Source of the DNA: Longimicrobiales bacterium
GTDB lineage: Bacteria; Gemmatimonadota; Gemmatimonadetes; Longimicrobiales; RSA9
Reading direction: 5' to 3'
Assembly (NCBI GenBank): GCA_035764935.1
Contig: DASTYK010000137.1
Span: forward strand, 1 to 45,519
DNA length: 45,519 nt
Shown: positions 1 through 45,519 of the stretch, piece after piece
Position numbering within the stretch: position 1 is the first letter of the stretch
Layout of the letters: each line of letters starts with the position of its first letter
Made by a program: the position numbers and the translations under genes
Notes under the pieces: generated by a model
What the model was told of the DNA's origin: nothing
Databases searched by the model: none
What the model saw: the letters and a program-made list of their open reading frames with translations, nothing else

Positions 1-76
<76 letters not shown>

Positions 77-225
77 GAAAAGTCCGATACAGCTCTCATC
101 AACGAAACGCTCACGTGTTGTTCTGTGAACGTTCGGAATCAATCTACTTTGGAATCCCTCGTACTGCTCCGGAGCGAAGTAGTGCGCTCCGATTCGAGGG
201 CCGCCCAAATCTTCCGAAAACCCGA

Positions 226-238
226 GTTGTCAAAGAGC
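226..238 (-). promoter_or_regulatory. boxA-like antitermination element in the rRNA leader
   Basis: The minus strand reads GCTCTTTGACAAC, close to the boxA consensus TGCTCTTTAACA used by the Nus antitermination complex. It sits in the 16S leader between the promoter and the mature 16S start, which is where boxA is expected. The remaining leader (77-225) holds no gene I can see. Confidence 0.65.
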
Positions 239-266
239 GTTGGCCGATGTTGGTGGCCAGCTTTGA

Positions 267-295
267 ATCTTAACAGATGGGGCCTGAACCGTCAA
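267..295 (-). promoter_or_regulatory. Sigma70-type promoter of the rRNA operon
   Basis: On the minus strand a -35 TTGACG (290-295) is followed after exactly 17 bases by a -10 TAAGAT (267-272). Transcription would start near 260, giving a leader of about 185 bases ahead of 16S. It lies between tRNA-Lys and 16S, so 16S can be made independently of the tRNA cluster. Confidence 0.75.
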
Positions 296-467
296 GGGGC
301 GGGCTCTTCCGTCACGGAACCGGTTCGCCCGCCATCTCGCCTCGACAGCACTCTTCGGGGAATACCCGCGACATCGGCCGGGGTGCTGCAGCTGCACTGC
401 TGTGCCGCTGCGAGACCTACCCACGAAGAAAAAGCGCCGCGCTTGCGACGCTCGCCGTCCTGCCCCA

Positions 468-540
<73 letters not shown>

Positions 541-598
541 GAACACTCATGCTTCAAACATCCGGGCCGATGCCGTACGTGCTGCGCGGCGATCGAAG

Positions 599-673
599 GG
601 TGAGCGAGGGGACTTGAACCCCCGACCTCCAGGGCCACAACCTGGCGCTCTAACCACCTGAGCTACGCCCACC
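599..673 (-). tRNA. tRNA-His (GTG)
   Basis: The anticodon loop TTGTGGC gives GTG (histidine). Bounds include the extra 5' G(-1) at 673 opposite the discriminator C at 599, the identity pair of tRNA-His. The acceptor pairs GTGGGCG with CGCTCAC (one G-T). It is the middle gene of the Arg-His-Lys cluster, with 58 bases to tRNA-Lys and 7 bases to tRNA-Arg. Confidence 0.95.
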
Positions 674-680
674 GTAACAG

Positions 681-754
681 CGCGCCCGATAGGATTCGAA
701 CCTATGACCCGCGGCTTAGAAGGCCGCTGCTCTATCCAACTGAGCTACGGGCGC
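681..754 (-). tRNA. tRNA-Arg (TCT)
   Basis: Anticodon loop CTTCTAA between GCGGC/GCCGC stems gives TCT (arginine). The acceptor is GCGCCCG/CGGGCGC and the T-loop TTCGAAT. It is the first gene of the cluster, about 38 bases downstream of the predicted start site of the promoter at 799-827. Confidence 0.95.
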
Positions 755-798
755 CCGGCGCGGTCTGCGGGATGACCGCCGAACCAGCCGAGCACAGC

Positions 799-827
799 AT
801 TTTAGCGGCAATTGCGGTCTCCCGCAA
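799..827 (-). promoter_or_regulatory. Promoter of the tRNA-Arg/His/Lys cluster
   Basis: The minus strand shows -35 TTGCGG (822-827), a 17-base spacer and -10 TAAAAT (799-804), with a predicted start near 792. Spacing and position fit a stable-RNA promoter. The rest of 755-981 shows nothing else I can name beyond the ribosome binding site at 973-977. Confidence 0.6.
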
Positions 828-981
828 CCCAACCGATGCAGCGCGATGCGGCGGAAACGACAGCAGATGCGACAGCGAATGTGGCGAGATGCTTGCCCGG
901 GGCCGGATGGGCTCGCATCCATGGTGTGGGCGTGCCCACGTCCTGTCCGCGGTTCTCCCCCTTCCCGGCCGTGGAGGTTGC

Positions 982-2310
982 ATGCGAGTCGCACGAGTTG
1001 GTCTCTGCGTCGTGGTGTTGTTGTGGTCGCAGTCCGCACCGCTGGAAGCGCAGACGATGCGCGATGTACTCAACCGGCTGTTCGTATTCAGCAGCGGCAA
1101 TGATCCCCTCTTCCTCGGCGGCTCGGCGGGCATTCCCGGCACGCAGGTTCACGGTGATCACTTCATCCCGTCGGAGTCGGAGGCGAACGGGAGCGTGCTG
1201 GAGTTCTTCAACGCGGCGATTGCATCGAACATTGCGCATTTCCCGCTCGGCTCGACGGTCAGCAGTCAAACGTTCGTGTTCCAGGCGGGTGTGCCGACGC
1301 CCACATCCGGCAGCTTCGGCCCGATCTTCTCGGAGCGGGCGCCGACACTCGGACGGGGACGGTTCAATGCCGGCGTCAGCTATTCGCGGCTTTCGTTCTC
1401 CACGATGCGCGGAGTGCCACTGGAGGATCTGACACTTCGCTTCGTGCACGCGAACAGCGACTTCCCGGGCTGCGACTCGATCTTCGGTGGCGACTGCTCG
1501 GAGTTCGGCACGCCGCAGTTCGAGAATGATGTAATCGAGCTGCGGCTGGACATGGGGATCCAGGCGGACGTATTCGCGCTGTACGCTGCGGCTGGCATCA
1601 CCGACTGGCTGGATTTCAGTCTTGCTGTCCCGGTCGTGAAAGTGCACCTGCGGGGCACCTCGCGCGCGCAGCTGATTCCGAGCGAGGCCGATGTGTTTCA
1701 TTTCTTTGGTGGCACGCGGGAGCAGCCCGTGCTGGACGCGACGACGAGCGTGGAAGACGAGGCGTCCGGTGTCGGAGACATTGCGGCGCGTCTGAAAGCT
1801 CGCTTCCTGCGCAGCGAAGTACTGGACATGGCCATACTCGGGGAGGTCCGGATCCCGACGGGCCGTGAAGAGGACTTCCTGGGCACGGGCGAGTTCGGAG
1901 GGCGTGGTCTGCTCATCATGTCGGGCACGTTCGGCGACTTTTCGCCACACGTGAATGCCGGCTTCATGCACCGCGGCGGTGAAGACGGCGGCAACATCGA
2001 GCTGGCCCTGGGCTTCGACCACCGGCTCGCGCCCTGGGTGACGCTCGCCGTTGACCTGCTGTCCACGTTCCACATCGATGAGGAACGGATCGCGTTCCCT
2101 GAGCCGCTCGAGATTCAAGAGCCGTATCACCGGATCATCGAGCGCACCAACATTCCGAACACGCGCGATGACGTGATCGACGGTGCCGTTGGAATCAAGT
2201 TCAGGACGGGCTCCGGGATCGTGCTCGTCGCGAACGCGCTGGTTGCGCTCAATGACGGCGGTCTGCGCTCACGCGTCGTTCCGACGTTCGGCGTCGAGTA
2301 CGGCCGGTAG
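982..2310 (+). CDS. Secreted, probable outer-membrane beta-barrel protein, unknown function
   Basis: 442 residues. The ATG at 982 is chosen because GGAGG lies 4 bases upstream and because it begins a clear signal peptide: basic start, hydrophobic core (GLCVVVLLW), likely cleavage near LEAQ at residue 24. The in-frame codons back to 772 would mask this signal and overlap the tRNA promoter region. The mature part is rich in alternating hydrophobic/polar segments with many G, D and aromatic residues, and the final stretch ends in a beta-strand-like VVPTFGVEYGR, as in outer-membrane barrels. One pair of Cys (GCDSIFGGDC) could form a disulfide. I do not recognise a named family; a transporter-like or OmpL-like barrel is a guess. 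It stands alone, with 67 bases to the convergent cyclase gene. Confidence 0.75.
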   Translation: MRVARVGLCVVVLLWSQSAPLEAQTMRDVLNRLFVFSSGNDPLFLGGSAGIPGTQVHGDHFIPSESEANGSVLEFFNAAIASNIAHFPLGSTVSSQTFVFQAGVPTPTSGSFGPIFSERAPTLGRGRFNAGVSYSRLSFSTMRGVPLEDLTLRFVHANSDFPGCDSIFGGDCSEFGTPQFENDVIELRLDMGIQADVFALYAAAGITDWLDFSLAVPVVKVHLRGTSRAQLIPSEADVFHFFGGTREQPVLDATTSVEDEASGVGDIAARLKARFLRSEVLDMAILGEVRIPTGREEDFLGTGEFGGRGLLIMSGTFGDFSPHVNAGFMHRGGEDGGNIELALGFDHRLAPWVTLAVDLLSTFHIDEERIAFPEPLEIQEPYHRIIERTNIPNTRDDVIDGAVGIKFRTGSGIVLVANALVALNDGGLRSRVVPTFGVEYGR

Positions 2311-2377
2311 CCTGTGATGAACCGGCGTTCGCGACCGCGAGACATGCTGCGGGGCTGCGTGACGGCTGCGCCGTCGC

Positions 2378-5314
2378 TCAGCGGCTGCCTGTGACAATCC
2401 AGCTGCCGTCGCGGCGGGAGAAGATGAGGGTCTGCGGGAAGCTCGCGCTGTCGGCCGCGCGCCTGGATTCGTTGAAGTAGTTGTAGGTTGTCTGGAGCGA
2501 CGCAGTGGCGCGATCCTGCTCGATGTCGATCGATCGGACGTCGAACGTCACGCGGATGTCGCGCGTGCCCGAGAACAGCGCGCGGAAGTTCGCCTGCTGC
2601 CGGGCGTCCAGGCTGGGCCACACCTCCAGCAGCGTCCCGATGTTCTCGCTTTCGATGGCGCGGGCGATCCGCTGCAGCGCGGCCTCCACTGCCGGTCTCT
2701 CGTTCCTGGTGACCGGCGCGCGCTCGGCGCTGGGCACCGTCGCCGGTGCGGGTGGCGGCGTCCGATACGCCTGCAGCGCACGCTCGTATCCCTGCAGCGC
2801 CTCCACGTACCGCCCGTCTGCCGCTGCGTCACCGGCGCGTGTCTCCCAGCGATCGCCTTCTGTGCGTGCGTCACCGCGCGCCGCGCTGCGGATCGTGGCA
2901 ACGACAGTGCGGACGGAGTCGAGCCGGGCGGTCCAGAGCGCGGCGGCACGTGCGTTCTCGTAACCTTCGCGTGCCTGCTCGAGCAGTCGTTCGCCCTCGG
3001 AGAAGCGTCCCTCCCGTGCCGCGGTGGCAGCACGAGCACGGAGCGCATCCGCGGAGCCGAGCGTGCTGGCCGCAGCGCCACTTTCCAGTGCGCTCGTCCG
3101 TGAACGAAGTGCGACGCGCAGCAGCGCATCGTACCCGCTGCGGTCCGGTGCCTCGCGAGTCGCACGGGCGCTGCGCTCCGGGTCGCGCTGGGCGTCCGGA
3201 GCCGACGTACGGGAGCGTTGGCCGGCAACCGCATCGTTCGGCTCTGCCGTGCGGTCAGCGTCCTCGAGCTCCTGCTGCTGCACGGGGAACGGAGCCGGAT
3301 CCGACGCAGGGCCGTACGCCAGGGCCAGACCGTACGCGAGTGGATTGCCCGGATCCACGTCCCTCACCACGCCCGACAGGTGCCGCACGACCTGCGCATC
3401 ACCGCGCCGGTGTGCATCCTCCATGAGGTGGAGGTAGAGCGGCAGGAACGTCGAATCGAGTGCGAGGCCGTGCTGCGATGCGATCCGGAACGAGTCGGCC
3501 GCCACCGCGGCCGTGCGGAAGGAATCCACCGGGGTCGTGCGGTAGCGGTGGTAGTAGACATCGCCGAGGAGGAACCAGCCCTCGACGTCGTTGGGATACT
3601 TCGTGGTCAGCTCGTGCAGCATGGCGATCGCCTGGGGCCTGCCCGCTGCGGCCTGTGCGTGGGCGCGGATGAGCAGCGCCTGTCGCTCGGGAAGCCCGTC
3701 CACATAGCGCGCCGCGTGGGCGGCATGGTCATCGACGCGCGGCTCGTGTGGCGGCTCCGCCCAGGCCGACGTCAGGGACAGCCGGTAGCGGGCAAAAGCG
3801 AACTCCGGATCGGCTCTGACCGCCTCCGCGAATGCGACCCGCGCAAGCTCGAACCGCGACGCGCGGAACAGCCGCTCTCCCTCGAGGAATGCACGCAGCG
3901 CGGTCAGCTCTCGCGTCGTCAGCGCGCCGATGGCGAGTGGCCGGCTCGTCCCGTTGATCCCGAACAGGGATGTAAGCTGCATGGCGAGCCGGTCCGTGAG
4001 CAGGGCGATGCTGTCGGCGACGGCGCTTTCCTCGACGGAGCCGATGGACTCGCCCGTGCGCACGTCGTACAGCGAGGTGCGCACGCGGAGTCGTCCGTTG
4101 TCCGAGCGCACGCTGCCCGCAAGGACATAACGGGCGTCGAGTGCACGGCCGAGCTCGAGCGCCGACTCCGGTTCGTCGAAGTTCTCCCCGTCCCCTGCCC
4201 GACTCATCACGGCGAGGGGGTCGATCACGCGCAGGTCATTGCGGCTACCAAGAGTGAGCGCGAGCAGGTCGGGCACACCTTCACGCCATGAATCGAGTCC
4301 CTCGGAGGTCTCGAACGGCAGGATCGCAACGGCGCGGCCCGGCTCCGCGACGGCCTGCCGGGGACCGAGGAATCCACCGGCATCGCCGAGCGTGACATAC
4401 GCGAGCGCGATTGCGAAGAGCACGCCGAACGCCATCACGCCACCCACGATCGCCCGCGGCCACGTCAGCTCGGGAATGCGCTGGTGGCGCAGCTCCTCCA
4501 CCGCCTCCGACAGGTCGAGTGCCCAGGCGGGCTTCTGCTGAACCCTCCGCTCCCACGTCGGCCGCGCCTGGACCCAGCCGGTCCCCAGGATGACGAGCAG
4601 CCCGACGACGAGCAGCGCGATCGCGAGTGGCTCGACCCAGCCGGGCAGCAGAAGCTGCGCGGTGAGCGCACGCACGAGCTGCCACGTGATGACCGATGCA
4701 ATGATGTACGCGATCAGCACTCGACCCAGCCGCGCCAGCCTGGTCAGCGTTGCGCGCCAGACCGGCAGTGGCTGCGAGCCCAGCTCCGGGCTGCCGGCCG
4801 GATCATGCACACTGAAGACCCAGACGCGGCCGGTGATGCCCTCCAGCTGGCGCTCGCCGAGTGAATCGAATGCGAACTCCCCGCGCGGCCGCAGGTGCCG
4901 CCACACGTCCTGGCTGCACACGATCTGACAGGGGCGCGCCATCTCCTGCAGGCGTGCGGCGGTGTTCACGCCGTCGCCGAACAGGTTGCCGTCCTCCGAC
5001 TGCACCACGTCACCGACGTGCACGCCGATCCGCAGACATGCGTCGATGCCCGCCGCGGCGGCAGCGTCAGCGAACTCACGCTGAATACGCATGGCCGCCT
5101 TCATCGCGGCATCCGTGCTGTTGAACTCGGCGAGCGCCGCGTCACCGATGAAGTTGACGACGCGCCCCCCGTGCGCGGCGGTCGCTGCGCGCGCGGCCTG
5201 CTGAAGGATCGCGACGAGGCGCACCGCGGACTGCTCGTCCGAAGCGGAGAGGCGAGTAAAACCAACGATGTCCGCGAACCAGACGGCGGCGAGGCGGCGT
5301 GGGTTCAGAGTCAT
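2378..5314 (-). CDS. Membrane-anchored class III nucleotide cyclase with TolB-like and TPR regions
   Basis: 978 residues. Residues 1-170 are a class III adenylate/guanylate cyclase domain: metal-binding Asp15 (FADIVGFT) and Asp58 (FIGDAALAEF), and transition-state Asn117/Arg121 (GDGVNTAARL). The lysine that usually selects adenine, four residues before Asp58, is Asn54 here, so the substrate is uncertain. Three predicted membrane helices follow (about 198-218, 226-246, 288-308), then a TolB-N/FlgO-like domain (about 327-460, AVAILPF motif), a helical TPR-like region and a C-terminal NTF2-like segment (about 880-978). With three helices the C-terminal two thirds should be outside the cytoplasm. 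The ATG at 5314 is chosen over the GTG at 5353 because a promoter at 5365-5393 predicts transcription starting near 5358. Cyclase-TolB-TPR proteins are known; activity here is inferred. Confidence 0.88.
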   Translation of the reverse strand: MTLNPRRLAAVWFADIVGFTRLSASDEQSAVRLVAILQQAARAATAAHGGRVVNFIGDAALAEFNSTDAAMKAAMRIQREFADAAAAAGIDACLRIGVHVGDVVQSEDGNLFGDGVNTAARLQEMARPCQIVCSQDVWRHLRPRGEFAFDSLGERQLEGITGRVWVFSVHDPAGSPELGSQPLPVWRATLTRLARLGRVLIAYIIASVITWQLVRALTAQLLLPGWVEPLAIALLVVGLLVILGTGWVQARPTWERRVQQKPAWALDLSEAVEELRHQRIPELTWPRAIVGGVMAFGVLFAIALAYVTLGDAGGFLGPRQAVAEPGRAVAILPFETSEGLDSWREGVPDLLALTLGSRNDLRVIDPLAVMSRAGDGENFDEPESALELGRALDARYVLAGSVRSDNGRLRVRTSLYDVRTGESIGSVEESAVADSIALLTDRLAMQLTSLFGINGTSRPLAIGALTTRELTALRAFLEGERLFRASRFELARVAFAEAVRADPEFAFARYRLSLTSAWAEPPHEPRVDDHAAHAARYVDGLPERQALLIRAHAQAAAGRPQAIAMLHELTTKYPNDVEGWFLLGDVYYHRYRTTPVDSFRTAAVAADSFRIASQHGLALDSTFLPLYLHLMEDAHRRGDAQVVRHLSGVVRDVDPGNPLAYGLALAYGPASDPAPFPVQQQELEDADRTAEPNDAVAGQRSRTSAPDAQRDPERSARATREAPDRSGYDALLRVALRSRTSALESGAAASTLGSADALRARAATAAREGRFSEGERLLEQAREGYENARAAALWTARLDSVRTVVATIRSAARGDARTEGDRWETRAGDAAADGRYVEALQGYERALQAYRTPPPAPATVPSAERAPVTRNERPAVEAALQRIARAIESENIGTLLEVWPSLDARQQANFRALFSGTRDIRVTFDVRSIDIEQDRATASLQTTYNYFNESRRAADSASFPQTLIFSRRDGSWIVTGSR

Positions 5315-5364
5315 AGCCTTGGCAGGCCAGGGGGTGCCGGGCCGTGAGGACACTGGCCCACCGA

Positions 5365-5393
5365 ACGTTAGAGACGCTCACGCCCGGCATCAA
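5365..5393 (-). promoter_or_regulatory. Predicted promoter of the cyclase gene
   Basis: The minus strand has TTGATG (5388-5393), a 17-base spacer and TAACGT (5365-5370), placing a start near 5358 and a 5' UTR of about 44 bases before the ATG at 5314. In the rest of the gene-free stretch 5394-5634 I see only the hairpin at 5600-5624. Confidence 0.5.
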
Positions 5394-5599
5394 GACGGAT
5401 GATGCGAACTGCGGACGAAACGTAGACGATTCGACGCGAACGGGGCCAAAAGGCAGGACGGGCCACAGGAGTCGGCGGGACCGCCGGATCGGGCCATCGC
5501 GTTGGCGCGGAACAGATACGGCAGGTGGCGGCAGCTGTGAACTGGGCGCGTGGATCGGGGGTGTCGATCCGGGCGGCGGCGACTTGCCGGGCTGGTTCA

Positions 5600-5624
5600 G
5601 GCTTACGGCCGACGGCCGCAAGCC
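5600..5624 (-). terminator. Hairpin just downstream of tRNA-Pro
   Basis: An 11-bp inverted repeat (GGCTTGCGGCC / GGCCGTAAGCC on the minus strand, one G-T pair, 3-base loop) begins 10 bases past the tRNA 3' end. There is no T-run, so it may be a weak terminator or a 3'-processing structure. Confidence 0.35.
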
Positions 5625-5634
5625 GGGCTGCGAA

Positions 5635-5709
5635 TCGGGGCGCTCGGATTCGAACCGAGGACCTCCTGCTCCCAAAGCAGGCGCGCTAACCGGGCTGCGC
5701 TACGCCCCG
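5635..5709 (-). tRNA. tRNA-Pro (TGG)
   Basis: Anticodon loop TTTGGGA between CCTGC/GCAGG stems gives TGG (proline). The acceptor CGGGGCG/CGCCCCG starts with the C1-G72 pair typical of bacterial tRNA-Pro, and the T-arm is CTCGG-TTCGAAT-CCGAG. It is a single-gene unit with its own promoter just upstream. Confidence 0.95.
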
Positions 5710-5742
5710 TGTACTGTCCGGCGTTGTGGATGCCGGCGCAGG

Positions 5743-5771
5743 AGTATAACGACCGATGGGCGGATCGTCAT
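5743..5771 (-). promoter_or_regulatory. Promoter of tRNA-Pro
   Basis: The minus strand shows ATGACG (5766-5771), a 17-base spacer and a perfect-looking -10 TATACT (5743-5748). The start would be near 5736, about 27 bases ahead of the tRNA. It fits in the 78-base gap after rdgB. Confidence 0.65.
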
Positions 5772-5787
5772 GGGTGCGGGCGCACGC

Positions 5788-6420
5788 TCACCCGCACGCC
5801 GCGAGCGCGCGGAACGCCCGGCCCCGGTGACTCACCCCGTGCTTCAGCTCCGCGGGCAGCTCGCCGAAGCTGCGACCGAGCTCGGGGACCCAGAACAGCG
5901 GATCGTAGCCGAACCCGCCGCTTCCGACCGGCTCGTGCAGGATACGACCGCTGCACGTGCCCACGCCGGTGACCGAGCCTGGCCACGCACCGACGAGTGC
6001 CGCGGCGCAGACGTAGTGAGCGGCGCGCTGCTGCTCGGGCACGCCCTCGAGCTTCTCGAGCAGCAGCGCATTGTTCGCGCGGTCCAGCGCATGGCCGGAA
6101 AGGTCGTTGCGCCCTGAAAACCGCTTCGAACGCACGCCGGGGGCGCCGTCCAGTGCGTGTACGACGATGCCGGAATCGTCCGCGATGGTCGGCAGTCCGG
6201 TGAGGGCGGCGAAGTAGCGCGCCTTGGCGAGCGCGTTCTCACGGAACGTCTCGAACGCTTCGACGTCGTCCTCTTCCGGCGCGGGCTGAATGCCGGCCGT
6301 GGCGAGATCGATCAGCTCCAGCGTCTCGCCGTGAATGCGCAGCGAGCCGCCGAGTATGGCTCGCACCTCCTCGAGCTTGTGCCGGCTGCGTGTGGCGATC
6401 ACGGCGTGGCGCGGCATCAT
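5788..6420 (-). CDS. rdgB: XTP/dITP pyrophosphatase (RdgB/HAM1 family)
   Basis: 210 residues, normal length. The family removes hypoxanthine- and xanthine-type triphosphates from the nucleotide pool by hydrolysis to the monophosphate and PPi, in the cytoplasm. Visible signatures are the N-terminal [15 protein letters not shown] (NTP-binding S/T-x-N/H-K), FRENALAKA, the ADDSG motif, and [10 protein letters not shown] near the C-terminus. Its ATG overlaps the TGA of rph by four bases (ATGA), so the two are translationally coupled; rph-rdgB pairs are common in bacteria. It is the last gene of the long minus-strand run. Confidence 0.96.
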
Positions 6421-7133
6421 TCGGCGAGCGCAGCACGCTGTGCTGCGAGGAGCTGCTCGACACCGGCCATGCCGAGGTCGAGAAGCTCATCGAGCTGTGC
6501 ACGCGTGAAGCTGTCGTTCTCACCGGTTCCCTGCACCTCGACCAGGCGACCGGACTCGAGTGCGACGATGTTCATGTCGACGTCTGCGGCGACATCCTCC
6601 ACGTACTCCAGGTCGAGCCGGGGCTCGCCGCCGATCACGCCAACGCTGGTGGCTGCCACGAGGGTGTGCATCGGCTGGCTGCTGATGCGCCCCTCCCTCT
6701 GCAGCCAGCCGATCGCGTCGCGCAGTGCCACAGCTCCGCCGGTGATCGCGGCCGTACGTGTTCCCCCGTCCGCGACGAGCACGTCGCAGTCGATGGTGAT
6801 CGTACGTTCGCCCAGCCCGGCAAGCTCTGTGGTTGCCCGCAGTGCGCGGCCGATGAGCCGCTGGATCTCCTGGGTTCGACCGCCGACCTTGCCGCGCTCC
6901 CGTGACGTGCGCGTGTGCGTGCTGCGCGGCAGCATGGCATACTCCGCCGTGATCCAGCCGAGGCCGCGCCCGCGGCGCCACTCGGGCACGTACTCCGCCA
7001 CGCTCGCCGTGCAGAGCACACGTGTACGGCCGGTCGATATCAGGCAGGAGCCCTCGGCGTGAGGTGCGACACCGCGCTCGAGGGTCAGTGGCCGAAGTGC
7101 ATCCAGTGCGCGATCGGTGCGCGCTGCAGTCAT
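6417..7133 (-). CDS. rph: Ribonuclease PH
   Basis: 238 residues, the family's usual length. RNase PH is a phosphate-dependent 3'-5' exoribonuclease that trims the 3' ends of tRNA precursors. Recognised by [17 protein letters not shown] near residue 35, the [18 protein letters not shown] segment, the [19 protein letters not shown] block and ADVDMNIV. It overlaps rdgB by four bases and follows the hldE C-terminal gene after 87 bases, the largest gap in this run, so it may have its own promoter. Rph and RdgB share housekeeping roles rather than a pathway. Confidence 0.96.
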
Positions 7134-7170
7134 CGTATGGTTCCTTGCGTGTTGCGCCGTATTCGTGCCG

Positions 7171-7188
7171 CGCGCCGTGACCGGCGCG
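7171..7188. repeat. Perfect hairpin in the hldE-C/rph gap
   Basis: CGCGCCG-TGAC-CGGCGCG, 7-bp stem with a 4-base loop. It lacks a T-run on both strands, so I do not call it a terminator; it could stabilise an mRNA end or attenuate readthrough into rph. Confidence 0.4.
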
Positions 7189-7220
7189 TGCGTGGCTGTG
7201 TTGTGTGCGAGTGCTGTTCG

Positions 7221-7712
7221 TCAGCTGACCTGGCCGCGCATGCGGCCGATGGTTGCGGTGGTGGAACGGCCTGCGACGAGCGGGATGATCACGACTCTGC
7301 CGCCCGCCGCCTCCACCACCTCGCGACCGACCACGGTGTCGGGGGTATAGTCGCCGCCCTTGACGAGCACGTCCGGGAGCAGCGCCCGGATCAGCTCGAG
7401 CGGCGTGTCCTCCTCGAACCACGTGACTCCGTCCACGCACTCGAGCGCGGCAAGCACGTGCATGCGATCGGCGAGCGGGTTGAGCGGACGCTCGGAACCC
7501 TTCAGCCGGCGCACGGACGCGTCGGTGTTCACCCCCACCACCAGGGCGTCTCCGAGCCTGCGCGCGGCGTCCAGGTATTCGACGTGGCCGCGGTGCAACA
7601 GATCGAACACGCCATTGGTGAACACGACGGTATTGCTGCGAGGACCACCGAAGCGCACCAGCAGTGCCTCGCGATCGAGGACCTTGGTGGCGGGCGAGCG
7701 CGGCTGACTCAT
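7221..7712 (-). CDS. rfaE2: D-glycero-beta-D-manno-heptose 1-phosphate adenylyltransferase (HldE C-terminal half)
   Basis: 163 residues, the size of a stand-alone adenylyltransferase domain. It transfers AMP from ATP to heptose 1-phosphate, giving the ADP-heptose precursor of LPS inner core. The nucleotidyltransferase signature [12 protein letters not shown] (HxGH at 40-43) and the GRSTTATI motif (149-156, the ISTT-like ATP-binding element) are both present. The ATG at 7712 overlaps the hemC stop by four bases; upstream in-frame codons lie inside hemC and are discarded. The matching kinase half is a separate gene at 33738-34757, so the bifunctional HldE of E. coli is split here. Confidence 0.94.
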
Positions 7713-8665
7713 GGCGCTGTCGGTCGCGGCACGCCATCCTCGCCCGCCGCGCGCACCTCTTCGAGGATGCGCGCTGCGCCGCGCTCGATCATGTCGTTGG
7801 CCAGGTTGATGCCGAGCTGGTGCGCGCGCGCAACCGGTCCGCGGATCTCGCCGCGCACCGACGTGCTGCCCGACAGGGCGGCGACGAACGCATTCAGATG
7901 CAGCTCGTTCCCATCGACAGTGGCGAGTGCGCCGATCGGGATCTGGCACCCGCCCTCGAGCGTGCGCAGCAGCGTGCGCTCGGCCGTGGTCGCTGCGCGG
8001 GTGGGGCCGTGGTCGAGCCCGGCCAGCATCTCGAGCATGGCGGAATCATCCTCCCGGCAGACGATCCCGAGTGCGCCCTGTCCGGCAGCCGGCAACCAGC
8101 GCGGCGGCTCGAGGAGCTGCGCCACTTCGTGCTCCCATCCCATGCGTCGCAGTCCCGCGTACGCGAGCAGGATCGCGTCGTACCGGCCCTCGCGGACGCG
8201 TGCCAGTCGCGAATCGAGGTTGCCGCGCAGATCGTCCACCTCGAGATCCGGTCGCTGATCGAGCAGCAGCGCGCGACGGCGAAGCGAGCTGGTACCGAGG
8301 CGGGCTTCGGGCGGCAGCATCTCCAGGGTCCTGGGCCGGCCGGGCGCAACGATCAGCGCATCCCGCGGATCTTCACGGACCGGCACGGCGGCGAGGACCA
8401 GCCCCTCGGGCGGCTTCGTCGGTACGTCCTTGAGCGAATGAACGGCGAAATCGGCGCGACCGTCCAGCACCGCGCGGTCGACTTCCTTGGTGAAGAGACC
8501 CGTGTCGCCGATCTGCGCGAGCGGCACATCCGTGATGCGGTCGCCGGTGGTCGTCACGACGTCGATCTCGACCGCGACGTCCGGCCACAGCTCGAGCAGC
8601 TGCGCCTGTATGTGGCGGGCCTGCCAGAGCGCGAGTGCGCTGCCGCGCGACGCGAGTCGCTTCAT
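7709..8665 (-). CDS. hemC: Hydroxymethylbilane synthase (porphobilinogen deaminase)
   Basis: 318 residues, normal length. It polymerises four porphobilinogens into hydroxymethylbilane for heme and related tetrapyrroles, in the cytoplasm. Seen: N-terminal [19 protein letters not shown] (76-83), [10 protein letters not shown] (arginines contacting the cofactor/substrate), [10 protein letters not shown], and Cys240 in [12 protein letters not shown], which carries the dipyrromethane cofactor. It overlaps the antiporter gene upstream and rfaE2 downstream by four bases each. No other heme gene is in the window. Confidence 0.97.
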
Positions 8666-10035
8666 CGGCCGCCGCCGTGCACGACGTGCCGCGTCTCATC
8701 CGGAACACCCGGTGAGGCTGAGGCGACCCCATGCGCGAATGCCGGCTTGAGCAGCGGCGGCGCGAGGAACGTCGTGAAGATCACCATGATCAGGATGGCG
8801 CTGTACACTGCCGGCGTCAGGATCCCGCTCTGCATCCCGATATGGGCGAAGATCAACCCGACTTCGCCGCGGGGAATCATTCCGACACCGATGGCGATAT
8901 GGCTGAGCTTGTCCCTGCCCCAGCCGACTGCGTAGCCGCTCACGACCTTGCCGACGATCGCGATGAGCAGCAGTGCGCCACCGACGAGCAGGACGTTCAG
9001 GTCGAACCTGTCGGACCAGGGCAGCAGCAGGCGTACATCGACGCCGGCTCCGACCGACACGAAGAAGATCGGCGTGAAGATGTCTGCGACCGGCTTCACC
9101 CGCTCCGTGATCACGTCGAACTGGTTGGTCGAGCTGAGCACGATGCCTGCCGCGAACGCACCGATGATCATGGCCGAGCCGGCGAGGCCCGCGAGCGCGG
9201 CGAACACGAGCGCAAAGGCAAAGGCGCTGACGAGCAGCACGCCCCGGACCTGCATGGAATCGATCAGCCGGAACAGGCGCGGTGCGATCAGGTTGCCGAC
9301 GATGACCGCAACGACGAGGAAGCCGGCAGCGATGACGAACGTCGTTGCGATATTGAAGAGCGAGAGCGCGGCGCCGGCCGCGAGGCCGGTCACGATCGCA
9401 AGGATCACGAGGCCGAGGACGTCGTCCACCACCGCAGCGCCGATGATGACGCGCGCCTCGCGTGTGTGCATCCGGCCGAGGTCGGTCAGCACGCGTGCCG
9501 TGATGCCGACGGACGTTGCCGTGAGCGTGGCCCCGACGAACACCGCGATCATCGTCGAGCTGACGCCCGTCGCCTCGGCGGCGCCGCCGATCGCCGGATC
9601 GGCCAGGTACCAGTACAGGAAGCCGAGCAGGAACGGGACGGCCACGCCCACGACCGCGACGGTGAACGCGGATCCGCCGACGCGGAACATCTCCTTGAGA
9701 TCCGTCTCGAGGCCAATTTCGAAGAGCAGGACCGCGACACCGACTTCGGCGAGCAGGGTGATGATCTCAACCATGCTCCCCTCGGCCGGTATCACGCCGA
9801 GCACGGAGGAGCCGAGAACGACGCCGGCGATCAGCTCGCCGAGTACGGCGGGCTGGCCGATGCGCTCGGCCAGCTCACCGAACAGCTTGGCGGCGATCAG
9901 GATCGCCGCAAACACCAGGAAGAAATGCGGTGCGCTCGTGCCGCCCTCTGCAGGTGCGGAGCCGAGCAGCGACAGGGCCAGGAGCGGCAGCGCCAGCCGT
10001 AGCGCGGTCCGCCCGCGCGAACGCGTCCCTACCAT
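8662..10035 (-). CDS. CPA2-family Na+(K+)/H+ antiporter
   Basis: 457 residues with a cleavable-looking N-terminal hydrophobic segment and about 12 further membrane helices. Family signs are GELIAGVVLGSSVLG, LLFEIGLETDLKEM, the TLTATSVGITARVL unwound-helix region and the VDDVLGLVILAIV motif, whose paired Asp residues bind cation and proton. There is no TrkA-N/RCK domain, so it is shorter than KefB/KefC. It exchanges monovalent cations for protons at the inner membrane; which cation cannot be told. It overlaps the LptE-like gene by 7 bases and hemC by 4, inside the same operon. Confidence 0.9.
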   Translation of the reverse strand: MVGTRSRGRTALRLALPLLALSLLGSAPAEGGTSAPHFFLVFAAILIAAKLFGELAERIGQPAVLGELIAGVVLGSSVLGVIPAEGSMVEIITLLAEVGVAVLLFEIGLETDLKEMFRVGGSAFTVAVVGVAVPFLLGFLYWYLADPAIGGAAEATGVSSTMIAVFVGATLTATSVGITARVLTDLGRMHTREARVIIGAAVVDDVLGLVILAIVTGLAAGAALSLFNIATTFVIAAGFLVVAVIVGNLIAPRLFRLIDSMQVRGVLLVSAFAFALVFAALAGLAGSAMIIGAFAAGIVLSSTNQFDVITERVKPVADIFTPIFFVSVGAGVDVRLLLPWSDRFDLNVLLVGGALLLIAIVGKVVSGYAVGWGRDKLSHIAIGVGMIPRGEVGLIFAHIGMQSGILTPAVYSAILIMVIFTTFLAPPLLKPAFAHGVASASPGVPDETRHVVHGGGR

Positions 10036-10538
10036 TGCTGCTGCGCCCCGTCCAGGATCCGCTGCGCGAGCTGCTCGATCGCGATCACCCGTCCCTGCTC
10101 CTCACTGCCGGATTCCGGACGGTACTCGCCCTGCGCCGTGAGACTGCTTGCGTCCCACAGAATGACGTTGCGTTTCACGTCGATGATCTCCACGGCCACC
10201 GCGATCTCGACGACGTGGACGAGGGGGCGGCTCGGGTCGTTGATGGGATTGCTCTGCGCACGATCGTCGTAGCGCAGGATGCGGCCGCGCACGATCGCGT
10301 CCGCGGACGTCTCGCTGGCCGGCCTCAGCCCGAGCTGGCGCGGCAGCGTTTCCTGAAGATGGTTGTAGACCTGCAGCTCGAGGTCGAACTGCGGAGTGGT
10401 GTTCTCGAAGGGCTCGATGAAGACGGTGCGGACGTCGTTGGGAAAGCCGCCGCCACCGGAGAAGCTGTAGCACGCCGCCGAAGTGAGCAGCAGCACAGCT
10501 GCGAGTATCCGCTCAGCGCGGAACGCGAAAGACATCAT
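10029..10538 (-). CDS. LptE-like outer-membrane lipoprotein
   Basis: 169 residues. A short signal ends in a lipobox-like SAAC (Cys23), followed by YSFSGGGGFPNDVRTVFI, the start typical of LptE/RlpB-type lipoproteins. Later features also fit: FENTTPQFDLE, the DAIVRGRIL strand and a C-terminal helix ending in an amphipathic tail. LptE is the plug of the LptD translocon that delivers LPS to the outer leaflet. The gene overlaps the LolB-like lipoprotein upstream by 26 bases. LptD is not in the window, so the assignment rests on sequence pattern; another small lipoprotein is possible. Confidence 0.75.
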   Translation of the reverse strand: MMSFAFRAERILAAVLLLTSAACYSFSGGGGFPNDVRTVFIEPFENTTPQFDLELQVYNHLQETLPRQLGLRPASETSADAIVRGRILRYDDRAQSNPINDPSRPLVHVVEIAVAVEIIDVKRNVILWDASSLTAQGEYRPESGSEEQGRVIAIEQLAQRILDGAQQQW

Positions 10539-11250
10539 CGGAGAACGCCTCAGTCGGTTCTGCAGTGCGGATGTTCAGTTCGAGCTCGCGAAAGGCGATC
10601 CAGTCGCGGTAGCGCGCGCGTTGCGGCAGGCCGGGGCTCACCGTCCCCTCCAGCTCGACCGTGCGTCGGCCATCCGACCCGTTCTGCCACTCGGCGGAAC
10701 GAAGCATGTCGCCGACGAGACGGAAGCGCCAGCGCTCATCGCCGAGCCGGTACTCCAGCTGTGTTTCCTGATCTGCGACGCCGCCCGCCGACGTGCTCGT
10801 CCCGGTGAGCTCCGCCCCCTCGGGCGGATACAGCACCCCGAGCGCAGCCCAGAGGAGTGCCGGCGGCGGCAGCGCGTCGCCCTCGGCTCCCGGCGGCAGC
10901 TGCATCCTGCCGTGGTCGATAGCCGCCACGAGGTAGGCTTCGCCGCGGGGGCCGAAGAGATCGAGCCGGCCGCGGTACGGCGGCTGCACACGCGCCGCAC
11001 CAGCTCCGTTGTAGCGGGCCTCGCGCTCGCGCAGCGACCAGTCGAACGTCACGTGCAACGGCCCGGTGACGGCAGTGGCTTCGACGAGCCGCTGCGCGAC
11101 CAGGGGCGCCGGGCCGCCGGCCGCGAAATCGCCGGACGATGCGCACGCCACGCACAACACGGCGATCAGCGCGGCGCAGGCACGCACCGGAGTCCTTCGC
11201 GGCAGCGACCGCAGCAGACGGTCGTGCCGACCGGATCGGCTTGCTTCCAT
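10513..11250 (-). CDS. LolB/DUF4292-like lipoprotein
   Basis: 245 residues from the ATG at 11250, which overlaps the upstream stop by one base (TGATG). A GTG at 11187 has a better ribosome site (AAGGA, 6 bases) and would leave a textbook lipoprotein signal MRACAALIAVLCVAC; it is a serious alternative start. The mature part has the pattern of the LolA/LolB fold: a beta sheet with FDWSLREREARYNG, then PPYRGRLDLFGPRGEAYL. Such proteins bind lipid or acyl chains at the envelope. It lies between a lipoprotein-like cyclophilin fusion and an LptE-like gene, which supports an envelope role. Exact function unknown. Confidence 0.72.
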   Translation of the reverse strand: MEASRSGRHDRLLRSLPRRTPVRACAALIAVLCVACASSGDFAAGGPAPLVAQRLVEATAVTGPLHVTFDWSLREREARYNGAGAARVQPPYRGRLDLFGPRGEAYLVAAIDHGRMQLPPGAEGDALPPPALLWAALGVLYPPEGAELTGTSTSAGGVADQETQLEYRLGDERWRFRLVGDMLRSAEWQNGSDGRRTVELEGTVSPGLPQRARYRDWIAFRELELNIRTAEPTEAFSDDVFRVPR

Positions 11251-13286
11251 CAGGGCATTACCTCGATTGCCAGGATTGCATCATCCTGCGCGATTGCGTC
11301 CGCGATGTCCATCCCCCCGACGACCCGGCCGAAAACCGTGTAGCCGCCATCGAGGTGCGGTTGCGGCGAGTGGGTAATGAAGAACTGGCTCCCGCCCGTG
11401 TCGGGCCCGGAGAGCGCCATCCCCAGTGTGCCGCGCCCGTAGCGCAGGCGGTTCATCTCGTCCCTGATCGCGTGGGCCGGCCCGCCGTTGCCGTCACCGC
11501 GCACGTCCCCGTCCTGGAGCACGAAATTCGGGACCACGCGATGCCAGCGCAGCGGAGCACTTGCGTAGTAGCCCGAGCGGATCAGGTCGAGGAAGTTCGC
11601 GACCTTGAGCGGCGCCTCGACCGGTGCGAGCTCGAGCACGATGGCGCCGCGCTCCGTCACGATGCGCGCGCGCGGGCTCGTGCCGGCAAGCGCAGGCACG
11701 ACCAGGGCGCGCACGACCGCACGGTACTCCTCGGTCGTTCTCTCCGTTTCGACCGGAGCCGCTGCGCCCCAGCCGGACCCGATGTGGGTCGCCACCGCGC
11801 GACGGACGATCGCGCTGCGCGCAGGAGAGAACCGCACGAAGAAGGATCGCTCGACGGGGCTGCCGGTCTCGCGCAGGGCGCCCAGCGCCTCCACCGCTGC
11901 GACTGCAGCATCCGTGAGCGAGTCCTGTGCGCTGCGCTCATACGCCTGGAGCAGCAGGGGCAGATCCGTCGGGCGCGGTGCGCGTCCCATCCCACGCGCT
12001 GCCGCGGCGCGCACCATGACGTCAGGTGCGGCCAGTCCTTCGACGAACCAGCGGTATGCGGCGCTGCCGCTCCCGGCAGCCGCGGCGGCGGACGTGAGTG
12101 CTTCCGTCGCCACGCGCGCATCGGCATCGCGTACCAGCCGCTCCAGCACCCCGGCCGACGACGGCCAGGACGCGCCGCCCAACGCGCGCGCCGCGTAGAA
12201 TCGTACCAGCCACTGCTCACTGGCGCTCCACTGATCCGCGATCGCGAGCGCGCCACCGGACTCGACCTGCAGGAGGGCCGCAAGCGCGGCGGCACGCAGG
12301 CTGAGCGGCCGGGACTCCGCGCTCACGACAGCGCGCAATGCGTCCTCGGCATTCGATGCGCCGAGCTCGCCCAGTGCACTGGCCGCCGCGGTCGCCACGT
12401 TGCGGTCCGCGGCATCCAGCAGACCGGCGATCGCGTGCACGTCCGAGCCATCGTGGTAGCCGGCAAGCGTACGAGCGGCCTGGATGACGACGTGAGGGTG
12501 CGGATCGACCAGTGCAGCGCGCAGCGCCTGCTGCGACGCCGCACGCACGCCAGCCGAATCGGCATCCACCGCGCTAAGCGCCCGTGCCGCGTTCACCCGC
12601 ACCCGGTGGTCCGGATCGGCCATGGCCGCGATCAGCCGCTGCACCGCGTCCGGCGCACTCAATCGCATCAGTGCATAGGCAGCGCGCCAGCGCGTCTCCG
12701 GGTCCTGGCTGTCGAGGTGGTCCAGGACGACGTTTACCGCTTCGTCGCTGCGCGGCAGCCGCCAGATCGCGAGCAGTGCTTCGTGCAGAACGAACGACGG
12801 AGCGTCTCCGGTGAGTGCCGGCCACAGGTGCACGGGTGCAGACGACGGCCCGATCATCCCGAGCGCGTGCGCCGCCTCCGCAGCCACCTCCGGGCGCGAC
12901 CATCCCACGGGCGATGCAGCGGACGCGAGCGCTTCCATGGTCGCACGGCTGGAGTCGTTCAGTTCACCGAGTGCGAATGCGGCTGCAGCAGCGACCTGGA
13001 CGTCGTCATCGCCGAGCGCGTCCCGAAGCGGACCCGCGGCCGCGACATCGCCGATACGGCCGCCGGCGAGCGCTGCCTGCTCCCGCACGACGGGGCTCGC
13101 ATCCGCCAGCGAGCCCGTGAGCAGCGCGACGTCGAGCACGCGACGGTCCTGCATTTCGAGCAGTGCGGCGACGCGCGCAATCGCACTCTCGTCGAGTGGC
13201 GCGGGACGCACGGCGGGCGCAGTCGTGACGCGTGCGGGGCCACAGGCGAGCGCCAGGACCAGCAGCAGCTCAGGACGCAGGCGCAT
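11250..13286 (-). CDS. HEAT-repeat/cyclophilin fusion, probable lipoprotein peptidyl-prolyl isomerase
   Basis: 678 residues. The ATG at 13286 starts a short hydrophobic signal ending in a lipobox-like ALAC (Cys15); the upstream TTG lacks a ribosome site. Residues about 40-500 are HEAT-like helical repeats (recurring RVAAALALGEL-type units). The last 145 residues are a cyclophilin domain with WHRVVPNFVLQDGD, the SQFFIT strand and the HLDGGYTVFGRV motif, so catalytic Arg, Gln and Phe are kept. The product should be exported, with the HEAT arm as substrate-binding scaffold and the cyclophilin as proline isomerase acting on envelope proteins. It overlaps the thioesterase gene by 17 bases. Confidence 0.88.
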   Translation of the reverse strand: MRLRPELLLVLALACGPARVTTAPAVRPAPLDESAIARVAALLEMQDRRVLDVALLTGSLADASPVVREQAALAGGRIGDVAAAGPLRDALGDDDVQVAAAAAFALGELNDSSRATMEALASAASPVGWSRPEVAAEAAHALGMIGPSSAPVHLWPALTGDAPSFVLHEALLAIWRLPRSDEAVNVVLDHLDSQDPETRWRAAYALMRLSAPDAVQRLIAAMADPDHRVRVNAARALSAVDADSAGVRAASQQALRAALVDPHPHVVIQAARTLAGYHDGSDVHAIAGLLDAADRNVATAAASALGELGASNAEDALRAVVSAESRPLSLRAAALAALLQVESGGALAIADQWSASEQWLVRFYAARALGGASWPSSAGVLERLVRDADARVATEALTSAAAAAGSGSAAYRWFVEGLAAPDVMVRAAAARGMGRAPRPTDLPLLLQAYERSAQDSLTDAAVAAVEALGALRETGSPVERSFFVRFSPARSAIVRRAVATHIGSGWGAAAPVETERTTEEYRAVVRALVVPALAGTSPRARIVTERGAIVLELAPVEAPLKVANFLDLIRSGYYASAPLRWHRVVPNFVLQDGDVRGDGNGGPAHAIRDEMNRLRYGRGTLGMALSGPDTGGSQFFITHSPQPHLDGGYTVFGRVVGGMDIADAIAQDDAILAIEVMP

Positions 13287-13689
13287 GCACCACGTCCGCG
13301 AAGCGGGCAAGGAGGGACTCGGGAAGTCTGCGAGCCACGCCGCTGGTGTCCATCGCGATCAGCCGGGTGTAGCCGCTCGCCAGGCGGTCGTCGTCGCCGG
13401 CGCGGAGCACCTCGTAGGCGAAGGTCACGGCACGGGACTGGACGCGCTCGATCCGCGTCAGCACACGGACCTCGTCGCCGTAGCGGGCGGGCGCGCCGTA
13501 GCGGATGTGCATCTCGGCGACGGCGAGGAAGATGCCGTCACGCTCGACGTCGGCATAGTCGACGCCGATCTCGCGCATGTAATCGGTGCGGCCCTGCTCG
13601 AACCAGATGATGTAGTTGGAATGGTGCACCACGCCCATCTGATCGCTTTCGACGTAGCGGACGCGAAAGCGCGATTCACCCTGCTTCAT
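13270..13689 (-). CDS. YbgC/4-hydroxybenzoyl-CoA-type acyl-CoA thioesterase
   Basis: 139 residues, single hotdog domain. The family hydrolyses short or aromatic acyl-CoA thioesters in the cytoplasm. The signature YVESDQMGVVHHSNYI gives the catalytic Asp16 and conserved His/Asn, followed by WFEQGRTDYMREIG. YbgC genes often sit with tol-pal; here it lies between ALDH and the HEAT-cyclophilin gene. The ATG overlaps the ALDH stop by four bases. The natural substrate cannot be predicted. Confidence 0.92.
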   Translation of the reverse strand: MKQGESRFRVRYVESDQMGVVHHSNYIIWFEQGRTDYMREIGVDYADVERDGIFLAVAEMHIRYGAPARYGDEVRVLTRIERVQSRAVTFAYEVLRAGDDDRLASGYTRLIAMDTSGVARRLPESLLARFADVVHAPAS

Positions 13690-16094
13690 TCGCCGTATGG
13701 AACCCAGATGTTCTTGACCTGCGTCGCCTGACGCAGGAACTCACGACCGCTTCCCTGCTCCGCGTCGTACCAGTCGCGCTGCACGCCGTGTGCGCACCAG
13801 GTCCGCTTCATGTTGCCCGCGGAAAGGCGTTCCACCTCGGCCGCGCCGCCATCCGCCGGGAAGTACCAGATACCGTCCACGTCGTCGTGCGCTGCGAGGA
13901 CGGGCGCGAGCTCGGCACGACGACCGGTCACGATGTTCACCGTGCCTCCGGGCACGTCGGAGGTGTCGAGCACCTGGTAGAGATCGGTGGCCGCAAGCGG
14001 AGCGCGCTCCGAGGGAACGACCACGACGCGGTTGCCCATGGCAATGGCGGGGGCGATCGCGCTCACCAGCCCCAGCAGCGGCGCCTCGTCCGTGCAGACG
14101 ATGCCGAGCACGCCGATCGGTTCGGGCATGGCGAGAGTGACATTGCGGAACGGCGTCGGGTGCACGCGCCCGTCGTACTTGTCCGCGTATGCGGCGGCCT
14201 GGAACAACCGCTCGACGGAGCGTGCGACCTCCTCGTCGGCGTCGCGCGGTGCGGGATCGCCCGCTCGCAGCCGGTCCGCGAGCTCGGCGGCGCGCGCTGC
14301 CAGGTTCTCGGCAACGTAGTAGAGCACCTGCGCACGGTTGTGCGCGGTGGTGCTCGACCATGCGCGTGCTGCGTGCGCGGCCTCGACCGCGTTGCGGATG
14401 TCCTTGCGGTTCCCGTGCGCGACGTCACCGATCACTGCACCGTCAGCCCCCCGCACGGCGAGGCTGTACCCCTGGTCGGGCCGTGCCTGCCTGCCGCCGA
14501 TGTAGAGCTTGGGCGTGCGATCGATGGGCGGCAGCGAACCGTCACCTGCGGCTGTCGCGATCGGGGGCTGCGCAGCCGCGGCCTCTGCCTGCTCCGACGA
14601 CCGCGTCGTCCTCGCCCCGTCGCGTGCTGCACGCTCCCAGCGCGGCCGCAGGTACTCGTACATTCCCTCGCGCCCGCCCTCGCGGCCGAATCCGCTTTCG
14701 CGGTAGCCGCCGAACCCGGACGCCGCATCGAACTGGTTGGTGCAGTTGATCCAGACGGTGCCCGCCCTGATGCGCGGTGCGATGTCCAGCGCGAGGTTCA
14801 CGCTCTCCGTCCAGACGGAGGCCGCAAGGCCGTAGCGCGTGTTGTTCGCCAGCTCGACCGCTTCGTCGGGGGTGCGGAACGTCATCAGCACGACGACCGG
14901 TCCGAATATCTCCACCTGCGCGATGGTCGCCGCGGGCGCAACATCGGTGAAGAGGGTCGGCGGATAGAAGCACCCCTCCTGCGGGCAGCGCCAGGACGGC
15001 TGCCACATCGTTGCGCCCTCGTCCACGCCCTGCTGCACGAGCGATTCGATGCGCTCCAATTGCACGGGCGCCACGATCGCGCCGATGTCCACACCCTTGT
15101 CGAGCGGGTCACCGACCCGGAGTGCTTCCATGCGCGCACGCAGCTTCGCGACGAGCCGCTCCGCGATCCCCTCCTGCGCGAGGATGCGCGAGCCGGCACA
15201 GCAGACCTGTCCCTGGTTGAACCAGATCGCATCGACCACACCTTCCACGACGCTGTCCAGGTCCGCGTCCTCGAAGACGACGAAGGGCGATTTGCCGCCC
15301 AGCTCGAGGGACAGCTTCTTCCCCGTGCCGGCGGTTGCCGTGCGGATGATGCGGCCGACATCCGTCGACCCGGTGAACGCGATCTTGTCGACATCGGGGT
15401 GCGCGACCAGTGCCGCGCCGGTGTCGCCGTCGCCGGTGACGACGTTGACCACGCCGGGTGGCAGTCCGATCTCGCTGCACAGCTCAGCGAAGCGCAGCGC
15501 AGTGAGCGGGGTGTACTCCGCGGGCTTGAGCACGACGGTGTTACCGGCCGCGAGTGCGGGCGCGATCTTCCACGCCAGCATGAGCAGCGGGAAATTCCAC
15601 GGGATGATCTGCCCTACGACACCCACTGGCTCATGGCCGGCGAACTCTTCGTCCAGGAGCTGCGCCCAGCCGGCGTGATGATAGAAATGGCGTGCGACGA
15701 GGGGGACGTCGATGTCACGCGACTCGCGGATCGGCTTGCCGTTGTCCAGCGACTCCAGCACGGCGAACATGCGCGCGTGCTTCTGGACGTGGCGTGCGAT
15801 CGCGTACAGCCAGCGCGCGCGGACATGGCCGGGCAGTGCCCGCCAGGCCGGCAGTGCAGCCCGCGCCGCGGCAACGGCCGCGGCCACGTCCTCCGGCGTC
15901 CCTTGCGCGACCTGCGCGAGCGGCTCGTTGCGTGCGGGATTGGTCGTTTCGAACGTGTCCGCGGCCTCTCGCCAGGCGCCATCGACGTAGTGGCCGAAGC
16001 GGCGGCCATGCCCATCGAGCCAGGCCTCGGCGGCGGTCGTGCTCTCGGGCGCGGGGCCGTACTCGAGCGTGCGGAAGATCTCGGCGATGCTCAC
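13686..16094 (-). CDS. Two-domain aldehyde dehydrogenase, ALDH16-like
   Basis: 802 residues. Residues about 30-500 form a complete NAD(P)-dependent aldehyde dehydrogenase: PWNFPLL (Asn167), LELGGKSP (Glu264), NQGQVCCAG (Cys298 catalytic), and the EIFGPVV motif. Residues about 540-802 are a second, shorter ALDH-like domain (LYIGGRQA..., PIGVLGIVC, VNIVTG) with no catalytic Cys; this is the ALDH16 architecture. GTG at 16094 is chosen: GAGG lies 7 bases upstream and the reading frame above it runs into deoC. Eight bases separate it from the deoC stop. Since deoC yields acetaldehyde, oxidation of acetaldehyde is a reasonable but unproved job. Confidence 0.93.
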   Translation of the reverse strand: MSIAEIFRTLEYGPAPESTTAAEAWLDGHGRRFGHYVDGAWREAADTFETTNPARNEPLAQVAQGTPEDVAAAVAAARAALPAWRALPGHVRARWLYAIARHVQKHARMFAVLESLDNGKPIRESRDIDVPLVARHFYHHAGWAQLLDEEFAGHEPVGVVGQIIPWNFPLLMLAWKIAPALAAGNTVVLKPAEYTPLTALRFAELCSEIGLPPGVVNVVTGDGDTGAALVAHPDVDKIAFTGSTDVGRIIRTATAGTGKKLSLELGGKSPFVVFEDADLDSVVEGVVDAIWFNQGQVCCAGSRILAQEGIAERLVAKLRARMEALRVGDPLDKGVDIGAIVAPVQLERIESLVQQGVDEGATMWQPSWRCPQEGCFYPPTLFTDVAPAATIAQVEIFGPVVVLMTFRTPDEAVELANNTRYGLAASVWTESVNLALDIAPRIRAGTVWINCTNQFDAASGFGGYRESGFGREGGREGMYEYLRPRWERAARDGARTTRSSEQAEAAAAQPPIATAAGDGSLPPIDRTPKLYIGGRQARPDQGYSLAVRGADGAVIGDVAHGNRKDIRNAVEAAHAARAWSSTTAHNRAQVLYYVAENLAARAAELADRLRAGDPAPRDADEEVARSVERLFQAAAYADKYDGRVHPTPFRNVTLAMPEPIGVLGIVCTDEAPLLGLVSAIAPAIAMGNRVVVVPSERAPLAATDLYQVLDTSDVPGGTVNIVTGRRAELAPVLAAHDDVDGIWYFPADGGAAEVERLSAGNMKRTWCAHGVQRDWYDAEQGSGREFLRQATQVKNIWVPYGE

Positions 16095-16102
16095 GTTCTG
16101 CC

Positions 16103-17107
16103 TCAGGCCATGGGGTGACGCCACGCCGCCGAATAGCGGCCGGTCACGTGGTGCTCGAGCTGGCGCTCGATGTCGCCCAGCAGCGAGCTCGCGCCGAACC
16201 GGAACAGGTCGGGCTGGAGCCAGCGCGTGCCCAGCTCCTCCCTGATCAGCAGCATCCACTCGATGGCGTGCTTCGCGGTGCGGATCCCGCCGGCCGGCTT
16301 GAAGCCGACCTGGTGGCCAGTGCGCTCGAGATACTCCCGGATCGTGCGCGCCATCACGAGCGAGACGGGCAGCGTCGCGTTCACCGGCTCCTTGCCCGTC
16401 GACGTCTTCACGAAGTCGGCGCCGCCCATCATGCACACGAGGCTCGCGCGCGCAACGTTGCGCAGCATGCCGAGCTCGCCGGTCGCGAGAATCGTCTTCA
16501 TGTGCGCGTCGCCGCATGCCGCGCGAAACGCACGCACCTCGTCGTAGAGCGCTTCCCAGTTGCCGGTGAGCACGTGCGCGCGGGTGATCACGACGTCGAT
16601 CTCCTGCGCGCCCGCATCGACGGATGCGCGGATCTCGGCCAGCCGCTGCGGAAAGGGGGACAGCCCCGCGGGAAAACCCGTGGACACGGCTGCAACCGGG
16701 ATGTCGGAGCCATGCAGCGCCGCTACCGCCGTCTCGACCCACGCGTGGTAGACGCAGACTGCGGCGGTCCGGATCGGCAGCCCGGTTGCGCCGAGCGCCT
16801 CGAGCAGGTCGGCGCGCACCGGATGACGAGCCTTGGCGCAGAGACGCAGCACGGTGCCGCGCGTGTCGTCGCCGGACAGCGTGGTCAGGTCGATCAGCGT
16901 GATGGCCCGCAGCAGCCACGCGGCCTGCCAGTCCTTCTTCACGCTGCGACGCGTGCCGATCGTGGCCGACCGCCGCTCGACCGCGCTGCGGTTCACGCGC
17001 ACGTCACGGATCCAGTCGAGCTCCAGCGGGAACCCCGGGTTGCGTGCGTGCCCGGTGGGCGACGCGGCCGGGCGCACGGGCGCCTTTGTCACTTCAGCAG
17101 GGGCCAT
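16103..17107 (-). CDS. deoC: Deoxyribose-phosphate aldolase
   Basis: 334 residues, the longer eukaryote-like DERA type. It splits 2-deoxyribose 5-phosphate into glyceraldehyde 3-phosphate and acetaldehyde in deoxynucleoside salvage. Catalytic residues are visible: Asp171 (QEIDVVI), Schiff-base Lys234 (FVKTSTG) and Lys270 (VGFKPAGGIR). The ATG at 17107 has an AGGA ribosome site; the frame continues upstream to 17764 through lpxH antisense and is not used. It is the first gene of the eleven-gene minus-strand run and is divergent from lpxH with 124 bases between starts, which must hold both promoters. Confidence 0.96.
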   Translation of the reverse strand: MAPAEVTKAPVRPAASPTGHARNPGFPLELDWIRDVRVNRSAVERRSATIGTRRSVKKDWQAAWLLRAITLIDLTTLSGDDTRGTVLRLCAKARHPVRADLLEALGATGLPIRTAAVCVYHAWVETAVAALHGSDIPVAAVSTGFPAGLSPFPQRLAEIRASVDAGAQEIDVVITRAHVLTGNWEALYDEVRAFRAACGDAHMKTILATGELGMLRNVARASLVCMMGGADFVKTSTGKEPVNATLPVSLVMARTIREYLERTGHQVGFKPAGGIRTAKHAIEWMLLIREELGTRWLQPDLFRFGASSLLGDIERQLEHHVTGRYSAAWRHPMA

Positions 17108-17231
17108 GGTCCTCGTGGATGAGGAGCGGACGTACTCGCCTCGTCCAGTAACATACATCGCCGGTCGCGCCGCATACAGCCGAGCCGCCGTCTGCTTGCG
17201 GGCGCGGCCGTGCGCCGTAGCTTCGCGGCTG

Positions 17232-17993
17232 ATGAGCAAACCCGATTTGATCGTCAGCGATCTGCACCTGGGCGGCGTGCCGGACGAGACGGAGCGCCGG
17301 TTTCTCCGCTTCCTCGAGCGGCAGGCGGCGAACGCGCGCGCGCTGCTGATCGCCGGTGATCTCTTCGACTTCTGGTTCGAGTACCGGACCGTCATTCCCG
17401 GCCGGCACTTCCGCGTGCTGGCGGCGCTTTCGGAACTGGTCGAGGCGGGGGTGCCGGTCACGCTCGCGGGGGGCAACCACGACGCCTGGGGCGGCCGTTT
17501 CCTGCGGGACGAGGTCGGCGTCGCGTTCCACGACCGGCCGTTTCGCACGACGATCGCCGGCAAGCCGGCTCTGGTCGCGCATGGCGATGGACTCGGCAGC
17601 GGCGACCTGCGGTATCGGTTCCTCAAGTCGGTAGTCCGCTCGCCTCTCACGATCGGCGTCTTTCGCTGGCTGCATCCCGACCTGGGCATCCGTCTGGCGC
17701 AGGCGGTCTCGCGCACCGAGGGGCGCGAGACGGACGATGCGATGCGGGGGCGCGCCGCGTTCATCCGGGACTGGGCCCTCGCCCAGCTGGCGGCCGAACC
17801 CGACCTCCGCTACGTGGTGTGCGGTCACTCGCACCTGCCCGATCTCGTGGAGGCGGATGCCGGGCGGTGGTACCTCAACGCCGGCGACTGGATCAACCAC
17901 TTCACGTACATCGAGGTCCCGCCGGATGGCGCGCCACGGCTCGCGCACTGGGAGGAGCCGGGCACGAGCCCGCATCACGCGGCCCGGCCGTAG
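17232..17993 (+). CDS. lpxH: UDP-2,3-diacylglucosamine hydrolase (LpxH-like)
   Basis: 253 residues. The enzyme hydrolyses UDP-2,3-diacylglucosamine to lipid X in lipid A synthesis at the inner membrane. All metallophosphoesterase motifs are present: SDLHLGG (7-14), GDLFDFW, GGNHDAWG, AHGDG and CGHSHLPD. The start is the ATG at 17232; longer frames run back into deoC antisense. No good ribosome site is seen. Its 3' end overlaps convergent murI by 19 bases. A related LpxH2-type phosphatase is possible. Confidence 0.9.
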   Translation: MSKPDLIVSDLHLGGVPDETERRFLRFLERQAANARALLIAGDLFDFWFEYRTVIPGRHFRVLAALSELVEAGVPVTLAGGNHDAWGGRFLRDEVGVAFHDRPFRTTIAGKPALVAHGDGLGSGDLRYRFLKSVVRSPLTIGVFRWLHPDLGIRLAQAVSRTEGRETDDAMRGRAAFIRDWALAQLAAEPDLRYVVCGHSHLPDLVEADAGRWYLNAGDWINHFTYIEVPPDGAPRLAHWEEPGTSPHHAARP

Positions 17994-18796
17994 CCTTCCA
18001 CGTCCACCCGCTCCACGCTGCGCAGGATGTCGCCGACGAACGCGCGGCCGACATCGCGGAAGCGCAGCGGCGAGTCGCTGGCGACGAAGGTGTACTCGGG
18101 GGGTGCATCGATGGTACGCAGCAGACCCTCCCGGCCCAGTCGCTCCTCCACCTCACGCGCCGTCTCCTCCGCAGAATCGACGAGTGTCACCGCGGGCCCC
18201 ATCAGTTCGCTCAACAGCGGACGCATGAGCGGGTAGTGCGTGCAGCCGAGAATCAGGACGTCGACGTCCATCTCCTGCAGCGGGCGCAGGTACTGCCCGG
18301 CGACGAGTCGCGCAGCGTCATCGCTCATCCACCCCTCCTCGACCAGCGGTACAAAGAGCGGGCAGGGCTGTGCATACACGCGCGCGTCCTCGAGCTTGCG
18401 GCGGACGGCCAGGTCGTAGGCGCCCGAGCCGATCGTGCCGGCCGTGCCGATCACCCCGATGCGTCCCGTGCGCGTGGCTGCCACGGCGGCGCGGGCGCCT
18501 GGCTCGATCACGCCGAGCACCGGGACGGGCAGTGTGCGCGCGAGCACGTCTCCCGCATGCGCGGTGGCCGTGTTGCACGCGATGACCACCGCCTTCACAC
18601 CGCGCGACATCAGGAACGCCGCTGCCTCCTGCGAGTAGCGGCGCACGGTCTCGGCAGACTTGGAGCCGTACGGCACGCGCGCAGTGTCGCCGAAATAGAG
18701 GATGGATTCGTTGGGCAGGCGGTGCACCAGCTCGCGCACCACGGTAAGGCCGCCGATGCCCGAATCGAAGACGCCGATGGGGAGATTGGCGCTCAT
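17975..18796 (-). CDS. murI: Glutamate racemase
   Basis: 273 residues. It makes D-glutamate for peptidoglycan. The pair of catalytic cysteines, Cys74 (VIACNTAT) and Cys185 (ILGCTHYP), and the N-terminal FDSGIGGLTV are clear. ATG 18796 overlaps the DUF5683 stop by four bases (ATGA), so it belongs to the lipid kinase-DUF5683-murI operon. It is convergent with lpxH and overlaps it by 19 bases. Confidence 0.97.
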   Translation of the reverse strand: MSANLPIGVFDSGIGGLTVVRELVHRLPNESILYFGDTARVPYGSKSAETVRRYSQEAAAFLMSRGVKAVVIACNTATAHAGDVLARTLPVPVLGVIEPGARAAVAATRTGRIGVIGTAGTIGSGAYDLAVRRKLEDARVYAQPCPLFVPLVEEGWMSDDAARLVAGQYLRPLQEMDVDVLILGCTHYPLMRPLLSELMGPAVTLVDSAEETAREVEERLGREGLLRTIDAPPEYTFVASDSPLRFRDVGRAFVGDILRSVERVDVEGYGRAA

Positions 18797-19488
18797 TCCC
18801 GTCGCGCAGGCAGGGCGAGCCGCATGCCGACTGCAACGCCGCCATCCGCACGCCGCTGGACATCGAGCTCCCCCGGGAAATCCGCCAGGTGCGCAGCGAC
18901 GTACGCATCCAGCGCGTTCAGGAACGTGAAGAACAGGGTGTACGCAATCCAGTCCTGGCGCTGCTGCCGGCGTGCCTCGACCAGGCTGGTGCGGTGGGCG
19001 ACCAGCGAATCTCCCATGACCGCCTCGCGGAACGCGATCGGATCCTTGAGCTGCTCCGCGATCAGCGAGTCCTCCCTGACCAGCGTCATCAGCGAGTCGA
19101 CTGCCGCCGTGACGGCGGCGTCCCGTCGGTCCTCCGCGTCGCCCAGCTTCCTGATCGTCTTGCCGAGCATGCCCCAGCTCGTCACGCCGATCGTCATGTA
19201 GATCGGGCCGCGCACGTACGCGCCTGCAGCGAGCTGCCCCCAGCCCGGCACTACGAGTGAGCGCAGCAGAGCGCCGCGCGGGCTCGGCCCGTGCCGCGTC
19301 GTGTCCACGGGAGCGGGCGCACGCGGCCCCACGGCCTGTGGCACCGTTGTCGTGGCGGACGTGTCGGCGCGCACCGCGGCGGTGTCGCGCGGGACCGGCT
19401 CCTGGGCGGCCGCTGTGCCTGCGCCACCGAAGGCGAGGACCGATGCAAGGAGCAGACGGCAGGTACGTCGCATGTATGCTGGGTTCAT
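18793..19488 (-). CDS. DUF5683 membrane protein with signal peptide
   Basis: 231 residues. A signal peptide ends near TAAAQ (residue 29), then a Pro/Thr-rich linker and the DUF5683 core, LLRSLVVPGWGQLAAGAYVRG, a glycine-rich membrane hairpin, followed by a charged helical middle and a second membrane segment (IAYTLFFTFLNALDAYV). Function of the family is unknown; it occurs in Bacteroidota and related phyla. The ATG at 19488 overlaps the lipid kinase stop (ATGA); an ATG at 19473 is an alternative. It overlaps murI at its 3' end. Confidence 0.82.
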   Translation of the reverse strand: MNPAYMRRTCRLLLASVLAFGGAGTAAAQEPVPRDTAAVRADTSATTTVPQAVGPRAPAPVDTTRHGPSPRGALLRSLVVPGWGQLAAGAYVRGPIYMTIGVTSWGMLGKTIRKLGDAEDRRDAAVTAAVDSLMTLVREDSLIAEQLKDPIAFREAVMGDSLVAHRTSLVEARRQQRQDWIAYTLFFTFLNALDAYVAAHLADFPGELDVQRRADGGVAVGMRLALPARRE

Positions 19489-20501
19489 CCTTCCACCGGG
19501 ATGGCGCTGACGACGCGCAGTGCGCCGGGCACCGTGGACACGCGCAGCACATGTGCGCTGCCCGCATCGCGCAGCTCGCCGTCGAGCTGAAAGAAGAGAT
19601 GCGTGCCGGCGGGCACGGCGAGCGTGAACGACGGCGCGCGCAGCATTCGTACCCACGGCATGCGGCCGTGCGTTCCCCGCAGCACGCCGAGCAGCGTCGC
19701 GGGAATCTGGTGCCAGGGAAGCTCCTGGACGAAACACGCGTCCAGCGCGCCATCGTCGGGAACGCTGTCCGGACAGATGCGCAACCCACCGGCTATGCGG
19801 CTCCCGTTGCAGATCGCCGTCACGTATGCCGGGCGGTCGACCACCGTGCCATCGCCCTCCATCCGGAGCGGGACCGGACGGAACACCCGCAGCGTACGCA
19901 GCACGGCTCCGAGATAGATGAGGGCACCGGGCAGCCGACTCGTCTTTCTGAGCTGGCGCACGACCTCGACGTCCATGCCGGTACCCATCGCATTGACGAA
20001 GTACTCGGCACCGCCGTCCCACTCGACCACGCCGGCGTCGACCTGGCGCGTACGGCCGTGCACCAGTGCGTCGTATGCGGCCTCCCGCGTGGTGATCCCC
20101 GCCACCATGTGCGCGAAATCGTTGCCGGTGCCGCACGGTATGATGCCGAGCGCGGTGTCATGCTCGCGTTCCGCACGTGCGCGCAGCAACCCGTTCGCGA
20201 CCTCGTGCACCGTGCCGTCACCGCCGACCGCGACCACGACGGGTGCGCCCTCCAGTGCGGCACGCCTCGCGATCTCGACGGCGTGGCCGGGGCCGGACGT
20301 GTCGACCCGTGTCCACGAGACGCCGCGCGCCTCGAGAGCACGGGCGATCTCCGCGCGCACCGCGGCCGCGGCACCACTGCGGGCGGTCGGATTCAGCACC
20401 ACCTGGATGCGGCGTGCGTCAGCGGATGCGGGCTGCGCCGCAGCGGATTGTGAGTGGCTGATCACGCGTAATCCTATCGCATGGCGGGGTGACTCTGCCA
20501 C
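19485..20501 (-). CDS. Diacylglycerol kinase-type lipid kinase (YegS/DgkB family)
   Basis: 338 residues. It phosphorylates a lipid hydroxyl with ATP, most likely diacylglycerol to phosphatidic acid. The NTP-binding motif VVAVGGDGTVHEVANG and PCGTGNDFAHMV are diagnostic, and the C-terminal beta-sandwich segment with DGELR is present. GTG at 20501 is preferred because GGGAGG lies 6 bases upstream; a second GTG at 20465 has a weaker site. It heads the operon with DUF5683 and murI and is divergent from the exporter gene. Confidence 0.93.
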   Translation of the reverse strand: MAESPRHAIGLRVISHSQSAAAQPASADARRIQVVLNPTARSGAAAAVRAEIARALEARGVSWTRVDTSGPGHAVEIARRAALEGAPVVVAVGGDGTVHEVANGLLRARAEREHDTALGIIPCGTGNDFAHMVAGITTREAAYDALVHGRTRQVDAGVVEWDGGAEYFVNAMGTGMDVEVVRQLRKTSRLPGALIYLGAVLRTLRVFRPVPLRMEGDGTVVDRPAYVTAICNGSRIAGGLRICPDSVPDDGALDACFVQELPWHQIPATLLGVLRGTHGRMPWVRMLRAPSFTLAVPAGTHLFFQLDGELRDAGSAHVLRVSTVPGALRVVSAIPVEG

Positions 20502-20584
20502 CGGCCGCCTCCCGGCGGTTGACCCTGACTGCGGCTTCCGTCAGCTTCCCGGGCTGCGCCCGCAGGCGCAACTGGAGGAGATGA

Positions 20585-22063
20585 ATGGAGCCGGGACGGG
20601 AGCGGCGGTGGGTCACCGCCGCGATTCTTGTTGGAATGCTGCTGGCCGCCCTGGAAGCGACCGCCGTGGCCACGGCCATGCCTACCGCCGTCGCTGACCT
20701 GGGCGGCGTCGAACGATTCAGCTGGGCCTTTTCCGCCTACCTGCTGACGTCCACAACGACCGTGCCGATGTTCGGCAAGCTGGCCGACATCTATGGCCGG
20801 CGTGCGGTCTACCTGGTTGCGACCGGGATCTTCCTGCTCGGCTCGGTGCTGTGCGGCGCCGCGGGCTCGATGACGCAGCTCATCCTGTTTCGTGCACTGC
20901 AGGGGATCGGCGCGGGTGGCGTCCAGCCGGTCGCCGTCACCCTGATCGGCGATATCTACACCCTGGAGGAGCGTGGCCGCATGCAGGGGCTGTTTTCCGG
21001 GGTCTGGGCGACGGCAAGTGTGACCGGCCCGGCCGTGGGCGGCCTGCTGACCGACCTGGTCTCCTGGCGATGGGTGTTCTACGTCAACCTGCCGTTCGGC
21101 ATCATCTCGGCTGTCATGCTGATGATGATGCTGAAGGAGACGCGCCAGCGCCGCGAGCACCGGCTGGACGTGGCGGGCACGCTCTCACTGACATCGGGCG
21201 TCGCGCTCCTGTTGCTGGCGCTCCAGGAGGGCAGCGCATCCTGGGGGTGGCAGATCTGGCCTACTGGCATCACACTGGCAGCAGCACTCGTCCTGCTGGT
21301 GCTGTTCATCCGGATCGAGCGGCGCGCACCCGAGCCGATGCTGCCGCTCGACCTGTTCCGCCACCCCGTCATCGGCGTGTCGAGTGCGGGCTCCGTCGCG
21401 ATCGGCACGCTGCTCTTCCCGCTCGCCGCATTCGTGCCGATGTACACGCAGGGCGTGCATGGCGGCAGCGCCGCGGAAGCGGGCGCGACGCTCACGCCGA
21501 TGATGATCGGCTGGCCGATCGCGAGCACACTCGCAGGGCTGCTGCTCATGCGTGTCGGTTACCGGCCGCTCTCGGTTCTCGGCGGCATCCTCGCGACGAC
21601 CGGTGGCGCACTGCTCGCGTTCGTCGACGCAGGCTCCTCGCCCGTCATGCTGGGCATGGCAATCGGTTTCATCGGGCTGGGTCTCGGCTTCATGTCCACG
21701 CCCTTCATGGTGTCCGTGCAGACGGCAGTGCCGTGGGAGCGGCGCGGTGTCGCGACCAGCTCGCAGCAGTTCTTCCGCACGATCGGTGGGGCAATATCGG
21801 TGGCCGCACTGGGCGCCCTGTTGAACGCGAACCTGGCGGGCAGCGGCTTCGCCGAGAGTGCGCAGCACGTGCTCGAGCCCGGCGCGCGCGCGCGGCTCGA
21901 CGCCGGCGCTGTCGCAGGGGCAAGCGCCGCGCTCGCAAACGGTCTGCACTGGATCTACGTCGTGCTCGCGGGAGTCGCCCTGATGAGCCTGCTGATTGCG
22001 CTCCGGTTCCCGCGCGGTCGTGCCGAGTCGCTCGCGCACCGGCCGGCGACGGACAGCGCCTGA
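20585..22063 (+). CDS. MFS drug exporter, DHA2 (14-helix) family
   Basis: 492 residues with about 14 membrane helices. Seen: motif C-like GPAVGGLLTDLVSWRWVFYVNLPFG, the motif A region GKLADIYGRRAVYL, and an ATAMPTAVADLGG motif-D1-like start. These proton-driven antiporters export lipophilic compounds from the inner membrane. ATG 20585 has GGAGGAG just upstream; the ATG at 20581 is out of frame. The ABC-F gene follows after 7 bases, so they are one operon, and an antibiotic-protection role for the pair is an inference. Confidence 0.94.
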   Translation: MEPGRERRWVTAAILVGMLLAALEATAVATAMPTAVADLGGVERFSWAFSAYLLTSTTTVPMFGKLADIYGRRAVYLVATGIFLLGSVLCGAAGSMTQLILFRALQGIGAGGVQPVAVTLIGDIYTLEERGRMQGLFSGVWATASVTGPAVGGLLTDLVSWRWVFYVNLPFGIISAVMLMMMLKETRQRREHRLDVAGTLSLTSGVALLLLALQEGSASWGWQIWPTGITLAAALVLLVLFIRIERRAPEPMLPLDLFRHPVIGVSSAGSVAIGTLLFPLAAFVPMYTQGVHGGSAAEAGATLTPMMIGWPIASTLAGLLLMRVGYRPLSVLGGILATTGGALLAFVDAGSSPVMLGMAIGFIGLGLGFMSTPFMVSVQTAVPWERRGVATSSQQFFRTIGGAISVAALGALLNANLAGSGFAESAQHVLEPGARARLDAGAVAGASAALANGLHWIYVVLAGVALMSLLIALRFPRGRAESLAHRPATDSA

Positions 22064-22070
22064 GGCGATC

Positions 22071-24023
22071 ATGACGCAGCTTGCATTCAATGGCGTCGGC
22101 ATCGACCTCGGCGGAGTCACGCTTCTCGACGGAGTGACCTTCACGGTCGCGCGCGGCGAGCGCTGGGGCGTGCTCGGCCGCAACGGCAGCGGCAAGACGA
22201 CGCTGTTCAACCTGGCCGCCGGCCGGCTCGAACCCTCGCGCGGAAGCATCTCCCGCGCGTCTGCGCTGCGCCTCACCCTGCTCGACCAGCACCGCGAGTT
22301 CGGCGCCGGGACGACGCTCTGGGACGCTGCCGCTTCCCCCTTTGCCGCGCTGCGTGCACTGGAGCACTCGCTGGCGGAGCAGGCGCACGCGCTCGGTGAA
22401 GGCGATGATGCGGCAATGGAGCGCTACGGCCGTGACCTGGAACGTTTCGAGCGCGAGGGCGGCTACACGTATGCCGCACGCGTGGACGCGATCCTGGACG
22501 GCCTGGGCTTCGATCATCATGCTGCCCGGCACCGACAGGTGCGGGAGCTGAGTGGCGGAGAGCTCGGACGGCTCGCGCTGGCGCAGCAGCTTGCGGCACC
22601 CGCGGACATCCTGCTGCTGGACGAGCCGACCAACCATCTCGACCTGGACACCACGCGCTGGCTCGAGCGCTACCTGCGCGAGCTGGACAGCACGGTCCTC
22701 GTGGTCAGCCACGACCGCGCGTTCCTGGATGCCGTGGCCGACCACATCCTGCACGTGGAGCACCGCACGGCCGTTCCGTACACCGGGGGCTATCGCGCCT
22801 TCGTGGAGCAGCGCACGCAGCGGCGGCTGTCGCAGCAGCGGGCGTACGAGAATCAGCAGAAGACGATCGCGGCCGAAGAGGACTACATCCGGCGCAACAT
22901 CGCAGGGCAGAACAGCCGTCAGGCAAAGGGCCGTCGCACGCGACTCGCCCGCCTGCCCCGGCTGAGCCCGCCGCCGGGTGAGGCGGGCGCAATGGCGCTC
23001 CGGCTGGAGCCGGCGAGCCGCGGCGGCGACCAGGTGCTGGTCGCCGAGAATGCACGTCTCGAGATCGGCGGGCGCACACTGCTCCGGACGTTCAGCTCGC
23101 GCATCACGCGCGGCGAAGTCATCGGCCTGGTCGGACCGAACGGTGCCGGCAAATCGACACTCGTGCGCGCGATCATCGGTGAGCGCGCACTCGATGGCGG
23201 CAGCATCAAGGTCGGTGAGTCGATCGACGTCGCATACTACCGCCAGGACCTTTCGCAGGTACCACCGGACCGCACGATCTATTCGATCATCCACGACCTG
23301 CGGCCGCTCTGGAACCGCGGGCAGGTGCAGAATCATCTCGGTCGCTTCGACTTCTCCGGCGACAGCGTGCAGCGCACCGCCGGCTCTCTGTCGGGCGGCG
23401 AGCAGGCCCGTGTTGCGCTCGCGATCCTGATGCTGTCACGTGCAAACTTCCTGATCCTCGACGAGCCGACCAACCACCTCGATGTCGAGTCGATCGAGGC
23501 GCTGGAGGACGCGCTGCGCGAATACCAGGGCACGCTGCTGCTCGTCAGCCACGACCGCGCGCTGCTGGATGAGCTGGTCGACCGCGTATGGTACCTGGAG
23601 GACGGCAGGATCCTGGACTACCCGGGCACGTTCGCCGACTGGCAGACGCAGCACGAGGAGCAGCGGGCTGCGGCAGCGGCATCACAACAGGAGCGTGAAC
23701 AGAAGCAGCGCGAGGAGGAGCGTCGCGTCGCGCGACGTCGAACGGCGTCACAGAAGGGCGGCCGGGTGGACCTTCGCATGCTGCGCGCGGACGCCGAAGA
23801 GGCGGAGCTGGCCGTGCACGAGCTGGAAGCACGCCTGGCCGAGCTGCGCACGGCACTCGCCGATCCCACGCTCTACACCAGCGAAGCCGGCGTGAGCGAG
23901 TCCCGCCGGCTGGATCTGGAACGGCTCGAAGCCGAGAAGCAGCTCGAGCTGGCATTCGCGCGCTGGGCGGAGGCCGGCGACGCCCTCGCCCAGGCCGAAG
24001 CCGCAGGCGCTGCCTCGCGCTAG
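22071..24023 (+). CDS. ABC-F ATPase, Uup-like with C-terminal coiled coil
   Basis: 650 residues. Two ABC domains: GRNGSGKTT / LSGGE / [12 protein letters not shown] and GPNGAGKST / LSGGEQ / [11 protein letters not shown], joined by a charged linker, no membrane helices, then a coiled-coil domain (about 560-650) as in Uup. ABC-F proteins act on the ribosome. GAGG lies 6 bases before the ATG. It follows the MFS exporter in an operon; the 3' end overlaps the convergent ADOP permease by four bases. Substrate step unknown. Confidence 0.93.
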   Translation: MTQLAFNGVGIDLGGVTLLDGVTFTVARGERWGVLGRNGSGKTTLFNLAAGRLEPSRGSISRASALRLTLLDQHREFGAGTTLWDAAASPFAALRALEHSLAEQAHALGEGDDAAMERYGRDLERFEREGGYTYAARVDAILDGLGFDHHAARHRQVRELSGGELGRLALAQQLAAPADILLLDEPTNHLDLDTTRWLERYLRELDSTVLVVSHDRAFLDAVADHILHVEHRTAVPYTGGYRAFVEQRTQRRLSQQRAYENQQKTIAAEEDYIRRNIAGQNSRQAKGRRTRLARLPRLSPPPGEAGAMALRLEPASRGGDQVLVAENARLEIGGRTLLRTFSSRITRGEVIGLVGPNGAGKSTLVRAIIGERALDGGSIKVGESIDVAYYRQDLSQVPPDRTIYSIIHDLRPLWNRGQVQNHLGRFDFSGDSVQRTAGSLSGGEQARVALAILMLSRANFLILDEPTNHLDVESIEALEDALREYQGTLLLVSHDRALLDELVDRVWYLEDGRILDYPGTFADWQTQHEEQRAAAAASQQEREQKQREEERRVARRRTASQKGGRVDLRMLRADAEEAELAVHELEARLAELRTALADPTLYTSEAGVSESRRLDLERLEAEKQLELAFARWAEAGDALAQAEAAGAASR

Positions 24024-26467
24024 TCGCTCTTCAGCACACGCGCGGGATCGACCCGCGTTGCACGCCGGGCAGGAACCAGGCAGGCAACGACAGCCACCGC
24101 GCCGAGCAGTAGCGGGGCCGTCATGAACGCCGCCGTATCGGTCGTGCTGACCTGGTAGAGCAGCGAGCGCAGGAGCCTCGTCAGCATGCCCGCCCCCACC
24201 ATCCCGAGCAGCAGACCGACGGCGGCGACGACCAGCCCCTGGCGCAGCACCATGGTCAATACGCTGGACGGGTGTGCGCCGAGGGCCATGCGAATCCCGA
24301 ACTCCTGGCGTCGCTCCTCCACGGAGTACGCCATGACGCCGTAGGTGCCGATCGCCGCGAGTGCCAGCGCCACACCGGCGAAGATGCCGAGCAGCAGGGT
24401 CAGGAAGCGCGGCTGTGCCATGGACGCGTGCAGCACGTCGTCCATGGGAGCCAGGTTGGCAATCGGCAACGTCGGGTCGGCGGAGCGAACCACGTTGCGC
24501 ACGTCACCCGCGAGATCGAGGGGATCGCGCGTGGTGCGCAGCACGATGTTCATGGTGCGCGGCGCGAAGCCCAGCGTGTTGGCACCCTGCGGGTAGAAGA
24601 AGTACAGCTCCGTGCCGGTCTCCTCGGCTATGCCGCCCTGCTTCACGTCACGCACGACACCCACGACCGTGAACCACGGCAGCTGGTCACTTCCGAACGG
24701 ACGGATGCGCCTGCCGATCGGGTCCTGCCCCGGGAAGAAGACGTCGACGAGTCGCTCGTTGACGAGCACGGCCGGTGCACCTGCCTCGTCGGGCGCCTCG
24801 AAACCGCGCCCTGCAACGAGCCCGATGCCCATCGTCTCCAGGTAGTCCAGCGACGTGAACTGGTAGTAGTCGACGTTCTGCGGCGGGCTGTCCGGCGTCT
24901 GCGGCAGGCCTTCGAACTCCGTGTCGTTGGCATCGAGGTCACGACGGGGCGGAAGGCCGCTCATGGTGCTGACGGATACGACGCCCGGCAGTGCGCGCAG
25001 CTCCGGCAACAGCCGATCGTAGAACGCGTCCTGCGCCGGCCCGTCGCTGTATCCCGCTGCGGGCAGGAACAGCTGGAAGCTGAGCAGCCCGTCGGGGCGG
25101 AAGCCGGGGTCGACGGCCTGCAGCGCGGCAAAGCTGCGCAGCATGAGGCCGGACCCGACCACCAGCATGACCGCGGGCGCGACTTCGGACACGACCAGCG
25201 CCCGTCGCAATTGCTGGCGGAACGAACCTGCCGTCGTGCGGCCGCTGCCGTCGCGCAGCGCACGGTTGGCAACACGCGGCCCGAGGTTCAGGGCAGGTGC
25301 CAGGCCGAAGATCAATCCTGTGACCACGGACACGGCCAGCGTGAACAGCAGCACGGTTGCATCGATCCCGATGGTTTCCGCACGCGGTATCGCGTCCGGG
25401 TTCGTCGCCATCAGCACACGCACGCCCACCCAGCCGAGCGCCAGGCCGAACGCGCCGCCCAGCAGCGCGAGCACCACCCCTTCGGTAAGGAACTGACGCA
25501 GCAGGCGACCGCGGCCGGCGCCGATCGCGGCGCGTACGGCGATCTCCCGCTGTCGGCTTTCGGCACGCGCGAGCAGCAGGTTCGCCACGTTGGCGCACGC
25601 GATCAGGAGGACGAAGCCGACCGCACCCAGCAGCAGCATCAGCGCCGGGCGCACGTCGCTGACCAGGTCCTCCTGCAGCGCCGTCATGAACATCGGATGG
25701 TTGTCGGGCGCAGGCACGTGGGTGGAGGGGTTGATTGTCCCCCACTCCGCCACCAGCCGCGACAGGTCGGCTTCCGCCTGCCCGAGTGTCGCACCGGGCC
25801 GCAGGCGGGCAATCACGTCGAGGTAGTGCGAGCCGCGGTTCTCCCGGTTCGAGCGGTCCAGCGCTGCCGGCAGCCAGACCTCGACACCCGCATCCGCCAC
25901 GTCGAAGCCGGGCGGCATGATGCCGGTCACCAGCGCCTCACTGCCGTTCACTCGGATCTGCCGGCCGAGCACATCCTCGGATCCGCCGAAGGCGCGCTGC
26001 CAGAGCTCCCACGACAGCACCACGACGGGCGCGGTGTTCGGCGCGTCTTCCTGCGCGTTGAAGGGGCGTCCGCGCAGGGGTGGCACACCCAGCACCTCGA
26101 ACAGCTCGTGCGTCGCGATCGCCGAGGTGACCCGCAGCGGGGCCTCGTCGCCGCCGACGCTCGCCTCCCCCGTGCGGTAGCCGGCCACTGCGAGCAGCGT
26201 CCGGTTGCGCTCCTGCAGCTCCATCAGCTCCGGCGGCGAAAGCCAGAACTCGTCGAACCCCAGTGTCGGAAACTGCGAGGCGATCCGGACCAGGCGCTCC
26301 GGTGCGCCGTACGGCAGCGGGCGAAGCACCACACCGTTCAACACGGAGAAGATCGCGCTGTTGGCACCGATGCCGAGGGCCAGGGTCAGAATCGTGACGA
26401 GTGCGAAGGCGGGCGACTTGCGCAGCGAGCGGATGGCGTAGCGCACATCCGTGTACAGCTCTGACAT
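24020..26467 (-). CDS. ADOP-type MacB/FtsX permease
   Basis: 815 residues. It carries a MacB-PCD periplasmic domain after helix 1 (from about residue 20), two FtsX-like permease units with paired helices around 280-420 and 690-800, and the conserved ARSLRKSPAFALVTILTLALGIGANSAIF-type start. This is the duplicated orphan permease family common in Acidobacteria and Gemmatimonadota. The ATG has GGAGG at 5 bases. No ATPase partner lies next to it, and the function of ADOP proteins is not settled. Confidence 0.9.
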   Translation of the reverse strand: MSELYTDVRYAIRSLRKSPAFALVTILTLALGIGANSAIFSVLNGVVLRPLPYGAPERLVRIASQFPTLGFDEFWLSPPELMELQERNRTLLAVAGYRTGEASVGGDEAPLRVTSAIATHELFEVLGVPPLRGRPFNAQEDAPNTAPVVVLSWELWQRAFGGSEDVLGRQIRVNGSEALVTGIMPPGFDVADAGVEVWLPAALDRSNRENRGSHYLDVIARLRPGATLGQAEADLSRLVAEWGTINPSTHVPAPDNHPMFMTALQEDLVSDVRPALMLLLGAVGFVLLIACANVANLLLARAESRQREIAVRAAIGAGRGRLLRQFLTEGVVLALLGGAFGLALGWVGVRVLMATNPDAIPRAETIGIDATVLLFTLAVSVVTGLIFGLAPALNLGPRVANRALRDGSGRTTAGSFRQQLRRALVVSEVAPAVMLVVGSGLMLRSFAALQAVDPGFRPDGLLSFQLFLPAAGYSDGPAQDAFYDRLLPELRALPGVVSVSTMSGLPPRRDLDANDTEFEGLPQTPDSPPQNVDYYQFTSLDYLETMGIGLVAGRGFEAPDEAGAPAVLVNERLVDVFFPGQDPIGRRIRPFGSDQLPWFTVVGVVRDVKQGGIAEETGTELYFFYPQGANTLGFAPRTMNIVLRTTRDPLDLAGDVRNVVRSADPTLPIANLAPMDDVLHASMAQPRFLTLLLGIFAGVALALAAIGTYGVMAYSVEERRQEFGIRMALGAHPSSVLTMVLRQGLVVAAVGLLLGMVGAGMLTRLLRSLLYQVSTTDTAAFMTAPLLLGAVAVVACLVPARRATRVDPARVLKSD

Positions 26468-26627
26468 GTGGCCTCCGGAGGACGCATGCTCGGTCGGAAC
26501 TGATTCATTCTGACGGGTGCCGGATGCCGTACGCGTGGGACGGGGGATGAGTTGCGGGCTGTGCGATATGGATCAACCGGAATGAGGGGGCGCGGACACG
26601 CGCGGGCCCACCGGCTCAGGCGGAAAA

Positions 26628-26722
26628 TGGCGAGGGTGCATGGGAGTCGAACCCACCCGACCGTCGTGGACGGTCGCACGGCGTTTGAAGCGCCGGGCCA
26701 GCACCGGCTGACACCCACCCCC
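26628..26722 (-). tRNA. selC: Selenocysteine tRNA (TCA), CCA encoded
   Basis: A 95-base minus-strand gene with the tRNA-Sec layout: 8-base acceptor strand, six-pair D stem (GTCAGC/GCTGGC), anticodon stem CGGCG/CGCCG around CTTCAAA (anticodon TCA), a long variable arm with 7 pairs (CGACCGT/ACGGTCG), T-loop TTCGACT, and an encoded CCA at 26628-26630. One acceptor pair (8th) is G-G and one is G-T. Decoding UGA as Sec also needs SelA, SelB and SelD, which are not in the window. It sits 14 bases after the PAS-only gene, so it may be transcribed with it. Confidence 0.93.
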
Positions 26723-26736
26723 GTTACTGCTTGCCG

Positions 26737-27612
26737 TCAGATCCCGCTTTCGCTGTCCTGCTCGAGGCGTGACAGTCGCTCCGCGAGTTCCTGCAGATGC
26801 CGATTGCTGCGCAGCATGGCCTCCTGTGCCGCCCGGCGCTCGCTCACGTCATGCAGGGTACCGTGCACGGTGATCACCGCACCCTGGCGGTCGCGCACGA
26901 CGTCGCCAGTGCACTCGAACGTCCGGTAGCCGCCGCGCGTGTCTGCGACCCGCACCTCGAACGGCCCGATCCGCGATCCCGGAACTCCCGGCTCACCCGC
27001 GGGCGCACACCGGCCCCACTGCCCTTCCACAGCAGCGACGTCCTCCGGATGCAGCCGTGCCCGCCACTCCGACCAGTCGCGCTCGCCGCCGTCGGGATAT
27101 CCCAGCAGCAGGCAAAGCGAACCATCCACGTTGATGCGTCGCCGTGCGGGGTCGATCTCCCACACGCCGACCCGCCCGTTCGCCGTCACCGCCCGGTAGC
27201 GCTGCAGCAGTCGACGATAGCGCATCTCCGCCGCGTGGGCGCTCGTGACGTCCAGGTGTGTGACTACCGCGCCGCCTCCCGGCAGCGCCGTCGCTTCCAG
27301 TACCTGCCGGCGTTCGCCGTGCGCCGCCGGGTGCTCCAGGCGAAACCGGGGCGTGCGCGCCGCCAGCACCGCTGCGATGCCGTCGTGCAGCAGCCGCGCG
27401 TGTGCCGTGCCTCCCTCTGCCAGGTGCTGCAGGCTCTTCAGGTAGTTGAACCCGCCTCCAGCCCGGAATGCCGACGCGCCCGGCGCGTGCTGCTGCCACG
27501 CCGCTGTCGCGAAACGCACCACGCCCGCAGCATCGAGGACGCAGAACGGCAGCGCCGCAGCCTCGACGGCAATGCGCACCAGCGTCGCATCTTCCCGTCC
27601 GAAGTCAGTCAT
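26737..27612 (-). CDS. PAS-domain protein without output domain
   Basis: 291 residues from the ATG at 27612. Two PAS-type folds are visible: one from about 10-110 (ALPFCVLDAAGVVRFATAAW) and a stronger PAS_3-like one from about 150-260 (GVWEIDPARRRINVDGSLCLLLGYP, then the PAC block ending ITVHGTLHDVSERRAAQ), followed by a short coiled coil. No kinase, HTH, GGDEF or receiver is seen, so it must pass signals to a partner. It is divergent from the histidine kinase, an obvious candidate. An in-frame ATG at 27669 is the alternative start. Confidence 0.8.
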   Translation of the reverse strand: MTDFGREDATLVRIAVEAAALPFCVLDAAGVVRFATAAWQQHAPGASAFRAGGGFNYLKSLQHLAEGGTAHARLLHDGIAAVLAARTPRFRLEHPAAHGERRQVLEATALPGGGAVVTHLDVTSAHAAEMRYRRLLQRYRAVTANGRVGVWEIDPARRRINVDGSLCLLLGYPDGGERDWSEWRARLHPEDVAAVEGQWGRCAPAGEPGVPGSRIGPFEVRVADTRGGYRTFECTGDVVRDRQGAVITVHGTLHDVSERRAAQEAMLRSNRHLQELAERLSRLEQDSESGI

Positions 27613-27681
27613 GTCGCGCGTCCGGCGTCGCGTGGTGCCAGCTGTCCAGGAACATGGCGCGAATCGCATCAACGCACCAAA

Positions 27682-27709
27682 CTAATAGAACGCCCGCTGT
27701 ATCGGGCAA
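27682..27709 (-). promoter_or_regulatory. Predicted promoter of the PAS gene
   Basis: The minus strand has TTGCCC (27704-27709), a 16-base spacer and TATTAG (27682-27687); start near 27675. This gives a 5' UTR of about 60 bases to the ATG at 27612. Confidence 0.4.
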
Positions 27710-27775
27710 GGACGGACTTCCTGCCCGCCGTCCCGACTCTCACGATGCGACAGCGCACCTGCGCCACGATGCTTG

Positions 27776-29608
27776 ATGGGAACTGATCTCCACGACCAGG
27801 TTGGTGAGGCGCTGATCGAGGTTCTGGCAGCGCGAGTTCTGGGGACCGGTGCGGAGTTCGTGCTGGTGACGGACGCGGCCGGTCACATCCGCTGGGCAAG
27901 CGCAGAGCCGGTGCGCTGGGATGCGAGTCACTGGCGCGGCATGGCGTTCGCCGCGCTCCTGGATGACCTCGGCAGCGCGCCGGGCGAACTGCTGCGGCCG
28001 CGGCGTGCGCGTTCGCACACGGTCGTGGCGCGTGACTCGGCCGGGCGGCGCATCGAGCTGCGACTGCAGGTCGAGCCCCTGCAGGGAGCGGATGGTCACT
28101 CGCTGATCGTTGCCCGCAGGCTCGAGGCGCCGGTGGAGGCGCCTTCGAGCGATGCGGGAATGCGCGCCATCCTGGAGGGTCTCCCGGTTGCGGTTGCGCT
28201 CATCAATCCCGCCGGTCTCGTCACGCAGACGAACAGCGCCGGTCGATCGCTGTGGGGGGAAAGCCCGCTGCATGCCGTAGTCGAGCGTGCACCGGACGTC
28301 GAGACACTGTACGACCTGTTCAACCAGGCGTTGCGCAGCCAGAGACCGATCATCGGCCGGATCCTGGATGTGCGTGCGCTGGACGGCACCCGGCACGTCC
28401 TGCGCGCGAGTGCCCTGCCCTGGTTCGATCCGAGCGGGCGGACGGCCGGCGTGATTGGCGCTGCCACCGACGTCACGGACATGCACCAGATGCAGGCCGA
28501 GCGATCCGAGCTGCAGAGTGCGCTGCGCAATGAGCGGCAGCGCTTTGCGAGTGTGCTGCGCCAGGTTCCTGCGGCCGTAGCGATGACGGTGGGGCCCCAG
28601 CACCGGCTGGAGGCTGCGAACGAGCGCTGCATCGGTCTCGCGGCACGACCGCTCCAGGAGGGCCGCACGGTAGCCGAGCTGTTTCCGGACCTGGTGGAGC
28701 GCGGGCTGCACCGCCTGCTGGATCGCGCGTACGCGACCGGGAACCCGGTCGTGCGGCGGGAAGTGCACCTGGACCACCCGCTGTACGGCCAGCGCAACAT
28801 CGACTTCGTGGTGCAGCCGCTGCTGGACAGCGCTGGTGCCGTCTTCGGCCTCATGCTGCACGCCATGGACGTGACGGAGCAGGTGCAGGCGCGACGCTCG
28901 GTCGAGAGTGCCAGCCAGGCGAAGACGGAGCTGGTCGCCCACCTGAGTCACGAGCTGCGCACGCCGCTCAACGCGATCATCGGTTACTCGCAGCTGCTGC
29001 TTGCCGGAAGTGCTGGCGATGTCACCGAGAAAGGCCGGGAGTACGTACGCCGCGTGGAGCGCAGCGCGCACACGCTGCAGAGGCTCATCGACGACATCCT
29101 CGCGCAATCGCGACTGGATGCAGGGCGCGAGCCGCCGAATCCCGAAGACATGGACGTGCACGCCTTCCTCGATGACGTGCGCACCACGATCGAGCCGCTG
29201 GCAGCGGCGCGCGGCCTCGCGTTCAACCTCGATGTCGACCGGATGCCGCACACGCTCTTCATGGACCGGCGCAAGCTGCTGCAGATCGTGCTGAACCTGC
29301 TGTCCAACGGCGTACGCTACACCCGGGAGGGCGAGGTCAGCCTCACGATGTACGTGGACGGCGGAATGCTGCACATACAGGTGCGCGACACCGGAATCGG
29401 GATGGACACCGCCACGCAGGCGCGCGTGTTCGAACCGTTCTGGCAGGCCGATCGCACCCGCCGGGAGGGTACGGGTCTCGGGCTCACGATCACCAAGCAG
29501 CTGATCGAGACAATGGGCGGCTCGATCGGCGTCGAGAGTACGCCGGGGCGCGGCACGACGTTCCGCGTCGCGCTCCCGGCGAAACGCCGGCGCATACCCG
29601 AGTACTGA
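27776..29608 (+). CDS. Soluble PAS-type sensor histidine kinase
   Basis: 610 residues, no membrane helices. PAS-like regions lie at about 20-115, 130-240 and 255-370, then the dimerisation/phospho-acceptor helix with His392 (VAHLSHELRTPLNAI) and an HATPase domain with LNLLSNGVRY (N box), DTGIGMD (G1) and GTGLGLTI (G2). It has no receiver domain, and no response regulator is nearby. ATG 27776 is used; the TTG at 27773 is just upstream. It is divergent from the PAS-only gene and ends in a hairpin at 29620-29653. Confidence 0.92.
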   Translation: MGTDLHDQVGEALIEVLAARVLGTGAEFVLVTDAAGHIRWASAEPVRWDASHWRGMAFAALLDDLGSAPGELLRPRRARSHTVVARDSAGRRIELRLQVEPLQGADGHSLIVARRLEAPVEAPSSDAGMRAILEGLPVAVALINPAGLVTQTNSAGRSLWGESPLHAVVERAPDVETLYDLFNQALRSQRPIIGRILDVRALDGTRHVLRASALPWFDPSGRTAGVIGAATDVTDMHQMQAERSELQSALRNERQRFASVLRQVPAAVAMTVGPQHRLEAANERCIGLAARPLQEGRTVAELFPDLVERGLHRLLDRAYATGNPVVRREVHLDHPLYGQRNIDFVVQPLLDSAGAVFGLMLHAMDVTEQVQARRSVESASQAKTELVAHLSHELRTPLNAIIGYSQLLLAGSAGDVTEKGREYVRRVERSAHTLQRLIDDILAQSRLDAGREPPNPEDMDVHAFLDDVRTTIEPLAAARGLAFNLDVDRMPHTLFMDRRKLLQIVLNLLSNGVRYTREGEVSLTMYVDGGMLHIQVRDTGIGMDTATQARVFEPFWQADRTRREGTGLGLTITKQLIETMGGSIGVESTPGRGTTFRVALPAKRRRIPEY

Positions 29609-29619
29609 CGCTGGCAGGG

Positions 29620-29653
29620 CGGCGCGGCGGCAGCGATGCCCGCCGCGCCGTTT
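29620..29653 (+). terminator. Terminator-like hairpin after the histidine kinase
   Basis: An 11-bp GC stem (CGGCGCGGCGG / CCGCCGCGCCG) with a 9-base loop is followed by TTTCC. The T-run is short. It lies in the 61-base gap between the convergent kinase and ettA. Confidence 0.5.
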
Positions 29654-29669
29654 CCATCACTGCAACGAG

Positions 29670-31361
29670 CTAGCGCACCAGCTTCCGGTACTTCACACGG
29701 TGCGGCTGATCCGCGTCCGCGCCGACACGGCGCCGGTGATCCGCCTCGTACTCCTGGTAATTGCCCTCGAACCAGACGACCTGCGATTCCCCTTCGAACG
29801 CGAGGATGTGCGTCGCGATCCGGTCGAGGAACCAGCGGTCGTGGCTGACGACGACGGCGCAGCCGGGGAATCCCAGCAGGCCTTCCTCGAGCGCGCGCAG
29901 CGTATCCACGTCGAGGTCGTTGGTCGGCTCGTCGAGCAGGATCAGGTTGCCACCCTTGCGCAGTACCCTGGCGAGGTGCACGCGGTTGCGCTCACCACCC
30001 GACAGCACGCCAACCTTCTTCTGCTGGTCCGCGCCCTTGAAGCCGAACCAGGAGCAATACGCGCGTGAGCTGACGGTCGCGCCGCGGCCCAGCTCGATCT
30101 CGTCCTGCCCGTTCGAGATCTCCTCCCAGACGCTCTTTTCCGCATCCAGCGCATCTCGGCTCTGGTCCACGTACGCGAGCTCCACTGTCGAGCCTACCTT
30201 CAGCGTGCCGCCGTCTGGCTGCGCGTCGCCCGTGATCATGCGGAGCAGCGTGGTCTTGCCTGCGCCGTTCGGCCCCACGATGCCGACGATGCCGCCGCGC
30301 GGCAGCCGGAAGGAGAGGTCGTCGAACAGCAGCTTGTCGCCGAAGGACTTGCTGACGCTTTCCGCGACCACGACCTCGTCGCCGAGACGCTGCCCCTCGG
30401 GAATCACGATCTCTGCGCGCGTCAGCTTTTCCCGGGCGCCCTCGCTCGCGAGCTCCTCGAACGCCTGCAGTCGCGCCTTGCCCTTGGCCTGGCGTGCACG
30501 CGGCGCCATGCGCACCCACTCCAGCTCGCGCTCCAGGGTGCGCTGCTTCGCCGATTCCGCCTTCTCCTCGCGCCGCAGCCGCTCCTGCTTCTGCTCCAGC
30601 CAGGATGTGTAGTTGCCCTTCCACGGAATGCCCTCGCCGCGATCCAGCTCCAGGATCCATTCGGCGACGTTGTCCAGGAAGTAGCGGTCGTGCGTGATCG
30701 CGACGATCGTCCCCTTGAACTCGGCCAGGTGCTTCTCGAGCCAGGCGACCGACTCCGCATCGAGATGGTTGGTCGGCTCGTCGAGCAGCAGCATGTCCGG
30801 CTCCTCGAGCAGTACGCGACAGAGCGCAACGCGACGGCGCTCACCGCCGGATAGCGTCTCGACCGACGCGTCATCCGGGGGCAGCCGGAGCGCGTCCATC
30901 GCAATGTCGATCTTGCGGTCCAGCTCCCAGAGCCCCTGCGCCTCGATCTGGTCCTGCAGCGCCGCCTGCTCGTTGATGAGCGACTCCATCTCCTCGTCGC
31001 TCATCGGCTCGGCGAAGCGTGCGGAGACCTCCTCGAACCTGCGGAGCAGCTCGCGCTTGGAGCGCACCGCCTCCTCCACGTTGGCGCGGACGTTCAGCGC
31101 AGCGTCCAGCTGCGGCTCCTGCGGCAGGTAGCCGATGCGCGTGCCCTTCATCGGCCAGGCCTCTCCCTGGAAGTCGGCATCGATGCCGGCCATGATGCGG
31201 AGCAGCGTGGACTTCCCCGCCCCGTTCGGCCCGACCACGCCGATCTTGGCGCCCGGGTAGAACGACAGCCAGATGCCCTTCAGGACCTCACGCTTCGGTG
31301 GGACGACCTTGCGCAGGTCCTTCATGACGTAGATGAACTTCGACGTATCGGTAGTGCTCAT
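29670..31361 (-). CDS. ettA: Energy-dependent translational throttle protein EttA (ABC-F)
   Basis: 563 residues, usual size. Two ABC domains: GPNGAGKST with LSGGERRR and [13 protein letters not shown], then GPNGAGKTT with LSGGERNR and [12 protein letters not shown]; the P-site tRNA interaction arm lies between them. EttA gates the first peptide bonds according to energy charge. ATG 31361 has GGAAGG 2 bases upstream; the upstream frame is ignored. It is convergent with the histidine kinase and divergent from the DAK2-DegV gene. Confidence 0.96.
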
Positions 31362-31517
31362 GACCTTCCGGAAAGCCGGTGAAACGGCCGCCACGGGGCG
31401 GCCGGCCGCTTGCGTAGTCGCGCACGGAAGCTAGGCAAAGTGCCGCAGGCGTCCAGTCCCTCCGGGGCGCGACCCGCGGCTGTCGGAGCGAACCACGGGC
31501 GCATTATGTTGGACGCC

Positions 31518-33332
31518 ATGGCGATCCAATACCTGGACGGCGCGAGGCTGCGCAGCGCACTCGTCGCCGGCTGCGATTTCGTGCAGCACCGTCGCGCCGA
31601 GCTGAACCGGATCAACGTGTTCCCGGTTCCCGACGGCGACACAGGCACCAACCTGGCGCTGACCGCGGCGGCCATCGCGGACCGCCTGCGGGTGAACCGC
31701 GCGCACTCCGTGGCGGTGGTCGCACGGGAAGCCGCCGAGGCCGCCGTGCTCGGCGCGCGCGGCAACTGCGGCATGATCCTGTCCCACTTCCTGCTCGGCT
31801 TCTCCAACAGCGTTCGCGATCGGCGCCGGCTCGACGCCAGCGAGTTTGCACACTCGCTGCGCGATGCGGTGCACCACGTCTACGACGCCCTCGAGCATCC
31901 GGTCGAGGGCACGATCATCACGGTGATGCGGGAAGTCGCCGAGGAGGCGTGCAGGAAGGTCACCAACGATTTCGGCGACCTCGTCGAGCTGATGGTGGTG
32001 CGCGCACAGGAAACACTCGCACGCACTCCGGAGCTGCTGCCGGCGCTGCGCAAGGCCGGCGTCGTGGATGCCGGCGCCAAGGGCTTCGTCGCCATGATGG
32101 AAGGGATCTCGGCACTGGTGCGCGGCGAGCCGTTCGTCGAGCTGGGCGCCACGCCCGACTACGGCGACGCACCGATCGCCGCGGCAACCGTGGACTACCC
32201 GACGGAGAGCGAGCGCTTCCGCTACTGCACCGAGGCGCTGGTGCGCGGTGAGACGCTGCCGGACGCCGCCGAGGTGCGCGGGACGCTGCAGCATCACGGC
32301 GATTCGCTGATCGTGCTGCGCACGAGCGACGTGCTCAAGGTGCACGTGCACACCGACGATCCCGATGCCGTGTTCGACTGGCTGCGCACCCACGGCGAGC
32401 TGGTGACGCACAAGGCCGAGGACATGCAGGCGCAGCACGCCGCGGTCGAACGGGCGGCCGCCGCGCACGTGGCGCTCGCGCGCCGCCCGATCTCCATCGT
32501 CGCGGACAGCGGCTGCGACCTGCCGAACGAGGTCGTGCAGGCGCACGGCATCCACATCGTCCCGCTCTCGCTGGTCTACCCGGACCAGGTGCTGCGCGAC
32601 CGCATCGACATCGACAGCGACGGATTCATCGAGCGGATGCGCCAGGGCGAGCACCCGACCACGTCACAGCCGCCGCCCGCCGCCTTCCTGGAGGGTTACC
32701 GTCGTGCGGCCGAGGACGGCGAGACGGCGCTCGGCGTGATCCTCGGCTCCGGGCTGTCGGGCACGTACGCGTCGGCCGAGGCAGCCGCCCGTCAGCGGCC
32801 CGACCAGCCGATCCGGCTGTTCGACAGCCAGGCAGTCACCGTTCTGCAGGGCATGCTGGTACTGCGCGCGGCAGAGCTCGCGGAGCTGGGCCGGAGCGCA
32901 GACGAGATCATTGCGGACCTGCAGCGGGTGCGCGCCCAGTCGGGCATGATCTTCACCGTCGACACGTTCGACCGGCTGCTCGCGTCGGGCCGTGTGGGCC
33001 GGGGGCAGGTCATGATCGCGGGACTGCTCGACATCCGCCCGATCCTCGAGCTGGGGCTGGACGGCAAGGTACGGCCACTCGCCCGCGTGCGCGGTCGGGC
33101 CAATGTGTCGGAGCGCGCGCTCGCCGTGCTGGAGGAGCGCGTGCCGAAGGACGCGAAGCGCATGCGCTTCGGCGTCATCCACGTCGACTATCCGGAGATC
33201 GGTGACGTGATGAGGCGCGAGCTGCGGCAGCGGTTCGGCGAGCACGACGTCCTGGTCGTGCCCGCCTCACCCGTGATCGCCACCCACGTCGGACTGCGTG
33301 CGTGGGGTCTCGCCTGGCAGGTGGAGGACTAG
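31518..33332 (+). CDS. DAK2-DegV fusion, putative one-chain fatty-acid kinase
   Basis: 604 residues. Residues 1-200 are a DhaL/DAK2 ATP-binding domain (NVFPVPDGDTGTN, with Asp39 and Asp41; GARGNCGMILSHF). Residues 225-310 match the FakA middle domain, with Cys237, His276 and His278 (KVHVHTD) as likely zinc ligands. Residues 323-604 are DegV/FakB, the fatty-acid-binding part (VADSGCDLP, TTSQPPP, GSGLSGTY). In Firmicutes FakA and FakB are separate and phosphorylate exogenous fatty acids; here both lie in one chain. An ATG at 31506 is an alternative start. It overlaps nothing and is convergent with ridA, four bases apart. Confidence 0.92.
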   Translation: MAIQYLDGARLRSALVAGCDFVQHRRAELNRINVFPVPDGDTGTNLALTAAAIADRLRVNRAHSVAVVAREAAEAAVLGARGNCGMILSHFLLGFSNSVRDRRRLDASEFAHSLRDAVHHVYDALEHPVEGTIITVMREVAEEACRKVTNDFGDLVELMVVRAQETLARTPELLPALRKAGVVDAGAKGFVAMMEGISALVRGEPFVELGATPDYGDAPIAAATVDYPTESERFRYCTEALVRGETLPDAAEVRGTLQHHGDSLIVLRTSDVLKVHVHTDDPDAVFDWLRTHGELVTHKAEDMQAQHAAVERAAAAHVALARRPISIVADSGCDLPNEVVQAHGIHIVPLSLVYPDQVLRDRIDIDSDGFIERMRQGEHPTTSQPPPAAFLEGYRRAAEDGETALGVILGSGLSGTYASAEAAARQRPDQPIRLFDSQAVTVLQGMLVLRAAELAELGRSADEIIADLQRVRAQSGMIFTVDTFDRLLASGRVGRGQVMIAGLLDIRPILELGLDGKVRPLARVRGRANVSERALAVLEERVPKDAKRMRFGVIHVDYPEIGDVMRRELRQRFGEHDVLVVPASPVIATHVGLRAWGLAWQVED

Positions 33333-33349
33333 CGCGTCAGCCGACGCGC
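33332..33349. terminator. Hairpin between convergent genes
   Basis: GCGCGTC-AGCC-GACGCGC, a 7-bp stem overlapping the last base of the DAK2-DegV stop and the 3' end of ridA. No T-run follows, so a bidirectional termination role is a weak inference. Confidence 0.35.
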
Positions 33350-33723
33350 GCGATCGCCTCGATCTCCACCTTCACGTTGCGCGGCAGCCCGGCCGCCTGC
33401 ACCGTCGAGCGCGCGGGCTTGTGATCGCCGAAATGCTTCGCGTACACCTCGTTCATCGCCGCGAAATCACCCATGTCGCTCAGGAACACCGTCGTCTTGA
33501 CGACGCCCTGCAGCGACGTGCCGGCCGCCTCGAGGATCGCGGCCAGGTTCTTCATCACCTGTTCGGTCTGCGCGACGACCTCGTCACCGGTAATGTCCTT
33601 GGTGCGCGGATCGAGAGCGATCTGCCCGGCCGTGTACACCATGTCACCAACGATGATCGCCTGGCTGTAGGGCCCGATCGCCTGTGGCGCATCATCGGTC
33701 TGTACCTGCTTCAGCTTCCCCAT
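33337..33723 (-). CDS. ridA: RidA family reactive-imine deaminase
   Basis: 128 residues, usual length. It hydrolyses reactive enamine/imine intermediates made by PLP enzymes. Seen: APQAIGPYSQA, the GDMVYTAGQI strand, ARSTVQAAGLPRNVKVEIEAIA with the substrate-binding Arg. It follows the hldE kinase half after 14 bases, so the two are probably co-transcribed, though no pathway link is obvious. Confidence 0.95.
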   Translation of the reverse strand: MGKLKQVQTDDAPQAIGPYSQAIIVGDMVYTAGQIALDPRTKDITGDEVVAQTEQVMKNLAAILEAAGTSLQGVVKTTVFLSDMGDFAAMNEVYAKHFGDHKPARSTVQAAGLPRNVKVEIEAIARVG

Positions 33724-33737
33724 CTCCGATCTCCTCG

Positions 33738-34757
33738 TCAGTCTGCCGAGCGGGCGTCTTCAGCACCCGCTTCCTCGTGGGAACGCACTGCAGCCCGCAG
33801 CTCCTGCGGTGATACGGTCGCGACACCCGCCTTGCCGACCTCGACGCCCGCCGCATGGTTCGCGATGAGCGCTGCCTCCTCGATGCTTGCGCCGCTCGCA
33901 AGCGCAACGGCGACCGTCGCGACGACCGTGTCGCCAGCGCCGGAAACGTCGTATACCGAGCGGGCGACCGTCGGCACACGAACGTAGCCGCCGGACTCGG
34001 TCGCCAGCACCATCCCGTCCTCGCCGAGCGTGAGCAGCAGGTGCGCACACCCGAGCCGCGCACGCGCGTCCTCCATCCACTCGGGATCGTCCGGGTGGAC
34101 ACGGTCCCGCAACGCCGCGGCAAGCTCCGGCAGGTTGGGCTTGAACACCGTGCAGCCGCCGTAATCGAAGAACGAACGGGACTTCGGGTCGACGATGACC
34201 GGGATACCGGCCTCGCGGCTCGCGTCCAGTGCGGCGTCGATCACGTCCGGCACCAGGACGCCCTTGTTGTAGTCCTCGAGCACGACGGCGTGCGCGTCGC
34301 GCACCAGCCCACGGATCACTTCCGCGAGGCCCTGTGCGGTGACCTCGTCGAGATCGTCGTCGCTTTCCATGTCATAGCGCGCGACCTGCTGGTGGCGCGC
34401 CATGATGCGCGTCTTGACCGTGGTCTGTCGGCCGACCTGCTCGATCAGGCCCGCGTCGTCGATCCCCGTGCGCACCAGCTCGCCGCGCAGCTCCGCGCCC
34501 GACCCGTCACCGCCCAGCACCCCCGCCAGGCTGCACTGCGCACCCAGCGCCACGACGTTCGCCGCGACGTTGGCTGCGCCACCGAGGGCCCGCCACTGCT
34601 CCTCGATGCGAACGACGGGGACCGGCGCTTCCGGCGAGATCCGCGAGGCGCTGCCCTGGAAATACACGTCGAGCATCACATCGCCGACGACGAGCACGCG
34701 CACATCGGGCGCGCGCTCGAGCACCTCGTCGAGGCGCTGCAGGCTGAGTCCGTCCAT
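33738..34757 (-). CDS. rfaE1: D-glycero-beta-D-manno-heptose 7-phosphate kinase (HldE N-terminal half)
   Basis: 339 residues, a PfkB-fold kinase. It makes heptose 1,7-bisphosphate in the ADP-heptose branch of LPS core synthesis. Markers: VVGDVMLDVYFQG at the start, GGAANVAANV, and the C-terminal anion hole YDVSGAGDTVVA. The adenylyltransferase half is rfaE2 at 7221-7712. It leads into ridA and is divergent from the mla operon with about 127 bases between starts. Confidence 0.95.
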   Translation of the reverse strand: MDGLSLQRLDEVLERAPDVRVLVVGDVMLDVYFQGSASRISPEAPVPVVRIEEQWRALGGAANVAANVVALGAQCSLAGVLGGDGSGAELRGELVRTGIDDAGLIEQVGRQTTVKTRIMARHQQVARYDMESDDDLDEVTAQGLAEVIRGLVRDAHAVVLEDYNKGVLVPDVIDAALDASREAGIPVIVDPKSRSFFDYGGCTVFKPNLPELAAALRDRVHPDDPEWMEDARARLGCAHLLLTLGEDGMVLATESGGYVRVPTVARSVYDVSGAGDTVVATVAVALASGASIEEAALIANHAAGVEVGKAGVATVSPQELRAAVRSHEEAGAEDARSAD

Positions 34758-34884
34758 GGGGCCAGTCCCGGGGCGGCATGGAATTTGTGTCGGAAGCCGC
34801 CCGTTCAGAGGGACGGCGGAGGCGGCAAGCTACCCTCCGCCCCCCACGATGTAAAGCGATCACACACATCCGGTTCGGAGGCTG

Positions 34885-35700
34885 ATGGCGGGTTTTGCGG
34901 CTACGGTGGAGCAGCGCATTCGCGGTGCGAGCTCGGGGGTCTACGACTACTTCACGCTCGCGCGCCGGGCCATCGGCTTCATCTTCGCCCGCCCGTTCTA
35001 CTGGCGTGACACCCTCATCCAGATGGACAGGATCGGCGTCGGCTCCATCCCGATCGTCGTGCTGACCGGCCTGTTCACAGGGATGGTGCTCGCGCTGCAG
35101 AGCTCCGTCGAGCTGTCCAACTTCGGCGCGGACATCTACATCGGGAACCTGGTCGGCGCCTCCATGGTGCGCGAGCTGGGGCCGGTGCTGTGCGCGCTGA
35201 TGGTGGCCGGACGTTCTGCCTCCGGAATCGCGGCAGAGCTCGGCTCCATGCGCGTCACGGAGCAGATCGACGCACTCCAGAGCTTCGGGACGGACCCGAT
35301 CAAGAAGCTCGTGACGCCGCGACTCCTGGCCGGACTCGTCATGCTGCCGGTCCTCACCGTCATCGCCGACCTGATCGGCATCCTGGGCGGAATGGTGATC
35401 GCCCTGTTCCGCATCGGTATGACCGCCGACGCGTATTTCACCGGTGTGCTGAACGCACTCGCGGAGCCCGGCTTCGTGCTCGGCATCTTTCCGAAGGACT
35501 TCGTGACCGGATTGCTGAAGCCGTTCGTGTTCGGCGGGATCATCACGCTGACGGCGAGCTACTACGGGCTTTCGACGCGTGGCGGCACGGAGGGTGTCGG
35601 CGATGCCGCGACGCGTTCCGTCGTCGCCTGCTCCGTGCTGATCCTGGCGGTCGACTATTTCATGACGCAGGTGCTGCTCGTGGTGCTCGGCCAGGTCTGA
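34885..35700 (+). CDS. mlaE: MlaE-family lipid-transport permease
   Basis: 271 residues. Inner-membrane permease of an MCE transporter moving phospholipids between membranes. It has an N-terminal amphipathic segment and about five to six helices, with VRELGPVLCALMVAGRSASGIAAELGSM as the family's central motif. The ATG has GGAGG at 4 bases and the stop overlaps mlaF (TGATG). Genes run permease, ATPase, MCE protein; MlaB and MlaC homologues are not seen. Confidence 0.95.
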   Translation: MAGFAATVEQRIRGASSGVYDYFTLARRAIGFIFARPFYWRDTLIQMDRIGVGSIPIVVLTGLFTGMVLALQSSVELSNFGADIYIGNLVGASMVRELGPVLCALMVAGRSASGIAAELGSMRVTEQIDALQSFGTDPIKKLVTPRLLAGLVMLPVLTVIADLIGILGGMVIALFRIGMTADAYFTGVLNALAEPGFVLGIFPKDFVTGLLKPFVFGGIITLTASYYGLSTRGGTEGVGDAATRSVVACSVLILAVDYFMTQVLLVVLGQV

Positions 35701-36530
35701 TGATGCGCAACGAGAGCGTGCGCACGGTGCACGATGACCCGATTCCCACGATCCGGCGGGAGCTGGCGGAGGAGCGCGAGCGGGAAGGTCAGCTGCAGGC
35801 GCAGGATGCGATCATCCGTCTGGAGGATGTGCACCTGACCTTCGAGGAGCCGATCCTGTGCGGGGTCTCGCTGGAAGCGCGCCGCGGAGAGACGCTGATG
35901 GTGGCCGGTGAATCGGGATCGGGCAAATCCACGATCCTGAAGCTGATCCTGCGACTGCTCGTCCCGGACAGCGGCAGGATCGAGGTGCTCGGGCGCGACG
36001 TCATCCATCTCACCTTCGCCGAGGCGCTCGACCTGCGCCGGCACATCGGCATGGTGTTCCAGAACGCGGCGCTCTTCGACTCGATGACCATCTTCGAGAA
36101 CGTCGCCTACCCGCTGCGCGAGAACCGGGACCTCGAGGACGACGAGCTGGAGCGCATCGTGCGCGAGCGCCTCGACTTCGTCGACCTCGAACCGGATCGC
36201 GTGATGCACCAGCTCCCGAGTCAGCTGTCGGGCGGGATGCGCAAGCGCGTGGGCATCGCGCGCGCCATCGCCACGGACCCCGAGGTCGTGCTCTATGACG
36301 AGCCGACCGCCGGGCTCGACCCGCTCACGATCGGAACGATCAATGACCTGATCAGGAAGCTGCAGCGCGAGCTCAAGGTCACGTCCATCATCGTGACCCA
36401 CGACATCCGCGCCGGCTTTCGCGTCGCGCAACGCGTGAACCTGCTGCGCAACGGCGAGATCGTGTTCGACGGTTCCCCCGAGGAGATGGTCGTCGCCAAC
36501 GATCCGTACATACAGGAGTTCCTGAGCTGA
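35700..36530 (+). CDS. mlaF: MlaF-family ATPase
   Basis: 276 residues. ATPase of the Mla-type transporter. Walker A GESGSGKST, signature LSGGMRKRVGIARAI, Walker B VVLYDEPTAGLDP and the VTHD switch are present. It carries about 40 extra charged residues before the domain. The ATG at 35700 overlaps the mlaE TGA; ATG 35703 is an equal choice. One base separates it from mlaD. Confidence 0.95.
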   Translation: MMRNESVRTVHDDPIPTIRRELAEEREREGQLQAQDAIIRLEDVHLTFEEPILCGVSLEARRGETLMVAGESGSGKSTILKLILRLLVPDSGRIEVLGRDVIHLTFAEALDLRRHIGMVFQNAALFDSMTIFENVAYPLRENRDLEDDELERIVRERLDFVDLEPDRVMHQLPSQLSGGMRKRVGIARAIATDPEVVLYDEPTAGLDPLTIGTINDLIRKLQRELKVTSIIVTHDIRAGFRVAQRVNLLRNGEIVFDGSPEEMVVANDPYIQEFLS

Positions 36531-36531
36531 T

Positions 36532-37545
36532 ATGGCCGAAGCCAAACGCAGGCCGACCTTTCCCGTGCGCAGGGCACGCGTCGCCGCACTCGTCGTGATC
36601 GGGGTGCTGCTGCTCGCATTCGCTGTCTACCAGGTCGGCAGCGTCTTCGACGTCTTCGCGAGCCGCTACCAGCTCCACGCCCTCGTGCCCAGCGCGCTCG
36701 GTCTCAGGGAAGGTGCTCCCGTCACCCTCGCCGGCCAGCGCATCGGCCAGGTCGAGAGCATCGACTTCATTCCCGTCGAGCAGCGCCGCGCCGATGCCAA
36801 CCTGAACGTGACCCTCGCCGTCAGCGAGGACGTACGGGAACAGATCCGCCGCGACTCGCGTGCATTCTTCCGCATGCAGGGCCTGCTCGGCGACAAGTAC
36901 GTCGACATCGCGCCCGGTACCGCCGGCGCAGCGATCCTGCAGCCGGGCGACACACTGATCGTGGGCGAAAGCGTCGACATCGAGCAGTTCATGGAGCGCG
37001 CTGCCCTGGCCATCGACGAGGCGCAGGTCATCGTCACCGACCTGCGCGAGGTCACGGCCGGACTCGCGGCCGGAGACGGGACCATCGGACAGCTGCTCAC
37101 CGACGAGGCCCTCTATGCGCGCATGGTCACCGCGACGGCACAGCTCGAGAACACGCTGGCGCAGCTCAACCGCTCGGATGGCACATTCGGACGCATGCTG
37201 CGCGACCCCACGCTGTACGACAACCTCAATCGCGCCGTCCTGCGCGTCGACTCGCTCGGCGCAATGATCGTCGCCGGTGATGGCTCGCTCGGCCGGCTGC
37301 TGCGCGACGACTCGCTCTACAACTCGCTCTCCAGCATGGCGACCAACGCAGACAGCGCCGTCCTCGCCCTGTCCGACATGGTGCAGCGCATGAGCGAGGG
37401 CGACGGCTCACTGGAGCGGTTGATCACCGATCCCCAGCTCTACGACGAGTTCCTCCGCGCCGTCATCGAGCTGCAGACGCTGATCATCGGCATCCGCGAG
37501 AACCCGGACGCATTCAAGCCGAACATCCGCGTGGACGTGTTCTGA
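36532..37545 (+). CDS. mlaD: MCE-domain (MlaD-like) protein with C-terminal repeats
   Basis: 337 residues. One N-terminal membrane helix (about 17-38), the MCE domain (about 47-150; GAPVTLAGQRIGQVESIDF and FRMQGLLGDKYVDI), then an alpha-helical tail. Four motif copies (GDGT-x-G-x-LL-x-D-x-x-LY-like) start at residues 181, 215, 249 and 290, spaced 34, 34 and 41. MlaD rings hold lipids in the periplasm; the helical tail could form a tunnel or needle. It is the last gene of the mla operon; the next 160 bases are non-coding. Confidence 0.94.
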   Translation: MAEAKRRPTFPVRRARVAALVVIGVLLLAFAVYQVGSVFDVFASRYQLHALVPSALGLREGAPVTLAGQRIGQVESIDFIPVEQRRADANLNVTLAVSEDVREQIRRDSRAFFRMQGLLGDKYVDIAPGTAGAAILQPGDTLIVGESVDIEQFMERAALAIDEAQVIVTDLREVTAGLAAGDGTIGQLLTDEALYARMVTATAQLENTLAQLNRSDGTFGRMLRDPTLYDNLNRAVLRVDSLGAMIVAGDGSLGRLLRDDSLYNSLSSMATNADSAVLALSDMVQRMSEGDGSLERLITDPQLYDEFLRAVIELQTLIIGIRENPDAFKPNIRVDVF

Positions 37546-37565
37546 CGCCCCGCACTCGCTTTCAC

Positions 37566-37590
37566 CACGGAGAACACTGAGCACACGGAG
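37566..37590 (+). repeat. Intergenic CACGGAG-type short tandem repeat
   Basis: CACGGAG, CACTGAG and CACGGAG occur at 37566, 37575 and 37584 with an exact 9-base period, after TTTCAC. It lies in the gap between the MCE gene and the blaI-like promoter. Confidence 0.5.
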
Positions 37591-37639
37591 CTGGCGGGCC
37601 GTCGTCTCTGCCCGTCCGCGTCATCTACGGCTTTTCCCG

Positions 37640-37668
37640 TTGACAGGCGGACGGCTGCCGGGTATGTT
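37640..37668 (+). promoter_or_regulatory. Promoter of the blaI-like/M56 operon
   Basis: A near-ideal sigma70 promoter: TTGACA (37640-37645), 17 bases, TATGTT (37663-37668). The start is expected near 37675. The dyad 37665-37689 overlaps its -10 and start site. Confidence 0.75.
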
Positions 37669-37689
37669 ACGGGAAGTTCCGTAGCAACA
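37665..37689 (+). promoter_or_regulatory. Candidate BlaI-type operator (dyad)
   Basis: Dyad TACGG (37668-37672) and CCGTA (37679-37683) around GAAGTT, flanked by TGTTACGG and CCGTAgcAACA. Overlapping the -10, it would block RNA polymerase. It differs from the classic TACA/TGTA BlaI operator, so the link is inferred from position. Confidence 0.45.
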
Positions 37690-37707
37690 CTCGTCGGAGG
37701 AGGTGCC

Positions 37708-38085
37708 GTGGACGATGGACCGCTGTTCACCAGCCGCGAGCTCGACGTGATGAGCATCCTCTGGCGCACGGGGTCGGGCACGGTGAGCGAGGTCAGGGAG
37801 GCGCTGGGGGAAGACCTGGCGTACACCTCTGTCCTGTCCGTGCTGCAGACGCTGGAGGAGAAGGGCTACGTCGGGCACGAGGCCGAAGGTCGGGCTTACC
37901 GCTACTTCCCCACCGTGGACCCGGACACTGCGGGGGCGAGTGCGCTCGGCCGGATCCGCGATGCGATCTTCCACGGCTCGGTGGAGCAGCTCTTTGCGCA
38001 CCTGGTAAGTGATCGCGGGCTGTCGCGCGCCGAGCTGGAGCGGATGCGGCGAATGCTGGCGAAGCGGCTGAAGGAGGAATCCTGA
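37708..38085 (+). CDS. BlaI/MecI/CopY-family repressor
   Basis: 125 residues with a GTG start preceded by GGAGGAGG. A winged-helix DNA-binding domain (residues 5-75, FTSRELDVMSILWRTGSGTVSEVREAL and LAYTSVLSVLQTLEEKGYV) and a C-terminal dimer helix are clear. Such repressors are cleaved when the M56 sensor is activated, freeing their operon. It overlaps the M56 gene by one base (TGATG), and a dyad lies on its own promoter. Confidence 0.93.
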   Translation: MDDGPLFTSRELDVMSILWRTGSGTVSEVREALGEDLAYTSVLSVLQTLEEKGYVGHEAEGRAYRYFPTVDPDTAGASALGRIRDAIFHGSVEQLFAHLVSDRGLSRAELERMRRMLAKRLKEES

Positions 38086-39572
38086 TGCTGCCTATGCTGA
38101 TTGCCTACGGCCTGTTTACCGCCCTGGTCCTCCTGATTGCGGCGTCCGCGGCCGAGACGATACTGCGTGTCCTGCGCCTTCCGCGCCGCTGGGTATGGGT
38201 GGCGGCCCTGCTGGCGCTGGCAGTGCTGACGGCGGCTGCGCCGTGGCGGCTGGCGAGTCCTGCACCTGCCGTGTCGGCCGTCGACGTGCCGCTGCCCTCC
38301 GCCGACGCGCCGGCTTCCGCCACGGTCGATTCGCGGACCGTCATTGCGTGGGACGCGTTTGCATGGATCGTCAACGCGCCTCTTCGCCTGATTGCGGACC
38401 TTCTCACTCCCTCGGCGGCGGATCCTGTAAACTCCGGCAGTGTCGCGCACAGTGCCCTGCCTCGCGTGCTCGGCGCGCTGTGGGCGACGGCGAGCGTGCT
38501 GCTGCTCGCTGGTATGCTGGTCACCACGTTGCGCATCCGTTCTGCGCGACGCACATGGCCACTCCGACTGGTGGCGGGTGAACCGGTCCGTGTGAGCCGT
38601 GATGCAGGGCCGGCCGTGTTCGGTGCATTCCGACCAGAGATCGTGCTGCCGGCCTGGCTGCTGGATCGTCCGGAAGCGGAGCAGCGGATGATCGTGGCCC
38701 ACGAGCGTGCACACGTGGATGCGCGCGACCCGCTCGTGCTGCTGGCTGCCTGCGCCGTTGTCGTGCTGTTTCCGTGGAACGTATTCGCCTGGTGGATGAT
38801 GCGACGCCTGCGGCTCTCGCTCGAGATCGATTGCGATGCGCGTGTGCTCCAGGCCGGAACCACTGCCCTTCCCTACGCCCGGGTACTCCTCGCCGCAGCC
38901 GAGCGACGCTCGACCTTGCGTGTACTGAGCGCAGCCCTGGCTGACTCGCCATCCGATCTCGAAAGGAGACTGGACGCCATGAACGAGAGACCCGGTTCTC
39001 ACCCACTCGTTCGTGCCACCGGTGGTGCGCTTGCAGCCGTGACCCTCGTCCTTGCGGCATGCGAAGCCGACCTGCCGACCAGCGCTGCAATCGACGAAAT
39101 GAGCGTCGCGGATGCAGTCGAGGCGGCTTCGCCGGTAGCCCCGCTCGCCGATGCGCTCTACATCATCGACGGCGTGGAGGCCGATGCCGCCGCAGCGCAC
39201 GTGCTGGCGCCGGAGAAGATCGCCTCCATCGTGATTCGCAAGGGTGAGAGTGTGCCCGCCGGTACGGATGCGGCGGCGGTGGTCGAGATCAGCACGCGTG
39301 ATGGTGCCCGGACCAGCGAGATCCTGGCCGATCATGTCGTACCGGATGCAGACGACGACGGCTCGGTCGAGGTTGCATCGACGCCGGCCGGTTTCAACGG
39401 TCTTCTGCTCGTCGACGGCAAGCGCACCGAGCCCACCGCGTTGCGTACGCTCGACCCCGCGGGCATCGAAAGCATCGAGGTAATCAAAGGCGCGGCTGCG
39501 GCGCGCATCTTCGATGAGCCGGAGGCGCGAAACGGCGTGATCAGCATTCGGCTCAAGCCTACCCCGCGCTGA
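38085..39572 (+). CDS. M56 (BlaR1-type) membrane metalloprotease with TonB-plug-like tail
   Basis: 495 residues. Helices at about 4-24, 37-55, 128-148 and 216-235, with the zinc motif HERAH at 206-210 and a likely third ligand Glu247 (LEIDCDA). A fourth-type helix ending in LVLAAC (318-326) leads to an extracytoplasmic tail. The tail has two copies (about 357-406 and 440-492) of a TonB-receptor plug-like unit: IDGV...IASIVIRKG...VVEIST and VDGK...IESIEVIKG...VISIRL. There is no penicillin-binding sensor domain as in BlaR1. It is preceded by the BlaI-type gene and followed by a terminator. Confidence 0.9.
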   Translation: MLPMLIAYGLFTALVLLIAASAAETILRVLRLPRRWVWVAALLALAVLTAAAPWRLASPAPAVSAVDVPLPSADAPASATVDSRTVIAWDAFAWIVNAPLRLIADLLTPSAADPVNSGSVAHSALPRVLGALWATASVLLLAGMLVTTLRIRSARRTWPLRLVAGEPVRVSRDAGPAVFGAFRPEIVLPAWLLDRPEAEQRMIVAHERAHVDARDPLVLLAACAVVVLFPWNVFAWWMMRRLRLSLEIDCDARVLQAGTTALPYARVLLAAAERRSTLRVLSAALADSPSDLERRLDAMNERPGSHPLVRATGGALAAVTLVLAACEADLPTSAAIDEMSVADAVEAASPVAPLADALYIIDGVEADAAAAHVLAPEKIASIVIRKGESVPAGTDAAAVVEISTRDGARTSEILADHVVPDADDDGSVEVASTPAGFNGLLLVDGKRTEPTALRTLDPAGIESIEVIKGAAAARIFDEPEARNGVISIRLKPTPR

Positions 39573-39637
39573 ACAACGCGTCCCTACGGTCTTCCACAAG
39601 CTCCACGACCTGTCCAGGACAGCGTCGCGGGCATCAC

Positions 39638-39670
39638 GGGCATCGTGCGGATTGACACGATGCCCGTTTT
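39638..39670 (+). terminator. Rho-independent terminator after the M56 gene
   Basis: GGGCATCGTG-8 bases-CACGATGCCC, a perfect 10-bp stem, followed by GTTTTCC. It ends the repressor/protease operon and isolates it from the third ABC-F gene. Confidence 0.85.
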
Positions 39671-39753
39671 CCATCAACGTATCGCTGCCCACCGGCGCCG
39701 CTCCATGAGCGGCGGGCCGGCGCGGGAGACAGCAACCCTCCTCAGAGGCCCGT

Positions 39754-39858
39754 ATGCGGATCGTTCTGACTGGTGCTCACGACAACGCAACCGTCAGGAC
39801 AGGAGTGTATCCGCATGCAAACCACTACGGGCCCGCGCGACGCGCGCATATCGACTGA
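39754..39858 (+). CDS. Possible 34-residue leader ORF overlapping the ABC-F start
   Basis: ATG at 39754 preceded by AGAGG at 6 bases; the ORF (MRIVLTGAHDNATVRTG...) ends in TGA at 39856-39858 and overlaps the ABC-F start at 39815 in another frame. Antibiotic-resistance ABC-F genes are often controlled by such leaders. Only position and a ribosome site support it. Confidence 0.25.
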   Translation: MRIVLTGAHDNATVRTGVYPHANHYGPARRAHID

Positions 39859-41434
39859 CCGGCTGAGCTACGCGCTACCGGACGGTCGCACCCTATTCAA
39901 CGAACTCACGATTTCCTTTGGCCGGGAGCGAACCGGCCTGGTCGGACCGAACGGCTCCGGCAAGACTACGCTCGTGCGCCTGTTGTCCGGAGATGCGCGT
40001 CCCACTGCTGGCAGCGTTCACCGGAGCGGCCTGGTCGCGCTGCTGCCGCAGGACTTCCGGCCGCCCCCGGGCGCTTCGCTGGCGGCCGTGCTGGGCGTGG
40101 AGAAAACGCTTGCTGCCCTGGAGCGCAGCGAGCGGGGCACAGCCACGCTTGCCGACATCGAGCTGATCGGTGATGACTGGGACCTGCGCGAACGAACCGC
40201 AGCGGTCCTCGCCCGCTTCGGGCTGACCGGCCTCACCCTCGACCGACCCCTCGCAGCCGTGAGCGGCGGCGAGACGACGCGTGTCGCACTCGCGGGACTG
40301 GTGCTGCAGCAACCGGATTTCCTGCTGCTGGACGAGCCCACGAATCACCTCGATGCGGCGAGCCGTGCTGCGCTGTACGCATTCATCGAGTCGTGGGATC
40401 GCGGTGCGCTGTGCGTCAGCCACGATCGCGAGCTGCTCCGCCGCATGGACCGGATCGTCGAGCTGTCCGCGTTCGGTGCACGCGTGTACGGTGGCAATTA
40501 CGATGAGTATCGCGCGATCCGTGACGCGGAGGACGCGGCGGCGGAGCGCGAGCTCGACAGTGCGCGTGCAGCGCTGCGCGCCGCGGAGCGGGACGCACGC
40601 GAGGTACGTGAGCGGCAGGCACGGCGCGAGGCGCAGGGACGTCGCAATGCGGCAACTGCGAACCTGCCGAAGATCCTGCTGAACGGGCGCAAGGCGCGTG
40701 CACAGGAAACAGGAGCCCGGGTGCGTGCGATCACGGCGCGCGAGGTGGAGGAGCGGCGGGAACGTGCGGCCGCGGCCAGGCAGCGGGTCGAAGAACGTGA
40801 GCGTCCTCGCTTCGCCCTGCCGTCGACGAACCTGCCTGCAGGACGCGTCGTGCTCGAGATCACGGAAGCGTGCGTCACGTTTGCGGGCGCTACCGATGCG
40901 ATCCTCGAGAACGTTTCCCTGCGCGTCGTCGGACCGGAACGTGTTGCCGTCGTGGGGCCCAACGGTTCCGGGAAGACGACACTGCTGCGTGTCGCCCTGG
41001 GCGAGCTCACGCCGGACAGCGGTGACGTCCGGCGCCTGCCGGATGATGAGATCGGATTTCTCGACCAGGCTGGTGCGCGGCTCGACCCTGCACTGAGCGT
41101 GCTCGACAATTTCCGTGGCTGCCAACCGGAGCTGGACCCGACGGCCACACGCTACGCGCTCGCCCGGTTCCTCTTCTCCCACGAGGCGGCGCTGCAGCCC
41201 GTCGGCACGCTCAGCGGCGGGGAACGATTGCGTGCCTCACTCGCGTGCGTGCTCGGGGGCCGGACACCGCCGTCACTCCTCGTGCTCGACGAGCCGACGA
41301 ACCACCTCGACCTCGACGCGCTCGCGGCACTGGAGGACGCGCTGCAGGCGTATGACGGCGCACTGCTCGTCGTCAGCCATGACCGGCCGTTCCTCGATGC
41401 GATCGGCGTACAGCGGCGTGTGCGGCTCGGGTAA
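39815..41434 (+). CDS. ABC-F ATPase (third in window)
   Basis: 539 residues, soluble. Two ABC domains: GPNGSGKTT, AVSGGETTR and [13 protein letters not shown]; then GPNGSGKTT, LSGGERLR and [11 protein letters not shown], with a long Arg/Ala/Glu-rich coiled linker (about 245-345). It acts on ribosomes by family; it lacks the Uup C-terminal coil. ATG 39815 is chosen, AGGAG 9 bases upstream; the frame upstream has no ribosome site. Its last 62 bases overlap the 3' end of the convergent Mrp gene. Confidence 0.92.
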   Translation: MQTTTGPRDARISTDRLSYALPDGRTLFNELTISFGRERTGLVGPNGSGKTTLVRLLSGDARPTAGSVHRSGLVALLPQDFRPPPGASLAAVLGVEKTLAALERSERGTATLADIELIGDDWDLRERTAAVLARFGLTGLTLDRPLAAVSGGETTRVALAGLVLQQPDFLLLDEPTNHLDAASRAALYAFIESWDRGALCVSHDRELLRRMDRIVELSAFGARVYGGNYDEYRAIRDAEDAAAERELDSARAALRAAERDAREVRERQARREAQGRRNAATANLPKILLNGRKARAQETGARVRAITAREVEERRERAAAARQRVEERERPRFALPSTNLPAGRVVLEITEACVTFAGATDAILENVSLRVVGPERVAVVGPNGSGKTTLLRVALGELTPDSGDVRRLPDDEIGFLDQAGARLDPALSVLDNFRGCQPELDPTATRYALARFLFSHEAALQPVGTLSGGERLRASLACVLGGRTPPSLLVLDEPTNHLDLDALAALEDALQAYDGALLVVSHDRPFLDAIGVQRRVRLG

Positions 41435-42515
41435 TCGCGCGCTCGGTCTCGATCTGCACGCCGCCCAGCCGTGACGCGACCTCCTCCGCCAGCGTGACGA
41501 ACGCCCGTGCGGTGCCGCTGTCGGGAGCGGCCAGCACCGGCGGCGCACCCGCATCTTCGCCTTCGACGACCGGCTCCTCGAACGGGACCGCAGCGAGCAG
41601 CGGTACATCAGCCGCCGCGGCGAGACGCTCGCCGCCACCGGCGCCGAACGGATGCGAGCGCCGACCACACGCGCACTGCGCGAAGCTCATGTTCTCCACG
41701 ATGCCGAGCACGGGTACGTCGAGTTTGCGGAACATCTCGAGCGCCTTGCCGGCTTCCAGCGTGGCGAGTCGCTGCGGCGTGGTTACAACGACGGCCCCGT
41801 CCACGACGATCGACTGCGCGAGCGACAGCGGCACGTCTCCAGTGCCGGGCGGCAGGTCCACGACCAGCACGTCCAGCTCCGGCCACACCACACCACGGGA
41901 GAACTGCTTGACGGCTTTGCCCACCATCGGTCCGCGCCAGACTGCCGGTGACTGGGGCCCGAGGAAGAAGCCGAACGACACGATCGACAGTCCGTGTATT
42001 TCCAGCGGAATGATCTTGCGGTCGTCGGTGAGACGCACGTGTCTCGCACCGTCTTCGATGCCCATGATGACCGGAAGGGACGGGCCGTAGATGTCGGCAT
42101 CCATCAGGCCGGTGCGCAGGTTCAATCCGTGCAGCGCCAGGGCGAGGTTGGCGGCAACCGTGCTCTTGCCGACGCCACCCTTCCCTGCGCCGACCGCAAC
42201 CACGCGCTTCACTCCCGGCAGGCGCGCGCGATCCGCCCACGGGTCGAGCTTGCCGCCCCGACGCTCCGGCGGCACGATCTGCACTTCGGTGCGCACCGCG
42301 CCGGCCTCGGCCAGCCGCTCACGAATCGCCGCACGGAGCAGATCGGGCACATCTTCGCGGGTCGTGGAAAGGACGAGGGAGACGTGCACCCGGCCGTTGC
42401 GGACGGCAACGCTGCGTACCAGCCGGAGGGACACGATGTCGCGCTTCAGACCCGGATAGGGTACGCGCGCGAGCGCCGCCCGGACCTGCTCCTCAGTGAG
42501 GCTGCTTTCCACCAT
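41373..42515 (-). CDS. apbC: Mrp/ApbC-family iron-sulfur carrier ATPase
   Basis: 380 residues. An N-terminal DUF59/MIP18 domain (1-90), then a P-loop ATPase with GAGKGGVGKSTVAANLA (deviant Walker A), MDADIYGPS and VDLPPGTGD. The conserved carboxy-terminal C-x-C (Cys-Ala-Cys in FAQCACGRRSHPFG) should bind the Fe-S cluster. It carries Fe-S clusters to target proteins. ATG 42515 has GAGG about 10 bases upstream. Its 3' end overlaps the ABC-F gene antisense by 62 bases. Confidence 0.94.
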   Translation of the reverse strand: MVESSLTEEQVRAALARVPYPGLKRDIVSLRLVRSVAVRNGRVHVSLVLSTTREDVPDLLRAAIRERLAEAGAVRTEVQIVPPERRGGKLDPWADRARLPGVKRVVAVGAGKGGVGKSTVAANLALALHGLNLRTGLMDADIYGPSLPVIMGIEDGARHVRLTDDRKIIPLEIHGLSIVSFGFFLGPQSPAVWRGPMVGKAVKQFSRGVVWPELDVLVVDLPPGTGDVPLSLAQSIVVDGAVVVTTPQRLATLEAGKALEMFRKLDVPVLGIVENMSFAQCACGRRSHPFGAGGGERLAAAADVPLLAAVPFEEPVVEGEDAGAPPVLAAPDSGTARAFVTLAEEVASRLGGVQIETERAITRAAHAAVRRSHRGTAGHG

Positions 42516-42585
42516 CCTCGCCTCCACGCTCAGGGTCCGGCGACGCACGCAGCCGGACCGCGCTACCGCCGCTCCCGGATGTCAG

Positions 42586-43365
42586 CTATGCGCAGCATGC
42601 AATGCCGACGGCCGCACGCTCGGCGCTCGCCCGATCGATGTCCCATGCTTCGCGCGGACTCAGCGCGTCGTCTCCTGCCATCTGCCGGAGCAGTGCCGCA
42701 TTGCGTACCGCTACCACGGCTCCGCGCTGCTGGATCGCCCCCGCCTGCCGCAGCCGGCGGAGCGCACGGGCAACGCCTTCCCGCGTCGTACCCAGCTCCG
42801 CTGCCAGCTCCTCCTGCGTCTGCGACATCCGGTACGCCGCTCCAGTGTTCAACACACCGGACCGCCCGGCCTGCGCGAGCACCGCGGACGCGACACGCAT
42901 CGGCACGTCCTGCAGCGAGAGTCGATCGACCAGCGCGGCCAGCGTACGCACCTGGGCGCCGAGCTCGCACACCAGTGCCTGGGCTACGTCCGGATGGCTG
43001 CGGTACAGCGCCTGTACTTCACCGAGCGGCAGAAACAGCACACGGCCGTCCTCGATGACCCGCGCCGAAGCCAGGTACGGCCCCCCGTCGAACATCGAAA
43101 CCTCACCCAGCGATTCGCCGGGGCCGATCACGCCGAATACCTGCTCCTGGCCCGTCCGGTTCGCGCGGTACGTGCGCACCGCCCCTTCCACCACCAGGTA
43201 CAGTCCGCGACACGGTGCCCCTTCCCGGAACAGCACCTCGCCGCGTCTCACGCCCCGGCAGACGGAGCGGCGCACGAGCCCCTCGCATTCCTCCGCGGTG
43301 AGCGAGGCGAACAGCGGCTGCCGCGCGACGACGCGTGCCGGTTCATGGCTGCAGCGAGCTGTCAT
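42586..43365 (-). CDS. CRP/FNR-family transcription regulator
   Basis: 259 residues. A cyclic-nucleotide-binding fold (about 15-135; GEVLFREGAPCRGLYLVVEGAVR, FGVIGPGESLGE) and a C-terminal HTH (about 175-225). The recognition helix reads TTREGVARALRRL, matching CRP Arg180, Glu181 and Arg185, the residues that read TGTGA. N-terminal Cys (5, 27, 36, 52) do not follow the FNR Fe-S spacing. ATG 43365 has GGAG 7 bases upstream. A perfect TGTGA-N6-TCACA site lies at 44058-44073, upstream of the adjacent DUF542-cupin genes. The ligand is not predictable. Confidence 0.92.
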   Translation of the reverse strand: MTARCSHEPARVVARQPLFASLTAEECEGLVRRSVCRGVRRGEVLFREGAPCRGLYLVVEGAVRTYRANRTGQEQVFGVIGPGESLGEVSMFDGGPYLASARVIEDGRVLFLPLGEVQALYRSHPDVAQALVCELGAQVRTLAALVDRLSLQDVPMRVASAVLAQAGRSGVLNTGAAYRMSQTQEELAAELGTTREGVARALRRLRQAGAIQQRGAVVAVRNAALLRQMAGDDALSPREAWDIDRASAERAAVGIACCA

Positions 43366-43382
43366 CGGGTCTCCGCCTTGCA

Positions 43383-43406
43383 CTTGAGTCTCATTCTCAA
43401 GTATAC
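43383..43406 (-). promoter_or_regulatory. Promoter -10 and dyad upstream of the CRP-family gene
   Basis: CTTGAG (43383-43388) and CTCAAG (43396-43401) flank 7 bases. On the minus strand a -10-like TATACT (43400-43405) overlaps the dyad edge; an imperfect -35 may lie 18 bases upstream (CTGTCG). The dyad resembles FNR-type TTGA/TCAA half-sites and could be an operator for itself or another regulator. Confidence 0.45.
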
Positions 43407-43443
43407 AGCGCCTGCGCCTGCACCGACAGGACAGCGCCACGGC

Positions 43444-43758
43444 TCAACCGGGCCGGGGGGTAATGATGGCCAGGAAGCGGAGGCGGTCGCCGTCGTCGGC
43501 TTTCATCGAGTGGACCTCACCGGGCGCATAAACGGCGGTGCCGCCGGTCTGGAGTTGGGCCGTGCCGGTCTCGCCGATGAACGTGCCGCTGCCCTCGATC
43601 ACCTGCACGAGCACGCTGGACTCGCTGGTGTGCGGCAGGACCTCCTGCCCCGGGAGGAGGTGAAAGCCGACGATCCTGACGTTGGGCTCGTCGTGCAGCA
43701 GGGCCGTGGCAGGCCGATCGGGACGCGGCGCCGGTCCCTCCGGTGGCAGGACGATCAT
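43444..43758 (-). CDS. Small single-domain cupin protein
   Basis: 104 residues, one cupin barrel. The first motif region (PHTSESSVLVQVIEGSG) and the second (GGTAVYAPGEVHSM) give possible metal ligands His and Glu/His. The substrate is not predictable. Its ATG overlaps the DUF542 stop by four bases, so both are one unit; 78 bases then separate it from the regulator gene. Confidence 0.85.
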   Translation of the reverse strand: MIVLPPEGPAPRPDRPATALLHDEPNVRIVGFHLLPGQEVLPHTSESSVLVQVIEGSGTFIGETGTAQLQTGGTAVYAPGEVHSMKADDGDRLRFLAIITPRPG

Positions 43759-43970
43759 GCGACGTCCGTCAGCGCCTGGTTCAGTGCTGCCAGCAGCTCG
43801 TCGGGGTCGGCACCGTCGCGCACGGCGGCGTCCTGGATCGAGCTGGCTCCCCCACAGCACGAGTCGATGCCGAAGCGGTTGAAGACCGCCACGGTGACGG
43901 GATGCATGCGGACGACCTCGTTCACGGTCCGATCTGCCGTGATCACGCCTGCGATTTCCGTATCCTTCAT
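43755..43970 (-). CDS. DUF542/ScdA-N domain protein
   Basis: 71 residues. It equals the N-terminal domain of RIC/ScdA/YtfE iron-centre repair proteins: NEVVRMHPVTVAVFNRFGIDSCCGG, with the conserved Cys-Cys. The hemerythrin domain with the di-iron site is absent. RIC proteins repair Fe-S clusters damaged by NO or oxidants; this short form may be a regulator or adaptor. ATG 43970 has AGGAG 8 bases upstream. A CRP-type site lies about 90 bases upstream. Confidence 0.88.
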   Translation of the reverse strand: MKDTEIAGVITADRTVNEVVRMHPVTVAVFNRFGIDSCCGGASSIQDAAVRDGADPDELLAALNQALTDVA

Positions 43971-44030
43971 CGAGCACTCCTGGTTTCTCGTTTCTGCGCT
44001 GTTAACCGGCGTGTGAGCCGGCGCGTGAGG

Positions 44031-44037
44031 ACGATAA
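44031..44037 (-). promoter_or_regulatory. Candidate -10 of the DUF542-cupin operon
   Basis: Minus-strand TTATCGT. A start near 44024 would put the centre of the CRP-type site (44065.5) at about -41.5, the class II activation position. The -10 is a weak match, so the geometry is suggestive only. Confidence 0.3.
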
Positions 44038-44057
44038 GACCGCTCCACCCGAAAGAC

Positions 44058-44073
44058 TGTGACTCACGTCACA
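44058..44073. promoter_or_regulatory. Perfect CRP-type operator TGTGA-N6-TCACA
   Basis: TGTGACTCACGTCACA, both half-sites exact with the 6-base spacer of the E. coli CRP box. It lies between DUF542 (minus) and the S4 paralogue (plus), and could serve either. Confidence 0.7.
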
Positions 44074-44164
44074 GACCGGACCAGCCGGCGGGTGCGATCC
44101 TGTCACGTTCGTACCGAAACGGCAGCACGGGCCACCGGAACCCACAAGGGACGTCAGGAAGACG

Positions 44165-44770
44165 ATGCAGAGACCGAGACTGAAGATCCTCCGTCGCCTG
44201 GGCACACCGCTGCCCGGTCTGACCCGCAAGGAGGCGCGCTGGAAGACGTATCCGCCGGGTGCGCACGGCGCGGGACAGCGCCGGCGCGTCAGCGGCTACG
44301 GTGCACGGCTGCGGGAGAAGCAGAAGCTCCGCTGGCATTACGGGATCTCCGAGCGACAGCTGCAGGGCGTCTTCGAGGAGGCCAGTCGGCAGACGGGTGC
44401 GACGGGGGAGCAGCTGCTCGCGCTCCTGGAGCGGCGGCTGGACAGCGTCGTGTTCCGGCTCGGCCTTGCGCCGACGATTCCCGCCGCGAGGCAGCTGGTT
44501 GGCCATGGCCATGTGCTCGTGAACGGAGCACGCGTCGACCGCGCGGGCTTCCGCGTGTCTGCCGGCGACGAGATCGCGGTCTCGCCGCGCGGAAGGCGCA
44601 TCGCGGACGTCGCTCGGGCGGTGGAGCACGGCCCGGAGGTGAAGCTGCCCGGATGGCTGGCGATCGACCCCGGCGATCCGTTTCGCGGTCGGGTCGTCGG
44701 TGCGCCGATGCGCGCGGACACTCCGTTCATCGTGGACGAGACGGCGATCGTGGAGTTCTACGCGCGCTGA
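44165..44770 (+). CDS. rpsD: Ribosomal protein S4 paralogue, zinc-free type
   Basis: 201 residues, normal S4 length. S4 nucleates assembly of the 30S body. Strong matches: LREKQKLRWHYGISERQL, LLALLERRLDSVVFRLGL, and the S4 RNA-binding motif TIPAARQLVGHGHVLVNGARVD. The start lacks the zinc-binding Cys of C+ S4 and looks like plastid/cyanobacterial S4 (KILRRLGTPLPGLTRK). It is not next to rpsM, rpsK or rpoA, so a second rpsD may exist elsewhere. AGGAAGACG gives the ribosome site. Bactofilin follows after 164 bases. Confidence 0.92.
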   Translation: MQRPRLKILRRLGTPLPGLTRKEARWKTYPPGAHGAGQRRRVSGYGARLREKQKLRWHYGISERQLQGVFEEASRQTGATGEQLLALLERRLDSVVFRLGLAPTIPAARQLVGHGHVLVNGARVDRAGFRVSAGDEIAVSPRGRRIADVARAVEHGPEVKLPGWLAIDPGDPFRGRVVGAPMRADTPFIVDETAIVEFYAR

Positions 44771-44934
44771 ACGGACGCGGAACGCAGCGGCCGCTGCAGG
44801 TCCTGCGGCAGCCGCGCCGGGCGACGCGCAGCAGCCTCGTGGACAGCGGCGTGCTCCCGGTCGCATCTTACCGCATATGCGGCCGCGACCAGACCAGCGT
44901 CCCGGCCCGAACGTGACGACGCGCGGAGGGGCCG

Positions 44935-45351
44935 GTGCTTGGAAAGAATGCACGAGAGACGGCAGTCGACCGGAGCAGTGATCAGGCGGTGACCCGTGGC
45001 GGACGCGGCGAGCGACGCGTCGCAGCGTGGATCGGGGCGTCCATCGTGATCAAGGGAGACCTGGTCAGCTCGGAGGACACCACGCTGGCCGGCCGCGTCG
45101 AGGGCAATGTCGATGTCCGCAACCACGCGCTCGTGATCGCGCAGGGCGCGAAGATCGACGGCGACGTCCACGCCGGCAGCGTCTCGCTCAACGGAGAAGT
45201 GAAGGGTTCCGTGACCGCGGCGCGCAACGTCGAGATCGGCGAAAGCGGGTCGGTCGTGGGTGACATCGTTTCACCCCGGCTCAGCATCGCGGAGGGCGCG
45301 GCATTGCAGGGGCGGCTGAAGATCACGCCGGGAGGCGCGCAGGGCAGCTGA
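44935..45351 (+). CDS. Bactofilin (polymer-forming cytoskeletal protein)
   Basis: 138 residues. GTG start with GGAGGGG 4 bases upstream. The beta-helix core (about 34-132) shows repeated VIKGDLVSSED, GRVEGNV, GAKIDGDVHAG and GSVVGDIVS rungs. Bactofilins form filaments at the inner membrane and help shape cells and position wall enzymes. No M23 peptidase gene lies beside it here, as is often the case. It ends in the bidirectional hairpin at 45436-45480. Confidence 0.93.
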   Translation: MLGKNARETAVDRSSDQAVTRGGRGERRVAAWIGASIVIKGDLVSSEDTTLAGRVEGNVDVRNHALVIAQGAKIDGDVHAGSVSLNGEVKGSVTAARNVEIGESGSVVGDIVSPRLSIAEGAALQGRLKITPGGAQGS

Positions 45352-45435
45352 ACGTCCCGATCGCGCTCGTGCCGCGCAGTGGGTACCAGCGACACTACAG
45401 CCGCAACGAGCGAACGCCCGAAACCGTCACACGAA

Positions 45436-45480
45436 ACCGCCCGACCAGAATCTCGCATTCTGGCCGGGCGGTTGCTTTTG
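45436..45480. terminator. Bidirectional rho-independent terminator
   Basis: Stem ACCGCCCG-a-CCAGAAT / ATTCTGG-c-CGGGCGGT with loop CTCGC; plus-strand T-run TTGCTTTT, minus-strand TTTCG. It can end bactofilin transcripts on plus and tmRNA on minus. Confidence 0.85.
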
Positions 45481-45487
45481 CAGACAG

Positions 45488-45519
45488 TGGAGCCGGCGGG
45501 AATCGAACCCGCGTCCGCG
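45488..45519 (-). ncRNA. ssrA: tmRNA (ssrA), 3' end, partial
   Basis: The minus strand begins CGCGGACGCGGGTTCGATTC, the highly conserved tmRNA 3' domain (E. coli GGACGCGGGTTCAACTCCCGCC), ending in CGGCTCC plus discriminator A. CCA is not encoded. The tag-coding and 5' parts lie beyond the window; a tRNA with this T-arm is a less likely alternative. Confidence 0.85.

Follow-up and report, generated by a model that had tools for sequence, protein, structure and literature searches.

A selenocysteine tRNA gene with a mismatched eighth acceptor pair in a Longimicrobiales genome that encodes SelA, SelB, SelD and formate dehydrogenase

The window (the whole stretch of 45,519 nt analysed here, from a Longimicrobiales bacterium of the phylum Gemmatimonadota) carries a gene, selC, for the tRNA of selenocysteine (Sec), the 21st amino acid. 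It is an ordinary gene of its kind that is almost surely working, and the first-pass annotation, which had recognised it and taken it as a sign of Sec decoding, was right on both the sequence and its meaning. A mismatch at the junction of the acceptor and T stems is a modest extra on this ordinary gene. The gene and its surroundings are laid out as follows:

24020–26467, minus strand: MacB_PCD/FtsX-type permease ORF, downstream neighbour of selC
26628–26722, minus strand: tRNA-Sec gene (selC), from ARAGORN, Rfam RF01852, the fold and the structural read-out (locus L028)
26723–26736, minus strand: 14-nt spacer from the TGA stop of the PAS ORF to tRNA position 1
26737–27672, minus strand: PAS ORF of 311 aa with two PAS domains, upstream neighbour of selC
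29670–31394, minus strand: ABC-F type ATPase ORF (two ABC_tran domains, one ABC_tran_Xtn)

The presence of the gene in the window is confirmed. ARAGORN calls a tRNA-SeC with anticodon tca at 26628–26722 on the minus strand, and the covariance-model scan that had been proposed as a check on the first-pass annotation matched RF01852 at 26632–26722 (model positions 1–91) with 69.2 bits and an E-value of 3.3e-12, above the gathering score of 47. This is the only match above that score in the source genome. The gene is 95 nt long and encodes both G73 and CCA, with GCCA directly after the 3′ strand of the acceptor. The acceptor strands, GGGGGUGG against GCACCCUC, form standard pairs at positions 1–7 and a G-G at the 8th position, which the first-pass annotation had missed. 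All five pairs of the T stem are formed (first pair G49-U65, next pair U50-A64), giving an acceptor/T helix of 8 + 5 positions, or 13 layers, all of them present. The predicted fold further contains an anticodon arm, a D stem of six pairs (GUCAGC/GCUGGC) and a variable arm that can be drawn with 8 pairs and a 3-nt loop or, equally, with 7 pairs and a 5-nt loop. This is in accordance with the six-pair D stem, long 7-pair variable arm and encoded CCA described earlier. The anticodon loop and the T loop are intact. The fold is only modestly better than that of shuffled sequences, which speaks somewhat against a working gene: it has a z-score of -1.7, and 11 of 200 shuffles fold equally well or better.

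The partners of the tRNA were found elsewhere in the genome. SelA (542 bits, positions 2–453 of 455, contig C149) and SelB (371.5 bits, positions 2–578 of 581, contig C16) both score over the NCBIfam cut-off and have intact frames without stops. The SelA protein has relatives at four named loci with 43–53% identity, including L052 (Gemmatimonadota) and L053 (Gemmatimonadales). SelD (390 bits, contig C150) has one in-frame TGA near the N-terminus, in the context SHGAG-U-ACKLG, and the formate dehydrogenase alpha chain FdhA (976 bits over joined matches, contig C113) has one in the context ENQARI-U-HSSSV; we take these two UGA positions to be the Sec sites of their families. The fdhA TGA is followed by a bSECIS-like hairpin of six pairs, GTCCCC-GGTCT-GGGGAC, and a seven-pair hairpin lies downstream of the selD TGA, both predicted from folding only, without a shuffle control. 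The GGTCT loop starts at nt 22, counting from the T of the TGA, and presumably both the loop and this distance are those of the E. coli fdhF SECIS. The search of the genome for SelA, SelB, SelD and in-frame UGA codons with SECIS elements, which had also been proposed, thus found all of these, the hairpins as predictions. In the literature, FdhA and SelD stand out as the bacterial selenoproteins with the widest distribution (PMC5029168).

Sec decoding in this lineage, as the first-pass annotation implied, is therefore supported by the presence in one genome of SelA, SelB, a Sec-type SelD and a Sec-type FdhA, and the predicted Sec system of the genome is complete. No selA, selB, selD or selenoprotein gene had been seen in the window, and indeed SelA, SelB, SelD and FdhA gave no match at E 0.001 on its contig (C137). 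Each of the five genes has a contig of its own, and because the other Sec genes sit on four contigs apart from that of selC, the description of the system as dispersed holds at the contig level.

Compared with the E. coli type of selC described by RF01852, the window's tRNA shares UCA, G73, CCA, the eight acceptor and five T layers, the six-pair D stem, the long variable arm and G49-U65. It differs at the 8th acceptor pair, which is G-G here, G-A in 122 of 149 relatives and C-G in E. coli, and at pair 50-64, which is U50-A64 here and C50-G64 in E. coli. The covariance score, the UCA anticodon, G73, the 13 layers, the D stem and the variable arm together place the gene among the bacterial tRNA-Sec genes. 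Within these, the 7/5 tRNA-Sec (Cloacimonetes type and others) has a 12-bp acceptor/T helix with seven residues between the T stem and G73, most with an acceptor bulge (PMC5330540). Like the window's tRNA it lacks the fully paired 8/5 helix, but it loses a layer, whereas the window's tRNA keeps all eight with one pair mismatched.

The mismatched 8th pair, along with the fact that none of the other sel genes found shares a contig with selC, might suggest a relic of a lost Sec system. However, SelA, SelB, SelD and FdhA are all present in the genome, G73, CCA, the T loop and the anticodon loop are intact, relatives usually have a mismatch at the 8th pair as well, and SelA accompanies tRNA-Sec in 143 of the 149 drawn genomes that have the tRNA. 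The absence of SelA and SelB had been put forward as the finding that would point to a relic gene; as both are present, we rule out a relic and give it next to no probability. Equally far-fetched, in our judgement, is a selC-like tRNA that serves elsewhere, as a selC*-tRNA-Cys or an allo-tRNA. Such look-alikes do exist (PMC7609411), they share the long acceptor stem and variable arm with the window's tRNA, and RF01852 matches are called tRNA-Cys (GCA) in four genomes from the phylum of G206 (Candidatus Aquicultor). However, selC* tRNAs have U73, an 8/4 fold and mostly GCA, where the window's selC has G73, 8/5 and UCA and so none of these marks; allo-tRNAs are 8/4 or 9/3; and nothing else in this genome, which has SelA and SelB, scores above the gathering threshold. 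The preferred reading remains a working tRNA-Sec.

The immediate neighbour of selC had been described as a PAS-only gene 14 bases away. The spacer is exactly 14 nt, and PAS_3 and PAS_4 alone pass the Pfam cut-off in this ORF, with no output domain over it. Because the PAS ORF and selC share a strand and lie 14 nt apart, co-transcription is possible, and the two could be thought of as a functional unit in which, for example, redox or oxygen sensing is coupled to Sec decoding. A scan of 26400–28000 for sigma-70-like promoters, the one type covered, found none, which counts against a working selC. Against such a unit stands the absence of a relative of the PAS protein beside selC, both in 10 other loci of the family at E 1e-3 and in the other 153 Gemmatimonadota loci (tblastn, E 1e-10), where the flanks of the 154 loci are mostly 1.5–2.5 kb and often ended by contig ends. 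Among the 154 loci the PAS protein is thus seen in the window's own only, and because no relative accompanies selC in the others the adjacency looks accidental. A functional message in the proximity of the PAS ORF is not supported, and we consider a functional unit very unlikely.

Likewise, neither the permease downstream of selC nor the next ORF upstream gave a match in the other 153 selC loci (E 1e-10). In both G008 and G009 the region upstream of selC contains a relative of the ABC-F ATPase (77–79% identity); these two genomes represent one other genus of the window's family, so that two genera support the shared neighbourhood. This would most simply be read as the ABC-F gene being an older neighbour of selC, with the genes in between arriving later. 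At the far end of the window, positions 1–76 contain the beginning of a minus-strand 16S rRNA gene that is truncated by the window end, and genes for tRNA-Lys, tRNA-His and tRNA-Arg lie near this partial gene at 468–754 (ARAGORN).

Some other Gemmatimonadota show a different arrangement of the sel genes. The window's genome has no selD in the flanks of selC, whereas a selD match (E 1e-10) was found there in 48 of 154 loci (e.g., L129, L101 and L109), with identities of 48–53% among the 12 of the 48 matches that are listed. No match to selA or fdhA was found in the flanks of the 154 loci, mostly 1.5–2.5 kb. In two genomes of another class, G014 and G017, selD and a match to a divergent selB (27% identity) are found no more than 2.5 kb from selC, with selA ∼3.2–3.4 kb away from it. 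The simplest reading of this pattern would be that the Sec genes were once clustered and that the cluster was later broken up.

In order to assess the distribution of Sec decoding we used a draw of 200 Gemmatimonadota genomes, with tRNA-Sec counted at E 1e-9 and SelA at E 1e-40. The tRNA was found in 149 of these genomes and SelA in 152: both in 143, SelA only in nine, tRNA-Sec only in six and neither in 42. The co-occurrence has a Fisher p of 9e-28 (with kinship ignored), and the agreement is imperfect because of the nine SelA-only and six tRNA-only genomes. In the family of the window, RF01852 scored above its threshold in all 12 genomes, of which 11 were counted as having tRNA-Sec; G011 was left out because its best match is a tRNA-Ser by ARAGORN. 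This genome, which is 85% complete, also lacks a SelB match at E 1e-40. These counts indicate that Sec decoding is probably widespread in Gemmatimonadota. The name Gemmatimonadota is absent from the main text, supplements apart, of PMC5330540, PMC5029168 and PMC13188914. Judged by title and the start of the abstract, searches of the open-licence PMC literature gave nothing on point that links Gemmatimonadota (Gemmatimonadetes) to selenocysteine or selenoproteins, PMC8318568 and PMC3281104 using both terms most prominently, and nothing on point for the acceptor or cloverleaf of tRNA-Sec.

The nine SelA-only genomes were searched again for the tRNA at E 1e-3. All 30 loci returned were ordinary tRNAs according to ARAGORN, a classification that covers matches with a locus only. 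All nine have a SelB match at E 1e-40, in G166 as partial matches under the cut-off. Two of them, G164 and G190 of family f9, are each assembled as a single record and have full-length matches to both SelA and SelB (SelB loci L374 and L375); their RF01852 matches with a locus at E 1e-3 (3 of 10 and 3 of 8, respectively) are ordinary tRNAs, and no RF01852 match lies within 1.5 kb of selB. Their missing tRNA-Sec could be a divergent selC or fall into an assembly gap (L351 contains 100 N). A third genome of family f9, G172, has tRNA-Sec. Two high-scoring tRNA-Sec matches in a single genome were seen in G014 (L149 and L192), G282, G376, G387 and G419.

To describe the acceptor junction across the phylum, 154 selC loci from 153 genomes were entered into a structural read-out that required at least six of the first seven acceptor pairs and at least four of five T-stem pairs, and 149 were read. 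Three of the unread loci (L152, L165 and L197) are cut by contig ends and have no ARAGORN call, and two (L188 and L193) do not fit the pattern, though ARAGORN calls them tRNA-SeC. G115 is counted among the tRNA-Sec genomes, with its locus left out of the read-out. G73 and all five T-stem pairs are present in every one of the 149 genes. At the 8th pair we found G-A in 122, G-G in 12, U-A in nine, C-G in three, C-A in two and U-C in one, and G-A genes occur in 63 of 75 genera. An alternative scoring with wider offsets read 150 genes with 115 G-A, a difference due to seven genes in which the start moved by 2 nt, which we judged to be wrong. Nine loci (L140, L144, L153, L157, L158, L161, L162, L163 and L168) have a mismatched 6th acceptor pair beside the G-A at the 8th.

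The nature of the 8th pair is linked to that of the first T-stem pair. G49-U65 is seen in none of the 122 G-A genes and in 17 of the 27 others, including the window's, and the association persists at the genus level (Fisher p 4e-6, four genera being counted on either side and kinship being removed in part). Four of the 149 genes have a standard pair at both positions. Two other phyla were read for comparison. The phylum of G206 gave 88 readable loci out of 99, with U-C in 27, C-G in 22, A-C in 14, G-G in 10, G-A in seven, the seven-layer type in five and others in three. Here G49-U65 accompanies U-C, A-C and U-U in 42 of 42 genes, and G-C at 49-65 accompanies G-A (7/7), C-G (22/22) and most G-G genes (9/10). 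Both pairs are thus standard in 22 of 88 genes, or in 12 of 78 if we set aside 10 of the C-G genes that lack G73 as read and may be in the wrong register. ARAGORN calls the 11 unread loci of this phylum tRNA-SeC (six), tRNA-Cys (four) and tRNA-Ser (one). The RF01852 matches called tRNA-Cys (GCA) are L334, L335, L339 and L340, in G328, G363, G299 and G332; these genomes also carry a UCA tRNA-Sec (L239, L240, L241 and L263), and the tRNA-Cys genes are perhaps of the selC* type. In the phylum of G209 (Deltaproteobacteria bacterium MAG) all 40 loci were read, with C-G in 24, U-C in 13 and U-A, G-G and G-C in one each, and all 40 have G49-U65. A G-A at the 8th pair never occurs together with G49-U65 in the sampled genes.

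A mismatched 8th pair is therefore not special to Gemmatimonadota. Because other mismatches at this position are common in the two other phyla, the mismatch, widespread as judged from these genomes, is a variant detail and not a new kind of tRNA. A strict rule by which one non-standard step always remains at the junction fails on the genes with both pairs standard, and their existence means that such a step is not obligatory.

The E. coli pairs C7-G66, G49-U65 and C50-G64 are described as SelB identity elements that reject EF-Tu (PMC9976931), and the window's selC keeps one of the three, G49-U65. It is conceivable, if rather unlikely, that in most Gemmatimonadota and some members of another phylum this EF-Tu-rejecting, SelB-favouring signal has shifted by one layer, with a purine-purine mismatch, G-A or sometimes G-G, at the 8th pair replacing G49-U65, and that the window's gene, with its G-G and G-U, is an intermediate. 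The genes with neither feature, in both Gemmatimonadota and the phylum of G206, weaken this proposal.

Taken together, we are highly confident that selC works as follows. The transcript would be serylated by SerRS; SelA would then turn it into Sec-tRNA, using selenophosphate from SelD, and SelB would deliver the Sec-tRNA to UGA codons with a downstream bSECIS hairpin, at least those of fdhA and selD. Expression, charging and decoding are what we infer from the sequences of the tRNA and its partners. With less assurance, and by analogy to E. coli, the non-Watson-Crick 8th pair (G-G in the window's gene, mostly G-A across the phylum) and the first T-stem pair may share the role that C7-G66, G49-U65 and C50-G64 have there, favouring SelB and rejecting EF-Tu. 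A mismatch so common across the phylum, at a pair known to reject EF-Tu, provides a natural series of variants for the discrimination between SelB and EF-Tu.

Follow-up and report, generated by a model that had tools for sequence, protein, structure and literature searches.

Regulators of the DNR/NnrR type activate nir and nos genes, nnrS and sometimes ric, following class II promoter logic. Gemmatimonadota are counted among the nitrous-oxide reducers, and a literature search found no description of how N-oxide genes are controlled in this phylum. The operators of DNR/NnrR read TTGAT-N4-ATCAA and TTGCG-N4-CGCAA (PMC1274295). HcpR of Desulfovibrio, a CRP/FNR-family regulator with R180 and E181 in its helix, has the operator wTGTGAnnnnnnTCACAw (Rodionov et al. 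2005, PMC1274295); in some genomes its targets include dnrN (ric) (PMC1274295). The described regulators of ric are NsrR, DnrD, NorR and SrrAB, and that account names no direct Fur or CRP-box site (PMC9268430).

Here we examine a gene cluster at a contig end in a Longimicrobiales bacterium. The stretch of DNA analysed, 45,519 nucleotides in all, is called the window. An earlier note had read the cluster as a self-contained circuit of a CRP-family regulator, a DUF542-cupin gene pair and a perfect TGTGA-N6-TCACA box. We consider it probable that the cluster is indeed a small self-contained switch for iron-centre repair, responsive to N-oxide/NO and to iron, and resembling HcpR and DNR in its working.

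The gene cluster

The features of the cluster are as follows.

41373-42548, minus strand: Mrp/ApbC iron-sulfur carrier with N-terminal DUF59 (PF10609 and PF01883); alternative ATG at 42515
42586-43365, minus strand: CRP/FNR-family regulator, 259 aa (PF00027 and PF13545), recognition helix TTREGVARAL, Cys in a PCRGLY motif
43384-43400, no strand assigned: TTGAGAATGAGACTCAA, an operator resembling a Fur box; it overlaps the candidate promoter of the regulator
43400-43405, minus strand: TATACT, candidate -10 of a second promoter that would serve the regulator; found by eye, unlisted by a strict promoter scan
43444-43758, minus strand: small cupin, 104 aa (PF07883); 4-base overlap between its start and the stop of DUF542
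43755-43970, minus strand: stand-alone DUF542/ScdA_N protein, 71 aa, with an FGIDSCCGG motif (open reading frame and PF04405)
44031-44036, minus strand: -10 hexamer TATCGT, starting 29 nt past the centre of the box
44058-44073, minus strand: predicted CRP-type operator, TGTGACGTGAGTCACA in the minus-strand reading, centred at position -41.5 in the promoter predicted for DUF542
44165-44770, plus strand: rpsD (ribosomal protein S4), divergent from the cluster

Transcription on the minus strand runs from DUF542 through the cupin and the CRP-family regulator to Mrp/ApbC, and domain profile matches bear out these four identities, which had been proposed from the sequence alone. The regulator gene stands as it was first read, except that its start is most likely the ATG at 43365 (span 42586-43365).

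The DUF542 protein has the ScdA_N domain and Cys-Cys motif of RIC/YtfE proteins (PF04405, 58.9 bits; FGIDSCCGG). It lacks their hemerythrin-like di-iron domain: it is only 71 aa long and scores 42 bits with TIGR03652, where 205 are needed. No other DUF542 or ric gene was found in the genome to which the window belongs (G000; 3.83 Mb, about 96% complete). Five genomes, from two families, have DUF542 paired with a cupin. In these cupins two His are kept, and Ser replaces the second His of motif 1. Judged by this linkage, the partner of a stand-alone DUF542 may be a cupin in place of a hemerythrin. In the sister family or families, the same box precedes full-length RICs.

The box and its promoter

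The box TGTGACTCACGTCACA at 44058-44073 has no mismatches and is the sole perfect one within the window. It lies 95 bp from the DUF542 start codon, upstream of the DUF542-cupin pair as first described. Pattern searches of G000 found two perfect boxes in 3.83 Mb. Since about 0.9 would be expected by chance, as estimated from base composition, rarity in the genome is by itself little proof. What gives the box significance is that it stands 95 bp from a start codon and that it recurs in relatives. Boxes with one mismatch occur at 29 places, versus 14 in controls. A second target sought among them was rejected: 28 sites were examined for the -10 register, 27 of them one-mismatch boxes, and the register appeared in three (one precedes a MetE-like gene), which is about chance. 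We saw no second target in G000 with both a perfect box and a -10. The genome has nosZ, with no box in the 116 bp upstream before the contig ends.

What is the evidence that the box belongs to a promoter? We aligned 25 boxes on their centres, each oriented towards its target gene. A hexamer xAxxxT starts 29 bases past the centre in 22 of the 25 promoters (window included) and in 15 of 16 genomes. No other -10 offset is found in more than 5 of the 25, and a randomly shifted control reaches at most 8. Between box and gene the sequences of relatives are otherwise only about 30% identical to that of the window, which argues that the register is a selected spacing and not the result of recent common descent. 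Boxes inside unrelated open reading frames mostly lack it. A -10 at +29 puts the box centre at -41.5, the position of a class II activator. The earlier note had placed the -10 and the box centre in just this way, and TATCGT at 44036-44031 shares its register with the set of 25 promoters. From its sequence the DUF542 promoter would thus be of the class II CRP-dependent kind, with a site at -41.5, a -10 at a fixed register and a predicted transcription start near 44024. A sigma-70 promoter scan of the window gave no match for it, as expected of class II promoters without a -35.

The palindrome also lies 99 bp upstream of rpsD, a neighbour absent from the earlier note. It might therefore serve that divergent promoter and not DUF542, but the hexamer in the -10 register on the rpsD side is CGATCC, without the A/T, as against TATCGT on the DUF542 side, and in relatives the boxes face ric and N-oxide genes. 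We regard this assignment as extremely unlikely; rpsD is probably outside the circuit.

A repressor could bind the box instead. Rex, which senses NADH, has sites with a TGTGA...TCACA skeleton, in the form TGTGAA...TTCACA. The other perfect box in G000, TGTGAACGGATTCACA, lies just upstream of a Rex-type repressor gene (L017 4470-4485; G000:C142:14469-14484), where it probably serves Rex autoregulation. This site reads TGTGAA-N4-TTCACA, however, whereas all 13 sites linked to ric, DUF542 or Mrp read TGTGAY-N4-RTCACA. In every linked site TGTGA is followed by a pyrimidine and TCACA is preceded by a purine, so the two classes of site differ. The fixed position at -41.5 is, moreover, that of an activator. 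That the box at DUF542 is a Rex operator seems to us very unlikely. A one-mismatch site of Rex type, TGTGAAATCCTTCACG, stands directly before a NuoA-like gene (L036 2191-2206).

Recurrence in related genomes

The earlier note had suggested looking for the gene order and the box upstream of DUF542 in related genomes, and the search was positive. In 154 genomes of the same order the extended pattern CTGTGAYNNNNRTCACA has 53 matches, versus 4 for reversed controls, and where a perfect box precedes a ric/DUF542 gene the distance is about 95-120 bp. A de novo search for spaced dyads, blind to the box, ranked TGTGA-N6 first, in 10 of 29 ric/DUF542 upstream regions; in shuffled controls no dyad occurred in more than three. 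Further targets were read from the flanking DNA. The box precedes cytochrome c-nosZ operons in three genomes (G062, G075 and G087), a copper nitrite reductase-like (nirK) gene in G087, the crp gene itself in G075, Mrp in G004 and G007, and CopD- and COX1-like membrane genes. G004 has one box in front of CopD-crp-COX1-like-DUF542-cupin and another in front of Mrp. The reading of the cluster as an Fe-S or NO stress module gains from this regulon (ric, cytochrome c-nosZ, nirK, CopD/COX1-like genes and Mrp) and from a Fur box in the cluster, described below. The signal may be NO, to judge by the neighbours (nosZ, nirK and ric) and by precedent.

Other boxes, with no ric or nos genes nearby (at pdh, lysS and others), for the most part have no -10, and we took them for chance matches. 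Two further sites are recorded here as observations. In G072, where no DUF542 was found, a perfect box with the -10 register precedes an RND-type efflux adaptor/pump pair (L066/L239; G072:C73). A perfect box without the register lies at the junction of Rieske-type ferredoxin and SufS-like genes in a suf operon of G134 (L103 2278; G134:C13).

In Acidobacteriota a crp-ric gene pair is kept in dozens of loci (L154-L212). The perfect box is not enriched there, and one locus, L162, combines box and -10. The HTH of these ric-adjacent Crp/Fnr proteins reads TVREL(I/V)SRN, and GTGAC-N4-GTCAC occurs in 5 of 39 upstream regions. The acidobacterial pair likely uses a different operator.

The regulator and a predicted second input

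Which protein binds the box? The regulator of the window belongs to the CRP/FNR superfamily (PF00027, 86.4 bits; PF13545, 45.8 bits). A profile of ten regulators found it to be the only full-length Crp/Fnr protein in G000; two further matches cover the cNMP-binding domain only. The R-E-x-V-x-R helix that the earlier note pointed out is present as TTREGVARAL, and an alignment of 10 relatives shows no variation at R-E or at the distal R. Because R180 correlates with G3 of the operator and E181 with A6 (PMC1274295), the invariant R-E predicts a TGTGA-type box. By this measure, an R180-E181-x-V-x-R185 helix beside a TGTGA-N6-TCACA site, its DNA specificity would be that of CRP. From the identity of the helix, the adjacency of gene and site and the absence of an alternative, we infer that this protein binds the box.

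CRP-like specificity need not mean control by cAMP. In E. coli CRP the Arg that binds the cAMP phosphate is R82. This Arg (GPRTSSA in M. tuberculosis CRP) aligns with Tyr (GPYLASA) in the window regulator, and relatives have Tyr-Pro at the position. The NCBIfam CRP model gives 58.5 bits where 266 are needed. On this alignment the protein does not appear to be a cAMP receptor protein proper. A CRP responding to cAMP or another metabolite would place the box under carbon and energy control in place of NO/Fe-S control, and two facts speak for it: among the best PDB relatives are actinobacterial CRPs that bind cAMP, and the box is identical to the E. coli CRP consensus. Against it are the Tyr just described and the order-wide targets, which are N-oxide and iron-centre genes. 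We think metabolite control unlikely.

Another possibility is that the box is bound by an NO-type regulator missing from the assembly, and that the regulator in the window has another site or answers to Fur only. In a tree the window regulator groups with one of two G134 copies and with the G151 copy (support 99/97). This subclade is separate from, and sister to, the regulators adjacent to ric and nos; G134 carries both types. A His present in 26 of 31 Gemmatimonadota homologues is replaced by Gly in the window protein, which retains one conserved Cys. The lost His and the separate subclade mean that the signal it senses may differ. They also favour a missing regulator, as do the incompleteness of G000 and the position of DUF542-cupin in G004 and G134, where the pair adjoins the other, nos/ric-linked type. 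The recognition helix, however, is the same, and no second regulator was found in G000. We judge a missing regulator about as unlikely as metabolite control.

The preferred reading, a switch run by the window's own regulator, includes a second operator, located between the cupin and regulator genes and immediately following the TATACT hexamer. Exact copies of TTGAG-N7-CTCAA number three in G000 and none in controls; their locations are feoA/feoB, a gene for an SBP_bac_6-type iron transporter, and crp of the window. An operator held in common with iron-uptake genes has the distribution predicted for a Fur box, and Fur-family proteins are present. Crp and Fur boxes also share a promoter in two relatives: in G007 the two boxes stand before Mrp, with the Fur motif 51 bp beyond the Crp box; in G004 it is 53 bp beyond another Crp box. 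On present evidence 43384-43400 is a Fur box, with iron or NO-damaged Fur as the predicted second input. This arrangement points to two transcription units, one with DUF542-cupin driven from the Crp box and one with crp-mrp driven from the Fur-covered promoter. A sequence scan found no terminator between them, which makes readthrough from cupin into crp possible.

The proposed switch and its described counterparts

The switch would work as follows. The CRP-family regulator would sense N-oxide/NO or a related redox signal, bind TGTGA-N6-TCACA at -41.5 and activate the DUF542-cupin operon in class II fashion. Readthrough may raise expression of its own gene and of mrp too. The Fur box over the second promoter would let crp-mrp respond to iron loss, whether by starvation or through Fur inactivated by NO. 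The task of protecting iron centres or restoring them would then fall to DUF542, with its Cys-Cys motif, together with the cupin and the Mrp carrier. The gene content, the box, the -10 register across the order, the Fur box and the single regulator are observed in the sequences. Binding by the regulator, the direction of control, the NO signal and the functions of the proteins are the parts that we infer.

A wider generalization is possible, though we hold it as doubtful: that the N-oxide regulon of Gemmatimonadota is of class II, works from CRP boxes and is cross-wired with Fur, and that the lineage of the window has replaced the hemerythrin-type repair protein by stand-alone DUF542 plus cupin, served by an Mrp carrier under the same small circuit.

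The findings matter in several ways. A box with a fixed -41.5 register is a precise and portable rule for finding the N-oxide regulon of Gemmatimonadota. In the window the regulon has a minimal form open to reconstruction and test: one regulator and one perfect box-promoter. Through the Fur box, nitrosative repair would be tied to the supply of iron. The DUF542-cupin pair raises the question of what role DUF542 has without its di-iron partner.

How does the circuit compare with those already described? It is like HcpR in its CRP/FNR-family regulator, CRP-like box, R/E helix residues and ric-type targets. It differs in that the Gemmatimonadota targets are ric/DUF542, nosZ, nirK and Mrp, with dual wiring to Fur. 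An hcp gene (TIGR01703) was found in none of 27 genomes, while controls were detected; the regulon therefore falls outside the definition of HcpR, although its working resembles that of an HcpR regulon. As with DNR/NnrR, denitrification genes appear to be controlled, with the box before cytochrome c-nosZ and nirK in relatives (none shown for G000), but the operator is not theirs: the top dyad is TGTGA-N6-TCACA and the box TGTGAY-N4-RTCACA. With RIC/YtfE/ScdA the window protein shares DUF542 (ScdA_N) and its conserved CCGG motif (PMC9268430), but it has 71 aa and no hemerythrin di-iron domain, and is linked to a cupin and Mrp. The Mrp/ApbC protein has the DUF59 and P-loop NTPase of NUBPL-type carriers; what sets it apart is that its gene belongs to an N-oxide-type regulon or stands under the box of one. 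The outline of the circuit, a CRP/FNR N-oxide regulator over iron-centre repair, is ordinary, and its promoter evidence unusually clear. Its variant parts are the stand-alone DUF542, the cupin, Mrp and the Fur box.
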